Shown: one piece after another, positions 1 to 64,000 of the stretch | Position numbering within the stretch: position 1 is the first letter of the stretch | Layout: each line of letters begins with the position of its first letter | Source of the DNA: Bdellovibrio sp. ZAP7 | GTDB taxonomy: Bacteria > Bdellovibrionota > Bdellovibrionia > Bdellovibrionales > Bdellovibrionaceae | NCBI RefSeq assembly: GCF_006874645.1 | Contig: NZ_CP030082.1 | Location: 1-64,000, forward strand | DNA: 64,000 nt | Direction: 5' to 3' | Notes under the pieces: generated by a model | The model's input: only the letters and a program-made list of their open reading frames with translations | What the model was told of the DNA's origin: nothing | Database searches by the model: none | Made by a program: the position numbers and the translations under genes

Positions 1-1419
1 ATGGAGTTAAACGCTTCTTTCTGGACATTGATTAAGACAAAAATGAAAAGTCGTAATGATAACAATAAGTTATTAGATACGTGGCTAGACCCTATTGAAT
101 ATATCAGTACTGGGGGCTCTTTTGAGCGTCCCAAATTGATACTTGGAGTACCCAACGCCCTCCACCAATATTTTGTGATCGAGAACCTTCAGGATAAGAT
201 TTACACTGAGATTTCGGATACTTACAAGAGACCTTTCGAAGTTGAGTTTAATGTTACGGGCGCCAAAGTGAATACTCATATTGAAACTGTGAACACCGTG
301 GAGGAGACTCCTTCTCACCAAGGTTCAGAGGTTCTTCAGGCACAACTTTCACGTGCTCAGGCTATTCAGACTACTCAACCTAGGTCCAGCGATACGTTAA
401 ATGTGGATTTGACCTTTTCGACCTTCGTCGTGGGTAAAAATTCTGAATTCGCTCATGCAGCTTGTTTCAACGTAGCCAGGAATCCTGGAGCGGACGATTA
501 CAATCCTCTCTATATATATGGACCCGTTGGGATGGGTAAAACCCATCTTTTACACGCAGCTGGAAATCACATTCGTGAACAATTTCCGCAACTTAGAATC
601 ACTTACTTATCGGCTGAACGCTTTATGAATGAGTGCATTTCGGCGATTCGTCGTCACGAAATGGATAAGTTCCGCCAAAAATACCGCGAAAACTCCGACA
701 TCCTATTAGTGGATGATGTGCAGTTCATCGCGCGTGGTGAGGCTGTTCAAGAAGAGTTCTTCCACACAGTGAATAGCTTCATCGACACTCGTAAGCAGGT
801 TATCCTGGCCAGTGATCGTATGCCGAAGGATATCCACGGACTTGAAGATCGCAGTCGTACCCGTCTTGAACGTGGTTTGATCGCAGACATCACCATGCCT
901 GATTTGGAAACTCGTATCGCGATCCTTAGATATAAAGCTGAAAAGTTTAATATGCGACTGCCTGAAGATGTTGTTCATCACATCGCACGCATCTCTAAAC
1001 GGTCCATCAGAGAGCTGGAAGGCAACCTTAAGAAGGTGAAGATGTTCTCTGAGCTTCAAGGTCTGCCGATTGATGGCGAGCTTGTGAAGCGCATCCTTTC
1101 ACACCATGAAACTCAATCCACTATCTCTGTTGAAGAGATTATGAAAATGACAGCGGATCACTTTAAAGTACGTGTTTTGGATCTAAAATCCTCCACGCGC
1201 GCCAAGCCAATTGTCGTTCCACGTCAAATCTCGATGTATTTGATTAAGAAGTTTTTGGACAAATCACTCGTGGATATCGGCAAAGCTTTCGGCGGAAAAG
1301 ATCACACGACGGTGATGAACGCGCTGGATCGAGTGAAATCTCTACAGGCGACGGATCAAGATATCGCAAAAGATATCGAGGATTTAGAGCAGAGAATCCA
1401 CAATATCACAGGGGTGTGA
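1..1419 (+). CDS. dnaA: Chromosomal replication initiator DnaA
   Basis: Initiator ATPase that binds DnaA boxes at oriC and opens the duplex. The 472 residues show an N-terminal domain, a poorly conserved linker (about 90-130), an AAA+ core with Walker A GPVGMGKT near residue 174 and Walker B ILLVDDVQF near 234, and a C-terminal helix-turn-helix ending in the DnaA signature GGKDHTTVMNA near 432. Length is typical. The ATG is the first base of the window, so its promoter and ribosome binding site are not visible. It is followed by a 235-bp intergenic region with DnaA boxes and then dnaN, the standard origin arrangement. Confidence 0.97.
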   Translation: MELNASFWTLIKTKMKSRNDNNKLLDTWLDPIEYISTGGSFERPKLILGVPNALHQYFVIENLQDKIYTEISDTYKRPFEVEFNVTGAKVNTHIETVNTVEETPSHQGSEVLQAQLSRAQAIQTTQPRSSDTLNVDLTFSTFVVGKNSEFAHAACFNVARNPGADDYNPLYIYGPVGMGKTHLLHAAGNHIREQFPQLRITYLSAERFMNECISAIRRHEMDKFRQKYRENSDILLVDDVQFIARGEAVQEEFFHTVNSFIDTRKQVILASDRMPKDIHGLEDRSRTRLERGLIADITMPDLETRIAILRYKAEKFNMRLPEDVVHHIARISKRSIRELEGNLKKVKMFSELQGLPIDGELVKRILSHHETQSTISVEEIMKMTADHFKVRVLDLKSSTRAKPIVVPRQISMYLIKKFLDKSLVDIGKAFGGKDHTTVMNALDRVKSLQATDQDIAKDIEDLEQRIHNITGV

Positions 1420-1654
1420 ATGTGGACTGTGGATAGAGTTGTGGAAGGATCTGGGGGAAGAAATGTGGATCTGAGTTACCCCCAAAATTCGCAACTTTCA
1501 GCCAAACTTGTACAGAGGCTTTATCCACAATTGTTTTTTAGTGTTTACACGCACTTACAGGATTTGTTAGGTTTTCCACGCCCCTACTACTACTACTAGT
1601 TATTTATATTAATAGTAATAGATAATAAGAAGGGTGTTTTAAGAGGAATTAGTT
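1420..1654. other. oriC: Probable oriC: DnaA boxes plus DnaA-trio between dnaA and dnaN
   Basis: This gap contains a perfect DnaA box TTATCCACA at 1521-1529. Near-boxes in the opposite orientation lie at 1428-1436 (TGTGGATAG) and 1464-1472 (TGTGGATCT). A box-like TTTTCCACG sits at 1572-1580, followed at once by a short C-rich run and five CTA triplets (1584-1598). Read 3' to 5' on the minus strand the triplets are GAT repeats, the DnaA-trio layout known from Bacillus subtilis oriC. A very AT-rich stretch (1599-1640) follows, suited to unwinding. Motif content and position are directly visible; origin function is inferred. The dnaN promoter must also lie here. Confidence 0.85.
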
Positions 1655-2761
1655 ATGAAGATCGAAATTGATAAAAGAGATCTATTAAGCCTTATCGGTA
1701 AAACTCAAAACATCGTTGAGAAGCGCAATACAATGCCCATTCTCATCAACGTACTTCTTGAAGCAGATCAAAATTTACTGAAAGTATTCGCAACAGATTT
1801 GGAAGTAAGTCTTACAGACCAAATCAAAGCGCAAGTTCATCAACCAGGTAAAGTAGCGGTATCTGCAAAAAGTCTTTTCGAAATCGCGAAAGAACTTTCT
1901 GAAGGCCCAATCACTTTAATCAAAAAAGAAAATAACTGGTTGGAGATCAAACAAGGGAAATACACATCTAAGATTGTTGGTATCTCTGCTGAAGAATATC
2001 CGATCTTCCCTACTTACAACTCTCAAGCCTTCATCAAAATTGCAGCGCAAGTTTTGAAAGAGATGATTGATAAAACAATTTACTCAGTATCGAACGATGA
2101 AACTCGTTATCACTTGAACGGTGTATTCTTTGAATTGAATCCACAAGCCGGTTTCAAAATGGTAGCGACAGATGGTCATCGTATGAGTTTGGTTTCGAAA
2201 GAATCCTCAGACGTAAAAGTTTCTGCAACTCAAGGTGTGATCATTCCTCGTAAAGGTCTTCATGAAATCAAAAAGATTTTGGAAGGCATCGATGGGTCTG
2301 TGGAAATAGCTGTGGAAGGCTCCCAATTCGTATTAAAACATTCATCAACAATCTTGATGATTCGTTTGATCGAAGGAAAGTACCCGAATTATCAACAGTT
2401 TATTCCACAGAAGCTGACGCAAAAAGTGATGATCAACAAGGAAGCTTTCCTGACTTCACTAAAACGCGTTTCACTTTTGGCGAATCAAAAATCAAAAGCA
2501 GTATTGTTGAATCTTTCAAACGGCCGTATGGAAATTTCTTCGAACAATCCAGAGTTGGGTGACGCGAAAGAGGAAATCGAAGTTGAATACGCTGGTGGCG
2601 ATATTAAAATCGGTTTCAATGCAAAATACATCACTGACATTTTGACTAGCATGAACCACGACAAGATCGATTTCGAATTGAACGATCACTTGTCACCTGG
2701 TTTGATGAGACCTCATAACGACACTTCTTACACTTGTGTTGTTATGCCTATGAGAATCTAA
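1655..2761 (+). CDS. dnaN: DNA polymerase III sliding clamp (beta subunit)
   Basis: Ring-shaped processivity clamp that tethers DNA polymerase III to DNA. The 368-residue length and N-terminus (MKIEIDKRDLLSLI) fit the family, as do the internal clamp repeats, with motifs such as VATDGHRMS near 168 and the C-terminal VVMPMR peptide-binding end. The ATG is preceded by AAGAGGA at 1641-1647. The stop codon overlaps the recF start by one base (TAATG), indicating translational coupling to recF, a frequent partner downstream of dnaN. Confidence 0.97.
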   Translation: MKIEIDKRDLLSLIGKTQNIVEKRNTMPILINVLLEADQNLLKVFATDLEVSLTDQIKAQVHQPGKVAVSAKSLFEIAKELSEGPITLIKKENNWLEIKQGKYTSKIVGISAEEYPIFPTYNSQAFIKIAAQVLKEMIDKTIYSVSNDETRYHLNGVFFELNPQAGFKMVATDGHRMSLVSKESSDVKVSATQGVIIPRKGLHEIKKILEGIDGSVEIAVEGSQFVLKHSSTILMIRLIEGKYPNYQQFIPQKLTQKVMINKEAFLTSLKRVSLLANQKSKAVLLNLSNGRMEISSNNPELGDAKEEIEVEYAGGDIKIGFNAKYITDILTSMNHDKIDFELNDHLSPGLMRPHNDTSYTCVVMPMRI

Positions 2762-3888
2762 TGATCTTTGAACGACTACGTCTTGTAAATTTTCGTAACT
2801 ACCGAGACGTAGTATTAAAGTTTTCCCCTCGCGTGAATGTCTTCGTTGGAGACAACGGTCAGGGGAAAACAAATCTCCTTGAAGCAATGTACATGATCTC
2901 TCAAGGTGATTCCTTTCGCTACTCAGATAACTCTACGATGATTAACTCGAATAATCAGGAAGCGCTTATTCAAGCACTGATTACTCAAAACGATCTTCAC
3001 TACAAATTGAAATTGGGATTATCGAAAAGTCGCAAAGTGCTTACGTTGAATGAAAAACGTGTGAGCTCGGCAGACGTTCGCAAAATTTTCGCTAGTGTTG
3101 TGTTCAGTCCGGAAAGTTTAGCAGCAATCAAAGAAGGTGCTGATCACCGCCGCGAACTGGTTGATGATTTGCTCGTGACGTTTGATCGCAAGAACACGGA
3201 TTTGATCTCGGATTATCGTAAAGCACTGAAAACTCGCAACAAGATGCTTAAGAACTTTATTGAGGGTGAGGCTGACCGTGGGCTTACTCAGAACCTTTTA
3301 GAGTCCCTACACCCCCAATTCGTGCGTTTAGCGACGGATTTAACTCATGCGCGCATCACCGCACTAGCGGGTTTGGCGAAAGATTTTAATAATGCCATGC
3401 AATACATTTCTGGCACTTCTGCTGTGGATATCTCAGTGGAATACCTGATTTCAGACGAGAACGCTGTGAGTTTCACTCGTGAACAAGTCCAAATGTCTCT
3501 CGAAAAACGTCTCGGAGAATTGCATGATGCGGAGCTCTCATCTGGAACTAGTTTGGTAGGGCCACACAAACATGACATCGTCTTCCTATATGGTGGAAAA
3601 GACTCAAGATTTTTTTGTAGCCAAGGGCAGCAAAGAGCGATCATTCTTTCTTTCAAAATGGCTCAAATTGTGTATCATAGGAAGGCTCACGGAACCTATC
3701 CCGTGCTGATGTTGGACGATGTCTTATCCGAGCTCGATAAAACTAAAAGAGATGCGCTGATTACGTTCTTACACGAGATCAACACTCAAATTTTTGTTAC
3801 GACTACGGACTTCACATTGCCCGACTCCTTCAGTCTGGATCAGCTTTCCGTTGTGCGTATCAAGGATGGACAAATCCTTGATGCATAA
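2761..3888 (+). CDS. recF: DNA replication and repair protein RecF
   Basis: SMC-like ATPase that helps load RecA at single-strand gaps with RecO and RecR. I chose the ATG overlapping the dnaN stop, giving 375 residues beginning MIFERLRLVNFRNYRD, the usual RecF start; an in-frame upstream start at 2734 would add nine residues lying inside dnaN. Walker A GDNGQGKT is at residues 30-37, and the signature and Walker B region (VLMLDDVLSELD) is near 315. It lies in the conserved dnaN-recF-gyrB order. Confidence 0.95.
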   Translation: MIFERLRLVNFRNYRDVVLKFSPRVNVFVGDNGQGKTNLLEAMYMISQGDSFRYSDNSTMINSNNQEALIQALITQNDLHYKLKLGLSKSRKVLTLNEKRVSSADVRKIFASVVFSPESLAAIKEGADHRRELVDDLLVTFDRKNTDLISDYRKALKTRNKMLKNFIEGEADRGLTQNLLESLHPQFVRLATDLTHARITALAGLAKDFNNAMQYISGTSAVDISVEYLISDENAVSFTREQVQMSLEKRLGELHDAELSSGTSLVGPHKHDIVFLYGGKDSRFFCSQGQQRAIILSFKMAQIVYHRKAHGTYPVLMLDDVLSELDKTKRDALITFLHEINTQIFVTTTDFTLPDSFSLDQLSVVRIKDGQILDA

Positions 3889-3932
3889 ACGCGACTTACT
3901 CGACAGCGTCGAGTGGTATGCAAAAGCAATGA

Positions 3933-6371
<2,439 letters not shown>

Positions 6372-6394
6372 TTTTTAGGTATTGGTGATTGAAT

Positions 6395-8884
6395 ATGGAA
6401 AATAGTAATCAAGAAAAAGGCGTCACGGTTGTCGATATCAGCAAGGAAATGCGTGGAGCATACCTTCAGTACTCGATGTCAGTTATCGTGGGTCGTGCAC
6501 TTCCAGACGTACGTGATGGTTTAAAACCTGTACATCGTCGCGTTCTTTTCGCTCAAAGTGAAATGAACAACCGTCACAACAGACCGTATTTGAAATCTGC
6601 CCGTGTGGTGGGTGACGTGATCGGTAAATACCATCCACATGGTGACTCGGCTGTTTACGAAACAATGGTTCGTATGGCCCAGGATTTCTCTCTTCGCTAC
6701 CCGCTTGAAGATGGTCAAGGTAATTTCGGTTCTATCGACGGCGACAGCGCAGCAGCCATGCGTTATACGGAAATCCGTATGACTCCGATGGCGGAAGAAT
6801 TATTGAATGATCTTGAAAAAGAAACAGTAGCCTTCGGACCGAACTACGATGACTCTTTGCAAATTCCTTTGGTTTTGCCAGCGAAATTTCCAAATCTTTT
6901 GGTCAATGGTTCTTCAGGTATCGCGGTTGGTATGGCGACAAATATTCCGCCACACAACTTGGGTGAAGTGATTGATGGTACAATCCATTTGATCAACAAC
7001 CCTACTTGCCAACTTGAAGACCTAATGGTGCACATCAAGGGACCAGACTTCCCTTCTGCCGGTGTGATCGCAGGACGTGAAGGTATCTTACAGGCTTACA
7101 AAAAAGGCCGCGGCATTATTTCACTTAAAGCCGTTGCGGAAATCGTTCCAAACAAAGACCGCGAAGATATCATCATCACGGAAATCCCATACCAAGTTAA
7201 TAAAGCAAAACTTATCGAAAGCATCGCGGACCTAGTTCGTGATAAAGCAATCGAAGGTATCTCTGATATCCGGGATGAATCATCTCGTGAAGGTATGCGT
7301 ATCGTGATCAATCTAAAACGTGGCGAAAACGCTTCCGTTATTTTGAATCGCTTGTACAAATTCACTCAAATGCAAGTGTCTGTTGGCATCATCATGCTGG
7401 CGCTTGATGCGAAAAACCAACCGGTTACTTTCGATTTGAAAGGCATGCTTGAGGCCTTCGTTGATCACCGTCGTGACGTCGTTACGAAGCGTTGTATCTT
7501 CGAACTTAAAAAAGCCCAAGAGCGCGCGCACATCTTGGAAGGTTTGAAAAAAGCCCTTGATCACATCGAAGAAGTTATCAAGACGATCCGTGCTTCTAAA
7601 GAAGCCCATGCGGCTCGTGAAGCCTTGATGTCTAAATTCGAATTCTCTGAACGCCAAGCGATTGCAATCCTGGAAATGCGTTTGCAACGTTTGACTGGTT
7701 TAGAGCGCGACAAAATCATCGAAGAACTTGCTGAATTACAAAAGCAAATTGACTGGTTAAAATTCGTTTTGGCTGACGTTCGTGAAATCTACAAAATCAT
7801 CGTTGGTGAGCTTGAAGATATGAAAAAACGTTACGCTGACCCTCGCCGTACTCAACTGCAAGGCAGTCTAGACGATATCGAAGACGAAGATTTGATCGCT
7901 GACGAAGATATGGTTGTGACAGTCACAAACACAGGTCTTATCAAGCGTATGCCAACAGCTGAATACCGCGTTCAAAAACGTGGTGGTAAAGGCTTGAAAG
8001 GCATGGAAACAAAAGAAGAAGACTATGTAACAGACTTGTTCTCTGCTTCCACAAAAACGATGCTTCTAGTGTTTACTGATAAAGGTAAAGTGTACTGGGT
8101 GAAAGTTCATAAACTTCCACTTGGCAGCAGAACTTCAAAAGGTAAGTCATTGGCAAACGTTGTCCAACTTGCTTCGGGCGAAAGTGTTCGTGCAATTCTT
8201 CCAGTGGATGAATTCAACGAAAACAAATTCGCTGTTATGTTGACTGAAAAAGGTATCATCAAAAAAACGTCTTTGGATTCTTTTGCGAATCCACGAACTG
8301 CGGGTGTTATCGCTCTGACCACAGATCTTGATGACGGCATTATCGCTGTTAAAATTTCTGATGGTCAGTCAGACATCTTCATCGCAACAAAAGAAGGTAT
8401 GTCGATTCGTTTCAACGAAAACGACGTGCGTGGAATGGGTCGTACAGCTCGTGGGGTGAAAGCAATCACACTTGCGAAAGACGACGTCGTTGTGGCGATG
8501 GAAGTACTGGAGAAAAATACTCCAGACACAATCTTGATGGTGACTTCGAAAGGTTACGGTAAACGTTCAGAAGTGGGCGAATACCGCGTTCAATCTCGTG
8601 GTGGTGTAGGTATCATCACTCAGAAAACAACGGACAAGGTTGGTAACGTTGTCGGGACTAAAAAAGTTTCTGAGAAACACGAATTGATCCTTTCAACAGA
8701 CAATGGACAAGTTATCCGTATGAAAATGACGGATATCTCTGTTCTTGGTCGTAACACTCAAGGTGTTCGTTTGATTAACATCGACGAAAAAGACGAGACA
8801 GTAACTGGTTTGGCAGTGGTTGAAGACGATCAATCTGACGAAGCAGCTTCTAATCCGAATGCACCTGAAGGCGTAACTCACTAA
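6395..8884 (+). CDS. gyrA: DNA gyrase subunit A
   Basis: Breakage-reunion subunit of DNA gyrase. The catalytic tyrosine lies in [10 protein letters not shown] near residue 124, and the quinolone-region sequence [18 protein letters not shown] keeps Ser at the Escherichia coli position 83, with Glu at position 87. The C-terminal beta-pinwheel carries a GyrA-box-like motif ([10 protein letters not shown] near 527). I chose the ATG at 6395 because GGTGA at 6384-6388 gives good spacing; an in-frame TTG at 6389 would add two residues. It ends one base before the next gene's ATG. Confidence 0.96.
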
Positions 8885-8885
8885 T

Positions 8886-9683
8886 ATGATCAGAGGAGTA
8901 CTGGCTGTAATATTCCTACTCCTCACCGCCTGCTCCACTCAGGAGCAGGGTGACTTTAAGACCGCAGAAAAAAATGTGTCTCAGGGTAACTATAAGGTCG
9001 CCCTGGAATACTTCGACCGGGTCATTCTTCGAAACAACAAATCTGAATATCCCATGGATGCGGCTCGTGAGGCTGCCCGTGTCGCTTTCTTTGAATTAAA
9101 AGACTATGAGCGTACGATTGGGTATCATCGATTTATCGTCCTCCATTCGAGCGATGAAAAAGAGCGCCTGCAATCACAAAAGCAGATTGCAGAGATCTAC
9201 TTTAACAATCTTCAGAACTATCAGGCTTCGATTGTTGAATTCAGCAAACTGCAACAGATGCCTCATACAGATCTTGAGGCTTCTCAATATCAAATGAGTG
9301 TGGCGCGTGCGCACTACTACATGAATAACTTCTTCCAGGCGGAATCAGAGATCGATTCATTGCTGCGTTTAAAGTCCGACGACAATATTCGCTTCCAGGC
9401 ATTGATGTTAAAAGGAAATATTCTGGTCGCTAAGAAAGAATTCAATAAAGCCACAGATATCTTTAAAGGTATTATCGAGAAATATCCACAACGTGCTGTT
9501 CAAGAAAATGTGGGACTGACGTTGGCCGTATGCTATGAGGAAAATGATAATTTCAAAGAAGCGATTAAGGTTCTTGAGGGTTATCGCGGAAAATACAGTC
9601 CGCCAGAATACATCGAGCTTCGAATCAAACGTCTGCAAGAGCGTATGAAAAATGCCCCGGGTGCGAAAGGCTTTAGGAAGTAA
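8886..9683 (+). CDS. TPR-repeat outer-membrane lipoprotein, BamD-like
   Basis: Predicted lipoprotein: a short signal peptide ends in a lipobox with Cys at residue 16 (LLLTAC). The rest of the 265 residues is helical tetratricopeptide-like repeats (for example NVSQGNYKVALEYFDRVI, then ALMLKGNILVAKKEFNKATDI). This resembles BamD/YfiO-type assembly lipoproteins, but the repeat pattern alone cannot separate BamD from other TPR lipoproteins. The ATG starts one base after the gyrA stop and no good Shine-Dalgarno is visible, so coupling to gyrA is likely. Two strong inverted repeats occupy its signal-peptide codons (8893-8949). Its stop overlaps the next ATG by one base. Confidence 0.8.
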   Translation: MIRGVLAVIFLLLTACSTQEQGDFKTAEKNVSQGNYKVALEYFDRVILRNNKSEYPMDAAREAARVAFFELKDYERTIGYHRFIVLHSSDEKERLQSQKQIAEIYFNNLQNYQASIVEFSKLQQMPHTDLEASQYQMSVARAHYYMNNFFQAESEIDSLLRLKSDDNIRFQALMLKGNILVAKKEFNKATDIFKGIIEKYPQRAVQENVGLTLAVCYEENDNFKEAIKVLEGYRGKYSPPEYIELRIKRLQERMKNAPGAKGFRK

Positions 9684-9907
9684 TGAAAAAGTATATAATT
9701 TTTGCATCCATCGGCTTCGAACTTGTCGGCTTGATCATCGGGTGTTTTTACTTGGGCGAACTTCTGGATAGTAAGTATCAAACCAAAGGCATGGCCTTTG
9801 TTGGTTTGAGTTTGGCGGCCCTGGTGGGCTGGCTCGTCCGTGTGATTTGGCTTTTAAAACGCATGGATGCCCAAGAAGAAAAAGAAAACGCGAATAAGAA
9901 ACCATAA
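9683..9907 (+). CDS. Small two-helix ATP synthase accessory protein (AtpZ-like)
   Basis: A 74-residue protein with two hydrophobic helices (about 4-24 and 36-56) joined by a short loop with GELLDSKYQTKG, followed by a charged tail. This size and pattern, directly before an AtpI-like gene and subunit a, match the AtpZ/AtpI group of F0-associated proteins, thought to aid c-ring assembly or divalent cation supply. The ATG overlaps the preceding stop (TAATG) and the next gene begins immediately after its stop, so it belongs to a tight F0 operon. Confidence 0.7.
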   Translation: MKKYIIFASIGFELVGLIIGCFYLGELLDSKYQTKGMAFVGLSLAALVGWLVRVIWLLKRMDAQEEKENANKKP

Positions 9908-10279
9908 ATGAAAAGAGTTTTAATTTCTCAGGCCCTCATTACAGCCCTTGGCTACTTTGCCTTGCTGTTTTTTGCCGCGCCTAATCATGCAAACTCTTAC
10001 GTCTGGGGCTCTTTAACCATCCTTTTAAGCTTTTCCATGATGGGCTTGGGGTACGGGCTCGTCTTCCGAAAGAAATTGGTTGCCCTAGGCGTCTCCCTCA
10101 TTGTATTTAAGTACGCGATTTTAGGCATTATTATCTTCACTCTGGTTAAACTCGATTGGTTTTCATCAATCTGGTTTGCGATGGGTGTTGCTAGCTTTAT
10201 TTTATCGGCAATTTACTATGCGATCAGTGAAGCTTTGAGAGAGGAAAGAGAAGATGGCGGCAGAACACCACCCGTTTAA
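9908..10279 (+). CDS. atpI: ATP synthase protein I (AtpI-like)
   Basis: A 123-residue integral membrane protein with four hydrophobic helices, the classical AtpI (ATP synthase I chain) layout. It starts directly after the preceding stop codon and its last 26 bases overlap the start of atpB, so its translation is coupled to subunit a. Known AtpI proteins are non-essential helpers of c-ring assembly or stability. Identification rests on topology and position more than on a diagnostic motif. Confidence 0.75.
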   Translation: MKRVLISQALITALGYFALLFFAAPNHANSYVWGSLTILLSFSMMGLGYGLVFRKKLVALGVSLIVFKYAILGIIIFTLVKLDWFSSIWFAMGVASFILSAIYYAISEALREEREDGGRTPPV

Positions 10280-10958
10280 CTGGACACAGCTTATCCCTGC
10301 AGTTGGCGTTGAGTATTATCACATTGCAACTCTTGCGATCGCAACTGTAGCAACTATCGGTATCGGTTTGATGGCTCGTGCATCTTTGGGTAAAGGTGAA
10401 GTTGCAGTTCTTCCAGCTGACAAATTCTCTCTTCGCGGCATCATGGAGATGCTGACAGAGATGATGTCAGGTCTTTCAGAAATGGTTATCGGCGAGCACG
10501 GTAAACACTACGTTCCTTTCTTTACTTCCGTATTCTTCTTCGTCGTATTCAACAACTTGATCGGTATGATTCCGGGCATGACTCCGGCGACTGAAAACAT
10601 CAATACGACATTCGGTTTCGGTATCTTGATGTTCTTGTTCTATAACTTCCAAGGTGTAAAAGAAAACGGTCCTATCGCTTACCTTAAACACTTTATGGGC
10701 CCAGTTATTTTCTTGGCTCCGTTGATGTTCGTAATCGAAATCGTTTCCCACTTGGTTCGTCCCTTCTCATTAGGTCTTCGTCTTGCGAACGTAATGATGG
10801 GTGACCATACGGTACTATCTGTATTCTTGGATCTAGTACCAATCGGCGTACCAATTCCATTCTATATGATGGGATTGTTCGTATGCTTTGTTCAGGCTTT
10901 TGTATTTACTTTGCTTTCAATGGTTTACGTAGCATTCGCGATTGCACACGACCACTAA
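10254..10958 (+). CDS. atpB: ATP synthase F0 subunit a
   Basis: Stator subunit of F0 that carries the ion half-channels. The 234-residue sequence has the expected membrane segments and the essential arginine in LGLRLANVMMGDH (near residue 175), with the preceding RPFSLG stretch and the NLIGMIPGMTP motif near 98. It overlaps atpI by 26 bp and is followed after 37 bp by atpE. Subunit b and the F1 genes do not follow, so the ATP synthase genes are split between loci. Confidence 0.95.
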   Translation: MAAEHHPFNWTQLIPAVGVEYYHIATLAIATVATIGIGLMARASLGKGEVAVLPADKFSLRGIMEMLTEMMSGLSEMVIGEHGKHYVPFFTSVFFFVVFNNLIGMIPGMTPATENINTTFGFGILMFLFYNFQGVKENGPIAYLKHFMGPVIFLAPLMFVIEIVSHLVRPFSLGLRLANVMMGDHTVLSVFLDLVPIGVPIPFYMMGLFVCFVQAFVFTLLSMVYVAFAIAHDH

Positions 10959-10995
10959 GAAGCAAATATTTAACCGTTCTCTAAAGGAGACACAC

Positions 10996-11307
10996 ATGAA
11001 AAAAATGATCGTAACTCTAGTTGCTATGTTGGTATCTGTATCTGCATTCGCTCAAGAAACTGCTGCTCCAGTAGTTGCTGCAGCTGGCACTGACAAAGGT
11101 TTGGTAGCTATCGCTGCTGCTTTGGCAATCGCTTTGTCTGTATTCGGTGGCGCTTTGGCACAAGGTAAAACTGCTGCTACAGCTCTTGATGGTATCGCTC
11201 GTAACCCAGCGGCTTCTGGTAAACTTTTGATCCCAATGATCTTGGGTCTAGCTCTTATCGAGTCTCTAGTTATCTACGCGTTGATCATCGCTTTGAAACT
11301 TTCTTAA
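10996..11307 (+). CDS. atpE: ATP synthase F0 subunit c, with leader peptide and sodium-type ligands
   Basis: The rotor-ring subunit. I start it at the ATG at 10996, which has AAAGGAG at 10983-10989; the longer in-frame reading runs back into atpB. The 103 residues begin with a signal-peptide-like leader (ending SAFAQE near 20), then two helices around the polar loop ARNPAASG. The ion-binding carboxylate is in LIESLVIY. The Gln in ALAQGK, the Ser directly after the Glu and the Tyr four positions further match the residues that ligate sodium in Ilyobacter tartaricus subunit c. Sodium coupling is inferred, not shown. Confidence 0.94.
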   Translation: MKKMIVTLVAMLVSVSAFAQETAAPVVAAAGTDKGLVAIAAALAIALSVFGGALAQGKTAATALDGIARNPAASGKLLIPMILGLALIESLVIYALIIALKLS

Positions 11308-11356
11308 TTCCTCGCGCTCTTAAGCGCAGTAATTAAAAAGATCAGAAATGATTTTT

Positions 11357-11386
11357 AAAAAGGCTGGGTTCATCCCGGCCTTTTTT
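11357..11386 (+). terminator. Intrinsic terminator after the F0 genes
   Basis: The stem GGCTGGG / CCCGGCC (one G-T pair) with a short loop is followed by TTTTTT. It ends the F0 operon 50 bp after the atpE stop, consistent with F1 genes not being downstream. Confidence 0.9.
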
Positions 11387-11390
11387 ATTT

Positions 11391-11473
11391 GGTACGGACC
11401 CACTTTGTCCACTCAGACGCTCCTTTAATCAAGTAAGTCCCTACCTCCTAAAGGTACGGCCTTACTTTATCCA
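11391..11473. repeat. Two imperfect 21-bp direct repeats after the atpE terminator
   Basis: The 21-mers at 11391-11411 and 11453-11473 agree at 17 positions, sharing GGTACGG, ACTTT and TCCA blocks. They lie in a 358-bp gap (11308-11665) that has no gene. A direct repeat in a non-coding gap may be a protein-binding site or a decayed duplication. Confidence 0.55.
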
Positions 11474-11547
11474 TCTACCCAAAATTGCCAGATTCAAAAA
11501 AATCAGGATTCTTAATCAAACAATTTATTTAAAATCAGCAATTTCTA

Positions 11548-11577
11548 CTGCCGGAGCGGCAGTGCGGCCGTCCGCAC
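11548..11577. repeat. Two abutting GC-rich hairpins
   Basis: CTGCCG gag CGGCAG (11548-11562) runs straight into GTGCGG ccgt CCGCAC (11562-11577), sharing one G. No T-run follows, so these are not standard terminators. They lie about 90 bp upstream of the MerR-type gene in an otherwise AT-rich stretch. Confidence 0.6.
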
Positions 11578-11625
11578 CTTCTCAAATCCAATATAATATC
11601 TCTGCAGTTTCTTTTCCTATTTACC

Positions 11626-11662
11626 TTGCCCTTAGGACAACCTCGATAAATAACTCGAGGTT
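11626..11662 (+). promoter_or_regulatory. Two dyads at the MerR-type gene start
   Basis: A 15-bp imperfect palindrome, TTGCCCTTAGGACAA (11626-11640), is followed by a perfect 8-bp inverted repeat AACCTCGA / TCGAGGTT (11639-11646 and 11655-11662, 8-bp spacer). The right arm contains GAGG, the Shine-Dalgarno for the ATG at 11666. The site could be an autoregulatory operator, or in RNA a hairpin that hides the ribosome binding site. Confidence 0.6.
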
Positions 11663-11665
11663 AGG

Positions 11666-12667
11666 ATGAAGAACTGGCTTACCATCGGACAATTTGCGAA
11701 ATCTATCGGTGTATCAGCGAAAGCTTTGCGTCTTTACGAAGATATGGGTTTGTTGAAATCCCATGTGCGTGGAGAAAACGGCTATCGATATTACGATGAA
11801 TCGCAATTAGAAATCGCTCAACGTTTGAAAGACTTTAAAGACCTTGGATTTACTTTGGTAGAAATCAAATCTCTGCTAGAGGCCGATGAATCTTTAAATT
11901 CAGATAAGCTCGCAGATTCAATGCATGCACGCTTGAAAGTCATTTCACACCATGCAGAACTTTTGAAATCACAGAAGGAACAAATCGAACGTATCCTCTC
12001 CTCTTTGCAAAAGAAACAAGAGCCGCTTGAAGCGGAACAAAGGAGAGCGATCATGAGTTACTACGGTAAAGTTTCGATTCTTATCACTGGCTGTGACGGT
12101 TTAGAAAAAACTGCCTACTTCGTGCAGGAACATTTCAAAAAATCTGGCCAAGATGTTCCAGTATTGACGTGGTCGTTGGGCATGCAACTGCCTGAGCTGA
12201 AGCCTTATATTCTTATCCTTCCGGAAAAGTTTCTTTCATACGAAGAAATTCTGAAAATAAATGCTGATGTGATTGTTATTAAAAGTGTAAGCGTTCACTC
12301 CGATGAAATGGAAAAACGATATCTCAAATTATTCACCGAGGTAGGTCCGCATGTGACTACTGTGATTAATGCTGATGATCGCGCATCGGTTTCATTCGCA
12401 GCCCAAGAGGACGTTCGTAAGGGTCGAATCTTTTATTTCACGAAAAATCGTGCGCTTGAGCCGCAGATTAAACACATCGGTGGAGTTATCAGCAGCGGAG
12501 AATCCTTGGAGATATACGGATTTAATTTAAAATCAAAGGTAGAGATGCAATATAAACGCATTTTAGCTTTTGAAGAAGAGATTGCACTTGTGTCTTCATT
12601 CGCTGCAGTGATGTCGGTGGGGTTAGAAAAAGAAAATCTAACAAGTGCCATCGCACAGCTCAAATAA
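11666..12667 (+). CDS. MerR-family regulator fused to a degenerate Mur-ligase-like domain
   Basis: Residues 1-70 are a clear MerR winged helix (LTIGQFAKSIGVSAKALRLY, then GYRYYDESQL), followed by a coiled-coil dimer helix to about 125. The remaining 200 residues are not a known small-ligand domain. They read like the central domain of Mur ligases and cyanophycin synthetase: ILITGCDGLEKTA near 137 at the place of the GTNGKTT P-loop, VINADDRAS near 233 for the usual NADDP, and a C-terminal helix (SAIAQLK) like the xxAL tail. The P-loop is degraded, so binding without catalysis is more likely. Most of the gene is unambiguous; the Mur assignment is my motif reading. Confidence 0.8.
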   Translation: MKNWLTIGQFAKSIGVSAKALRLYEDMGLLKSHVRGENGYRYYDESQLEIAQRLKDFKDLGFTLVEIKSLLEADESLNSDKLADSMHARLKVISHHAELLKSQKEQIERILSSLQKKQEPLEAEQRRAIMSYYGKVSILITGCDGLEKTAYFVQEHFKKSGQDVPVLTWSLGMQLPELKPYILILPEKFLSYEEILKINADVIVIKSVSVHSDEMEKRYLKLFTEVGPHVTTVINADDRASVSFAAQEDVRKGRIFYFTKNRALEPQIKHIGGVISSGESLEIYGFNLKSKVEMQYKRILAFEEEIALVSSFAAVMSVGLEKENLTSAIAQLK

Positions 12668-12685
12668 GCAAATTGCACAAAATAA

Positions 12686-12713
12686 AAAGGGCCGGTGTTT
12701 CCACCAGCCCTTT
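12686..12713. terminator. Bidirectional terminator between convergent genes
   Basis: AAAGGGC-CGGTG / CACC-A-GCCCTTT forms a stem with a TTTC loop between the MerR-type gene and the convergent phosphohexomutase. The flanks are A-rich on the left and have some T on the right, so it can serve both strands, more strongly the minus strand. Confidence 0.75.
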
Positions 12714-12738
12714 GCTTTATCGTTATATTACTACCCGA

Positions 12739-14106
12739 TTATAGGTATTTGTTCACGACCGCTTCTACCCGGTCTTGGATGCGTTTCATACCTTCGGCAG
12801 TTGTTGCTTCATAACGAACAACCAATACCGGTTGCGTGTTGGAGGCGCGGCAAAGGGCCCAACCGTCCTCGAAGCTTAGGCGAATACCATCAGTCAAATT
12901 TACCTGGTAGTCTGCGCCTGGGCCGCCCTTGAAAGCTTCTTTCATTTTCTCGACGATCAAAACTTTTTTCTCTTCAGTCGTGTCGATGCGAATTTCTGGC
13001 GTGTTGAATGCTGGAGGCAAACCTTCAAGCAATTGTGGAATTGTTTTACCCGTTTTTGCCAGGATCTCTACCAGGCGAAGACCCGCGTAAGGTGCATCGT
13101 CGTAACCGAAGTTACGATCGGCAAAGAAGATGTGACCAGACATCTCGCCGCCGAATGGTGCTTTTTCAACTTTGATTTTTTCTTTGATCAAAGAGTGGCC
13201 CGTTTTCCACATGATCGGTTGGCCACCGTGTTTTGAGATGTCGTGGTACAGGCGATCAGAACATTTCACATCGCCGACGATTTTTGCGCCCTTGTTTGTT
13301 TCAAGAATTGCGCGGGATACGATGGTCATAAGCTCATCACCGTAAACCATGCGACCTGTGTGATCGACTACACCGATACGATCGGCGTCGCCATCAAAGC
13401 CGATACCACAAACGGCACCTTCTTTTTTGACTTGGGCAGCAAGATCCACCAAATTTTCTTCAACAGTTGGATCTGGATGGTGATTCGGGAATGTACCATC
13501 TGGTTCTTCAAACAGGATTGTCGGTTTCAAACCACAGGCTTCGAACAAACCGCGAACTACGGAACCACCAGCTCCGTTACCGCAGTCTAAAACGACCTTA
13601 ACGTTTTTCATTTGGCCGAATTCTTTTTTGTAGTGTTCGTAGTAGCTTGGGCGGATGTCGAAAGATTCAACAGAACCTTTTCCATCGATATATTCACCTT
13701 TTTCGATAATTTTGCGAAGCTCTTGGATTTCTTCACCAAAGATGGTCGTTTTACCCAAAGAAATTTTGAAACCATTAAATTCTGGAGGATTATGAGAGCC
13801 AGTTACTTGAACGGCGCCATCCACCTTCATTGTGAAGGTCGAGAAATAACACACAGGGCTCGTTACAAGGCCCAAGTGAATAACTTTAGCACCTGAATCA
13901 ACGAAACCTTTTTCCATGCTTTTAACGATCGCCGGAGAGCTTACACGGGCGTCGTGGCCGATCGTCAGTGTTGGATTAGAAATGTTTTTAACGTTCTTCA
14001 TGTGAACTACGAATGCGCGCGCCAAAAGATAAGCGAAATTGTCGTCAAACTGACCGTTGTAAACGCCACGGATGTCGTATTCTCTGAAAATTACCGGTTG
14101 ATACAT
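12739..14106 (-). CDS. Phosphomannomutase / phosphoglucomutase
   Basis: Alpha-D-phosphohexomutase of the AlgC/ManB type that interconverts hexose 1- and 6-phosphates for LPS and exopolysaccharide sugars. The 455 residues begin with IFREYDIRGVY; the phosphoserine loop is VTGSHNPPEFNGFK near residue 103, the metal loop is GFDGDADRIGV near 240, and the sugar-binding GGEMSGH is near 318. GAGGT lies 5 bases before the ATG. It stands alone, downstream of pdxA on the same strand. The exact sugar preference cannot be read from the sequence. Confidence 0.92.
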   Translation of the reverse strand: MYQPVIFREYDIRGVYNGQFDDNFAYLLARAFVVHMKNVKNISNPTLTIGHDARVSSPAIVKSMEKGFVDSGAKVIHLGLVTSPVCYFSTFTMKVDGAVQVTGSHNPPEFNGFKISLGKTTIFGEEIQELRKIIEKGEYIDGKGSVESFDIRPSYYEHYKKEFGQMKNVKVVLDCGNGAGGSVVRGLFEACGLKPTILFEEPDGTFPNHHPDPTVEENLVDLAAQVKKEGAVCGIGFDGDADRIGVVDHTGRMVYGDELMTIVSRAILETNKGAKIVGDVKCSDRLYHDISKHGGQPIMWKTGHSLIKEKIKVEKAPFGGEMSGHIFFADRNFGYDDAPYAGLRLVEILAKTGKTIPQLLEGLPPAFNTPEIRIDTTEEKKVLIVEKMKEAFKGGPGADYQVNLTDGIRLSFEDGWALCRASNTQPVLVVRYEATTAEGMKRIQDRVEAVVNKYL

Positions 14107-14155
14107 AGAAACCTCACTTCAACTAGGTATTGGAAAATATTAGAAATAATCCTAA

Positions 14156-15112
14156 CTAGGACTGCTGTCGAGTCAAATTAATAGACCAGCGAATAGCATC
14201 AATCATAGAGTTGGGATTGGCTTTATTTTTGCCAAAAATATCCTTCGCTGTGCCGTGATCGACACTCGTGCGAACGAATGGAATTCCCAGGCTGATGTGC
14301 ACTCCACTATCTTGTCCATGAATCATCTTAAAAGGGATTAAACCTTGGTCATGATACAGGCATAAATACACGGAATATTTTTTCCAGTTCTCTTTAAAAA
14401 AAGCCGCATCGGGAACTAATGGACCCACATAGGGAATACTTTTTTCTTTAGCAAAAGAAGCCAGGTTTGGAAAAACCAATAGCTCTTCGCCGCCGATCAT
14501 CCCCTGCTCGCCCGCATGAGGATTTAAGCCTAATATGCCAATGGGTTTGGACCGTTTGGAGGCTGGTAAAGATTTGCGTAATTGATCTGCATGCAATAAG
14601 GCTTCAGCGACCGTACTAAAACTGATGTGCTTTGAAATATGAGCAACTGACAAATGCCCTGTCGCCAAAACGACATTGAATTCACTGCCCGCAAATCCCA
14701 TATGCACAGTTTTGGTTCTGGAAACGCGCTTAAGAATGTCGGTGTGCCCAAGGTCTTTAAAGCCAGCATCTTTGATCAAAGTTTTTGATAAAGGAGCCGT
14801 TGCCATGCCGTCGAGTTGCTTTTTCATGCAGGCTTTGGCGGTGGTTTCAACCCAATGAGCCGGCGACAAGTCAGAGCAGATATCAACCAGATAAGGACCC
14901 TCGATTTTTAGGCCCTCTTCAAGCGAGTCGACAACAATGCGTTTGAATTTCTGATCGATGAGTTTTAGATATTTTGCAGAGGCGCTGTCGTTTCGCCATA
15001 GGAAGAATTGCACACCTTTTTGTGGACCGAGTTTGTGAAGGGCCTTGGCTGTGACTTCAAAGCCAATCCCATCATCATCGCCCGTGGTAAGTGCAATTCG
15101 TTTGTTACTCAT
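14156..15112 (-). CDS. pdxA: 4-hydroxythreonine-4-phosphate dehydrogenase PdxA
   Basis: Enzyme of the DXP-dependent pyridoxal phosphate route. I start it at the ATG at 15112 (MSNKRIALTTGDDDGIGFE); a longer reading would extend into the surA-like gene. The family's C-terminal motif is clear (YHDQGLIPFKM, then IPFVRTSVDHGTAKDIFG). The N-terminal motif, usually GDPAGIGPE, is here GDDDGIGFE, an odd variation. It overlaps the upstream surA-like gene by 8 bp (ATGAGTAA), the same surA-pdxA order as in Escherichia coli. Confidence 0.9.
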   Translation of the reverse strand: MSNKRIALTTGDDDGIGFEVTAKALHKLGPQKGVQFFLWRNDSASAKYLKLIDQKFKRIVVDSLEEGLKIEGPYLVDICSDLSPAHWVETTAKACMKKQLDGMATAPLSKTLIKDAGFKDLGHTDILKRVSRTKTVHMGFAGSEFNVVLATGHLSVAHISKHISFSTVAEALLHADQLRKSLPASKRSKPIGILGLNPHAGEQGMIGGEELLVFPNLASFAKEKSIPYVGPLVPDAAFFKENWKKYSVYLCLYHDQGLIPFKMIHGQDSGVHISLGIPFVRTSVDHGTAKDIFGKNKANPNSMIDAIRWSINLTRQQS

Positions 15113-16049
15113 TAATTCTGATAAAAGAGTCGTCGCGTTTGTTTTGTAACCAAAGACGAAGTTGTCTTTTGAAACTAGCTTCCAAAAGTTGAGCTTTGAT
15201 GCGGTCTTTTTGTTTTTCAAACTTAGGATCTGGCGTCAGCTTTTTAGTCGTCAATTTTACGATGTGGAAACCCAGACGAGATTTTACGATTCCTGTTGTT
15301 TCACCAACTTTAAGGCTCGAGATAGCTTCCTCAATTTCCGGAATGAATTCGCCGGATTTAAAAGTACCCAAAGCACCGCCAGCAGAGAAATTTGGATCTT
15401 CACTGAATTGTTGCGCCAAAGTTTCAAAGTTTTCCCCGGAACGAAGTTTCGAAAGAGCTGTCTCAGCGCGTTTGTATGCAGCTTCAGAGCCACCTTTTTT
15501 TGGAGAAAAGAAGATGTGGGAAACGGAGAACTCGTCAATTGCGGGCTTATTGTTTGGATTTGATTTTAGATATTCATTCAAAGCGTCTTCATCTGAAATA
15601 CGCAATTTTGAAATGATCTCTGTATCCATCAAATTCTGCTTTTCGATCTTTTCTTTTAGAAAAATTTTGTATTCAGGGATATTGATGCCTTGGCCCTTAA
15701 GAATGCTCATAAGCTCGGTTTCGCTTACGTTATTTCTTTTGGCCATGTCTTTGAACTCTTGTTCAACACGGTCATTCGTCACAGTCAGATTCAGGCGCTT
15801 GATTTCAGACGAAAGAATCTTTTCGTTAATCAAATAGTCCATCTGCGCTTTGCGATCTTTCTTTAAAGCATCAGCAGACTTACCATCCATCAAAGCGTCA
15901 TCAATCATACCTGGCTTTGCAATACGACTTTGCAATTCCTTAAGGTCAGATTCCAAGATGATTTCGTTGTTCACAACAGCCAAAGTTTTTTCAACGACTT
16001 CGGCTTTAACCGGTACTGCTAAAAATAAAGAAACAAGCAAACTAATCAT
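15105..16049 (-). CDS. surA: SurA-like periplasmic peptidyl-prolyl isomerase
   Basis: Exported chaperone/isomerase with an N-terminal signal peptide (cleavage likely after VPVKA near residue 16). Next comes a SurA N-domain (KTLAVVNNEIILESDLKEL) and one parvulin domain near 165-260 (SVSHIFFSPKKGG, GGALGTFKSGEFIPEIEEAI, GFHIVKLTTKK). It is 314 residues, with one parvulin domain where E. coli SurA has two. It overlaps pdxA and the preceding lipoprotein gene by 8 bp on each side, so the three are translated as one coupled unit. Confidence 0.88.
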   Translation of the reverse strand: MISLLVSLFLAVPVKAEVVEKTLAVVNNEIILESDLKELQSRIAKPGMIDDALMDGKSADALKKDRKAQMDYLINEKILSSEIKRLNLTVTNDRVEQEFKDMAKRNNVSETELMSILKGQGINIPEYKIFLKEKIEKQNLMDTEIISKLRISDEDALNEYLKSNPNNKPAIDEFSVSHIFFSPKKGGSEAAYKRAETALSKLRSGENFETLAQQFSEDPNFSAGGALGTFKSGEFIPEIEEAISSLKVGETTGIVKSRLGFHIVKLTTKKLTPDPKFEKQKDRIKAQLLEASFKRQLRLWLQNKRDDSFIRINE

Positions 16050-17010
16050 TATTCCCTCGGGTATCTACGGAGATGGAATTCATCAACTCGTAGTCCTTTA
16101 GAACTTTACTACTTCTGAGCTGGGCATCAAGCCACGCCACGTATTCTGCCTGCTCGCGTTGTGCTTTAAGCGCGCGCGTAATCTGGGGGCGAACCTCTTC
16201 GAGAGTCAAAGTAGACGCTGGAGCCTTTTTTTCCACACGAATTAGGTGAATCCCGAAGGGACTTTTGATCATTTGTACGCCAACAGAGTTTGTGAACAGG
16301 CGGTCAAAGTAATCCACGGTTCCTTTTTCAATCCAACCGATAACGCCACCCTGCTTGGCCTCGGGAGTGATGGAGAATTTCTTGGCAAGTTCCGCGAAAT
16401 CTTTGGTTTTTAGATCCGTTTTAATCGCGTCTGCTTTGGATTCTTCATCGACGACGATCTGGCGGATATAAATGCGCTCTTTGCGTTTATACATATCCTT
16501 GTGGTCATCGTAATAACGTTTAATCTCTTCTTCAGCGATCGGTTTAGCCTTCTCATTAATCTTTTTGAAAACTTCACGTTCAATCAGGCTGTAACGAAGT
16601 TCTTCGCGCCATTCTGCAAAGGATAGGTTCTCTTGAGCCAAAGCACGGCGGAAAGAAAGATCATCAGGATAGTTGGCTCGGAGCTTATCCACTTCCTTAT
16701 CCAGACTGTTTTCAGAAACCACGATGCTTTGCGCGCGTGCCCAATCCAAGGTTAAGCTCTTCACCAAAAAATCGCGAAGAATTTCTTCTTTGATTCTTTG
16801 AACGTTGTTGGGATCTTTGGCGGCCAACGCATCAAAGTTTTTAAGCTTACGTGCCAACTGATTTGCGAATTCCTTCGCCGTCAGAACGTGTTCATTTACT
16901 TTCTCAACAGGTTGTTTAGAAAGTTTTTGATATTTGGAAGGACAACCCGCCAACAACATGCTTGTTAAAATAAAAAGCCCCGTTTTGGCGGGGCTCTTTA
17001 GGAATTTCAT
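16042..17010 (-). CDS. Lipoprotein peptidyl-prolyl isomerase (parvulin type)
   Basis: A 322-residue parvulin with a lipoprotein signal ending LLAGC (Cys at residue 23), so probably membrane-anchored, like PrsA. The SurA-type N-domain comes first (VEKVNEHVLTAKEFANQL); the parvulin core follows near 175-270 (RQIVVDEESKAD, GGVIGWIEKGTVDYFDRLF, GIHLIRVEKKAP). It lies 11 bp downstream of another PPIase gene. A textbook terminator hairpin occupies codons 6-14 of this gene, so its expression must involve readthrough or ribosome interference. Confidence 0.88.
   Translation of the reverse strand: MKFLKSPAKTGLFILTSMLLAGCPSKYQKLSKQPVEKVNEHVLTAKEFANQLARKLKNFDALAAKDPNNVQRIKEEILRDFLVKSLTLDWARAQSIVVSENSLDKEVDKLRANYPDDLSFRRALAQENLSFAEWREELRYSLIEREVFKKINEKAKPIAEEEIKRYYDDHKDMYKRKERIYIRQIVVDEESKADAIKTDLKTKDFAELAKKFSITPEAKQGGVIGWIEKGTVDYFDRLFTNSVGVQMIKSPFGIHLIRVEKKAPASTLTLEEVRPQITRALKAQREQAEYVAWLDAQLRSSKVLKDYELMNSISVDTRGNND
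16971..16995 (-). terminator. Intrinsic terminator inside the signal-peptide codons of the lipoprotein PPIase
   Basis: On the minus strand AGCCCCG-CCAAAA-CGGGGCT is a perfect 7-bp stem followed by TTTTTA. It lies 5 codons inside the downstream gene (codons 6-14, encoding SPAKTGLFI) and follows the 17022-17831 PPIase stop by about 27 bp. Confidence 0.85.
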
Positions 17011-17021
17011 CTGCTAGTTCC

Positions 17022-17831
17022 TTATTTGATAAGGTTTTTGTTTTCTTTGATCGAGTACGATTTTTTCAATTTTTCGAAGTACTCATTAAAGATCACTTTT
17101 CTTTTCTCATCGTATACTGCCGCTCTGATTTGGCGTTTATCCGCATTTTCGAAGCTGCGACGACCTGTTACTTTGATGATGTGGAAGCCATATGGAGATT
17201 CGATGAGCCCCTTGATGTCACCGACCTTCATGGAAGCTGCCGCCTCATAGTATGCAGGAACGATTGTTACACGTGATTGCCAACCGATGTCGCCACCAGC
17301 TTGCTTTGAAATCGCGTCGTCTGAATAAAGTTTAACCAGCTCTTCAAACGGACGTTTTGATTTTTTAACTTCCGTATAGATTTCTTCAGCACGTTTTCTA
17401 GCTTCAGCGATTTGTGCCGGAGTTGCACCTTGTTTAAACTCAATCAAGATGTTGCTAGTGCGGATTTCAGGATTGTTTTTGTACCAATCTTGCAATTCTT
17501 TGTCAGAAATCGTGATTTTTTGAACTTTAGGACCCAACTCTTTTTCCAAAAGAGCTTTGTACATCGCCTGACGAAGTTGGTCTTGAACGATAGGATCTTT
17601 TTCTAGATTGCGCTTTTCAGCCTCTTGCAAACCCACTTCATAACGAACCATATCTTCCAGGAAAAGATCTTTCGGTGGAGGGTTTGTCGTTTTAGATTTG
17701 ATGTCGTTGTATTTCTTATTGAATTCATCAAGAGTGATCGTTTTTTTGCCCACCTGAGCTAACACTTCCGAAGATTTCTGCGCGAACGCCGGTGCTGCGA
17801 TGAGCATCAAGATGCTGATAACTAATTTCAT
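17022..17831 (-). CDS. Periplasmic PpiC-type peptidyl-prolyl isomerase
   Basis: A 269-residue exported parvulin. The signal peptide MKLVISILMLIAAPAFA is cleaved near residue 17. An N-terminal helical region (LAQVGKKTITLDEFNKKYND) follows, then a parvulin domain near 120-225 with RTSNILIEF, GGDIGWQSRVTIVPAYYEAA and YGFHIIKVTGRR. It heads a run of three PPIase genes and pdxA on the minus strand. AAAAGGGACTTT upstream of the ATG supplies the ribosome binding site. Confidence 0.88.
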   Translation of the reverse strand: MKLVISILMLIAAPAFAQKSSEVLAQVGKKTITLDEFNKKYNDIKSKTTNPPPKDLFLEDMVRYEVGLQEAEKRNLEKDPIVQDQLRQAMYKALLEKELGPKVQKITISDKELQDWYKNNPEIRTSNILIEFKQGATPAQIAEARKRAEEIYTEVKKSKRPFEELVKLYSDDAISKQAGGDIGWQSRVTIVPAYYEAAASMKVGDIKGLIESPYGFHIIKVTGRRSFENADKRQIRAAVYDEKRKVIFNEYFEKLKKSYSIKENKNLIK

Positions 17832-17883
17832 ACTTTAAAAGTCCCTTTTAAAAGTTGATGCAAACTATGTTAAAACGCTAGCA

Positions 17884-18537
17884 CTAGGCCTTATTATCCG
17901 CAATGAAATTAACAGCTTGCTGACGAGTCTGGTGTAAAAGGGACTCTAACTCTAGAGCAAGGTCTGGGTTTCTTGGATCCTGCTCCTTTGTGACTGGAGG
18001 AAGACATTCACTCCAAACAATCGTCACTTTCGCGAAGGGTTTAGGCAGGAAAGTTTTATTCCAGGATCTTGGGAAATAAATCGCACGATCAACGTACACG
18101 CCAGCCGCATAAATCGGGCCGTGAATCATGCGTGATAATTCAAAAACTCCGGGCTTTACTTTGTGTAACGGACCTTTAGGGCCATCCACCGCAAAGCTGC
18201 AATTTCCCCCGTCTTTTACTAAACGCAAAAGACCTTTCAGCGCTTGAACACTGCCACGAGAAGAGGATCCGCGACTGGTTTTTGCGCCCATCCATTTCAG
18301 TACAGTTGCCATCAGTTCGCCGTCTTTGGATTGAGATGCAATCGTGGCAATTCGATAGCGTTTAACGATAGAAAGAAGTGCCAGCTCGTCACCATGCCAG
18401 TGAGCAAGTACAACCGGGTTCTTATTTTCCAGGGATTTTTTAAGTGATTCAGGCTCGAAAAGACGAACCCTCCACGTCCATGAGAGGGTTCGATAAAATA
18501 CAAACACAATAATCGGAAGGATGTATTTCCTAAACAC
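17884..18537 (-). CDS. DUF374 / lysophospholipid acyltransferase-like membrane protein
   Basis: A 217-residue protein with an N-terminal membrane helix and the DUF374 signature: AHWHGDELALL near residue 45 (the acyltransferase His-Asp site), SQSKDGELMATVLKWMGAKTSRGSSSRG in two parts near 68-95, and FAVDGPKGPLHKVKPG near 115. This family is related to the lipid A acyltransferases. It starts at GTG, 2 bases after the etfA stop, and looks translationally coupled to etfA. The exact acyl acceptor is unknown. Confidence 0.85.
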   Translation of the reverse strand: MFRKYILPIIVFVFYRTLSWTWRVRLFEPESLKKSLENKNPVVLAHWHGDELALLSIVKRYRIATIASQSKDGELMATVLKWMGAKTSRGSSSRGSVQALKGLLRLVKDGGNCSFAVDGPKGPLHKVKPGVFELSRMIHGPIYAAGVYVDRAIYFPRSWNKTFLPKPFAKVTIVWSECLPPVTKEQDPRNPDLALELESLLHQTRQQAVNFIADNKA

Positions 18538-18539
18538 GA

Positions 18540-19508
18540 TTAGTGGTGAAGAGCCTTTTTGAACTCTTCAGTCAATTTTGGAACGATATCAAAAGCGTCA
18601 CCTACGATACCGTAAGTTGCTTTTTGGAAGATTGGAGCATTTGCATCGTTGTTAATAGCAACGATAACTTTAGATGAACCCATACCTGCCAAATGTTGAA
18701 TCGCGCCCGAGATACCAACCGCGATGTACAATGTTGGAGCTACTGTTTTACCAGTTTGACCAACTTGCATACCGTGTCCTACCCATCCAGCATCGACTAC
18801 TGCACGAGTTGCACCTACAGTTGCACCCAAAACATCAGCAAGATCGTTCAACATTTTAAAGTTCGCAGCTTCTTTCAAACCACGACCACCAGAAACGATG
18901 ATGTTTGCTTCCGTCAAATCCAACTTCTCTGAAGCGCCTTTGACAATTTCTTTGATCAAAGTTTTCAAATCAGTTGCTGCATTAGGGTTTTCAACAACAC
19001 TTGCAGTTTTAGATGTGTCAGCAGCTTCAACTGGAAGTTGATTTGCACGCATCAAAACGATTTTGATAGGGCTGTTTTCAAAGTTAACAGTCGCAAATGC
19101 TTTACCAGAGTACATCGGTTTAACAGCAGTTACGTTGTCACCAGAGATAGTCAACTGAGTGCAATCACTTGCAACACCTGTATTCAGGCGAGCCGCAACA
19201 CGTGGGAACAAATCCTTACCTGTTGAAGAAGCAGAAGCCAAGATGATGGAAGGTTGAACTTTGTTTACGATGGCAACGACATTTGCAGTGTAAGATTCTG
19301 GATTGTAAGAATCCAAAGCCGCGTCTTTCACAACATGAACTTCAGAAGCACCGTTGTGGCCGATAGCTGCAGTTACATCACCTGCGTGAGAACCGAATGT
19401 CACAGCAACTACTGTGTTGCCGGATTTCGCTGCCGCCTGCAAAAGCTCAATAGAGCTGCGTTTAAGTTTACCGTTTGTTTGTTCAGCAAAAACTAATACT
19501 TTACCCAT
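18540..19508 (-). CDS. etfA: Electron transfer flavoprotein alpha subunit
   Basis: FAD-binding subunit of ETF, which passes electrons from acyl-CoA dehydrogenases to the quinone pool. The 322 residues include the FAD-binding C-terminal domain (SGGRGLKEAANF, GATRAVVDAGWVGH near 237, QVGQTGKTVAPTLYIAVGIS, SGAIQHLAGM). AGGAG lies 7 bases before the ATG. It follows etfB by 9 bp. Confidence 0.95.
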   Translation of the reverse strand: MGKVLVFAEQTNGKLKRSSIELLQAAAKSGNTVVAVTFGSHAGDVTAAIGHNGASEVHVVKDAALDSYNPESYTANVVAIVNKVQPSIILASASSTGKDLFPRVAARLNTGVASDCTQLTISGDNVTAVKPMYSGKAFATVNFENSPIKIVLMRANQLPVEAADTSKTASVVENPNAATDLKTLIKEIVKGASEKLDLTEANIIVSGGRGLKEAANFKMLNDLADVLGATVGATRAVVDAGWVGHGMQVGQTGKTVAPTLYIAVGISGAIQHLAGMGSSKVIVAINNDANAPIFQKATYGIVGDAFDIVPKLTEEFKKALHH

Positions 19509-19517
19509 TGCCAGCTC

Positions 19518-20291
19518 CTACAGAACCTTCGCTTCATCGCGAAGAAGTTTAACAAGCTCAGCTGCTTGTGCAGAAGAGTCGCCAGAAAGCATTTTAACCG
19601 CTGGTTTATCAGCTGGAAGTGTCATGCCAGAGTATTTTACTTTGATGTCAGTTGCAGGAATGTTCAAAGAAGAGAACTCGATCTCTTTGATCACCTTCTT
19701 CTTAGCTTTCATGATACCAGGAAGAGAAGCGTAACGAGGCATGTTCAAGCCTTTGTTCGCGCCAACCACTGCTGGTGTCATCATTTGTACAACTTCCTTC
19801 GCGCCACCCTCAACATCACGCTCAACAGTTACGTTTTCGCCGTTGAAAGCGAATTTAGAAACCACAGTCGTGTGAGGTACGTTTAAGAATTCAGCCATCA
19901 TTTGGCTTACAGAAGAAGCGTTGTCATCAATCGCAAGCTTGCCGGTGAAAATGATTTTCATTCCGCCCTCAGCTTTGATCACTTCAGCAAGTGCTTTCGC
20001 AGTTGAGAAGTTATCTAGACCTTCCCCGTTGATTACGATGGCTTCGTCAGCACCCATAGCAAGCGCTGTACGCAAAGATTCTACAACACGCGCTTTAGGA
20101 CCGGCGCTTAAAACCCAAACTTGAGAGCCTGGATTTGCGTCGCGAAGCTTGTTAGCTTCTTCGACTGCGTATTCGTCGTAAGGGTTCATAACCCATTTAA
20201 TCCCCGCCGTATCGATACCGGTTTGGTCGGGAGAGATTTTGATTTTAGTTTCAGTGTCTGGCACCTGTTTGATGCACACGAAAATCTTCAT
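19518..20291 (-). CDS. etfB: Electron transfer flavoprotein beta subunit
   Basis: AMP-binding partner of EtfA. The 257 residues begin MKIFVCIKQVPDTETKIKI and contain NPYDEYAVEEANKLRD and the ETF-beta signature region (VERDVEGGAKEVVQMMTPAV). GGGGT precedes the ATG. It is the first gene of an etfB-etfA-DUF374 run and is divergent from sdhCAB across a 182-bp region with a CATG array, so both electron-transfer operons could share control. Confidence 0.95.
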   Translation of the reverse strand: MKIFVCIKQVPDTETKIKISPDQTGIDTAGIKWVMNPYDEYAVEEANKLRDANPGSQVWVLSAGPKARVVESLRTALAMGADEAIVINGEGLDNFSTAKALAEVIKAEGGMKIIFTGKLAIDDNASSVSQMMAEFLNVPHTTVVSKFAFNGENVTVERDVEGGAKEVVQMMTPAVVGANKGLNMPRYASLPGIMKAKKKVIKEIEFSSLNIPATDIKVKYSGMTLPADKPAVKMLSGDSSAQAAELVKLLRDEAKVL

Positions 20292-20366
20292 ATTTTTACC
20301 CCGTTTTTAGAGGACCAGTTCTATCGCAGATGATTTCAGAGGCAAAACTAAATCCTCAAAGTCTAA

Positions 20367-20394
20367 CATGTTGCGAAACATGACAGGGGTCATG
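20367..20394. promoter_or_regulatory. CATG array in the etfBA / sdhCAB divergent region
   Basis: CATG occurs at 20367, 20379 and 20391, exactly 12 bp apart. The left pair forms CATGTT-gcga-AACATG and the right pair CATGAC-aggg-GTCATG, two inverted repeats sharing the middle arm. This looks like an operator for a dimeric regulator acting on one or both divergent operons. Confidence 0.6.
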
Positions 20395-20473
20395 GACAAA
20401 TCAAACCCCCGAGGAGTAAGTTAATTAAAAACTTAATGAGAATATAAAGCTATCACACAAGGGGTTTCACACC

Positions 20474-21130
20474 ATGTTTGGATTTCTCGGAACGACTGTC
20501 GGGAAAAAGTACTTAATGGGAATCACTGGTCTTATTTGGGCGGGTTTCGTGCTTGCTCACATGGCCGGAAACATGCTCATTTTCGTAAGTCACGACGCCT
20601 ACAATGCTTATGGCCACGCACTTACCAGCGGTAAAATCATCTACGTTGCCGAACTAGTTCTGGTGCTGGCGTTGATCACCCACGTGTTTATGGCGATTTC
20701 TTTGACGAAAAACAATCGCGAAGCCAAAGGCCAAAAATACGCTGTGGCGGCTAAGGGCGCAAAAAGAGTTTCCCTGGCTTCACGAACAATGGCGATTCAG
20801 GGTTCATTGATTCTGGTTTTCGTTATTCTTCATTTGATCACTTTCAAGTACGGTCAACATTATGAGACCAACGTAAACGGCGTTCCCATGCGTGATCTGG
20901 CGAAATTGATGGAAGAGGTTTTCCAACAACCAGGCTATGTGGTTTGGTATGTGGTTGCCTTGATTCTGTTGGGTTTCCACTTGAAGCACGGTGTGGGCTC
21001 CACTTTCCAATCTTTGGGTTTGATGGAAGGCACTTATCGTAACGTTTGGGCTAAGCTAAGTATCGGTTACGGAATTATCGTAGCCCTTGGTTTTATCTCT
21101 CAACCTCTTTACCTCTTCCTCACTCTCTAA
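20474..21130 (+). CDS. sdhC: Succinate dehydrogenase cytochrome b subunit
   Basis: Membrane anchor of complex II (b558 type, single anchor subunit). The 218 residues show five membrane helices with histidines suited to two hemes (VLAHMAGNM near 28, ALITHVFMA near 76, VILHLITFKYGQHYE near 120, GFHLKHGVGS near 165). There is no separate sdhD, consistent with a type B complex. It heads sdhCAB; AAGGGG lies before the ATG and sdhA starts 12 bp downstream. Confidence 0.93.
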   Translation: MFGFLGTTVGKKYLMGITGLIWAGFVLAHMAGNMLIFVSHDAYNAYGHALTSGKIIYVAELVLVLALITHVFMAISLTKNNREAKGQKYAVAAKGAKRVSLASRTMAIQGSLILVFVILHLITFKYGQHYETNVNGVPMRDLAKLMEEVFQQPGYVVWYVVALILLGFHLKHGVGSTFQSLGLMEGTYRNVWAKLSIGYGIIVALGFISQPLYLFLTL

Positions 21131-21142
21131 GGAGCACACGTC

Positions 21143-23059
21143 ATGGCTAACATTTTAGATAGCAAAATTCCAAGTGGTGCGATTGAAGACAAATGGGAAA
21201 AAGCCAAGTTTGAAAACAAACTTGTAAACCCTGCGAATAAAAGAAAACACTCTGTGATCGTTGTAGGGACTGGCTTGGCTGGTGCTTCTGCAGCGGCTTC
21301 CCTGGGTGAGCTTGGTTATAAAGTAAAAGCATTCTGCGTGCATGAATCCCCTCGCCGCGCCCATTCCGTGGCCGCTCAAGGTGGTATAAATGCTGCTAAA
21401 AATTATCAAAACGATGGTGACTCCACTTACCGTCTTTTCTACGACACTGTTAAGGGTGGTGACTTCCGTGCACGTGAAGCAAACGTTTACCGTTTGGCTG
21501 AAGTGTCAGCGAACATCATCGACCAAATGGTTTCTCAGGGTGTTCCTTTTGCCCGTGAATACGGCGGTACACTAGCAAATCGTTCATTCGGTGGTGCGCA
21601 AGTTTCCCGTACGTTCTATGCCCGCGGTCAAACAGGTCAGCAGCTTTTGTTGGGTGCTTACTCGCAAATGATGAGACAGGTTGACGCTGGAACGGTTGAA
21701 CTTCGCTACCGTCGCGAAATGCTGGATCTTGTTGTTATCGACGGAAAAGCACGCGGTATCATCGTTCGTAACTTGCTAACAGGTGAAATCGAAGCGCACG
21801 AAGCCGATGCGGTTATCATCGCTTCTGGCGGCTACTCAAACGTGTTCTTCCTTTCTACGAATGCGATGAACTGTGCGGTTACGGCTGCATGGAAAGCCCA
21901 CAAACGTGGCGCTTATTTCGCAAATCCTTGCTACACGCAAATTCATCCAACATGCATCCCAGTTCACGGGGAAAATCAGTCAAAACTTACCTTGATGTCT
22001 GAATCTCTTCGTAATGACGGTCGTGTATGGGTTCCAAAAGCCGTGGGTGACAAACGTCATCCAAACGACATTCCAGAAAATGAACGCGATTACTACTTGG
22101 AGCGCGTTTACCCATCATTTGGGAACCTGGCTCCTCGTGACGTGGCTTCTCGTCAGGCGAAATATGCTTGTGATGAAGGTCGTGGCGTAAATGAATCTGG
22201 TAAAGCAGTTTACTTGGATTTCGCTGATTCTATTAAACGCCTTGGCGAAGATAAAATTTCTGAGCGTTACGGCAACTTGTTTGAAATGTACGAAAAAATC
22301 ACGGGTGATAATCCATATAAGCGTCCAATGATGATCTACCCTGCTCCTCACTACACAATGGGTGGCCTGTGGGTTGACTACAATCTTCAATCAACAATTC
22401 CTGGCTGCTTCGTTGCTGGCGAGGCGAACTTCTCTGACCACGGTGCGAATCGCTTGGGTGCTTCGGCATTGATGCAAGGTTTGGCAGATGGTTACTTCGT
22501 AGTTCCTTACTCTATCGGTAATTACTTGGGCGGCACTAAACTCAATAAAGTAACGACGAACGACGATGCTTTCAAGGCAGCAGTTGACGGCGTTAAAAAA
22601 GAGATCAGCACACTAGTAAATATCAAAGGGAACCGCACAGTTGATAGCTTCCACAAAGAGCTGGGCAACATCATGTGGGAAAACTGCGGTATGGGTCGTA
22701 ATGCTGCTGGCCTTAAGAAGGCTTTGGAAGAGATTCCAAAAGTTCGTGAAGAATTCTGGCAAAACGTTCGTATCCCAGGTGATCCAAATTATCTTAACGT
22801 TGAGCTTGAAAAAGCAGGGCGTGTTGCAGACTTCTTGGAGCTTGGTGAGTTGATGTGTCGTGATGCTCTTGAGCGTGAAGAATCATGCGGCGGTCACTTC
22901 CGTGAAGAACATCAGGATAATGGTGAGGCAAAACGTGACGACACAAACTTCTGTCACGTTGCTGCGTGGGAATACACAGGCGACATGAAAACGTCTGTTC
23001 GCCACAAAGAAGAACTTACTTTCGAAAACGTTCACCTAGCAACTCGTAGCTATAAATAA
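21143..23059 (+). CDS. sdhA: Succinate dehydrogenase flavoprotein subunit
   Basis: Oxidizes succinate to fumarate with covalently bound FAD. The 638 residues show a dinucleotide fold ([20 protein letters not shown] near 37), the flavinylation histidine in [16 protein letters not shown] near 72, a substrate loop ([19 protein letters not shown] near 147), [10 protein letters not shown] near 405 and [14 protein letters not shown] near 440. A lone upstream anchor gene and a downstream iron-sulfur gene complete the operon. GGAGC lies before the ATG. Confidence 0.96.
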
Positions 23060-23069
23060 GAGGCTTAAA

Positions 23070-23858
23070 ATGAGTGGAAAACATATCAATCTGACTTTGA
23101 AAGTTTGGAGACAAAAAGGAGCTAAAGATCAGGGCTCCTTCGTTGAGTACCAAGCAAAGAATGTTTCTGAGCACGCTTCGTTTCTAGAGATGCTAGATGC
23201 CGTGAACGAAGAGATCGTGGCAAAAGGCGAAGAGCCAATTGCATTTGACCATGACTGCCGCGAAGGTATCTGCGGCACATGCGGTTTCGTTATCGATGGC
23301 GAGGCACACGGTAAGTTGAAGGCAACCACAGTTTGCCAACTTCATATGCGTAACTATAATGATGGCGAAACATTGACTATCGAGCCGTTCAGAGCGAACT
23401 CGTTCCCGGTTATCAAAGACTTGATGGTGGATCGTTCTGCATTCGACCGTATCATTTCTTCGGGTGGTTACATTTCTCAAAATACGGGAAATCCTCAAGA
23501 TGCGAATGCTATCTTGGTTCCAAAAGCAGATGCTGACGAAGCGATGAGCTCGGCAACTTGCATCGGTTGTGGTGCGTGTGTGGCGGCTTGTAAAAATGCT
23601 TCTGCAGCCCTGTTTACCTCTGCAAAAATCTCTCATATGGCTTTGCTTCCGCAGGGTGCTGTTGAAAAAAATGAACGTGCTTTGCGCATGGTTGCAGCTA
23701 TGGATTCTGAAGGTTTCGGTGCTTGTACGACCACGGGTGCGTGTGAAGCTGCTTGTCCTAAAGAAATTCAGCTGACAAACATCTCTCGTATGAACCGTCA
23801 GTTCTTGGGAGCAGTTTTGACTCAAAGACCTAAGCATAAAGATGGCGGCGCTGGCTAA
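23070..23858 (+). CDS. sdhB: Succinate dehydrogenase iron-sulfur subunit
   Basis: Carries electrons from SdhA to the membrane anchor. The 262 residues contain the [2Fe-2S] motif [11 protein letters not shown] near 64, and two further cysteine clusters, [13 protein letters not shown] near 157 and [12 protein letters not shown] near 220, for the [4Fe-4S] and [3Fe-4S] centres. It follows sdhA by 10 bp and is the last gene of the operon. Confidence 0.95.
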
Positions 23859-23911
23859 CATCCCAGCTTCGTTTGAGTAACGCATAGTTCTTAAAAATAT
23901 TCGTAATATTA

Positions 23912-23941
23912 AGGGGTTCAGGTAACTGAGCCCCTTTTTTT
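23912..23941 (+). terminator. Intrinsic terminator of sdhCAB
   Basis: AGGGGTTCAG-gtaa-CTGAGCCCCT forms a 9- to 10-bp stem (one G-T pair), followed by TTTTTTT. It ends the sdh operon about 55 bp after sdhB. Confidence 0.92.
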
Positions 23942-24074
23942 GTACTATTTTTTAACCTTTAAATTCTGCATCATCGGTCCGTCTTAATGAGAGACGCAAC
24001 CTCGACCTTCATCTGTGATTTTCTTCTAAAGCTCGATCATCAAACTTCCGAAAACTAGACCAAGGATTGGGCTT

Positions 24075-24320
24075 ATGAAGAAGATTGATCAACTAATGGC
24101 AGAACTTGGCTTCAATAAAAATGCGCCCGATAGCGTGAAAGAAGCCTTTATTAAACATCTTATTAAAGTATCTGAAGGTGTAAACGTAGTGACCCCCTCT
24201 GAGAAAAGAGAGATGGCCCAGAATCCCGAAAAGATTGTGCAGTTTAAACTGCCTGAACAAATGAGCTTCGGATTCGCCGACGAGAAATCCCCTCGTCCAA
24301 CACGACCAAAGACGGGTTAG
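24075..24320 (+). CDS. Small soluble protein of unknown function
   Basis: An 81-residue hydrophilic protein with an N-terminal helical part (MKKIDQLMAELGFNK, then VKEAFIKHLIKV) and a proline-rich basic tail (PRPTRPKTG). AAGGA lies 8 bases before the ATG. I recognise no family. It sits alone between the sdhB terminator and a protease gene on the same strand, and its frame does not overlap a better one. Confidence 0.6.
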   Translation: MKKIDQLMAELGFNKNAPDSVKEAFIKHLIKVSEGVNVVTPSEKREMAQNPEKIVQFKLPEQMSFGFADEKSPRPTRPKTG

Positions 24321-24419
24321 ATCGCTTGCTTTACTTTAGATTCATAAAACTTGTATATGGACAATGGTCTAGGTTTCGCTGTTGACTCCAAAAACAAATA
24401 AAATCCTGACTTTGGCGTT

Positions 24420-24492
24420 GGTACCATTTTGGAACTGGAGGACCACCCGGCAATTTTTGCCGAGACTTTCCTCCTGTACCCATCAAGGAGGG
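24420..24492 (+). promoter_or_regulatory. Structured leader with alternative ribosome-site pairing, before the subtilisin-like gene
   Basis: In order: GGTAC (24420-24424), GGAGGA (24437-24442), the hairpin CGGCAA-ttt-TTGCCG (24448-24462), TCCTCC (24469-24474), GTACC (24476-24480) and the Shine-Dalgarno AAGGAGGG (24485-24492). GGAGGA and GGTAC can pair with TCCTCC and GTACC to free the ribosome site; alternatively TCCTCC can pair with the Shine-Dalgarno itself and block it. Complementarity is seen directly; switching is inferred. Confidence 0.6.
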
Positions 24493-24496
24493 ATTT

Positions 24497-26098
24497 ATGA
24501 GAGGGCTTATTGGAAGAGCCGTGCTCGGTTTGTTCGTTTCTGCTAGCGCTTTCGCTGCTAAACCTGAAGCTGTGCCTGGTGAATATATCGTTCAATTGAA
24601 AAATCAATACGCGATTCAGTCGACACAAGTTTTGAGTCAGCAACTAGGTGCATTCGTTAAAGAAACAATCCCTAGCATGAACATCGTGGTTATCAAAAGA
24701 CCTGTGTTTGAACTTACGGACAACGTAATCAAAACGCTTTCTCAAAATCCATTAGTAGACATCGTTGAACCAAACTATATCTACCGTATCAACAAAACTC
24801 CAAACGATCCAATGTTCACGCGTCTTTGGGGCATGAACAATACTAAGACTGCCGGTATCGATATCGGCGCTCTTCAAGCTTGGGATATCACAACAGGTTC
24901 TCAAGATGTTTTGGTTGCGGTTATTGATACTGGTATCGACTACAACCATCCAGATCTTAAAGACAACTTGTGGACGAACGCTGCTGAGCTTAACGGTCAA
25001 GCGGGAGTAGACGACGACGGCAACGGCGTTATTGACGATATCTACGGTGCAAACTTTGTAAAGGCAGACAAACCAACTGGTAATCCCCTTGATGACCACG
25101 GTCACGGTTCTCACTGCTCTGGCACAATCGGCGCCAAAGGTGACGACGGTAAAGGTATTGTTGGTGTAAACTGGAATGTTCGTTTGATGGGTGTAAAATT
25201 CTTGTCTGCGGACGGTTCTGGTTCACTTGAAGGCGCTCTTAAAGGTATCGACTATGCAGTTAGCATGGGCGCAAAAATCCTTTCAAACTCTTGGGGTGGC
25301 GGCGGCTACTCTGAAACCTTGAAACAGGCTATCCAAAGAGCCAACGACAAAGGTGTTCTTTTCGTAGCGGCGGCGGGTAACGAATCTAACGATAACGATG
25401 CAAATCCAACTTACCCAGCAACGTACGACATTCCAAACGTACTTGCGGTAGCAGCGATTGATGATGGTGGTCGTTTGGCTTCTTTCTCGAACTACGGAAA
25501 AACAAAAGTTCACGTAGCAGCTCCGGGCGTAAACATCTATTCATCAATTAAAAATGGTGGTTACGATTCTTGGTCTGGTACTTCAATGGCAACTCCGCAC
25601 GTTTCTGGTATCGCGGCTCTTCTTGCGGCGAACGAACCAAACTTGACGGGCTTGCAACTTAAAGAACGTATCATGGCGACTGCGAAACCAATTCCTGGTC
25701 TTCGTGGTAAGGTTCGCACAATGGGTATCGCAAATGCTTACTCTGCTTTGACAAACACGATTGCTCCACCAGATGCAAATGATCCGGTTAACTGGCAAAC
25801 AGTTTCTGCAAGCGTTTCCTCTGCTCACCCTTACGCAAGCAAAACAAATGCGACTTTCGAAGTAAGAGCCGCGGGCGCGAAACAAATCGCGATCTATTTC
25901 GAAAAATTCGACACAGAACGTGATTACGATAAAGTTGAGATCTACGATTCAACTGGAAAATTGGTTCAAACGTTATCTGGCAAAGCTGACGATACATTTT
26001 CCAGCGTTATCGAGGGTGACTCTGCAAAAGTAGTGTTCACTTCTGATGACTCTGTAAACCGTTACGGTTTCGACATCACCAAAATTGCTTTCCGCTAA
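24497..26098 (+). CDS. Secreted subtilisin-like serine protease (S8) with C-terminal beta domain
   Basis: A 533-residue exported protease. The signal peptide ends near residue 20 (SASAFA), followed by an I9-type inhibitor propeptide (GEYIVQLKNQYAIQ, near 28-95). The catalytic triad is Asp in VIDTGIDYNHPD (near 143), His in HGHGSHCSG (near 202) and Ser in GTSMATPHVSG (near 363). The C-terminal 100 residues form a CUB-like beta domain (HPYASKTN, KFDTERDYDKVEIYD, YGFDITKIAF). Bdellovibrio relatives use many secreted proteases on prey, but the substrate here is unknown. It lies between its own structured leader and terminator. Confidence 0.94.
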   Translation: MRGLIGRAVLGLFVSASAFAAKPEAVPGEYIVQLKNQYAIQSTQVLSQQLGAFVKETIPSMNIVVIKRPVFELTDNVIKTLSQNPLVDIVEPNYIYRINKTPNDPMFTRLWGMNNTKTAGIDIGALQAWDITTGSQDVLVAVIDTGIDYNHPDLKDNLWTNAAELNGQAGVDDDGNGVIDDIYGANFVKADKPTGNPLDDHGHGSHCSGTIGAKGDDGKGIVGVNWNVRLMGVKFLSADGSGSLEGALKGIDYAVSMGAKILSNSWGGGGYSETLKQAIQRANDKGVLFVAAAGNESNDNDANPTYPATYDIPNVLAVAAIDDGGRLASFSNYGKTKVHVAAPGVNIYSSIKNGGYDSWSGTSMATPHVSGIAALLAANEPNLTGLQLKERIMATAKPIPGLRGKVRTMGIANAYSALTNTIAPPDANDPVNWQTVSASVSSAHPYASKTNATFEVRAAGAKQIAIYFEKFDTERDYDKVEIYDSTGKLVQTLSGKADDTFSSVIEGDSAKVVFTSDDSVNRYGFDITKIAFR

Positions 26099-26118
26099 TC
26101 TGGGACCATTTTAAATCT

Positions 26119-26156
26119 AAAAAGCCATCACGTCCTGCGTGGTGGCTTTTTGTTTT
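26119..26156 (+). terminator. Intrinsic terminator after the subtilisin-like gene
   Basis: AAAAAGCCATCACG-tcctg-CGTGGTGGCTTTTT gives a perfect or near-perfect stem and a T-rich tail. It is monocistronic for the protease. Confidence 0.93.
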
Positions 26157-26231
26157 TAGTCATATGCACACCCCCAACGCTGCCTTTTCGAGTCCTGCCG
26201 CCGATAATAGGACTTATTGACGGAGGTTTGC

Positions 26232-26792
26232 ATGCAACCCGAAATAGAGCGCAATAAGAGCAATGCCAGAAACAATGCTGGTAAAAAACCAAGCATTCGT
26301 GGTCGCCTCAGAGATGAATACGATATTCAAAGTGAAACCATTAAAAAAGGACAACTGGAAGGTGTACTTGAGCGCAAAACTTTTGCACAAGAAACCAGTG
26401 TCTTCGTCGGAACCGCATTGGTGGTTTTTTCCCTTTTGGGTTTCGTTGTGGATAATCTGTTAGGCGCGCACCTTTCGCCGGCTCACAATGTGATTCACTT
26501 AGTGGCTGGTGCTTTGTTGGTTTGGTTTGGCTTTAGCAGCGAGCAAAAAGCAAAAAAGTGCTCTTTAATTTTCGGTGCTTTCTATGCGGTCTTGGGTGTG
26601 CTGGGATTTATGGTTGGAACACCAGGGATGCCGAGCGTGGGAAATCTTGTTCGTGACGATTCTTTATGGCTGGTAGTTCCCGAACATCTGGAATTGGGAT
26701 CCACAGATCACTTGATCCACTTGCTTTTGGCGGCGGTGCTTATTGGTGGAGCATTAATGAAATTTCGCCGACTTCGTCGCGAGGAGCTTTAG
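26232..26792 (+). CDS. Four-helix membrane protein (DUF4383-like)
   Basis: A 186-residue protein with a basic N-terminal 50 residues followed by four hydrophobic helices (about 55-75, 88-104, 112-130 and 155-176). The arrangement, with the HNVIHLVAGALLVWFG and STDHLIHLLLAAVLIG pieces, resembles DUF4383 membrane proteins. I chose the ATG at 26232 with GGAGG at 26222-26226; a TTG reading at 26217 would consume that site. It is convergent with the downstream hydrolase, overlapping it by 4 bp. Confidence 0.7.
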   Translation: MQPEIERNKSNARNNAGKKPSIRGRLRDEYDIQSETIKKGQLEGVLERKTFAQETSVFVGTALVVFSLLGFVVDNLLGAHLSPAHNVIHLVAGALLVWFGFSSEQKAKKCSLIFGAFYAVLGVLGFMVGTPGMPSVGNLVRDDSLWLVVPEHLELGSTDHLIHLLLAAVLIGGALMKFRRLRREEL

Positions 26793-27670
26793 TCCTCGCG
26801 CACGCCCTCTTGTAGAAACTTTTCGATTTTCAAATTCGTATAGTCTGGGAAGTCCAACTGCGTGCAGTGCGAACCATATGGCACCAGAACGAATTCAGAG
26901 TGCTTGATTTTTTCTTTTAAGTGATACTGAAAGCGAATCGGAGTGACAGCGTCTTTCTCGCCAGAAATCACCAGCACCGGAACTTCAATTTTCTCCAGAA
27001 TGCTTTCACCATCAAATTTCATCAGCTCTTCAAAAAGCGATATGAAAACTTTTAAGTTCATGCGCGCGACGCCGCGACAATAAACTTCAATGTCTTTGAA
27101 ATGAGTGACACGCAGATTGAAACCACCCGCTAGAGCTGCCGCATACATCGCCAAAGGATTGTCTACGGCAACTTTCCACAGAGTATTCCACAGATCAGGT
27201 TGGTTTTCGTATTGTGTTTTTACGAAATAGAAAAACGGTTCGATCACATCCAGCCCAAACATTCCTTTGATAGGATTTCTGGCAAAACCATTAATGAAGG
27301 TCATCGAGCGAATCGCATCTGGATTTGAAGAATACAGATTCAATAAAACGGGAGCACCAAAACTGTGTCCTGCAAAGTGCGCGCTCTTAATGTCTAAATG
27401 TTCAAGCAAACCCAGAATGTCTTTGCTAAGAGCATCCAATGTCAGTTGGCTCATGTCGACGATCGGATTGCTTTTATGGTGACCGCGCAAATCAAAAGCG
27501 ATGACTTGATAGTTCTTAGAGAAATATTCGATCTGATAGTGCCAGTGATTAATCAGGCACGCGATACCATAGATCAATACTAACGGCTCACCTTGCCCAT
27601 GGGTTTCGTAATAGATGGAAGTGCCATCATAGCTTTCAAATGTTCCGATGCTTTTTGGCGTTGTTTCCAT
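26789..27670 (-). CDS. Alpha/beta-hydrolase
   Basis: A 293-residue cytosolic hydrolase of the alpha/beta fold: an HG-type oxyanion region (ETHGQGEPLVLIYGI), the nucleophile elbow AGHSFGAPV near residue 104, the acid ISGEKDAVTPIRF near 233 and the histidine PYGSHCTQLD near 262. The substrate cannot be read from the sequence. It is downstream of the FHA protein gene (14 bp), probably one operon, and its 3' end overlaps the convergent membrane-protein gene. Confidence 0.85.
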   Translation of the reverse strand: METTPKSIGTFESYDGTSIYYETHGQGEPLVLIYGIACLINHWHYQIEYFSKNYQVIAFDLRGHHKSNPIVDMSQLTLDALSKDILGLLEHLDIKSAHFAGHSFGAPVLLNLYSSNPDAIRSMTFINGFARNPIKGMFGLDVIEPFFYFVKTQYENQPDLWNTLWKVAVDNPLAMYAAALAGGFNLRVTHFKDIEVYCRGVARMNLKVFISLFEELMKFDGESILEKIEVPVLVISGEKDAVTPIRFQYHLKEKIKHSEFVLVPYGSHCTQLDFPDYTNLKIEKFLQEGVRED

Positions 27671-27684
27671 GAGGACCTTCTTAA

Positions 27685-28374
27685 CTAGAGATAAGAGACT
27701 TTAATCACCGTGCTGCCAACAGAGATCATATCTCCATCTGAGAGCATTTCGGCAGACACCTTCTTATTATTAAGAGTCACCCGCCCTGTTGCCAAAACTT
27801 TTAACTCCACCTGGCCTGGTCCCGCAATAAGTTGGAAGGCATCGCGAGGCGCGTCCACGTCCAATAGTTCAACATCCAAAGAGTCTGCGCCCGCAGTTCG
27901 GGGGCCATACCCTAAAATAATTTCCTCATCGGCTTGGATCCCGCGAAGAAACGTTAACTTTAAAGCGGGGGAAAATCTTTGCAGCTCTTGCTCGGGTTCG
28001 GAGTTCTGAATTTGCAGCTGAGGAACCGTAGCGCTCACGATGTTGCGCCAAGTCAGAAGACGCTCAAAGCTGCTGGCTTGTTCTTCTTCAACCGTGACGA
28101 CTTTAAACTGAGTGCGTCCGATCTCAAAGATAACCCCTGGAATTAACGCGACTTTTTTCACACGGCGACCGGAAATATAAAGCCCATTGGAGGAATCTAA
28201 ATCCAGCAGAACCAACTGCCCTTTTCCATCCAAAGCGATCTGCGCATGCTTGCTGGAGACCTTGGGGTCCTTCACAATGATGTCGGCATTGGCTCTGCCC
28301 ATAGTCATTCCGTCCGTCAGTTGATGCCGGGAGCCTTCGTTTACGCCGTTAAGAACCTCAATAAATGTGACCAT
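27685..28374 (-). CDS. FHA-domain protein
   Basis: A 229-residue soluble protein. Residues 20-75 are a good forkhead-associated domain (MGRANADIIVKDPKVSSKHAQI, read as GRA...SSKHA; then LDSSNGLYISGRRV), which binds phosphothreonine peptides. The second half (about 130-229) repeats a weaker beta-sandwich pattern (LGYGPRTAGADS, then RVTLNNKKVS, MISVGSTVIKV) and may be a degenerate second FHA domain. No kinase or phosphatase gene is adjacent; the partner downstream is an alpha/beta-hydrolase. Confidence 0.85.
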   Translation of the reverse strand: MVTFIEVLNGVNEGSRHQLTDGMTMGRANADIIVKDPKVSSKHAQIALDGKGQLVLLDLDSSNGLYISGRRVKKVALIPGVIFEIGRTQFKVVTVEEEQASSFERLLTWRNIVSATVPQLQIQNSEPEQELQRFSPALKLTFLRGIQADEEIILGYGPRTAGADSLDVELLDVDAPRDAFQLIAGPGQVELKVLATGRVTLNNKKVSAEMLSDGDMISVGSTVIKVSYL

Positions 28375-28469
28375 TTAGGTATGATAGGACTGGATTCGGG
28401 CGAATCAAAGGACTATTCCTTGTGCTCAAACTTAAGGCGTGCTAAACCCGTTAAACATTTTAAAAAGTC

Positions 28470-28515
28470 ATCCTTGTTCCCACCCCTGTATGGTGGGGGC
28501 TTTAACCGAAAGGAT
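28470..28515 (+). promoter_or_regulatory. Probable S6:S18-type autoregulatory leader of rpsF
   Basis: ATCCTT (28470-28475) pairs with AAGGAT (28510-28515), which includes the Shine-Dalgarno. Inside it CCCACC (28479-28484) pairs with GGTGGG (28492-28497), leaving a large asymmetric 3' bulge containing CCG at 28506-28508. This is the layout reported for the S6:S18 leader motif, where a CCG box on the 3' side is recognised by the S6-S18 complex. Pairing is seen; function is inferred. Confidence 0.6.
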
Positions 28516-28520
28516 TATAC

Positions 28521-28967
28521 ATGGAAACTAAAAACACTATGCCTTACGAGGTTGTTGTTCTTATGCATCCAGATGCAACTTCTGAAGATCAAAAAGATCT
28601 TTTTAAGAAGAACAAAGCAACTATCGAAAACTTCAAGGGTTCTATCAACTCTCTTGAAACTTGGGGTAAACGTAACTTGGCGACTCCAATCGGCAAGTTG
28701 AAAAAAGCGATCTACTTCCACTCTACATTCGAAGCTGACACTCAAGCTATCGCTGAGTTGGAACGTACTATGCGTATCAACGACAAAGTACTTCGCTTTA
28801 TGCATACTCGCCTAGACGAGCGTGTATCTTTGGCTAAGTTCATGGAAGGCTTCAAAAAAGGTCTTTCTGAATCTGCTGCTCGTGAAAAAGAGCGCGAAGC
28901 TAAAATGCAAGCACGTAAAGCTGCGTTCGCTGCTGCTAAAGCAGACCGCGCTGAACGTGGTGAGTAA
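28521..28967 (+). CDS. rpsF: Small ribosomal subunit protein bS6
   Basis: Ribosomal protein of the 30S platform. The 148 residues include the bS6 core (MPYEVVVLMHPDATSED, INSLETWGKRNLATPIGKLKKAIYF, ELERTMRINDKVLRFMHTRLDE) and an Ala/Arg/Lys-rich C-terminal extension (ARKAAFAAAKADRAER). AAAGGA is the ribosome site, within the predicted leader stem. The usual neighbour rpsR is not here: the next gene, 15 bp on, is a membrane protein, then rplI. Confidence 0.95.
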   Translation: METKNTMPYEVVVLMHPDATSEDQKDLFKKNKATIENFKGSINSLETWGKRNLATPIGKLKKAIYFHSTFEADTQAIAELERTMRINDKVLRFMHTRLDERVSLAKFMEGFKKGLSESAAREKEREAKMQARKAAFAAAKADRAERGE

Positions 28968-28982
28968 TTAAGGGCGTAAGCC

Positions 28983-29870
28983 ATGAAGAAGTACGCGTCT
29001 CCACAGAAATTCATTACGATTTCATCTCTCTCGGTCTTGTTGTCGATGATGACTGTGGTATTACACGCGCCTCTTCTTCGTGTGCTCCGTCAGGCTTTCG
29101 GTCCTTGGGCTTTTTGGATCCTGGGATTGTTAGTAACAGGGGCTGCGTGGCTCCTCAATGCCCCACCTTTAGCGATGTTCATTGGCTCCGTTTGGATGAC
29201 TTTAGGGGTATACAATGAACTTGAGCAAAAAGGACTTGGGTGGTGGCTATCCGGTATTTTGAGTGTGTTGCTCGGGACAGGTGCTGCAAGCATCGCTCTT
29301 TACGGCGCATTCACAGTAAATGGGATTAACACGTACGCTGAAGTTCAAAAGCTGGTCGAACAATTTATTGAGCAGATTCAACAAGTGAATCCCGCTTTTA
29401 AGTTGCAAGCCTCAGATTTGATGCAGCAGTTCCCATCAGCCATTGCTATTACTTTGATTATAGCACTAGGTGTGGGATTAATTTTTGAGAGAAGGGTTTT
29501 TTCGTGGCTCAATTTGCCCCGCGAGAAAATTGCCTCTCAGCTCAAGTTGTCGGAATATCGTTTGCCTGACTTTTTTATTTGGGTAGCGATGACAGCCTTC
29601 CTTCTGACAATGGTGAGTTTTGGCGGTAAGGCCATTGCGATCCTCGCAACAAATATTGTGAACGTAGCACTCGTTCTCTATTTCTTTCAGGGGTTAGCAG
29701 TGTTGGAGGTATTCCTAAATTCGATTAAGGCAGGAACTGTCAGTCGAGTTTTGGTGTACATAATCTTGGTCGGCCAGTTAGTACTTATTTTGAGTATTGT
29801 TGGTTTGATCGATTACTGGCTGGATTTTAGAAGTCGCATTCGTAAGATGACGGCTCCAAAAGCTGGCTAA
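28983..29870 (+). CDS. DUF2232-like membrane protein in the rpsF-rplI cluster
   Basis: A 295-residue polytopic membrane protein with about seven or eight hydrophobic helices and a short cytoplasmic segment (YRLPDFFIWVAM near 195, a typical DUF2232/YybS motif region). DUF2232 proteins are often found beside rpsF, rpsR and rplI in other bacteria, which supports the call. Function is unknown. It is 15 bp after rpsF and 15 bp before rplI, on one transcript by spacing. Confidence 0.75.
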   Translation: MKKYASPQKFITISSLSVLLSMMTVVLHAPLLRVLRQAFGPWAFWILGLLVTGAAWLLNAPPLAMFIGSVWMTLGVYNELEQKGLGWWLSGILSVLLGTGAASIALYGAFTVNGINTYAEVQKLVEQFIEQIQQVNPAFKLQASDLMQQFPSAIAITLIIALGVGLIFERRVFSWLNLPREKIASQLKLSEYRLPDFFIWVAMTAFLLTMVSFGGKAIAILATNIVNVALVLYFFQGLAVLEVFLNSIKAGTVSRVLVYIILVGQLVLILSIVGLIDYWLDFRSRIRKMTAPKAG

Positions 29871-29885
29871 CATAATGGAGATCAC

Positions 29886-30332
29886 ATGAAAGTTATTCTT
29901 CAAAAAGACGTAAAAGATGTAGGCCGTGTTGGTGAGTTGGTGAACGTTTCTGAAGGTTTCGCGAGAAACTTCTTGTTCCCACGTAAATTGGCTGCTGAAG
30001 CTACAGAAAAACGCGTAAAAGAGTACGAACACTTGAAACGCGTTGCTGAGACTAAAAAGAAAAAAGCCTTGGCTGAACGCCAAGAGCTTTTGAACAAAAT
30101 CAACGGCACAACTGTATCCTTCAAATTGCAAGCTGGTGCAGACTCTGACAAGCTTTTCGGTACTGTAACAACTACAGATATCTCTAAAGAGCTTCAAAAA
30201 ATGGGTCACTCTATCGACCGTCGCGATATCCACTTGGAAGAGCCAATCAAAGTATTGGGTCAACACAAAGCGGTTATCCGTTACGCTGAAGGTTTGGAAG
30301 CTAAGATCCAAATCGCAGTTGAGCGCGCATAA
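29886..30332 (+). CDS. rplI: Large ribosomal subunit protein bL9
   Basis: A 148-residue protein beginning MKVILQKDVKDVGRVGELVNV, with the bL9 signature VSEGFARNFLFPRKLA and a C-terminal domain (GHSIDRRDIHLEEPIKVLG). It binds 23S rRNA near the L1 stalk. GGAG precedes the ATG. It is the last gene of the rpsF cluster and is followed by a strong terminator. Confidence 0.96.
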   Translation: MKVILQKDVKDVGRVGELVNVSEGFARNFLFPRKLAAEATEKRVKEYEHLKRVAETKKKKALAERQELLNKINGTTVSFKLQAGADSDKLFGTVTTTDISKELQKMGHSIDRRDIHLEEPIKVLGQHKAVIRYAEGLEAKIQIAVERA

Positions 30333-30360
30333 TTTACATTAAGTACGCATAACTATGAAG

Positions 30361-30391
30361 AGGCCTCGGGAAACCGGGGCCTTTTTTATTT
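30361..30391 (+). terminator. Intrinsic terminator after rplI (copy 1 of a 31-bp duplicate)
   Basis: AGGCCTCGG-gaaa-CCGGGGCCT with TTTTTT. The same 31 bases occur again at 31643-31673, after the trypsin-like gene. Confidence 0.93.
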
Positions 30392-30529
30392 GGGAAACGT
30401 GCTCTCCGAGTTTTGCAGCCGTAATTTTTTGTCAACTTTACTATAAGGTAATCTTATGGGGCGTATCGAATTTTTTATATTGCCCTGGTTCCAAAATGGG
30501 TGTTTAAAGAGCGCCATTGGAGGGGTTCC

Positions 30530-31615
30530 ATGAACACAATCAAATCTCTTAAGTTGGCTTTATCTTTGGGTGCACTAGCGACAATCGCTGCTTGTACTCC
30601 AAACAAATCTGCATCTCTTAAGTCAGGCAACAACTCCGGTATTATCGGTGGTGAAGCTGTAGCTCAAAACGATATCATCAGAAAATCTACTGTATCTATC
30701 GTTGTGAACGTTCTGACTCAAGACAATCAACAAGGTCAGTTCCTGTGCACAGGTTCAATCATCGCTGACAATATGATCCTTACGGCTGCTCACTGTATCC
30801 CTGGTACGGAGTACAAAAAAGCTGCGATGTTCGTAGTGTTCGCAACGGATCTTAATAAAATGACTAAAGACCAAATCAAACCTGTTACTGGTGTTGTGGT
30901 TCACAACCAATACGGTGAAGGTGATGCGCGTCTTCGTGCAACGATTGAAAAGCTTAAAAAAGCCGGCAACCCAAATGGTGATGGCGTTGAACTTTCTGAT
31001 CGTGACCAAGGTGCCGATAACTACGATCTAGCAGTTATCAAAATCCAAGGTAAAATTCCTGCTGACTACCAAATCGCAAATATCCTTAAAGATGAAACGA
31101 TCTTGAAAAACGGCGCGAACGTAACTCTTGCTGGTTACGGTTTGACGAATGTTAAAAAAGAACAAGTTGATCTTAAAAAGTACCCAGATCTTGATGCAGC
31201 TATCGCTAGCGGTCAGATCGCTTGTACTTATGACAAGAAAACTTGCTACATCCTGACTCAAGAAAACGAAAACATCTTGAAGAAAACTGATGTAGGTGTG
31301 ATCCAACCATACGGCGATACTGAAGTTGCTTTGGATCAATCTCAAGGTAAAGGTGCTTGCCACGGTGACTCTGGCGGTCCAGCGTTCATCAACGTAGGTG
31401 GAGTTGAATACCTTTGGGGTGTTACAAGCCGCGGTACTGGTAAAGATGGTATCGACGATTGCTCAAACTACGCGATCTACACAAAAATCAACGCTGAGTG
31501 GAACTTCGTTTCTGCAGCGATGATACAATTGAACACTTCTGTTAAAGAAGACGTTCAAACTCAAGAAGCTCCAGCCGAATCCCAAGAAGAAGCTGCTCTT
31601 GACTACGAAATCTAA
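30530..31615 (+). CDS. Trypsin-like serine protease lipoprotein (S1)
   Basis: A 361-residue secreted or outer-membrane protease. I start at the ATG at 30530 (GGAGGGG at 30519-30525); the track start at 30500 adds ten residues without support. The signal ends in a lipobox with Cys 22 (TIAAC). The mature chymotrypsin fold begins IIGGEAV near 40; the triad is His in LTAAHCI near 87, Asp in DNYDLAVIK near 166 and Ser in CHGDSGGPAF near 281. A typical zymogen-like IIGG motif follows a short propeptide. The acidic tail (EAPAESQEEAALDYEI) is unusual. Confidence 0.92.
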   Translation: MNTIKSLKLALSLGALATIAACTPNKSASLKSGNNSGIIGGEAVAQNDIIRKSTVSIVVNVLTQDNQQGQFLCTGSIIADNMILTAAHCIPGTEYKKAAMFVVFATDLNKMTKDQIKPVTGVVVHNQYGEGDARLRATIEKLKKAGNPNGDGVELSDRDQGADNYDLAVIKIQGKIPADYQIANILKDETILKNGANVTLAGYGLTNVKKEQVDLKKYPDLDAAIASGQIACTYDKKTCYILTQENENILKKTDVGVIQPYGDTEVALDQSQGKGACHGDSGGPAFINVGGVEYLWGVTSRGTGKDGIDDCSNYAIYTKINAEWNFVSAAMIQLNTSVKEDVQTQEAPAESQEEAALDYEI

Positions 31616-31642
31616 TTTTTTAATTTAAAGAGTAAATGGAAA

Positions 31643-31673
31643 AGGCCTCGGGAAACCGGGGCCTTTTTTATTT
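31643..31673 (+). terminator. Intrinsic terminator after the trypsin-like gene (copy 2)
   Basis: Same 31-bp sequence as at 30361-30391: GGCCTCGG-gaaa-CCGGGGCC and a T-run. It closes the protease gene. Confidence 0.93.
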
Positions 31674-31708
31674 TGTATATCGTGGCTAAATCGAGCGGAG
31701 GTTTGAGC

Positions 31709-31954
31709 CTATGCGGATTTGATTTCTTCTTCGTTCGCGAGCTCCAAGAACACCTGGTTCAAGTAGTCGGCCATAATTTCTCTTAATTGGTCGATGGTCA
31801 TCTCTTCTGCATTCGTTCCGTGTGCAGCCATCAGTTTATGTAGCTCATTCGCTACCGGGTTCTGGGGAAGTCCTGTGGCTTCAACCACGACTTGGGCTAA
31901 ACCCTTTTCCATCATTGCCTCCGTGCTCAGAATAGGCGCGATCCATGCGCCCAT
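31709..31954 (-). CDS. Small protein of unknown function
   Basis: An 81-residue acidic protein with helix-like segments (LPQNPVANELHKLMAAHG, then MTIDQLREIMADYLNQVFLEL). No signal or membrane helix is evident. I recognise no family. It lies between a plus-strand terminator and the NHL lipoprotein gene, convergent to the protease. The start is uncertain: GAAAGAG lies 12 bases upstream. Confidence 0.5.
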   Translation of the reverse strand: MGAWIAPILSTEAMMEKGLAQVVVEATGLPQNPVANELHKLMAAHGTNAEEMTIDQLREIMADYLNQVFLELANEEEIKSA

Positions 31955-32128
31955 GTCTTATCGACTCTTTCACTCAATCAAGGGGTTAATTTAACCTCAA
32001 TCTAAAAACGAATATGTGGGCTTTGGTCCAGTCAGTTTGGTGCAAATTTCGAACAATTTTGAGATGTACTCATAGAAATCCTAATGAGTGTTCCCTATGA
32101 CTCCGATAAGTACTTTAGGAGCCATAAT

Positions 32129-33979
32129 ATGAACGTACGGGTTTTGGTTTTAGGTATTGCAGCTTTGATTCTATCAGCCTGTTCTTTTGACGTGAACCTC
32201 CTTGGAAACAAGGGGGCTGGAGCACTTCCCTCTGATGGAGACGGACTGTTCCCTTTGGGGGAACAAAAAGCCTATTTTGGTGGTTCAGTCGCGACGGCCG
32301 TGGACTCTTTGGGAAATGTTTATGTCGCAGATCCATCTGTTGGTGGGTCCATCACTGTCCTGAATGCGCAGATGGCGACCGTGCGCGTGTTGGCGTCCAC
32401 GGGATCAGCAGATGGCCAAGTCAGCAGTCCAAATGGAATGGTCATCGATTCAAACGATAACGTTTATGTTAATGATTACGGAAATTTTCGAATTCAAAAA
32501 TTCGACTCTAGCGGAACCTTTGTTCGCAAATGGGGCGTCAGTGGCGGCGACGTTAATAATCCGTTTGAGTTCAATGTAATGTCGGGAATTGCGATTGATT
32601 CCAATGACAATATCTATGTTCTGAATATGAATGGTCCCAATCATGGGATGGAAGTTCGTGTCTTTGATACAGATGGAAACTTGGTTCGTAAGTGGGGCCA
32701 GTGGGATGACGGTGTCACCTGCCCGAGCTGTGACGGTTATTTTGATTCCATATATGGTATTGCAATCGACAAGGATGATTACGTCTATGTCGGCGATTAT
32801 ATGAAAGGAAGAATTCAAAAATTTGATTCGCTGGGCGTGCACCAGTTAAACATCGGATCGCCGGGTTCGGGTGCGGGTCAAATTCCAAACGTTTTTATTG
32901 GAATTGCCGTAGCGTCTAACGGAACTATTTATGTATCTCAGGAAAGTTCTCCGCCAAGGATTCAAAAGTTTTCTGCAGCGGGAACATATGTTTCTGAGCT
33001 TAGCAGTGCCGGTTCAAGTTCAAGTCAATTCGTAAGACCCTGGGCGATCGGCTTTGATCGACAAGGCAATATTTTGGTTTCGGATTTAACGAATGGTTTT
33101 GCGGGTGCAATCAAGAAATTTTCTGCGAGCGAAACCTTCATTGCTGCGATTCAGTCTGGCGGAAACGGTAATGGACAACTTAATAAACCCTTTGCAGTGG
33201 CAATATCCAAGGCTGGATTCGTTGTCGGCGCAGATAGTGGAAATTACCGAGTTGCCAAATGGGATGCTGACGGGAATTGGCTTTTGAATTTTGGCAGTCA
33301 GGGCTGGGGCAACGGTCAATTCACTATGCCCGTCTCCATCGGTGCGGATGATTTGGGAAATATTTACGTCTTGGACTACGATCAACCTAATACCAGAATT
33401 AAAGTTCAAAAATTTTCCAACTCAGGAACTTTCATTAGGGAGTGGGATGGATCTGCGGGCGCTGGAACTACTATCACTTCATCCTATGGCCTGGCGGTTG
33501 CCGGGAATGGTGATGTGTATGTTGCCGATGTCAGCCATGCGAAAATTCAAAAATTTGATACCGACGGAAACCATATTGCAGATTTAGGAGTGGGTACTCT
33601 TGCGATGCCAGTCAACATTGCTCTGGGTTTGAATAGCAACTTATTCGTGACAGATGGTACCGGAAAGGTTTTTGAACTTGATACCACGTCGGGTGCAAAA
33701 CTTGGTGAATTTGGTTCTGGTCTGTTCACTTTCCCATGGGGTATCACTGTCAGTCCGGTGACGGGTGATGTTTATGTTGGCGATTTGGTTGCAAATACCA
33801 TCAAACAATTTAGTGCTGCGGGAATTTTAGGGTCGATCAGCTGGGGTGGCTTTGGATTTGCGTCAGGAAAATTTTCTGCGTTGGCAGGCATGGCTTCAGA
33901 TGAAAATGGATTTATCTATACCGCTGACAACAGCAACTCCCGTATTCAAAAATTCAATGGCCTGGGAGTTGCGTTCTAA
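32129..33979 (+). CDS. NHL-repeat beta-propeller lipoprotein
   Basis: A 616-residue lipoprotein. I start at the ATG at 32129 (TTAGGAG upstream), giving a signal with Cys 18 (LILSAC). The rest is a long series of NHL-type repeats, with recurring GNIYVSD/NVYVNDY and RIQKFDSSGTFV units, enough for about two beta-propellers. Such exported propellers bind peptides, polysaccharides or other envelope proteins. It abuts a convergent SDR gene with no gap. Confidence 0.85.
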   Translation: MNVRVLVLGIAALILSACSFDVNLLGNKGAGALPSDGDGLFPLGEQKAYFGGSVATAVDSLGNVYVADPSVGGSITVLNAQMATVRVLASTGSADGQVSSPNGMVIDSNDNVYVNDYGNFRIQKFDSSGTFVRKWGVSGGDVNNPFEFNVMSGIAIDSNDNIYVLNMNGPNHGMEVRVFDTDGNLVRKWGQWDDGVTCPSCDGYFDSIYGIAIDKDDYVYVGDYMKGRIQKFDSLGVHQLNIGSPGSGAGQIPNVFIGIAVASNGTIYVSQESSPPRIQKFSAAGTYVSELSSAGSSSSQFVRPWAIGFDRQGNILVSDLTNGFAGAIKKFSASETFIAAIQSGGNGNGQLNKPFAVAISKAGFVVGADSGNYRVAKWDADGNWLLNFGSQGWGNGQFTMPVSIGADDLGNIYVLDYDQPNTRIKVQKFSNSGTFIREWDGSAGAGTTITSSYGLAVAGNGDVYVADVSHAKIQKFDTDGNHIADLGVGTLAMPVNIALGLNSNLFVTDGTGKVFELDTTSGAKLGEFGSGLFTFPWGITVSPVTGDVYVGDLVANTIKQFSAAGILGSISWGGFGFASGKFSALAGMASDENGFIYTADNSNSRIQKFNGLGVAF

Positions 33980-34906
33980 CTAGCGCCGATTCGAATGTTT
34001 TTTGCCCCAGTGCTTTGCATTTGGTAAGAACCAATACAGCACTGGGAGCAGGATTCTGCGCGGAAGAAGTCTGCGAATATAATAAAACACAGTGGCGTCT
34101 AATGTTGCCGGAATCCATAGCGATGGATTTTCGGTTTTAATTGTTTTGATAATCAGTTTTGCAATCTTATGCGCAGACGAGCGCGACATCCGCATCATCT
34201 TAGCCACAAACGGCGTCATGTTTTGATAGAAATCGCAATAAGGTCCATCCCAGTTATGTGCAGGATCTGATAACTCTGAATGATAAACATTTTGAAACGA
34301 GTTGCTGTTCACGAATCCTGGCTGAATCAATGAAACCTGCACGCCAAAGGGACGCATCTCATACCACAAAGATTCACTCGCACCTTCAAGCGCATACTTG
34401 GAGGCGGAGTAAGAGGACATAGTCGGCATCGCAAGCATTCCCGCAACCGAAGACACATTGATGATTTTGCCTCTGCCCGTTTCACGCATATATGGCAGCA
34501 CCCTGCGAATCAAACCCATCGGTCCCAGATAGTTTGTTTCCATTTGCAGAAGTTCGTCTTTGGCCGTCATGTGTTCAATGACCGAGCGATACGAGATACC
34601 GGCGTTATTCACCAAGATATCCACACCACCCCAAGTTTTATTCACGTGATTGATAAGTTCTTTGCGCTCTTCCTCTTTGGTGACATCCAAAGGATAGATC
34701 ATGAATCGTTCGTTTTCTAAAAACTGATCGTGAAGTTTTTGAATGCTTTTTTCTCGGGCCGTCGCAACGACACGATATTCAGGATGTTCGTTGTAAAGTA
34801 AATGAGCGAGCTCAAGTCCAATGCCATTCGAACAACCCGTAACTAAAACGACAGGCTTGAAAGACTGAGGAATATTTCTGCGGTGATAACGTGAAAAAGG
34901 CCACAT
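33980..34906 (-). CDS. Short-chain dehydrogenase/reductase
   Basis: A 308-residue SDR. It has the Rossmann glycine motif VTGCSNGIGLELA near residue 22, NNAGISYRSV near 98, INVSSVAG near 147 and the catalytic YSASK near 163; the C-terminus has a basic hydrophobic stretch (RRLLPRRILLPVLYWFL) that may attach to a membrane. NAD(P) preference and substrate are unknown. Its first codons (MWPFSR) form part of a terminator hairpin, which follows dnaB by a few bases. Downstream of dnaB, it is likely expressed from readthrough. Confidence 0.88.
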   Translation of the reverse strand: MWPFSRYHRRNIPQSFKPVVLVTGCSNGIGLELAHLLYNEHPEYRVVATAREKSIQKLHDQFLENERFMIYPLDVTKEEERKELINHVNKTWGGVDILVNNAGISYRSVIEHMTAKDELLQMETNYLGPMGLIRRVLPYMRETGRGKIINVSSVAGMLAMPTMSSYSASKYALEGASESLWYEMRPFGVQVSLIQPGFVNSNSFQNVYHSELSDPAHNWDGPYCDFYQNMTPFVAKMMRMSRSSAHKIAKLIIKTIKTENPSLWIPATLDATVFYYIRRLLPRRILLPVLYWFLPNAKHWGKKHSNRR

Positions 34907-34914
34907 ACGTGGCC
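34894..34914 (-). terminator. Terminator-like hairpin overlapping the SDR start codon
   Basis: On the minus strand GGCCAC-gtat-GTGGCC is followed by TTTTT. The loop (34905-34908) contains the first two bases of the SDR ATG (34904-34906). It follows the dnaB stop by about 10 bases, so it could terminate dnaB transcripts and be melted by an initiating ribosome. Confidence 0.75.
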
Positions 34915-34923
34915 CTTATTATC

Positions 34924-36339
34924 CTAGGCCGGAGCTCCAGGAGCAAAGTTTTTCGGTCTGCCACCTGGCATCGGAGGTGGTGCTTGTGGTGGAGGAAGAG
35001 AGTTAACCCCTGGCCCTTCATTTTCAGCGTCCTTAAAGCGGGAGTGTTTCGCGTCGAAACGAAGTTTAACGGTACCCGTCGCACCATTACGCTGCTTGCC
35101 AACGATTACTTCCGCGTGACCGGCTTTTTCTGGATCTTCCTTGTCGTAGTAATCATCACGGTAAAGCATCATGATAACGTCGGCATCTTGCTCGATCGAT
35201 CCGGATTCACGAAGGTCAGAAAGCATCGGACGACGGTCCGCACGACCCTCTACCCCACGATTCAACTGGGCTAGTGCGATGATAGGAACCTGAAGTTCCT
35301 TGGCAATTGCCTTTAAGCTTTTGGAAATTTCAGCAACCTCTTGCTCACGCGAAGAGAATTTTTGCTTCATGCTCATCAACTGCAAGTAGTCGATCATGAT
35401 GCAATCAAGTCCGTGTTCTGCTTTTAAACGACGAGCACGGGAGCGGATCTCGAACGGCGACATACCTGGAGTATCATCGATGAAGATTCCGGCCTCAGAA
35501 AGGGCGCTGGCTGCGTTAATCAGCTTTGGCCAAGCGGAGTCTTGGATCTTACCATTACGGATCTCATTCATGTTCACACGCGCTTCAGACGACAACATAC
35601 GCATCATCATGGCTTCCTTACCCATCTCGAGAGAGAAGTAAGCAATAACCTTTTTAGCACGAAGAGCGATGTGTTGGGCAACGTTCAAAGAGAACGCCGT
35701 TTTACCCATAGAAGGACGAGCGGCGATAATCGTCATCTCACCAGGGTGAAGTCCCGATGTCATCTTATCAAGCTCGGTGAAGCCTGAAGGAAGACCGGTA
35801 ACGTCTGCTTTGCGTTTGTAAAGTTCCTCGATCTTTTGGATGGAAGCCTTTACGATTTCCATAGAGCCCACAAGACCAGTGGCTTGTTTTGTTTCAGACA
35901 ACTTAAAGATTTCGCTCTCGGCCTGATCCATGAAGGATTCAACGTCGACGAAATCTTGATCGTATGCACGCTCGATCAATTTGCTGTTTGTCGTGATCAT
36001 TTTCCGCAACATGCTTTTCTCGCGAACGATTTTCGCGTGAGAACCAATGTTGGCAGAGGAAATCGTTTTATCCAAAAGACCGATCAGATATTCAGGTCCA
36101 CCGACCATATCCATGGAACCTTCGGCCTGAAGCACGTTGGTAACAGTGATGATGTCGATGGGCTGATTTTTACTGTGAAGATCTTTGATCGCAGCATAAA
36201 TCTTTTGATGTGAAGGCTTATAGAAGTCCTCTGCGAAGAGAACGTCACCAACTTGATCGAGAGCTTCTCGATCAAGCATCAGGCCGCCCAGTATGGACTG
36301 TTCGGCATCTAGATTTTGCGGTGGAATACGAGTACTCAC
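34924..36339 (-). CDS. dnaB: Replicative DNA helicase DnaB
   Basis: Hexameric helicase of the replication fork. The 471 residues show the DnaB N-domain (PPQNLDAEQSILGGLMLDREAL), then the RecA-fold core: GLPSGFTELDKMTSGLHPGE and Walker A AARPSMGKTAF near 209, and MIDYLQLM near 312. The start is GTG with AGGGGT at 36346-36351. It follows fis and queE on the minus strand and is followed by an SDR through a terminator-like hairpin. Confidence 0.96.
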   Translation of the reverse strand: MSTRIPPQNLDAEQSILGGLMLDREALDQVGDVLFAEDFYKPSHQKIYAAIKDLHSKNQPIDIITVTNVLQAEGSMDMVGGPEYLIGLLDKTISSANIGSHAKIVREKSMLRKMITTNSKLIERAYDQDFVDVESFMDQAESEIFKLSETKQATGLVGSMEIVKASIQKIEELYKRKADVTGLPSGFTELDKMTSGLHPGEMTIIAARPSMGKTAFSLNVAQHIALRAKKVIAYFSLEMGKEAMMMRMLSSEARVNMNEIRNGKIQDSAWPKLINAASALSEAGIFIDDTPGMSPFEIRSRARRLKAEHGLDCIMIDYLQLMSMKQKFSSREQEVAEISKSLKAIAKELQVPIIALAQLNRGVEGRADRRPMLSDLRESGSIEQDADVIMMLYRDDYYDKEDPEKAGHAEVIVGKQRNGATGTVKLRFDAKHSRFKDAENEGPGVNSLPPPQAPPPMPGGRPKNFAPGAPA

Positions 36340-36435
36340 GACACAACCCCTCGTGTGAGAATATCAAAAAAAGTGCGAGACTGAGCTAGGTGGTGGTTCT
36401 GGGTGGCTCGCTGGTGCTAAAATTCAAAAGAATTA

Positions 36436-36735
36436 TTAGTTCAATTTTTTAACACGAATTTTGTAGTTATCAATTTTCTTCTTAAGAGTGTTGCGATTGA
36501 TGCCAAGCATCTGAGCAGTTTTAACTTGGTTGCCATTGTAGGCACGTAGAGCAAGCTCAAGTAGCGGTTTTTCAACTTGTTCGATTACAACATTGTACAA
36601 ACCGTTCAATTCTACTTGCGCTTCTTTTTGTTGAGCAAAAAGAACTTCAAGTTTGCTTTTAACAAGCTTTTCCAAGCTTACAGACTGAAGGTTAGCGACA
36701 AAAAGATTATCAGAACTGTTAAGGTTCGGCGTCAT
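36436..36735 (-). CDS. fis: Fis-type DNA-binding protein
   Basis: A 99-residue protein whose last 50 residues are a Fis-type helix-turn-helix (ALRAYNGNQVKTAQMLGINR, then NTLKKKIDNYKI), with an N-terminal region of similar length to E. coli Fis. It bends DNA and regulates transcription. GGGAG lies before the ATG. It is between queE and dnaB on one strand. It could also be an NtrC-type C-terminal domain, but no AAA+ part is present. Confidence 0.85.
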   Translation of the reverse strand: MTPNLNSSDNLFVANLQSVSLEKLVKSKLEVLFAQQKEAQVELNGLYNVVIEQVEKPLLELALRAYNGNQVKTAQMLGINRNTLKKKIDNYKIRVKKLN

Positions 36736-36777
36736 GGATCTCCCGGAATTACATCAGTGCTTGGGTTTTTGGAGTAA

Positions 36778-37416
36778 CTATACTCCGCGTGTTTCGGGAG
36801 ACCAAATATACTTATGCAGTTGCAATTGCAACCTTGCAGATGATTTTTGCTGCAATATTTTTTCTGCCAACCAGCGTTCAGATACTTGGGTGTATGATGG
36901 GCTGTATAAAACCACAAATTTTTCGAACAAATTGTGTTGACGACAGAAATTTTCAGACCAGCTGAAGTCTTCCTCGGAACAGATCACAAACTTGTATTCC
37001 GTGCTGGGAGTGGAATGCGCGATGTTCTCCATCAAGAAAGAATCTGCTGCGCCACTGTCTGGAGTTTTCACATCCAAAATAATTTTTACTCGTGGATCTA
37101 CTGCAGCAATATTTTTGGAACCAGAAGTTTCCAAAGAAACTTTGTAACCCTTGTCGCATAACTCTTTCATCAAAGTGTGAACTTCTTTTTGTAACAACGG
37201 TTCGCCACCCGTGATGCAGACATACGGTGCTTGGTGAGAATCAATCTCTTTGATGATGGCATCCAAGGACTGCATTTCGCCTTCGTAGTAGGAATACTTT
37301 GTATCGCAATAGGTGCAACGCAGGTTGCACGCGGTTGTGCGCACAAACACCGTAGGGTTCCCTACGTACGTTGTTTCACCTTGGATACTATAAAAAATCT
37401 CATTAATTTTAAGCAT
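36778..37416 (-). CDS. queE: 7-carboxy-7-deazaguanine synthase
   Basis: Radical-SAM enzyme of the queuosine precursor pathway. I start at the ATG at 37416 (MLKINEIFYSIQGET), the normal QueE start; an in-frame GTG at 37452 would add 12 residues. The iron-sulfur motif is CNLRCTYCDTKYSYYEG near residue 29, with CITGGEPLLQ near 68. The 212-residue length fits. No other queuosine genes are in the window. Confidence 0.92.
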   Translation of the reverse strand: MLKINEIFYSIQGETTYVGNPTVFVRTTACNLRCTYCDTKYSYYEGEMQSLDAIIKEIDSHQAPYVCITGGEPLLQKEVHTLMKELCDKGYKVSLETSGSKNIAAVDPRVKIILDVKTPDSGAADSFLMENIAHSTPSTEYKFVICSEEDFSWSENFCRQHNLFEKFVVLYSPSYTQVSERWLAEKILQQKSSARLQLQLHKYIWSPETRGV

Positions 37417-37553
37417 TCTAACTGGCTCTTTGTCTTGGAGGCCCTGCGCCACTTGGTGCGAGGCAGGTCCGTACTTGTACCCTCCTCCAGTCCTAAGTCA
37501 AGGTTGTGCTTCCCGAGCATGACTAACCCAGCGAAATTTCGTAAATTTTTTAA

Positions 37554-39965
37554 ATGAACCAATTCCTCAAAAAGTTCCGTCAAGACGTCACTGCAATCTG
37601 TTTTTTGGGCCTAGGTCTTTTTATCACCCTGTCCTTGGTAAGCTACAACCCTCAAGACCCATCCCTTAACTCCATTGGACAAGGACTAAAAGCCCTAAAT
37701 TACTGCGGAATTGTCGGCAGTTTTCTGGCTGACGGGCTTTATCAGCTCTTTGGATTAGCTGCTTGGGTCATCGTTGCGAGCCTGGGGCGTATGGCTTTTG
37801 CGGCCTTCAGAGGCGAATCTCTGAATATTAAAAACATTCGTTTTGTGTGGGCGCTTTTGCTGATCGTCGATGTGGCGGCCTTGCTTTCGATCTATATGCC
37901 GACGACTCGCCTGTTCCAGAATCAAATCGCTTTAGGTGGAATGCTGGGCATGGGAGTGTCTTCAGCATTGATGCGTGCGTTCGCCTATGCCGGCGTGCAG
38001 GTGATTTTGTGGACGTTCATGGCCGTGCTGGTGGTGTTCTATTCCGAAAAAACGTTGCAGGAACTTGCGGAAGTACCACAGGAATTCTTTGCGATGCTTA
38101 AGAAACAGAAAGTTGGCGATCGCATCGCTGCTTTCTTTGGTGGCGCTTTTGTAAACGAGAAGAAAGCCGCTCCTAAAAAAGATAAGAAAAAAGATGAGCC
38201 TAAGAAGGCCTTCCCTCTTGCTGACAAAAAATTTGTAGGTAAAGACGAAGAGGAAGAAGACAAGGATCTGAAACTTCTTCTGGATGCCGCTGAGGAAGAA
38301 GAGGAAGAGGACGAAGAAGAAGACGAAGAGCTTTTTGCGGACGCCGATTCCGATGAAGACGAGGAGGAGGAAGAAGAAACTCCTGCTCTTCGTATGGCGC
38401 AAAAACGTAAAGTGGTGATGAAAGCAAAACCACCTCGTCGTGTCGAAAACTGGGAAATGCCAAAGCTGGCGTTACTTGAAGACCCTCCAGTTTCTCGTAT
38501 CAAAATTGATAAAGCCGAGATTCAAAGAAAAGCCGATGCGTTGGTTGAGAAGCTTAAAAATTTCTCGGTTGAAGGTTCGATTCAAGATGCGAAACCAGGC
38601 CCTCTGGTTACGATGTATGAATTTAAACCGAATGCGGACGTTAAGATCTCTAAAATTTCTGAACTTGAAGATGACTTGTCGCTGGCGCTTTCTTCGGAGT
38701 CTGTGCGCGTGGTGGGTCATATCCCAGGAACGGATGTTGTGGGTATCGAGACAGCAAATTTAAAGCGTGAAACAGTTTACTATAAAGACTTGATCGCAGA
38801 AGACACATTCTGGAGCGAGGACCTTGCGTTGCCGATGGCTGTCGGTCGCACAGTGGATGGTGAACCGAAAGTTGTGGATCTGCGCAAGATGCCTCACTTG
38901 TTGATCGCAGGTACGACGGGTTCTGGTAAGTCCGTATTTGTTGGATCCATCATCACGGGATTGTTATTCCGTCACTCCCCTAAAACTTTGCGTTTGGTTT
39001 TGATCGATCCAAAAATGGTCGATTTGGCTCCGTTTGCTACCGTTCCGCACTTGGCAATTCCTCACGTGACAGAACCCAAGAAAGCGGCGACCGCGCTGAA
39101 GTGGGCTGTGCGTGAAATGGAAAAACGATATAAGTCTCTTTCTAAGTTCGGTGTTGGAAAAATTGAAGCGTTCAATGAAAAAACTGGCGGTCTTGCGAAA
39201 GACGAAATTGAACAACACGAAAAAATCAATCAGGAGCTGGAAGAGGGCAAAGCAAAACTTGATCAGTATTACTATCAACCACTTCCCTACGTTGTAATTG
39301 TGGTGGATGAGCTTGCCGACTTGATGATCACTGAAAAACAAAATATCGAAGAGCCCATTCAGCGTCTGACGCAAAAAGCGCGTGCCTGCGGAATCCATTT
39401 GATCTTAGCTACTCAGTCTCCACGTAAAGACGTTGTGACGGGTTTGATTAAAACAAATATTCCGGGTAGAGTGGCCTTGAAGGTGGCTTCGAAAATGGAC
39501 TCCAGAATTATCATAGATGACTCCGGAGCTGAACGCCTTCTGCCAAATGGTGACATGCTATTCCAAGCACCTGGTATCGGGAAACCAACTCGCCATCACG
39601 GACCGTATTTGAAAGATGCCGAGATTGCTAATGTCGTAAAACATTGGGCATCCCAAGGTGAACCAGAGTATGACCCACTTGCAATGAAGGCACTTGATGG
39701 ATTCGCCGGTGGCGATGGCGCTGAAGCTGGTGGCGATGACGGTGGTGGATTTGGTGATGAAGAATACGATGAACGTTACGATGAAATCCTTTCGTGGGCT
39801 TCTGGTCAGAAAGAAATTTCAGCGTCATTGATCCAACGTAAATTCCGTTTAGGTTATCCACGCGCTGCTCGCATGATTGAAGTTTTCGAAAAAGAAGGCG
39901 TTGTTGGTCCAGCTAATGGCAGCAAGCCGCGTCAAGTCCTCGTTACTTCTTACCGCGAAACTTAA
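37554..39965 (+). CDS. ftsK: DNA translocase FtsK
   Basis: Septum-anchored DNA pump that clears chromosomes from the closing septum. The 803 residues contain four N-terminal membrane helices (about 15-160), a linker that is extremely acidic (long Glu/Asp run near 245-280), and a C-terminal motor: Walker A AGTTGSGKSVF near 451, VIVVDELADLM near 580 and the gamma winged helix (SASLIQRKFRLGYPRAARM near 757). The linker is shorter than in E. coli. The ATG at 37554 has no clear Shine-Dalgarno. Confidence 0.95.
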   Translation: MNQFLKKFRQDVTAICFLGLGLFITLSLVSYNPQDPSLNSIGQGLKALNYCGIVGSFLADGLYQLFGLAAWVIVASLGRMAFAAFRGESLNIKNIRFVWALLLIVDVAALLSIYMPTTRLFQNQIALGGMLGMGVSSALMRAFAYAGVQVILWTFMAVLVVFYSEKTLQELAEVPQEFFAMLKKQKVGDRIAAFFGGAFVNEKKAAPKKDKKKDEPKKAFPLADKKFVGKDEEEEDKDLKLLLDAAEEEEEEDEEEDEELFADADSDEDEEEEEETPALRMAQKRKVVMKAKPPRRVENWEMPKLALLEDPPVSRIKIDKAEIQRKADALVEKLKNFSVEGSIQDAKPGPLVTMYEFKPNADVKISKISELEDDLSLALSSESVRVVGHIPGTDVVGIETANLKRETVYYKDLIAEDTFWSEDLALPMAVGRTVDGEPKVVDLRKMPHLLIAGTTGSGKSVFVGSIITGLLFRHSPKTLRLVLIDPKMVDLAPFATVPHLAIPHVTEPKKAATALKWAVREMEKRYKSLSKFGVGKIEAFNEKTGGLAKDEIEQHEKINQELEEGKAKLDQYYYQPLPYVVIVVDELADLMITEKQNIEEPIQRLTQKARACGIHLILATQSPRKDVVTGLIKTNIPGRVALKVASKMDSRIIIDDSGAERLLPNGDMLFQAPGIGKPTRHHGPYLKDAEIANVVKHWASQGEPEYDPLAMKALDGFAGGDGAEAGGDDGGGFGDEEYDERYDEILSWASGQKEISASLIQRKFRLGYPRAARMIEVFEKEGVVGPANGSKPRQVLVTSYRET

Positions 39966-39979
39966 TAGAAGCTTGCTAG

Positions 39980-40029
39980 TCCTCCTTTGGTCGTGCTGCA
40001 ATAGATAGCAACAAAACCATCAAGGAGGA
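39980..40029 (+). promoter_or_regulatory. Hairpin that can hide the ribosome site of the 40035 gene
   Basis: TCCTCCTT (39980-39987) is perfectly complementary to AAGGAGGA (40022-40029), the Shine-Dalgarno of the next gene. GGT (39989-39991) can also pair with ACC (40016-40018). Opening of the stem would be needed for translation. Confidence 0.6.
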
Positions 40030-40034
40030 TTTTT

Positions 40035-40610
40035 ATGATCAAAGCAATTATTGCTACTCTTGCACTAACTTTTTCAGTTTCTGCATTCGCAACGCCATCT
40101 ATCGCTGACGTAGTAGTTCAGGCTCAATTGCCTGCTATCGCTGAACAAGCTCACACATTGGGTTTGGACTGGAAAGTTGGCGACACTGCTAACTACAACC
40201 TAGATATGGGTGGATTCATCAAAGGTAAAATGGTGATGTCTGTTAAATCTATCGGTGCTGACGGCATCTGGATGCAACAAGATATGGATCTTGGTTTCGC
40301 AGGTAAACAAAACGTAGAAACTCTTATCGATCCAAACACTGGCGCGGTTAAAAAAATGATCGTGAACGGTAAAGAGCAAGAAGTACCTAAACAAGACGTT
40401 GAAGTTGTCGATATCAAAGAAGACAAAATCACAGTTCCAGCTGGTACATTTGAATGCGTTCACGCAATCCTAAAAGACAAAAAAGACAACTCTGAAATCA
40501 ACGCGTGGATTAACCCACAATTGATTCCAATGTCTGGTTTGTTGAAACAAGTTGCTCCAAGCCAATTCGGCCAAGTAACTGTTGAATTGACTTCTTTCTC
40601 TAAAAAGTAG
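40035..40610 (+). CDS. Periplasmic protein of unknown function (DUF3108-like)
   Basis: A 191-residue exported protein with signal peptide MIKAIIATLALTFSVSAFA, cleaved near residue 19. The mature part is beta-rich: WKVGDTANYNLDMGGFIKGK, a GADGIWMQQDMDLG strand, and PAGTFECVHAILKDKK near 136, a motif also found in DUF3108-like periplasmic proteins. Function is unknown. It has a strong Shine-Dalgarno that a leader hairpin can cover. Three bases separate it from the next gene, whose first codons carry a terminator. Confidence 0.75.
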   Translation: MIKAIIATLALTFSVSAFATPSIADVVVQAQLPAIAEQAHTLGLDWKVGDTANYNLDMGGFIKGKMVMSVKSIGADGIWMQQDMDLGFAGKQNVETLIDPNTGAVKKMIVNGKEQEVPKQDVEVVDIKEDKITVPAGTFECVHAILKDKKDNSEINAWINPQLIPMSGLLKQVAPSQFGQVTVELTSFSKK

Positions 40611-40613
40611 TTC

Positions 40614-41468
40614 ATGAAGTCGATCTTCTTGAAAGCCGCTCTAGGAGCGGCTTTTTTATTACCAGCCCCAGCCTTTTCTCAGTCAAAATCTGAGACCTAC
40701 AAAGATATTATCGAGAAAGCCTATAACCTGAGTTTGCAGAAGGATCGTCAACAAGCTTTGAACATCCTAAATGCAGCAATTGCGCGTGATTCCCGTCCCC
40801 TGGCGCAGGCAGAATTAAAAAAAGCGGCCCTGGATGTGGCCCACGTTTTCTTTAGCGACAAAGCTCAACAGCTTTACGAAACTTCTCTTTCGCTAAAAAA
40901 ATCCGATTTGAATCAAGCTATTTCCAAATTGAGCGAAGCCCAACGCATTGAACCTGACAATTTGACCATCATCATCGAAGCAGCCCGCCTGCAGATCGCC
41001 AAAAGTGATTGTTCGAATGCTCAGGAAGGTTTGGTGAAGGCGCTAAAACTTGTGCCTTTTGATGAAGACCTAAAACTCGCTAATGCACAGGCTCAGGCTT
41101 GCAGCGGTTCGTGGGTGGAGTTTGCTAAAAACCCTGAGTCCGTTGATGCGAAAAAGTCCTCATATCAGAAATATTGGATGGCTTTGACGGTTGAGCATCA
41201 GCTGAAACTTAAAAATCTGACAAAAGCTTCTGAGGTTTCCGCAAATTTGATAAAATTGGAGCCTAAATATCCTGAAGCCAGCTATTGGAGCTGGAAGGTT
41301 TCGCAAGCATTGAAAAAGAGCAATGTCGAATTTGGTCAGAAATACGTGATGGCATGCAAAAACATTTCAGCGAGCCAGTACAGACAGTATATGATAGATC
41401 CCATGCTTTGTCGCCGCACCACTGAAGTCGAAGGCGAAATCAAGGGGATGAATGGAACCACTGAATAA
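40614..41468 (+). CDS. Secreted TPR protein
   Basis: A 284-residue exported protein (signal MKSIFLKAALGAAFLLPAPAFS, cleaved near 22), with helical TPR-like repeats in the rest (YNLSLQKDRQQALNILNAAI, LNQAISKLSEAQRIEPDNLT, NAQEGLVKALKLVPFDEDLK). The partner is unknown. It begins 3 bp after the preceding stop. Codons 7-15 form a textbook terminator hairpin. Its end overlaps lptM by 17 bp. Confidence 0.78.
   Translation: MKSIFLKAALGAAFLLPAPAFSQSKSETYKDIIEKAYNLSLQKDRQQALNILNAAIARDSRPLAQAELKKAALDVAHVFFSDKAQQLYETSLSLKKSDLNQAISKLSEAQRIEPDNLTIIIEAARLQIAKSDCSNAQEGLVKALKLVPFDEDLKLANAQAQACSGSWVEFAKNPESVDAKKSSYQKYWMALTVEHQLKLKNLTKASEVSANLIKLEPKYPEASYWSWKVSQALKKSNVEFGQKYVMACKNISASQYRQYMIDPMLCRRTTEVEGEIKGMNGTTE
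40633..40657 (+). terminator. Intrinsic terminator inside the signal-peptide codons of the secreted TPR protein
   Basis: AAGCCGCTC-tag-GAGCGGCTT is a perfect 9-bp stem with T-run TTTTTT (40652-40657). It lies in codons 7-15 of the downstream gene (KAALGAAFL), about 22 bp after the 40035-40610 stop. Confidence 0.9.
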
Positions 41469-41667
41469 ATCCATATTATTTTTTCTGGTCAGCGCATTTA
41501 TCGCTGGCTGTGGAGTGAAGGGCGCACCTCTTCCACCACTCACCCCTCCTCCGTTGGGACGTGGGGAGCCGACCTATTCGGATACCACACGTAAGGCAAA
41601 ACAAAAAGCTCGTCCCATAAATCAGGATAACGAAGAAGCTCCGGGCAACTCAGGGGGCGAGCAGTGA
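41452..41667 (+). CDS. lptM: Small lipoprotein LptM-like (YifL family)
   Basis: A 71-residue lipoprotein: lipobox with Cys 20 (FIAGC), then CGVKGAPLPPLTPPP, the motif of the LptM/YifL family (CGxKGPLxxP), followed by a hydrophilic tail. LptM stabilises the LptDE outer-membrane LPS translocon in E. coli. The gene lies directly before dapF, the same neighbour as yifL in E. coli, which supports the call. It overlaps the upstream TPR gene and dapF. Confidence 0.78.
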   Translation: MEPLNKSILFFLVSAFIAGCGVKGAPLPPLTPPPLGRGEPTYSDTTRKAKQKARPINQDNEEAPGNSGGEQ

Positions 41668-42521
41668 ACCATATGCTTCCAGTGAAAATCACGAAAATGT
41701 CGGGCGCAGGAAATACTTTTGCGTTTGTCGATGGTCGTGGCGCTTCAAGTTGGAAGGATGTGGAAAAGCATCTGGGAAAATCGCGACCTGAGATTGCAAA
41801 ACTTGTTTGTGACCGCGTTCTTGGTATCGCAACAGATGGATTCATTGTGATCGAAGACGCATCCGAAGGCTTTGATTTTAATTGGGATTTTTATAACTCA
41901 GATGGTTCCACTGCCGAAATGTGCGGTAATGCCGCTCGCTGTGCTGCTCGTTATTGTTATGAATATATAGGCAATAAGGAACACGCGAACATTCGTTTTA
42001 AAACTGGCGCAGGCTTAGTCACGGCGCAGATTTTGGGAAATGGTAAGATCCGCGTTAAGATGCCAGACGCTCGCGTCGTAAAAAACCCGATCGAGTTAGA
42101 AACTCGTTCAAGTGTTAAGGAAAAATTTGTCCTAGTTAATACTGGCGTTCCACATTTGGTTCAAAAAATTCATGCCTTTGTAGATTCCGTGAATCTGAAG
42201 GATCTGGCGCGAGAAATGAGAACCCATGAATCACTTAAGCCAGCTGGAGCGAATGTAACTTTCTATGCTGAAGTTGAAGCAGGTAAAGTAAGAGCGGTAA
42301 CCTTTGAGCGTGGAGTTGAAGACTATACTTTGGCTTGCGGGACAGGGGCCGTGGCCGCCGCATTGGTAAGCTCGCTGGAAAATCATTTAAAAGTAATCGA
42401 AGTACAAATGCCTGGGGGAGTGATGGAAGTCCACTTCTTTGACGGCGACCCAAAACCACTTTTGGTGGGTGATGCTGTTTTTGTCGGAGACTTCCAATAC
42501 AACCTTGAGGTGGTACGATGA
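41664..42521 (+). CDS. dapF: Diaminopimelate epimerase
   Basis: Converts LL- to meso-diaminopimelate for peptidoglycan and lysine. The 285 residues have the two catalytic cysteines in MCGNAARCAARY near 88 and LACGTGAVAAAL near 225, and the GAGNTF motif near 14. GTG start with GGGGG at 41652-41656; it overlaps the lptM stop (GTGA). An ATG at 41673 would be three residues shorter. dapA overlaps its end by 4 bp. Confidence 0.95.
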   Translation: MNHMLPVKITKMSGAGNTFAFVDGRGASSWKDVEKHLGKSRPEIAKLVCDRVLGIATDGFIVIEDASEGFDFNWDFYNSDGSTAEMCGNAARCAARYCYEYIGNKEHANIRFKTGAGLVTAQILGNGKIRVKMPDARVVKNPIELETRSSVKEKFVLVNTGVPHLVQKIHAFVDSVNLKDLAREMRTHESLKPAGANVTFYAEVEAGKVRAVTFERGVEDYTLACGTGAVAAALVSSLENHLKVIEVQMPGGVMEVHFFDGDPKPLLVGDAVFVGDFQYNLEVVR

Positions 42522-43402
42522 AAAATTTCAAAGGCACATTCACGGCACTTCTGACGCCATTTAAAAACGGAAAAATTGATTACACATCTTTGGATAAGAT
42601 GGTGAAGCATCAACTAGAAAACGGTGTTGATGGTTTTGTGATCAATGGTACGACTGCTGAAAGCCCCACACTAACAGAGACAGAAAAAACTGAACTGTTT
42701 AAGCATGCGCGCAAATTGGTTGGCCCAACAGTTCCTTTGATTATGGGAACGGGCTCTAATGACACAGCAAAAACCATCGAAGACTCCAAAAAAGCAGAAG
42801 CTTTGGGTGCTGATGCGATTTTGGTGGTTGTGCCTTACTACAATAAACCTCCTCAACGTGGATTGTTTGCTCACTTTAAAGCGGTTGCAGAATCCGTAAA
42901 AATTCCCACGATTTTGTACAACGTTCCAGGTAGAACTATTACTGCCCTTGCGCCCGAAACGGTTGCGGATCTTGCAAAAGTAAGGGGTGTTGTAGGAATC
43001 AAAGAGGCCTCTGGAAAAATGGATGTGGCCGAACAAATCATCAAAGCTTGCGGGAAAGAATTTATCATGCTTTCAGGGGATGATGGAACTTACGTTGATT
43101 TCTTGAACCGTGGTGGCCATGGAGTTATCTCTGTTGCCTCCCACGTTATACCTAAGCAAATGGTGCAATGGAAAAAATGGGTTCAAGAGGGCAAGCTTGC
43201 TGAAGCAAATGCCGACATCCAAAAATACATGAATCTGATTGATCTGTTGTTCGTCGAGGCAAATCCCATTCCAGTAAAAAAAGCTGTGCAGTTAATGGGC
43301 TTGGTTGATTCCGCTGAGATGCGTTTGCCATTGATGGAGCTTACTCCAGAGCACACGGAAAAGCTGAAGATGGAAATGAAAAAAGTGGGAGTGCTTGCGT
43401 GA
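42518..43402 (+). CDS. dapA: 4-hydroxy-tetrahydrodipicolinate synthase
   Basis: Condenses pyruvate and aspartate semialdehyde. The 294 residues carry the family motifs GFVINGTTAESPTL near residue 39, YYNKPPQRGLFAHFKAVAE near 107 and the Schiff-base lysine in VGIKEASGKMD near 162. It overlaps dapF by ATGA and dapB by 4 bp, making dapF-dapA-dapB one coupled module for diaminopimelate synthesis. Confidence 0.95.
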   Translation: MKNFKGTFTALLTPFKNGKIDYTSLDKMVKHQLENGVDGFVINGTTAESPTLTETEKTELFKHARKLVGPTVPLIMGTGSNDTAKTIEDSKKAEALGADAILVVVPYYNKPPQRGLFAHFKAVAESVKIPTILYNVPGRTITALAPETVADLAKVRGVVGIKEASGKMDVAEQIIKACGKEFIMLSGDDGTYVDFLNRGGHGVISVASHVIPKQMVQWKKWVQEGKLAEANADIQKYMNLIDLLFVEANPIPVKKAVQLMGLVDSAEMRLPLMELTPEHTEKLKMEMKKVGVLA

Positions 43403-44082
43403 AAAAATTAAAGATCGGACTGGTCGGCGCTAACGGTCGCATGGGCCGCGAGATTGCAGAAGTTATCAGCGCAAGCTCCAGCTGTGATGTTATCTATACC
43501 TTGGGCCGCGATAAAAAAGTCGATCACAAGATGGCTGAAAAAGTTGACGTATGGATCGACTTTTCTTCGCCGGAAGCCCTGCCAGAGGTTTTGAAAATTG
43601 CTTCTCGCCACGGAACTCCCGTTGTTTGCGGTACTACGGGATTTAGCAAAAAAGAAAAGTCACTTTTAGAAAAAACCAGCAAAGAGGTTCCTGTATTGTG
43701 GGCGTCCAATATGAGCATGGGTGTTGCGGTTTTGAATGAAGCACTGAAAGTGTTTTCATCTATCGCGAACTTTGATTATCAAATCGAAGAGTTTCATCAC
43801 ATCCGAAAGAAAGATAAGCCATCAGGCACAGCCATCACTCTTCAGGAAAATCTAGAAAAGGCTGTGGGCAAAAAGTGTCCTGAGCCCCTTGCTATTCGCG
43901 GTGGCGGTATTTTCGGTATTCACAAAGTTCACGCCATGAGTGACGAAGAAGTTATCACCTTTGAACACTCTGCTTTGAATCGCTCCGTTTTTGCTAAAGG
44001 AGCTGTACGAGCTGCCGAGTGGTTGGCCAAACAGAAAAAGCCAGGTCTTTATCAAATCCGCGACGTATTGTTCGGTAAATAA
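43399..44082 (+). CDS. dapB: 4-hydroxy-tetrahydrodipicolinate reductase
   Basis: NAD(P)H-dependent reductase next in the pathway. The 227 residues have the dinucleotide motif KIGLVGANGRMGREI near 4, GTTGFSKKE near 80, the EFHHIRKKDKPSGTA signature near 133, and the C-terminal GVRAAEWLAKQKKPGLY-like end. It is a short member of the family (E. coli is 273). Start GTG, overlapping dapA. Confidence 0.93.
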   Translation: MKKLKIGLVGANGRMGREIAEVISASSSCDVIYTLGRDKKVDHKMAEKVDVWIDFSSPEALPEVLKIASRHGTPVVCGTTGFSKKEKSLLEKTSKEVPVLWASNMSMGVAVLNEALKVFSSIANFDYQIEEFHHIRKKDKPSGTAITLQENLEKAVGKKCPEPLAIRGGGIFGIHKVHAMSDEEVITFEHSALNRSVFAKGAVRAAEWLAKQKKPGLYQIRDVLFGK

Positions 44083-44084
44083 TA

Positions 44085-44594
44085 ATGTCCAGTGTTTTAC
44101 ATAATTCTCTTATTTCTGTGACTCTGGATCTAATGGGCGGCGAAGAAAAGGCCCGTGAGCTTTTGTATAAGATTTCTGAGTGCGGTGAAATTTTAAATGT
44201 TTCATCGATTTATAAACGCTATACCAGTGACGCCAAAAATGATCTGAGTGCGCGTATCGAGTTTGTCCTGCGTTTTGAAACGATGATGAGCGTTGAACAG
44301 CATTTGCATTTGGTTTTATCTTTGTGCGATGAGGGATCGTCAGGATTGGTGCAAAGAAGCCATGTCGAAATGATTCTGCTCGCCTATGATGACGTGATTT
44401 TGATGTCACCTCGCTTAACCCTTCCCTACCCTCAGCTTCATACAGATGCTCTCATTATTCGCTGTGCGGCAGAGGCATGGGGTCAATATGAGCACCCAAT
44501 CTATCAAAAAACCCTCAGTGAAATTTCAAAAACCGCGAGAACCGCGCGGGATGCAGAGTTCTATAAACAGGGCAAAAGCCTTATTGATTTTTAG
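44085..44594 (+). CDS. HPPK (FolK)-like protein lacking the metal-binding aspartates
   Basis: A 169-residue protein whose middle and end match 6-hydroxymethyl-7,8-dihydropterin pyrophosphokinase: VSSIYKRYTS near 36 for the usual VSSxYxTEP, and YDDVILMSPRLTLPYPQLHT near 105-125 for the FGNxxxxxxRLTxPHxxxxxR end. The strand that normally holds the two Mg-binding Asp (DLDIxLF) reads VEMILLAY, and the N-terminal GSNLGD-like loop is ISVTLDLMGG. Both changes argue that it no longer transfers pyrophosphate. It follows dapB by 2 bp, on the same transcript. Confidence 0.7.
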   Translation: MSSVLHNSLISVTLDLMGGEEKARELLYKISECGEILNVSSIYKRYTSDAKNDLSARIEFVLRFETMMSVEQHLHLVLSLCDEGSSGLVQRSHVEMILLAYDDVILMSPRLTLPYPQLHTDALIIRCAAEAWGQYEHPIYQKTLSEISKTARTARDAEFYKQGKSLIDF

Positions 44595-44649
44595 TCTCCG
44601 CCAACGTACAAATTTAGGGATTCTATTGTGACCTTAAATTGGAGATTTC

Positions 44650-45297
44650 ATGAAGTTTTTCATCGATACAGCTGATATTGAAGAAATTAAACAAGCTAAC
44701 CTTCGTGGTTGGGTTGATGGCGTAACTACAAATCCTTCTTTGATTGCAAAATCAGGTCGCGATTTCCACACAGTGATCAAAGAAATTTGCAAAGAGATCT
44801 CTGGCCCCGTTTCAGCTGAAGTAATCAGTTTGCAACACGAAGAAATGGTTCGCGAAGGTCGCGAGCTTGCAAAACTTGCTGACAACGTTGTTGTTAAAGT
44901 TCCGATGACTGAAGATGGCATGATCGCAGTTAAAAAATTCACTGCGGAAGGTATCAAGACTAACGTCACGTTGGTGTTCTCTCCACTTCAAGCACTTTTA
45001 GCAGCTAAAGCTGGTGCCTCCATGGTTTCTCCATTCGTAGGTCGTTTGGATGACATTGGTTCAGATGGTATGGAGATGGTTAATCAGGTTATCCAAATCT
45101 ATCAAAACTATGATTTTGCTACGGAAGTTTTGGTGGCATCTGTTCGCTCACCAATGCATTTGCAGTTCGCTGCTCAAATGGGCGCAGATATCGCAACTAT
45201 TCCATTCAAAGTTATGCAAGGTATGACTCATCATCCACTTACGGACAAAGGTATTAAATTGTTCATGGATGACTGGAATAAGGTTCAAAAGAAATAA
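44650..45297 (+). CDS. tal: Transaldolase (small TalC/MipB type)
   Basis: Pentose phosphate enzyme of the short, decameric transaldolase group. The 215 residues start [17 protein letters not shown], have the [14 protein letters not shown] motif near 25, the Schiff-base lysine in [11 protein letters not shown] near 83 and [20 protein letters not shown] in parts near 115-135. The same family contains fructose-6-phosphate aldolases, which cannot be excluded. GGAG lies before the ATG; its stop overlaps the next gene by one base. Confidence 0.92.
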
Positions 45298-45734
45298 TGA
45301 AATCAAATCTGCTGATCGCCTTCGTATTTTCTATTTTTCTTGCTGGATGCCAAACATCCGGGGTGCTTCTTCGCGAAACACCATTGGGAGTTAGTGAAAC
45401 ACGCAAGGTGATCATGTCAGTCATCGGGGAAGTTCGCGAAGTCAGTGAAAACGGCCGCGAGCTTTTCTCTAAGTACTATGATCGCAAAGGCAACCCCATC
45501 CAAAGTATGGATATGGCCAAAGAACGCTATTACAGCCATCTTATTGTACTTGGTGATCGCCGCCCCTATGATATCTCGGTCGAGGTGATGGTCGAGGCTA
45601 GGGATTCTGATGGTGGTTGGGAACTTGTAGACCGTGATGATCATAAAGCCCAAGTGCTTGCCGACAAGCTTAAAAGAGCACTTAACCAAAGTCGTGACTC
45701 ACGTAACGTCATTGACGACTTCCGTAGCTTCTAA
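45297..45734 (+). CDS. Small lipoprotein of unknown function
   Basis: A 145-residue lipoprotein with lipobox Cys 18 (FLAGC). The rest is a mixed alpha/beta soluble domain (VSETRKVIMSVIGEVREV, RRPYDISVEVMVEARDS, LADKLKRALNQSRDSRNVID). I recognise no named family. It is coupled to transaldolase (TAATG) and precedes a large exported protein by 48 bp. Confidence 0.75.
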   Translation: MKSNLLIAFVFSIFLAGCQTSGVLLRETPLGVSETRKVIMSVIGEVREVSENGRELFSKYYDRKGNPIQSMDMAKERYYSHLIVLGDRRPYDISVEVMVEARDSDGGWELVDRDDHKAQVLADKLKRALNQSRDSRNVIDDFRSF

Positions 45735-45782
45735 ATACCATAAAAGAGTAGGCAATTTGCCTAATTGATCAAGGGGAGTACG

Positions 45783-47942
45783 TTGCAAGGAATGCGACTT
45801 AAACGGTTGATACCGTTTGCTGTGCTAGCTGGATGCTTTGCATGGTCAAGCCATACAGGTGGTTTGAAGTACATCCCTATTTACGAAGGCCTTACAATTC
45901 GTGCTCAAAAAAGTTCTCCTCCGCACGTAGCATTCGAAGAAACAATTCGTCCAAATTCAAATTTTAGCGAGTGGGACCATTTTCAATCCATGATGCCTGT
46001 GGCATTGGGGGTTGAAAAAAAGTCTCCGGCACTATTCGCGAAAAAGGTCGTCCTCGCTGAGATGACTATTCAAAAGCAAGTTGAGACTGTGGCTACAAAC
46101 GTTCGCAGTGAAGCTTCTTCAGCGGGTGTAGGTTACAGCGCTGATGATGCTTGGATGTCACAACTTTCCAATGCCCAAAGAAACCGTCTACAGGCTGCGC
46201 AAGTTCGTGATGATGTTTTAAATCACGATTGGCAGCAAGAGCCGTCATGGGCTGAATCAGCAGCAGCGGCTTTAGAAAAATCTGGTCTTATTAATTCACG
46301 CGGAGATGTTTTATCACCGAATAATAAAAAAGGCGTCGCTGTTAACGGTGTTCGTGGGGAATCTTTGGATCGCCCTTCGGTTCAACGTTCCAGTGCGTCC
46401 GATGTTAATCAAAATAGCTTCGCTTCTTCAGCAAATGGCAGCGACGGCAGCCAATCTTTTGTTGGTGGAAATAATTCTTCTGACATAACGACGGGAGTTC
46501 GCAGAATCGTCGGCCCGATCGAAATCACAGGTGGTTTGGCTGTTACAAACGAACATCATATTGAAATTCGTCGTAACGATGAGGGTGTACTTAAAGAATT
46601 GGGTCGAGTTGATCTGATGAAAGGCACTTATAATATCGATGTTGAGCAAACGACTGGAACTGTGGTTGCCCGCTTGGTGAATAAAGAAGGCAAAACTATG
46701 GGTGAAGGCAGTTTCCGTTTGAACCGCTTGGTTGCGGGAACCCAAAATTTTCTGTCGGGTCCAAAAATCAAAGTTGAACCACATCCTGATTACACTGTGG
46801 CTTTGACAGGGGCTTACAACTCAAAGGCAAATGATGCGGCTCCAGCGCAAACTCGAGTGACCTTTGTTAAAGGTGTCAGCGATGTGAAAGTAAACCGCGA
46901 AGGCATTGCCTCGATGGAAAATGTCACCCGCGGATCTTCAACCGTTATGAGAGCGGCCGCTCCAAAGCATTTAGAAACCACCAACTTGATTGTCTCCGGT
47001 AAAGAGTCTCGTTCGACACTTTACCCTGAATCTATGGTGACGGCGTTGATGGATATCATCGCACAACACAGAAATGAATCCTATGAGGGCGTTCCTTCCC
47101 TGATCTGGGGTAAGGTGATGCTGGATGGAAAGCCGGTATCTGGAATCGAAGTAACGGTTGAAACAGCTCCGGATTTGAAACCAATATATTTCAATCAGTT
47201 TATGATGCCGGACATGAACCTGACTAAGACCAGCGATAACGGTCTTTATGCTTTCGTTCAAGTTCCGACTGGATTCCACTCTTTGCTAGCGACAAGATCA
47301 GATTCGATCTTTGGTTACGTTAACGTCGTTTCTGAACAAGGCGCCGTTGCTCAGGGCGACTTGGAAGCCACAATGAAAAACGAGTCGGTTCCACTAAGAG
47401 TTTTCGATGCTTTCAGCGGCGAGCCGATTTCAGCGACGATCACGATGCAATCTTTGGCAGAGGACCTTGCTGTGCCAACGGGTGCAACGACGATTAGCCT
47501 GCCACACTTGAATCGCTTTGGTCTGACAAGAGTTCATGCTGACGGCGCAGATTACATCCCTGCCCGTTATGTATATAATGACAACGATGATTTCATCCAT
47601 TTCCCGCTGGTTCGTTGGGAATGGCTAAGAGCTATTAAAGCGTTTATGAAAATTAACGAAATGCCAAAGTCTGGATTAATCGTGGGTTTCGTTCCTGATG
47701 AAGACTTTGAAGTATTCTTGGCGGCATACGATAACTTCAATCAGCAAGACATCGTGTACTTTGATATGCAAGGTCGCATCCTGCAAAACCGTAAAGGTGC
47801 AGCTGGCGGCGGATTTGTTATCTATAATGTTCCGGAAGACACTCACGAAGTGGTGGTTACTGGAACTCGCACGCAAAAGATCTATTCTCGTGTTGTTCCA
47901 GTAGATGCAAACTCGCTATCGGTTCTTAATTTTAGAGAATAG
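45783..47942 (+). CDS. Large exported protein with carboxypeptidase-regulatory-like domains
   Basis: About 719 residues. I place the start at TTG 45783, 4 bases after AAGGGGAG; ATG 45792 is an alternative three codons in. An N-terminal hydrophobic signal (LIPFAVLAGCFAWSS) is followed by a polar, low-complexity region to about 240, then beta-rich segments. Near 440-520 there is a CarboxypepD-regulatory-like Ig fold (IWGKVMLDGKPVSGIEVTVE, GLYAFVQVPTGFHSLLATR). Near 530-600 is a second such unit (VPLRVFDAFSGEPISATITM). Function is unknown. A 7-bp hairpin AAACGGT/ACCGTTT lies at codons 7-12. It is convergent with murD and overlaps it by 11 bp. Confidence 0.7.
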   Translation: MQGMRLKRLIPFAVLAGCFAWSSHTGGLKYIPIYEGLTIRAQKSSPPHVAFEETIRPNSNFSEWDHFQSMMPVALGVEKKSPALFAKKVVLAEMTIQKQVETVATNVRSEASSAGVGYSADDAWMSQLSNAQRNRLQAAQVRDDVLNHDWQQEPSWAESAAAALEKSGLINSRGDVLSPNNKKGVAVNGVRGESLDRPSVQRSSASDVNQNSFASSANGSDGSQSFVGGNNSSDITTGVRRIVGPIEITGGLAVTNEHHIEIRRNDEGVLKELGRVDLMKGTYNIDVEQTTGTVVARLVNKEGKTMGEGSFRLNRLVAGTQNFLSGPKIKVEPHPDYTVALTGAYNSKANDAAPAQTRVTFVKGVSDVKVNREGIASMENVTRGSSTVMRAAAPKHLETTNLIVSGKESRSTLYPESMVTALMDIIAQHRNESYEGVPSLIWGKVMLDGKPVSGIEVTVETAPDLKPIYFNQFMMPDMNLTKTSDNGLYAFVQVPTGFHSLLATRSDSIFGYVNVVSEQGAVAQGDLEATMKNESVPLRVFDAFSGEPISATITMQSLAEDLAVPTGATTISLPHLNRFGLTRVHADGADYIPARYVYNDNDDFIHFPLVRWEWLRAIKAFMKINEMPKSGLIVGFVPDEDFEVFLAAYDNFNQQDIVYFDMQGRILQNRKGAAGGGFVIYNVPEDTHEVVVTGTRTQKIYSRVVPVDANSLSVLNFRE

Positions 47943-49236
47943 AGAACTCCGAGACTTTTTTCTTAAAGAAATCCCCGCGATCTTCAAATGACTTAAATTC
48001 ATCAAGGCTTGTTCCGCCTGGGCTTAATAAGACTGTGTCCGCGGCTTTTACCTTTGAAAAAATATATCCAATAGCTTCATCCAAGCGGGCGAAACTATTT
48101 CCCTTAAGCTGGGATTTGCTTTGGGCAACAGCTCGGCACTCACCAAAAAATACGAACTCAGTGCGAGTCATCTTAGACAAAGAAGATAACTGCTCCCAGG
48201 GAAGATTTTTGTCTCTGCCACCTAAAAGCAAAAATAAAATGCCATCAGGATGAAGAGTATCGGAAGCTGCGGTTGCAGCGATCATCACACTATCAAGCGC
48301 CGTAGCCTTGCTGTCGTTAATGAAACGTACGCCCTTTACCTCGCCTAGATTTTCCAAGCGGTGGCTAAGACCTTTAAAGTTTTTCATCGCTTCAACAGCT
48401 GCGGTCGGCCACCCTGCTTCCATGGCCAGGGCTGTTGCCAGCGCCATGTTGTCTTGATTGTGTTGGCCTATTAGTTGCGCTTTTTGCAACTGATGGGCCT
48501 GAAGTTCGGTGTCTTTTTTAGAGACCACTTTGACTTGAGCCGAAGGCTTCTGAGCCTTTGAATACTCGACCAAGTCACCACCCTCAGAATTTAAAAGCAT
48601 CTTATTTTTGGTCATTCCCAAGATACTCCACTTCGTTTGATAGTAGTGCTCGATGCTGTCGTATCGCTCTAAGTGATTTGAAGTGAAGTAAGTGATGGCT
48701 GAATAATCCAGGGATAGTAGTTCGCAATTCTCTAACTGATAGCTCGAAAGCTCTAATACAACCCAGTCAGCAACGGGACGCTTTTTCTCAACCACGTCCG
48801 CAGCGTAGGTCGCAAAAGGAATTCCCAAATTGCCGCCAACAAAGCCAGTTTTTGAAAAGCCCTCAAGACCCGCCTGAAGAAGAGACACTGTCGTACTTTT
48901 ACCCACTGATCCGGTAACACCCATTAGTTTTTCGGTGGACAAACATGAGCAGGCCAAAGTGATTTCACTGGTGATGCGAATCCCCTGATTTTTTGCGTCT
49001 TTAATCCATGCAGATGCCAAGGGAACGCCGGGAGAGACTACAAGCGTTTGGGGTTTTCCTTCAGACATGAGTTTATTTGAATCCTTGAAGTCAGCTGAAT
49101 CCAGTTTTCCGTCGAAAGTTAGAATGTTCTCCGGGCTGATTCCGCAAGCGATAAGTAAACGTTTTGCGGAGTCTCCGCTTTTACCCATACCTACGATAGC
49201 GATTGGTGTCTTCAGGTTCTTGATATATTGGCTCAT
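47932..49236 (-). CDS. murD: UDP-N-acetylmuramoylalanine-D-glutamate ligase (MurD-like, atypical)
   Basis: Mur ligase adding D-Glu to UDP-MurNAc-L-Ala. I use the ATG at 49236 (MSQYIKNLKTPIAIVGMGKSG), giving 434 residues; the longer reading crosses the next gene. Typical motifs: LELSSYQLENCELL near 171, GLSHRLENLGEVKGVRFIND near 290 in two parts, LLLGGRDKNLPW near 335. Unusual: the P-loop reads GVTGSVGKSTT, not GTNGKST, and the C-terminal loop is SPGGTSLDEFKSF, usually SPACASxDxFKNF. It is far from a division cluster. It could be a divergent MurD or a paralogue. Confidence 0.82.
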   Translation of the reverse strand: MSQYIKNLKTPIAIVGMGKSGDSAKRLLIACGISPENILTFDGKLDSADFKDSNKLMSEGKPQTLVVSPGVPLASAWIKDAKNQGIRITSEITLACSCLSTEKLMGVTGSVGKSTTVSLLQAGLEGFSKTGFVGGNLGIPFATYAADVVEKKRPVADWVVLELSSYQLENCELLSLDYSAITYFTSNHLERYDSIEHYYQTKWSILGMTKNKMLLNSEGGDLVEYSKAQKPSAQVKVVSKKDTELQAHQLQKAQLIGQHNQDNMALATALAMEAGWPTAAVEAMKNFKGLSHRLENLGEVKGVRFINDSKATALDSVMIAATAASDTLHPDGILFLLLGGRDKNLPWEQLSSLSKMTRTEFVFFGECRAVAQSKSQLKGNSFARLDEAIGYIFSKVKAADTVLLSPGGTSLDEFKSFEDRGDFFKKKVSEFSIL

Positions 49237-49265
49237 CTGGCAGATAGTATTATTAGGAGGGTGTT

Positions 49266-50729
49266 TTGCCCACTTCTTTTTTTGCGCATCCAAAGTCTGA
49301 TTTTAAATCAGCGCAATATACAGCAATCATCAGCGATCTGCATCTAACTGAAGCAGAGCCGGTGAACTTGCGTTTTCCATTATGGAAAAAATTTAAGACT
49401 CGTCAGTTCTTCTATGATGATGTTTTTGAAACCTTTCTCAGACATATCGAACAGCGTGCGCAGGGAGCTCCTGTTGAGCTGATTTTGAATGGCGACATTT
49501 TCGATTTTGACAGCGTGATGAATTTGCCAGAGGAACCAGTGTTTCGCATCAGCTGGCTTGAGAAGCATCGCGGTCTTTATCCGCGCGCGGAAAGATCTCG
49601 CCATAAAATCGAAGTGATTCTGCGCGATCACATGCCATTTGTCAGATCTTTGAAAGAGTTTATTCTTCGCGGAAATCGCGCGGTGTTTGTCATCGGAAAT
49701 CATGATTTGGAACTTCACTTTTTGGAAGTTCAACATGAGATCATGAGGCATTTGAATTTGCCTGAAGATAAGCGCGAAGAAGTCCGCTTTGTCGAATGGT
49801 TCTATATCAGCAATCAGGACACTTTGATTGAACATGGTAATCAGTACGACCCGTACTGTATGTGCGAAGATCCGGTGAATCCGTTTGTTCGTGGTTACAA
49901 CTATGTGGCGCTAAAACTTCCATTCGGAAATTTGGCTTGTCGTTATATTTCCAATGGTATGGGGTTCTTTAATCCCCATGTCGACACGAACTATATTATG
50001 ACTCTGAAAGAGTACATTTTGTTCTTTTTCAAATATATCTGGAGAGCACAACCGGGCTTAGTATTCACTTGGTTCTGGGGATCGCTTGCGACTCTGGTGC
50101 ATTCTTTCTTTGACCGTCTTTCAGCGCCGATACGCAATCCATTAAAGATTGAGGACCGTATCGAGATTATTGCTGAAAAATCCAATGCAGAACCGCGTAT
50201 GGTTCGAGAAATGAAGGAACTTTTTGTCGCACCTGCTGCAAGTGAGCCGATGCTTCTGGCTCGAGAGCTTTGGCTTGATCGCGCCTTTATTGTGTTCATT
50301 GCGTTCTTTTTGATCTTTGAATTGATGGTTTTTGTTCGCTCGGTTTATGAAATTTCATTTTTTTGGGCATTTATCCCTCTGTTTTTGCTGTTGCCGTTCT
50401 TTTTGTTCTACAGCAAATCGGTCACATCCTTGGTTTCCAGTTACAAAGAACCGGATGATCGGGTTTTGGCTATGGCGAGTGCCATCACTAAGGTGAAACG
50501 AATTGTTTACGGGCATACGCACCACACAAGACATGAAATTATCGGTTCCGTGGAACACCTAAACAGTGGATGCTGGTCTCCGGCATTCCTGGATGTTGAG
50601 TGTACAAAACCGATCGATCAAAAAACCTTTGTTTGGATCTCTCCAGGAGAACATAATTCTCGTCAGGCAGAGCTTTGTAAGTTTGTGGATGGAACCTCTG
50701 AAGTAATGACAGGTAATCGCGGCGCTTAA
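49266..50729 (+). CDS. Calcineurin-like metallophosphoesterase with membrane segment
   Basis: A 487-residue protein. Metal motifs of the family are in order: ISDLHLTEAEP near 19, LNGDIFDFDS near 75, VIGNHDLELHF near 143 and YGHTHHTRHE near 416. Two hydrophobic helices near 340-385 (DRAFIVFIAFFLIFELMVFV, and WAFIPLFLLLPFFLFYSKS) are inserted between the third and fourth motifs. The family includes LpxH-type UDP-diacylglucosamine hydrolases, but the helices are unlike LpxH. TTG start with GGAGG; only 29 bp separate it from the divergent murD start. Confidence 0.85.
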   Translation: MPTSFFAHPKSDFKSAQYTAIISDLHLTEAEPVNLRFPLWKKFKTRQFFYDDVFETFLRHIEQRAQGAPVELILNGDIFDFDSVMNLPEEPVFRISWLEKHRGLYPRAERSRHKIEVILRDHMPFVRSLKEFILRGNRAVFVIGNHDLELHFLEVQHEIMRHLNLPEDKREEVRFVEWFYISNQDTLIEHGNQYDPYCMCEDPVNPFVRGYNYVALKLPFGNLACRYISNGMGFFNPHVDTNYIMTLKEYILFFFKYIWRAQPGLVFTWFWGSLATLVHSFFDRLSAPIRNPLKIEDRIEIIAEKSNAEPRMVREMKELFVAPAASEPMLLARELWLDRAFIVFIAFFLIFELMVFVRSVYEISFFWAFIPLFLLLPFFLFYSKSVTSLVSSYKEPDDRVLAMASAITKVKRIVYGHTHHTRHEIIGSVEHLNSGCWSPAFLDVECTKPIDQKTFVWISPGEHNSRQAELCKFVDGTSEVMTGNRGA

Positions 50730-50834
50730 CCGCTCAGCATTATTGCGCCGCAAAAAAGATTTCCCATTGTCAATTATAGGTCCCTTATGCAAACCTTTTA
50801 CTGTTCAATTTTTAACTAAGGATGGAGAGTCATC

Positions 50835-51029
50835 ATGGCAGAAGTACTTGTTGTAACTAGCAAAGTGAAAAAACTTATCAAAGAAAAAGGTGGCATGAAC
50901 ACTTCCGCTGAAACTATCGACGTTCTCAGCAAAGCTATCGAGCAACTTTGCCTTAAAGGCGTAGAGTCTGCAAAAGCAGACGGCCGTAAAACAGTTATGG
51001 CTCGCGATATCGTTATCGATCACCTTTAA
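50835..51029 (+). CDS. Bacterial histone-fold protein (HBb type)
   Basis: A 64-residue basic protein that is a single histone fold: an N-terminal helix (SKVKKLIKEKGG), the long central helix (SAETIDVLSKAIEQLCLKGVE) and a C-terminal helix, with the loop ADGRKTVMARDIVIDHL that matches the RxTV motif of archaeal histones. It lacks tails. It corresponds to the abundant histone (Bd0055 in B. bacteriovorus HD100) described as an unusual DNA-edge-binding chromatin protein. GGAGAG precedes the ATG. It is monocistronic, between a metallophosphoesterase gene and ligA. Confidence 0.95.
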   Translation: MAEVLVVTSKVKKLIKEKGGMNTSAETIDVLSKAIEQLCLKGVESAKADGRKTVMARDIVIDHL

Positions 51030-51053
51030 TTTTTAATTAAAGATGATACGAAG

Positions 51054-51081
51054 AAAACCCACAGCGAAAACTGTGGGTTTT
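51054..51081. terminator. Bidirectional terminator shared by the histone gene and ligA
   Basis: AAAACCCACAG-cgaaaa-CTGTGGGTTTT is a perfect 11-bp stem. T-runs follow on both strands, so it can end the histone transcript (plus) and ligA (minus). Confidence 0.94.
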
Positions 51082-51088
51082 TTATTTT

Positions 51089-53113
<2,025 letters not shown>

Positions 53114-53232
53114 TCACGCAATTGCGTGCGCCCGCGCAGCGCTCCAAGGTCCAGCGGCTGATTCGCTTGATGACTGACACGCGAATTTTGAATATTCTCA
53201 TCGCTGGAATTGCTCCCAAGGAGATCGTCAGG

Positions 53233-53511
53233 ATGGATAAAAAAGCTGTCGAACACATCGCCAAGCTGGCTCGATTACAAATCACTGATGCTGAGGCTGT
53301 CGAATTCAGCGCGCAGATGGAAAAAATCCTCCAGAATTTTCAGAAAATTGAGAATATCAATACTCAGGGCGTGGAACCTATGGTGACGCCGACGGAAATC
53401 GAATCTTTTTGGCGCGAAGATCAGGTTGTTCAAAACTACAAACCTGAAGACATGGTGGCAAACGCACCCGATCGGGCAGGAAATCTGTTTAAAGTCCCAC
53501 CTGTGGTATAG
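53233..53511 (+). CDS. gatC: Glu-tRNA(Gln)/Asp-tRNA(Asn) amidotransferase subunit C
   Basis: Small helper of the GatCAB amidotransferase. I start at the ATG at 53233 with AAGGAG at 53218-53223, giving 92 residues (MDKKAVEHIAKLARLQITD). The end carries the VPPVV tail typical of GatC. A longer in-frame reading has no family match. gatA follows after 9 bp. Confidence 0.92.
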   Translation: MDKKAVEHIAKLARLQITDAEAVEFSAQMEKILQNFQKIENINTQGVEPMVTPTEIESFWREDQVVQNYKPEDMVANAPDRAGNLFKVPPVV

Positions 53512-53520
53512 GAGTTAAGA

Positions 53521-54993
53521 GTGGATTTAACTTTTGCCTCGTTAAGCGAGATCTCTGACGCTGTAAAATCAAAAAAAGTTAGTGCGAAAGAAGTGGCCGC
53601 ACATTTTCAAAAAAGAATCGAGTCACTTGATTCAAAATTGAACGCGTTTACTTCGCATAATCCGAATGCTCTTAAAGATGCCGAAAATACGGATTCAAGG
53701 ATTGCAAAGGGCGAAGACGTGGGTCTGCTTGCCGGCGTGCCTTTTGGCATTAAAGAAATGCTTTGTACCAAGGGTTTAAAAACTACAGCGGGCTCAAAGA
53801 TTTTAAGTAACTTTGTTCCACCTTATGACTCGACTGTGGTTGCGCGTCTAAAAAAACAAGGCGTTACGGTCATGGGAAAATTGAATCAAGATGAATTCGC
53901 AATGGGTTCTTCGAATGAAACATCGTTTTATGGCGCCGTTAAAAATCCATGGGATGTTAATCGTGTCCCCGGTGGATCTTCAGGTGGATCCGCCGCAGCT
54001 CAAGCGGCGCGTTTAGTTGCGGGGACCATTGGAACTGATACAGGTGGATCCATTCGTCAGCCAGCAAGCTTCTGTGGAATAGTGGGCGTAAAACCCACGT
54101 ATGGCCGTGTCAGTCGTTACGGAATTATTGCATTTGCTTCTTCGCTGGATCAAGCCGGTCCCATGGTAAGCTCGGTTAAAGATGCGGCTCTGACTATGGA
54201 AGTAATTTCTGGTCACGATCCTATGGACTCAACTTCATCTCAAAAAGCAGTTCCTTCTTGGTCAAAGAACCTTTCCACTGATGTGAAAGGTTTAAAGATC
54301 GGCGTGATCAAAGAATACATGAAGGGCGGCTTAGACGTCGACACGGAAAAAACTTTCAGTGAATCCTTGAAGACTTTAAAAAGTATGGGTGCAGAGATTG
54401 TTGAAGTTTCTGTGTCGATGTCAGAATTTGCTGTGCCTATTTACTATCTGGTCGCAACAAGTGAAGCGTCATCAAATTTAGCTCGCTATGATGGAATTCG
54501 TTATGGCTACCGCGCAGAGTTTCCAAGCCTAGCGGGCGTAGAGCTGGAAGATTTTTACGCAAAAACTCGCGGTGAAGGATTTGGCCAAGAAGTAAAACGC
54601 AGAATTATGTTGGGTACTTATTGTCTTTCAAGCGGTTATTACGATGCCTACTATACCAAGGCTGGCCAAGTTCGTCGTATGTTGACTGAACAGTATCTGG
54701 CGGCATTTAGAAATTGCGATGTGATTTTAAGTCCGGTCACAACATCACCAGCCTTTAAAATCGGTGAATTGGTATCAGATCCATTGGCGATGTACATGAA
54801 TGACATCTTCACTACGTCCACGAACTTAGCGGGTCTGCCTGGTATGAGTGTTCCTTTTGGAGCATCCAGCACGGGCTTGCCTATTGGTGTCCAAGTCACG
54901 GCCAATCACTTTGACGAGCAACGCATGCTGAATGTCGCAGCGGCCTTGGAATCAGTTTCTCCGGTGAAAGGAAAAAAACCCCATGTCATATAG
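53521..54993 (+). CDS. gatA: Amidotransferase subunit A
   Basis: Glutamine-hydrolysing subunit. The 490 residues contain the amidase Ser-cisSer-Lys triad: Lys in FGIKEMLC near 78 and the serines in GGSSGGSAAAQAA and TDTGGSIRQPASFCG near 151-185. GTG start with GGAGTT upstream. Its end overlaps gatB by 11 bp, ensuring stoichiometric synthesis. Confidence 0.96.
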   Translation: MDLTFASLSEISDAVKSKKVSAKEVAAHFQKRIESLDSKLNAFTSHNPNALKDAENTDSRIAKGEDVGLLAGVPFGIKEMLCTKGLKTTAGSKILSNFVPPYDSTVVARLKKQGVTVMGKLNQDEFAMGSSNETSFYGAVKNPWDVNRVPGGSSGGSAAAQAARLVAGTIGTDTGGSIRQPASFCGIVGVKPTYGRVSRYGIIAFASSLDQAGPMVSSVKDAALTMEVISGHDPMDSTSSQKAVPSWSKNLSTDVKGLKIGVIKEYMKGGLDVDTEKTFSESLKTLKSMGAEIVEVSVSMSEFAVPIYYLVATSEASSNLARYDGIRYGYRAEFPSLAGVELEDFYAKTRGEGFGQEVKRRIMLGTYCLSSGYYDAYYTKAGQVRRMLTEQYLAAFRNCDVILSPVTTSPAFKIGELVSDPLAMYMNDIFTTSTNLAGLPGMSVPFGASSTGLPIGVQVTANHFDEQRMLNVAAALESVSPVKGKKPHVI

Positions 54994-56416
54994 AGGTTAT
55001 GAACCTGTCATCGGTATTGAAATTCACGTGCAGCTGCAAACGCTCAGTAAGATGTTTTGCGCGGATGCAACGAACTTTGATGCGGCCGATAATGAAAATG
55101 TGTCTCCGGTAAGCGCAGGTATGCCGGGAACATTGCCGGTCGTAAATAAACGCGCTATTGAATTCGGCATTAAAACTGGATTGGCATTGGGCTGTGAAAT
55201 CAGAAGAAAATCTGTCTTTGCGAGAAAGAACTATTTTTATCCAGACATGCCTAAAGGTTATCAGATTTCTCAGTATGACCAGCCGATCTGTGAGAATGGA
55301 AAAATCACATTTAGAGTAAATGGTGTGGATAAAACTGTGAATATCTCTCGAGCGCATTTGGAAGAAGATGCAGGAAAATCAAATCACAGTGGTGCGCACA
55401 CGCTTATTAATTTAAATCGTGCCGGAATTCCACTTTTGGAAGTTGTGACGGGTCCTGATTTGCGTTCTCCGGCGGAGGCTGCGGAATACGGTCGTACTAT
55501 TCGTCAAATTGTTCGCTACCTTGATGTCTGTGACGGAAACCTTGAGGAGGGATCGCTACGCTGTGATTGCAATGTCTCCGTTCGAAAAACTGGTCAAGAG
55601 CAATTTGGAACGAAAGTAGAAATCAAGAACGTCAACTCATTCCGCTTTGTTGAAAAAGCGATCGAGTACGAGATTGAAAGACAGATCGATGAGCTTGAGC
55701 GCGGAGGAAAAATCATTCAGGAAACCCGATTGTGGGATCCTGATAAGAATCGCACTTTTTCGATGCGTTCAAAAGAAGATGCTCAAGACTATCGTTATTT
55801 CCCGGATCCAGATTTGCTGCCACTGATTGTAACAGATCAGTGGATTGAGCAAATTCGTAAGGAACTTCCAGAGCTGCCAATTGCCAGAGCTAAAAGATTT
55901 CATGACGAACACGGTCTTCCGGAATCCGATGCGCACGTTCTGACGATTGAAAAATCAGTGGCGGATTATTACGAAGCCACGGCCCAGGTATCTAAAAATC
56001 ATAAAGCCTCGGCGAACTGGATTATGTCAGAGCTGATGCGTGAGTTAAATACGGCAAATATGGATATCGATAGATCACCGATTAAACCCGCGCAATTAGG
56101 AAAAATGATTGCGATGATCGACACAGGTACAATTTCGGGAAAAATGGCAAAAAACGTTTTCCAAGAAATGTGGGATTCAGGTAAAGAGCCAGATGTTATT
56201 GTAAAAGAAAAAGGACTTGTGCAAATCACTGATACGTCGGCGATTGAAAAAATCATCGATGAAGTTTTGACGAATAATGCTCAAGCGGTCGAAGACCATA
56301 AGTCAGGCAAAAAGAAAAATCTTTTTGGATTCTTTGTGGGAGCGGTTATGAAAGCTTCCAAAGGCCAAGCCAGCCCCGATCTGGTAAATAAGATTCTGCA
56401 GGAGAAACTTAAGTAA
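54983..56416 (+). CDS. gatB: Amidotransferase subunit B
   Basis: Synthesises Gln-tRNA(Gln) or Asn-tRNA(Asn) by amidation of the misacylated tRNA. The 477 residues start YEPVIGIEIHVQLQT, have the GatB signature (RKNYFYPDMPKGYQISQYD near 74), the kinase-like domain and a C-terminal YqeY-like tRNA-binding helical domain. The organism therefore probably charges Gln and/or Asn tRNA indirectly. One base separates the stop and the next ATG. Confidence 0.96.
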   Translation: MSYRGYEPVIGIEIHVQLQTLSKMFCADATNFDAADNENVSPVSAGMPGTLPVVNKRAIEFGIKTGLALGCEIRRKSVFARKNYFYPDMPKGYQISQYDQPICENGKITFRVNGVDKTVNISRAHLEEDAGKSNHSGAHTLINLNRAGIPLLEVVTGPDLRSPAEAAEYGRTIRQIVRYLDVCDGNLEEGSLRCDCNVSVRKTGQEQFGTKVEIKNVNSFRFVEKAIEYEIERQIDELERGGKIIQETRLWDPDKNRTFSMRSKEDAQDYRYFPDPDLLPLIVTDQWIEQIRKELPELPIARAKRFHDEHGLPESDAHVLTIEKSVADYYEATAQVSKNHKASANWIMSELMRELNTANMDIDRSPIKPAQLGKMIAMIDTGTISGKMAKNVFQEMWDSGKEPDVIVKEKGLVQITDTSAIEKIIDEVLTNNAQAVEDHKSGKKKNLFGFFVGAVMKASKGQASPDLVNKILQEKLK

Positions 56417-56417
56417 T

Positions 56418-57338
56418 ATGAAAGTCGCAGCACTTGATTTAGGGACGAATACCTTTTTATGTCTGATCGCCGAAGGTGATAAGAACGGAATTACCAAGGT
56501 TCATAAAGACCTGGTTGAAGTCGTGCGCCTGGGACAAGACGTAGATAAAACCGGAGAGCTTCATCCAGAAGCTTTGATTCGCGCTAAAAAATGTCTGACT
56601 GAATTTAAAAAAGAAATCGATAAGCATAACGTTGATAAAATTCTTGCGATGGCGACGTCAGCAGCACGTGATGCCAGAAATGGTCAGGATCTTTTTAATA
56701 TCGGGAAAGAATTGGGCATTCCTATTGAAGTTATTCCCGGCGAAGACGAAGCGCGTATCAGCTATCAGGGTGCAACTGGTGGAGTGATCGATCCGACTAA
56801 GACCAATCTGGTGATTGACGTAGGTGGTGGTTCGACCGAGTTCATTGTTGGTCACGGCGAAAAGATCCTATTCGGTGAAAGTCTTAACATGGGTGGCGTT
56901 CGTTTGACGGAAAGATTTGTTACACAACAACCTGTTCCCCAAAATGAACAAGCGAAACTTAATGTATATATAGATGAACAGCTTCAAAAAATTCTGCCGG
57001 AACTTCGCAAGAACAAACTGGATCAGATTCTTGCTGTTGCAGGCACCCCGACTTCAATCGTGGCGATTGAGGTGGGCGGTTTCGATGAAAAGAAAGTTGA
57101 TAACTATTTCGTGACCAAAGAAAGACTTGAGTACTGGGTGAATGTCTTTGCCCAAACTTCAGTCGAGGAAAAGCGAAGCAAGTACCAACTAGGAGGTCGT
57201 GCCGATATTATTTTTGCTGGAGCCTCCATCTTATTGAATACAGTCAAAGCTTTGGGCATGGCTGGTATGGTTGTTTCTACTAAAGGGGTTAGATATGGCG
57301 TCGCTCTTGAGATGCTTCGTTCTGGGGATCATTCTTAG
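56418..57338 (+). CDS. Ppx/GppA-family exopolyphosphatase
   Basis: A 306-residue actin-fold phosphatase. The motifs are ALDLGTNTFLCLIAE at residue 5, VEVVRLGQDV near 32, ATSAARDARNGQ near 78, VIPGEDEARISYQGA near 105 and VIDVGGGSTEFIVG near 134. It hydrolyses polyphosphate or pppGpp; it is the short type without the C-terminal HD domain of E. coli Ppx. It follows gatB directly and overlaps the DUF192 gene by 44 bp. Confidence 0.92.
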   Translation: MKVAALDLGTNTFLCLIAEGDKNGITKVHKDLVEVVRLGQDVDKTGELHPEALIRAKKCLTEFKKEIDKHNVDKILAMATSAARDARNGQDLFNIGKELGIPIEVIPGEDEARISYQGATGGVIDPTKTNLVIDVGGGSTEFIVGHGEKILFGESLNMGGVRLTERFVTQQPVPQNEQAKLNVYIDEQLQKILPELRKNKLDQILAVAGTPTSIVAIEVGGFDEKKVDNYFVTKERLEYWVNVFAQTSVEEKRSKYQLGGRADIIFAGASILLNTVKALGMAGMVVSTKGVRYGVALEMLRSGDHS

Positions 57339-57744
57339 TTTTGCGGTAACATCTGGAGCAGCAGATAAGTTTCCGACTAAATCAATTAAAGTGGGTAACA
57401 AAACGTTAACTGTTGAGGTTGCAACAACATCGAAGCAGCAAGAGCAAGGTTTGATGTTTCGCACACACCTTGGAGAAGATGAAGGCATGCTCTTTGTTTT
57501 CTCCAATGAAGAAACCAGATTCTTTTGGATGAAGGACACGATGATTGATCTTTCTATTGGATATTTTAATAAGGATGGAAAACTAATCGACGTCCAGGAA
57601 ATGAAGTCTGGCAAAGGTCTAGCAGACACGTCTCTTCCATCCTATGCCAGCGCACAACCCGCAAAGTACGCTCTGGAGATGAATAAGGGCTGGTTTGACA
57701 AAAATAAAATTAAGCTTGGAACAAAGTTAAAAATCAATCCATAG
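57295..57744 (+). CDS. Exported DUF192 protein
   Basis: I use the ATG at 57295; a longer start at 57271 lies inside the preceding gene. The 149 residues have a signal peptide (SLLRCFVLGIILSFAVTSGA) and the DUF192 core: EQGLMFRTHLGEDEGMLFVF near 43-63, FFWMKDTMIDLSIGYF near 72 and a C-terminal ALEMNKGWFDKNKIKLG. DUF192 proteins are small periplasmic or cytoplasmic beta proteins of unknown function. Confidence 0.87.
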   Translation: MASLLRCFVLGIILSFAVTSGAADKFPTKSIKVGNKTLTVEVATTSKQQEQGLMFRTHLGEDEGMLFVFSNEETRFFWMKDTMIDLSIGYFNKDGKLIDVQEMKSGKGLADTSLPSYASAQPAKYALEMNKGWFDKNKIKLGTKLKINP

Positions 57745-57849
57745 TCTAGGCTAAGCATAAATAATTGCCAGCCTTCTATACTTGGCTTTAGATTGATATT
57801 AACGGTTTACTGAAACAGTATGTTTCGTAGCATCACTCAAGGACGAAAA

Positions 57850-59178
57850 ATGATGAAAAAACTCGTTGTACTACTAGCGTGTTTCGGTTTGGTTGCAAAT
57901 CTTAGTGCCTGCAGCCTTTTTAGTAAGGATTCTAAATCTGGTGAAGAAGTCACTTCTGACTTTGATTCAGCTGATTTGGAAAAACTTGAAGGCGAAGACG
58001 CTCTTCAAGCAGAAGGTGGCGCAGCTCCAGCAGCATCCGACCAACTTCCAGAAGATGCACTTGGCGAAACTCACACTGACACTGCGGCAGCGGCTCCAAC
58101 TGATATGCCAGCTGAAGCTCCAGCAGAACCAACTGTAGCCGATCTTCCAGCAGATCCGTTTGCTCCACAACCAGATGCAGCCGCTCCAACAGACACAGCA
58201 TCTTCGTCTGTACCAGAGCCAACAACTCCAGATATGCCATCACCAATGTCGGATTCTTCAAGCACGGCTTCGACTACTTATGTAGATCAAAGCTCTGAGC
58301 CTGCAGCTCCGAAAGTTTCTAAACCACTTCAAAAAGTTGCAACAGCACCTTGGCAAGTTGGTAAAGTTTGGTACAACACGGTTTATTTTGCGCGCCCAGG
58401 TGACTCTTTGAAGAGCATCAGCACAATGATCTATGGCAACAGCAAAAAAGTTGGCGAACTTAAAAAAGGAAATCCAACGATTGCTTCTCGTGGCGTAAAA
58501 CCAGGTGACAAAGTTTATTACAACTCTCCTCACCGCGCTGACGACTCTGGCCGTTTGATTACTTATTACGAAGACAACGGCATCCAACCAGAAGTTTACA
58601 CGGCCCAAGAAGGCGATGATCTTAAGAAAATCTCCAAAGAACTTTTGGGTTATAAAGATGCATGGAAAGAAGTTTGGGCAAGCAACTCTGTTGAATCAAA
58701 AACAAGTTTGCCTGCAGGAACTCAATTGCAATACTGGAAAGGTGGCCAAGTGGCTGCCGCAGCTCCGGCTGAACAGCATCAAGAGGTAGCAGGAACTCAA
58801 GCTCCTCCTCCGATGCCGGAAGCACCAGCAATGCCAGAGGCTCCGCCGATGCCAGAAGCTCCTCCACAACAGGCAGCTGCTGATATTCCGCCTCCACCAG
58901 ATATGCAACCTCCAGCTGATCAGATGGCACCTCCACCTCCTCCGCCACCTGAAATGGCGCAAAATATGGCGCCGCCCCCACCGCCGCCTCCAATGCCGGT
59001 TATGAATCAACCGCACCAGGAAGCAGCTCCAGGTGGTATGGATAACGACACGACTATGGCTTTGGGTGTAGTTGGTTTGGCAGCAGCAGGTCTTGCAATC
59101 TTGATCGTGATGAGAAAGAAACGCAGACAACGTGAACTTGAACAACAGTCAATGGACAATACTCACGTAGGAACGTAG
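57850..59178 (+). CDS. LysM lipoprotein with Pro-rich stalk and C-terminal membrane helix
   Basis: A 442-residue protein. It starts at the ATG of MMKKLVVLL (57850; the upstream in-frame ATG at 57820 adds ten residues). The lipobox is NLSAC, Cys 21. An acidic Ala/Pro region follows to about 150. Two LysM-like domains occupy about 175-222 (RPGDSLKSISTMIYGNSK) and 248-297 (QEGDDLKKISKELLGYKD). A Pro-rich repeat stalk (PPMPEAPAMPEAPPMPEA) covers about 316-383. A single C-terminal membrane helix (LGVVGLAAAGLAILIVM) then runs into a basic tail (RKKRRQRELEQQ). Two anchors on one chain are odd. FimV-like proteins are a loose comparison. Confidence 0.83.
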   Translation: MMKKLVVLLACFGLVANLSACSLFSKDSKSGEEVTSDFDSADLEKLEGEDALQAEGGAAPAASDQLPEDALGETHTDTAAAAPTDMPAEAPAEPTVADLPADPFAPQPDAAAPTDTASSSVPEPTTPDMPSPMSDSSSTASTTYVDQSSEPAAPKVSKPLQKVATAPWQVGKVWYNTVYFARPGDSLKSISTMIYGNSKKVGELKKGNPTIASRGVKPGDKVYYNSPHRADDSGRLITYYEDNGIQPEVYTAQEGDDLKKISKELLGYKDAWKEVWASNSVESKTSLPAGTQLQYWKGGQVAAAAPAEQHQEVAGTQAPPPMPEAPAMPEAPPMPEAPPQQAAADIPPPPDMQPPADQMAPPPPPPPEMAQNMAPPPPPPPMPVMNQPHQEAAPGGMDNDTTMALGVVGLAAAGLAILIVMRKKRRQRELEQQSMDNTHVGT

Positions 59179-59209
59179 TAAAATCGGAGATTCGAAATCT
59201 GAAAAAGAA

Positions 59210-59238
59210 AAAGCCCACTTTATCAGTGGGCTTTTTTA
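59210..59238. terminator. Bidirectional terminator after the LysM gene
   Basis: AAAGCCCACT-ttatc-AGTGGGCTTT with T-run, between the LysM gene (plus) and the PilZ gene (minus). A-rich and T-rich flanks allow use on both strands. Confidence 0.92.
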
Positions 59239-59271
59239 TTTTAAACCTACAACGAGCTACTTTGTGATAAC

Positions 59272-59640
59272 CTATCCGACCTTTTTAAAGATCGAATCAA
59301 TCACTGAGCGAGATTCACTGCGACCGTTCTCAACGAAATAAATCAAATCATCAACGATTTGAACGTCTCTGTTGTTCACGGGCATGAACTTCACTCCGCA
59401 CCCATTTGAATTTGCCCAAATTATATGAGCGGCAACCTTGCGCTCTCGTCCTGCAACGACAAATATAAGGTGCAACTTTTCATTGGCGCGCACTTGGCCA
59501 CCTGTAAACTCTAAGAAGGCTCCCGAGATGCTGATATTCTTAAGCGTGCCTTTAGTTTCCTCACGCGCATAATTACGCTTGAAAGAAACCTCTAGGTTTA
59601 GAGGGGTTCTTGGTGCCGGAACCTTTGCAGTGTCCTCCAC
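59272..59640 (-). CDS. PilZ-domain protein with weak c-di-GMP motifs
   Basis: A 122-residue single PilZ beta barrel. The Arg motif (usually RxxxR) reads RTPLN near residue 11, and the second motif (usually DxSxxG) reads NISISGAF near 37. Both lost a key residue, so c-di-GMP binding may be weak. The rest fits (AHIIWANSNGCGVKFMPVNN). It is monocistronic, convergent with the LysM gene. Its ribosome site lies in TCCTT-like AAGGAGTTAATG (59641-59652 on the minus strand). Confidence 0.8.
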   Translation of the reverse strand: MEDTAKVPAPRTPLNLEVSFKRNYAREETKGTLKNISISGAFLEFTGGQVRANEKLHLIFVVAGRERKVAAHIIWANSNGCGVKFMPVNNRDVQIVDDLIYFVENGRSESRSVIDSIFKKVG

Positions 59641-60015
59641 ATTAACTCCTTGGAATTGCTTAAAGTAGCTAGATAACTTTTCGGAATTGCGGGCGAAAAA
59701 TTAAGAGTCTTGCGCTAAAAATACTTATTATTATGGTTACAGATAGGGAACGGAAACGCCTCATAATGAGACTAAGTGTTTGAAATGACGAAGCTTTGAT
59801 CGAACTCGTAAACTTTCGGTTGGAGCCGGCTTTCGGGTCGCTAAAAAGTGAGCCGTATCCAAATAGGACTCCAAAGACATCCTTTTTCCCATTGACAAGA
59901 TATCACCATTTCAAGGACAGTGGGGAAAAGCACACGATACCAGGTCCAGTCGGACTATCTCTAATATAGTATTTCCCTTTTCTCTCTTTATTTAAATTCC
60001 ACAAGGAGTATTTGT
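59641..60015 (+). promoter_or_regulatory. Long leader region upstream of rho
   Basis: This 375-bp stretch has no gene. It contains the PilZ upstream region at its left end. A hairpin GGA-gc-CGGCT / AGCCG-ta-TCC lies at 59822-59860. A -35-like TTGACA is at about 59894-59899. The sequence CTTTCGGGTCGCTAAAAA (59830-59847) recurs nearly unchanged before rpmE2. A long leader would fit rho autoregulation by attenuation, which is known in other bacteria. I recognise no named riboswitch. Confidence 0.5.
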
Positions 60016-61761
60016 TTGTCCGAACCAAAAGATTCATCAGGCGTTGAAGTCGTTAAAAAACGTACTCGCACCACGAAGTCTGCAGAAGCAGCTCCAGTAG
60101 AGTCTGCACCAGAAGTTGCTGCCGCGCCGGTCGCAGCAGAACCTCCTCCCCAGGCACCCGCTGCACCAGCTCCAGCTGAAGCCTCCGCAGCCGGTTCTTC
60201 AGAACCCGCTCCACAGCAACAACAACAAAGACAAGATCGTCCCCAACAACACCAACGTCGTGACTTCCGCCCCAACAATAGAGACAACCGCGATCGCGGT
60301 GACCGTAACGACCGTGGTGATAGAAATGACAGAAACGATCGTAACGACAGAGACCGTGGCCCACGCCACAGCAATGGCCCTCGTCGTGACTTCCACCGCG
60401 GAAGAAATGAAGACCACCAACCAGGTGGCGATGATCAAAACGCAACTCAACAACAGCCTGATGTAGATTTGGCAGATATCCAACTGACTGACGAGGAGAA
60501 ATCTTGGTTATCGTCTAAGGATTTGAAATCCAAAAACATCACTCAGCTGACTGAGCTTGCTACAAAACTTAAAATCGAAAATGCTGCCGGCCTTCGCCGT
60601 CAGGATATGATTTTCGAAATCTTGAAACGTGCAGCTAAACTTGGTCAGGACATTTACGGTTCTGGTGTTCTTGAAATCTTGCCAGATGGTTATGGTTTCT
60701 TGCGTTCTCCAGACTATAACTATCTTCCAGGTCCGGATGATATCTACGTTTCTCCTTCTCAAATCCGTCGCTTCGGCTTGAGAACTGGTGACACTGTTAC
60801 GGGGACGGTTCGTCCACCTAAAGAGGGTGAACGTTACTTCGCACTTTTGAAAGTTGATTCTCTAAACTTCGAGACAACTGAAAAAGGTAAAGACAAAATC
60901 CTATTCGACAACTTGACGCCGCTTTACCCAAATCAGCGTTTAAAACTTGAACACAATCCGGGCGACTACACGACTCGCGTTGTAGACTTGATGGCGCCAC
61001 TTGGAAAAGGTCAACGTGCATTGATCGTTGCTCCTCCAAGAACAGGTAAAACAGTTCTAATGCAACAAATCGCCAACGCGATTACTGCAAATCACCCGGA
61101 AGTGAAGTTGATCGTTCTATTGATCGATGAACGTCCGGAAGAGGTGACTGACATGCAACGTACCGTTAAAGGTGAAGTTGTATCGTCAACGTTCGATGAA
61201 CCACCAACTCGTCACGTTCAAGTTGCAGAGATGGTTATCGAAAAAGCAAAACGTTTGGTTGAGCACAAGCACGACGTAGTTATCTTGCTTGATTCCATCA
61301 CTCGTTTGGCCCGCGCATACAACACAGTTGTTCCGCCGTCAGGAAAAATCTTGTCAGGTGGTGTGGACTCCAACGCCCTTCACAAGCCAAAACGTTTCTT
61401 CGGTGCCGCTCGTAATATCGAAGAAGGTGGATCTTTGACAATCATCGCAACAGCGTTGATCGACACAGGTTCTCGTATGGATGAAGTTATCTTCGAGGAA
61501 TTTAAAGGTACTGGTAATGCTGAGATCCACTTGGATCGTAAGCTTATGGAAAAACGTATCTTCCCTTGTATGGACATCAACAAATCAGGTACTCGTAAAG
61601 AGGACTTGTTGATTGATAAAGCAGACTTGAACCGCCTGTGGATCCTAAGAAAAGTATTGGCGCCAATGAACGTTGTCGATGCGATGGACTTCTTGTTGGA
61701 TAAAGTAGGCAACACGAAATCTAACGCTGACTTCTTGAAAGCGATGTCAGGAAACGGATAA
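60016..61761 (+). CDS. rho: Transcription termination factor Rho with long disordered N-terminal insert
   Basis: RNA-dependent ATPase that ends untranslated transcripts. The 581 residues are about 160 longer than E. coli Rho. The extra is N-terminal: an Ala/Pro-rich stretch then a charged repeat of RND/RGD units (about 85-118) and Gln-rich tail. After it comes the usual Rho: N-helix bundle, cold-shock fold ([19 protein letters not shown] near 215), Walker [12 protein letters not shown] near 337, Q-loop and R-loop. TTG start with AAGGAG 7 bases before. rho-rpmE2-prfA-prmC is a common gene order. Confidence 0.95.
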
Positions 61762-61797
61762 ATCCAGGCGAGAATGGAAAATTGAAAATAGATTTAT

Positions 61798-61828
61798 AAG
61801 GGAGTCGCTAGACTCCCTTTTTCTTTTT
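61798..61828 (+). terminator. Intrinsic terminator after rho
   Basis: AAGGGAGTC-gcta-GACTCCCTT, a perfect 9-bp stem, followed by TTTCTTTTT. It lies between rho and the convergent small secreted protein. Confidence 0.9.
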
Positions 61829-62209
61829 CTATTTTTGGCTGTAGCCATGCAAAGTGCTGAGTTTCTTTTTTAAATGGTCAGTCTCACAGCCACCGTACAA
61901 AGTGCCATTGATAATACCTTCAAATGGATAGATAAAATCCGACATACCGTCACTGCCGGCCTTTGTCGTATCAATCACCATGGTGTTGTTAACTCCCACC
62001 ACGGAAATTTGAATCTTGCCGCCTTTATCAAAGATGACTTGTGCAACACCCGCTTGATCTTCTTCGCCGGGGCTGCTGTGAACAACCTGATTGGTGTCGG
62101 AATCATAAGTCAGATTAATGAAGGGCTCCGTAAAAAAGCAGTAGATCTTTTCGGCTTTCGCCGCTTGCGTAGCCAACAAAATTGCGAAAACAGGCAATAA
62201 ACGTTTCAT
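61829..62209 (-). CDS. Small secreted protein of unknown function
   Basis: I use the ATG at 62209 (AGAGGA upstream on the minus strand), giving 126 residues with signal MKRLLPVFAILLATQAAKA. The mature domain is beta-rich with two cysteines (IYCFFTEPFINLTYDSD, YGGCETDHLKKKL) that may form a disulfide. I recognise no family. It is convergent with rho. Confidence 0.72.
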   Translation of the reverse strand: MKRLLPVFAILLATQAAKAEKIYCFFTEPFINLTYDSDTNQVVHSSPGEEDQAGVAQVIFDKGGKIQISVVGVNNTMVIDTTKAGSDGMSDFIYPFEGIINGTLYGGCETDHLKKKLSTLHGYSQK

Positions 62210-62519
62210 AAATTCCTCTTTGATTCGGGGAATATCTGTGAGGTGGCAGAAAATCACAAGTTTCAATCAGGCAACGGTGGTGGTGCAAATCAGGTCTGGT
62301 TTTAAAGCCAAAAGGGGTCCTATTGGGAATTGACTGGTGGGCCCTGATAATTTGACTAAGATGCTGATATTATGAGATATTTTATAAACTATTTGTGGTA
62401 AATTAAGGTCTTTCGGGTGCTAAAAAAAGCAGCGATTAATGCTCGACAGCGGGTAACCCCTGTGTTACATCCTTACAGCTTAAGACCCACAGGTTAAATT
62501 ATTTAAAAGGAATCAGGTC
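62210..62519 (+). promoter_or_regulatory. Leader region of rpmE2
   Basis: This 310-bp stretch has no gene. CTTTCGGGTGCTAAAAA (62410-62426) matches the rho leader motif, and TAACC-cc-TGTG (62454-62464) can pair with CACAGGTTA (62488-62496), a 9-bp stem with a two-base bulge, shortly before AAAAGGA. This may be an L31-responsive or shared regulatory leader. The upstream part also holds the promoter of the divergent secreted protein. Confidence 0.45.
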
Positions 62520-62765
62520 ATGAAACAAAACCTTCATCCAAAAGTTAATACTGTAGTTTTCAAGGATATCTCTTGTGACTTCAGTTTCTTGGGAACTTCT
62601 ACTCTTCACTCTAACGAAAAAGTTACGTGGGAAGACGGTAAAGAGTACCCTCTAGTTAAAGTTGAGATCTCTTCAGCATCTCACCCATTCTTCACTGGTA
62701 AACAGCGTGTAATGGATACTGAAGGTCGTATCGATCGTTTCAAAAAACGTTACGGCAAAAAGTAA
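62520..62765 (+). CDS. rpmE2: Ribosomal protein bL31 type B
   Basis: An 81-residue L31 that lacks the CxxC zinc-binding cysteines, hence the B-type paralogue ([20 protein letters not shown], then [20 protein letters not shown]). B-type L31 often replaces zinc-containing L31 under zinc limitation, though here it may be the only copy. AAAAGGA precedes the ATG. Confidence 0.93.
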
Positions 62766-62773
62766 ATTGCAGA

Positions 62774-62830
62774 CCTCCATCAGGAGGACTCTCTTATGTG
62801 AAATGCGGTTCTTAACTCGAACCGCATTTT
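62774..62830 (+). other. Start-stop element with ribosome-site hairpin and terminator, after rpmE2
   Basis: CCTCC-atca-GGAGG (62774-62787) is followed 7 bases later by ATG TGA (62796-62801), a start-stop codon pair. Immediately after, AAATGCGGTT / AACCGCATTT (62801-62810 and 62820-62829) with T-rich tail is an intrinsic terminator. The terminator is solid; the start-stop use is inferred. Confidence 0.6.
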
Positions 62831-62879
62831 CATTTCTGAATACCAACTCGATCTTGCAGCTGACCTAGGAGCAATCCCC

Positions 62880-63953
62880 ATGTTCTCGAAATTGGAAGAA
62901 GTTGAATCACGTTACGAAGAAGTGAATATGTCACTTCAGCGTCCTGACATTGCTTCAAACCAAACTCAGTACCGCGCTCTCATGAAAGAGCTAGGGAACT
63001 TGGAAAAGATTGTGGTCCCATTCCGCGATTACAAGAAAAAGACTGAGAACTTGAAAGCCAGCAAAGAACTTTTGACGGCCGAGCAAGATCCAGAAATGCG
63101 CGAGTTGATCCGTGAAGAAGTAAAAGAGCTTGAAGCAGCCCTTCCCATACTTGAAGCAGAGTTAAAAATCGCCCTAATTCCTAAAGATCCAAACGACGAC
63201 AAGAATATCATTCTTGAGATCCGGGCGGGTGCGGGTGGTGACGAAGCTTCATTGTTCGCCGAAGAAATGTTCCGTGGCTACACTCACTATGCTTCTTCTC
63301 AAGGCTGGAAAGTTGAAGTCATTTCTTTCTCCGAAGGTAACGTCGGGGGAGCAAAAGAGATCATCGCTTCTGTGTCTGGGGATTCCGTATTTAGCAAATT
63401 GAAATTCGAATCTGGTGTTCACCGTGTTCAGCGTGTTCCTGCTACTGAGGCTGCGGGTCGTATTCATACGTCCACCGTAACAGTTGCGGTGATCCCTGAA
63501 GTTGAAATCAAAGAAGTGAATATCCCAATGTCTGACGTACGCATCGAAACAATGCGTTCTCAAGGTTCGGGCGGTCAGTCTGTGAATAGAACTGAGTCAG
63601 CAGTGCGCGTTGTGCATTTGCCAACGGGCCTTGATGTAAAGTGCCAAGAGGGTAAATCTCAATCTGCCAACCGTGAGCGTGCATTCCAAATCCTTTACGC
63701 TAAACTTCAACAAATTGAAGACGAAAAAGCACGTAAAGAAGCTTCTGATGTTCGTTTGGACCAAATCGGTACTGGCGATCGTTCCGAACGTATCCGTACT
63801 TATAACTTCCCTCAGACACGTATCACTGATCACCGTATCGGTCTTACCATCCATCAGCTGGATCAAGTCATGAGCGGATCTTTTGGGTTGCTGATTGACC
63901 CACTCATTGCTAACTTCCAAGCAGAGGCTCTTAAAAAACAGACCTCTGCTTAG
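62880..63953 (+). CDS. prfA: Peptide chain release factor 1
   Basis: Releases peptides at UAG and UAA. The 357 residues carry the codon-recognition tripeptide in [11 protein letters not shown] near 183 and the catalytic GGQ in [14 protein letters not shown] near 230. The usual three-domain layout is complete. AGGAGC lies before the ATG. prmC, which methylates the GGQ glutamine, begins 5 bp after its stop. Confidence 0.97.
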
Positions 63954-63958
63954 GGCTA

Positions 63959-64000
63959 ATGAAACTCAAAGAAGTACTCGATAAGACCACCGCTTTTTTC
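63959..64000 (+). CDS. prmC: PrmC (HemK) N-terminus, cut by the window end
   Basis: The 14 visible codons read MKLKEVLDKTTAFF, a usual start for the release-factor glutamine methyltransferase PrmC. They follow prfA by 5 bp, the common prfA-prmC order. The catalytic NPPY motif lies outside the window, so identity rests on position and the N-terminus. Confidence 0.8.
   Translation, partial: MKLKEVLDKTTAFF

Follow-up and report, generated by a model that had tools for sequence, protein, structure and literature searches.

The 64,000 bp stretch of DNA analysed here (the window) carries an intact ORF of 64 codons with an ATG start, and its product (MAEVLVVTSKVKKLIKEKGGMNTSAETIDVLSKAIEQLCLKGVESAKADGRKTVMARDIVIDHL, translated from 50835-51029 on the plus strand) is the HBb-type histone that was already described and crystallised in publications of 2023-2024. 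Two copies of the protein most likely pair as a handshake dimer and bind the DNA backbone without sequence preference; contacts would be made by the paired L1-L2 loops and by the first part of helix alpha1. Each dimer would bend the DNA by about 90 degrees, in the manner of HU, without wrapping it. Production of the histone is probably high while the cell grows inside its prey, and the protein would coat or bend the chromosome genome-wide and thereby help to compact it. Taken as a whole, we regard this account of an abundant, non-specific, DNA-bending and non-wrapping dimer as likely, based on the sequence and on analogy with the orthologue of Bdellovibrio bacteriovorus HD100.

A sequence-only reading of this DNA had recognised a 64-residue histone fold and proposed a residue comparison with Bd0055. 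The comparison supports the reading, as 63 of 64 residues are identical to Bd0055/HBb over the full length and the sole change is Q20G. When the histone was searched against all PDB chains with phmmer, it matched 8FVX (E = 1.9e-34) and 8CMP (E = 2.2e-34). The Pfam family PF00808 (CBFD_NFYB_HMF) was detected above its curated cut-off (23.1 vs 21.4 bits, E = 9.4e-5). The score for NF043032 (NCBIfam archaea_histone) was below the cut-off (31.6 vs 50 bits), thus the protein is related to the archaeal-type histones without being one of them. The full-length identity places it with the HBb-type bacterial dimer histones of the alpha3 group, and the RKTxxxD motif (as RKTVMARD), the RD clamp and the alpha1 lysines typical of HBb-type dimer histones are all present. 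Using the histone as query, we detected no second histone gene in its own genome. A Shine-Dalgarno-like GGAG lies directly 5′ of the ATG, and GGATGGAGAG in the ribosome-binding region is mostly kept within the genus. A phage origin of the gene was considered and rejected, given that no match was found among phage records.

Table 1. Positions of the histone gene, its flanking elements and related genes. Coordinates are those of the window unless another sequence is named.
Feature	Position	Strand	Basis or remark
Histone CDS, Bd0055/HBb orthologue (Q20G)	50835..51029	+	ORF, PDB-chain match, Pfam, order-wide conservation
Ribosome-binding region, AAGGATGGAGAG then spacer	50820..50834	+	sequence
Conserved upstream DNA block, TGCGSCGCA ... 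TTGTCA-N12/13-TATGCAAACCTTTTA	50744..50806	+	genus comparison; presumed promoter/regulatory
Upstream co-directional calcineurin-like phosphoesterase gene	49266..50729	+	ends 105 bp 5′ of the histone ATG
Hairpin terminator with T-rich tail, between histone gene and convergent ligA	51052..51083	+	folding, shuffles
Downstream convergent neighbour ligA, NAD-dependent DNA ligase	51089..53080	-	near the histone gene order-wide
dnaA, marker of the origin region	1..1419	+	begins at window base 1
Bd3044-type (ZZ) histone, G006	2954877-2955410	-	Bd3044 search
Bd3044-type (ZZ) histone, L176	874-1410		Bd3044 search

The histone is conserved well beyond the genus. Of 60 genomes sampled from the order, the own genome included, 59 have an HBb-type copy with 72-100% identity, and all 60 have a histone match of some kind. 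The one genome without an HBb-type copy (G031), whose assembly is 72% complete, has only a longer match of the Bd3044 type. In a sample of the phylum, a histone match was obtained for 104 of 114 genomes; five of the ten that lack one belong to a single genus (g40) and three to a single family (f12). Among congeners, protein identity is 89-100% for the histone, compared with 70-97% for ligA and 77-99% for the upstream gene. The fourfold and synonymous sites of the histone's neighbours are near saturation within the genus, and in most comparisons the fourfold sites of the histone gene are better conserved than theirs, as expected from its biased codons.

We evaluated residue conservation across 86 distinct HBb-type orthologues. 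Eleven DNA-contact residues have been published for HBb: T8, S9, K10, K12, K16, N22, T23, S24, K52, T53 and R57 (PMC11317129). All 11 are at least 97% conserved, vs 20 of the 53 other positions (Fisher p = 1e-4, to be taken as indicative because the sequences are related). Invariant positions include the RD clamp (R51/D58), D49, K12 and K16, as well as T8, S9 and K10. C39 and H63 are also invariant, and neither is among the published contacts. Position 20 lies outside the published DNA contacts, and almost every orthologue carries G, E, Q or D there (the copy at 49361 in G006 has Q20); given this variability, Q20G is unremarkable. The archaeal tetramer positions F45, H48 and L61 are S45, A48 and I61 in the window histone, and F45 and H48 occur in none of the 86 orthologues. 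Conservation is also high in the N-terminal tail (V4 to V6).

Dimer state, DNA binding, bending, nucleoid abundance and probable essentiality are all taken from publications on the HD100 orthologue; we infer that the histone of the window species behaves as that protein does and has its own promoter. The structure of HBb has been solved with and without DNA (PDB 8FVX, 8FW7, 8CMP, 9EZZ and 9F0E), and SEC-MALS is reported to show a stable dimer and no tetramer (PMC11317129). Hu 2024 reported a second contact surface in the co-crystal at T8/S9/K10, compaction in tethered particle motion (TPM) similar to that by HU, constrained supercoils and enhanced circularisation, and an 84-degree DNA bend in simulation, and argued that bending is by separate dimers (PMC11317129). 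Non-specific, genome-wide binding is also reported for HBb, and DAP-seq data are given (PMC11317129). Later reviews by the same groups take bending as the mode (PMC12701072; PMC11390915).

The main competing explanation is that of Hocher 2023, where dimers bound end-on and side by side form a nucleohistone filament around straight DNA. That paper describes the first HBb-DNA crystal (8FW7) with straight, fully sheathed DNA, AUC with more than 60 dimers loading on 147 bp, a lack of FRET between the DNA ends and a very abundant protein (PMC10627809), and the conserved N-terminal tail of the 86 orthologues fits this model as well. Against it are the TPM, circularisation and topology assays together with the second interface, whose three residues are invariant, and the adoption of bending in the later literature. 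In addition, FRET behaviour was unchanged after removal of the four tail residues (PMC10627809). We consider the sheath unlikely and bending considerably the more probable mode. The order-wide invariance of both DNA-contact interfaces favours bending without proving it. The bending contacts do not explain the conserved tail, which might instead reflect the tail exchange of the sheath model; thus, sequence conservation does not cleanly separate the two models. The sequence-only reading stated that the homologue coats DNA instead of wrapping it. The absence of wrapping is common to both models and stands, but coating of straight DNA is disputed by the bending data (PMC11317129).

Codon usage indicates that the histone is very likely highly expressed in the window species. 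Its codon adaptation, calculated with the ribosomal-protein operon of its own genome as reference, is 0.755, which is within the range of ribosomal proteins and fifth among 63 window genes. None of 5000 random recodings based on window codon usage reached this value. The HD100 orthologue ranks 12th of 2,125 proteins in attack-phase proteomics and comes first in abundance within the nucleoid fraction (PMC10627809). Its mRNA is reported as mainly growth-phase (PMC10627809; PMC11317129). The codon usage and the published proteomics therefore agree with the high expression proposed from the sequence alone.

That reading had also attributed to the gene a strong terminator and no operon partner. The terminator was confirmed: the hairpin has 13 pairs and a folding energy of -19.5 kcal/mol (z = -4.95), and none of 200 shuffled sequences folded as well. 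Similar AAACCCAC...GTGGGTTT hairpins occur in most congeners. Given the A-rich left flank of the hairpin, it may serve ligA, which lies within about 3 kb of the histone gene in 55 of the 60 order genomes, as well as the histone gene. The lack of an operon partner is unproven. The phosphoesterase gene is on the same strand, adjoins the histone gene in most of the order, and we detected no terminator in the 105 bp gap between them.

The gap does contain a conserved DNA block with the boxes TGCGSCGCA, TTGTCA and TATGCAAACC. All 24 genomes of the genus have the block, as do two further genera, with a single occurrence in each genome that invariably precedes the histone gene. With one match in its own genome, no common regulon was found. 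No promoter was recognised in 50600-51200 by a scan for the sigma-70 consensus, the spacing from TTGTCA to TATGCA is only 12-13 nt, and none of the known promoter classes fits the block. We also considered a FliA promoter, but the attack-phase motif TTAAG-N16-CCGATA (PMC3627812) was not seen at the histone gene. The leader showed no RNA structure (z = +1.31) and only sub-threshold Rfam matches. The idea that the block is exceptionally conserved was rejected by a control, in which it ranked fifth among 17 comparable upstream regions of the window. Given this rank, our default view is that the block is an ordinary, well-preserved promoter region. It seems doubtful that it is instead a dedicated control site that ties histone output to growth phase, yet the block is a defined stretch in which growth-phase control of the histone gene can be sought.

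Because the conserved block lies in the gap, a separate histone promoter is likely but not proven. Co-transcription with the phosphoesterase gene, for which the shared strand, the short gap free of a detected terminator and the neighbourhood kept across most of the order would argue, is in our view quite improbable: the gap is filled by DNA with promoter-like behaviour, the codons of the histone gene are those typical of high expression, and the phosphoesterase gene is missing beside the histone gene in some members of the order (G051, L029 and L030).

As for chromosomal position, the start of dnaA is base 1 of a single contig of 4,123,562 bp and the histone gene is about 50 kb away. In all 41 genomes with both genes on one contig, the distance is 42-65 kb (median 48.7), so the origin proximity pointed out from the sequence alone is real. 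The accompanying argument, that the gene profits from high dosage near the origin, does not follow. When the window genes were mapped to 12 relatives, nearly all genes of the origin-proximal block of about 60 kb were in the same order. Since the whole block is syntenic, the position is old as well as real, yet it provides no evidence for dosage selection on the histone. Selection of the origin-near place, with extra copies during filamentous growth raising histone output, is consistent with the constant distance and with the reported growth-phase expression peak (PMC10627809; PMC11317129). We nevertheless hold it to be improbable, as low-expression genes of the block keep their order too, so that general synteny accounts for the place of the histone gene, which stands out by no other measure, and none of the papers searched tests the idea.

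Several other features of this block were observed. The kept gene order runs from dnaA past gatCAB across the whole order. A DnaA box, TTATCCACA, is located at 1521 in the dnaA-dnaN gap, and among the upstream stretches of the window the 100 bp before dnaN (1555-1654) show the highest conservation in the genus; the two may be part of oriC. The block also encodes a Fis-family protein (36436-36735, minus strand), another possible nucleoid protein, with 95-100% identity in the genus. A 631-aa NHL-repeat (beta-propeller) protein (32084-33979, plus strand) was not matched at the equivalent place in the 12 relatives, and its gene looks like a lineage-specific insertion.

The least plausible alternative, to which we give practically no credence, is that the gene is in fact the antisense ORF at 50805-51023 (minus strand), with a histone frame that arose by chance; although this ORF is longer than the histone ORF (72 codons), it is a shadow whose frame is interrupted by stops in congeners, unlike the histone frame, which has 72-100% identity over the order and matches solved structures.

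HD100 encodes a second histone, Bd3044, a 178-aa protein with a Cys-rich N-terminal region that is classed as a low-expression ZZ histone (PMC11390915). When we searched the window species' genome with Bd3044, the only match was the HBb-type gene itself. Full-length relatives of Bd3044 are present in 7 of the 24 genus genomes and absent from the other 17, the own genome among them. A review states that both histone genes are essential in HD100 (PMC11318664), and in the accessible part of the primary paper bd0055 is the sole gene for which attempts at deletion are described (PMC10627809). As the HBb-type histone works without a ZZ histone in the window species, the ZZ histone is dispensable at the genus level, whatever holds in HD100.

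Histones were long thought to be absent from bacteria, and they matter all the more as they appear essential in Bdellovibrio. For the HBb type, the structure, the cellular location and a probable essentiality are published. The published Bdellovibrio histone differs from the window protein by a single residue and the window thus adds little to it; the minor additions are the conservation data, the missing ZZ histone and the conserved upstream block.

Compared with known systems, the window histone is closest to HBb/Bd0055 of B. bacteriovorus HD100 (Q6MRM1), with which it shares its length, both neighbours, the origin-proximal place and all but one of 64 residues (G for Q at 20); the coding DNA has diverged to about 50% identity at fourfold sites. 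Bd3044 has a bacterial-dimer-like histone fold in common with it (28 of 57 residues identical), but differs in its length and Cys-rich N-terminus. The FtF histone HLp of Leptospira perolatii (PDB 9QT0) shares the alpha3 character with the short third helix, although the match is weak (E = 0.003) and HLp tetramers wrap about 60 bp (PMC12701072). The archaeal histones HMfA and HMfB share the histone fold and the RKT...D motif in L2. The sequence-only reading had called the protein close to archaeal histones, and this holds for the RKTVMARD motif of the L2 loop but not for the protein as a whole, with E values of 0.06-0.35 for HMfA/HMfB (0.35 for HMfB) and 1.5e-4 for HmvA. HMfA and HMfB have longer helices and form wrapping hypernucleosomes, and the window histone is without their tetramer residues; PMC10627809 names the tetramer-forming residues that allow wrapping in archaeal and eukaryotic nucleosomal histones.
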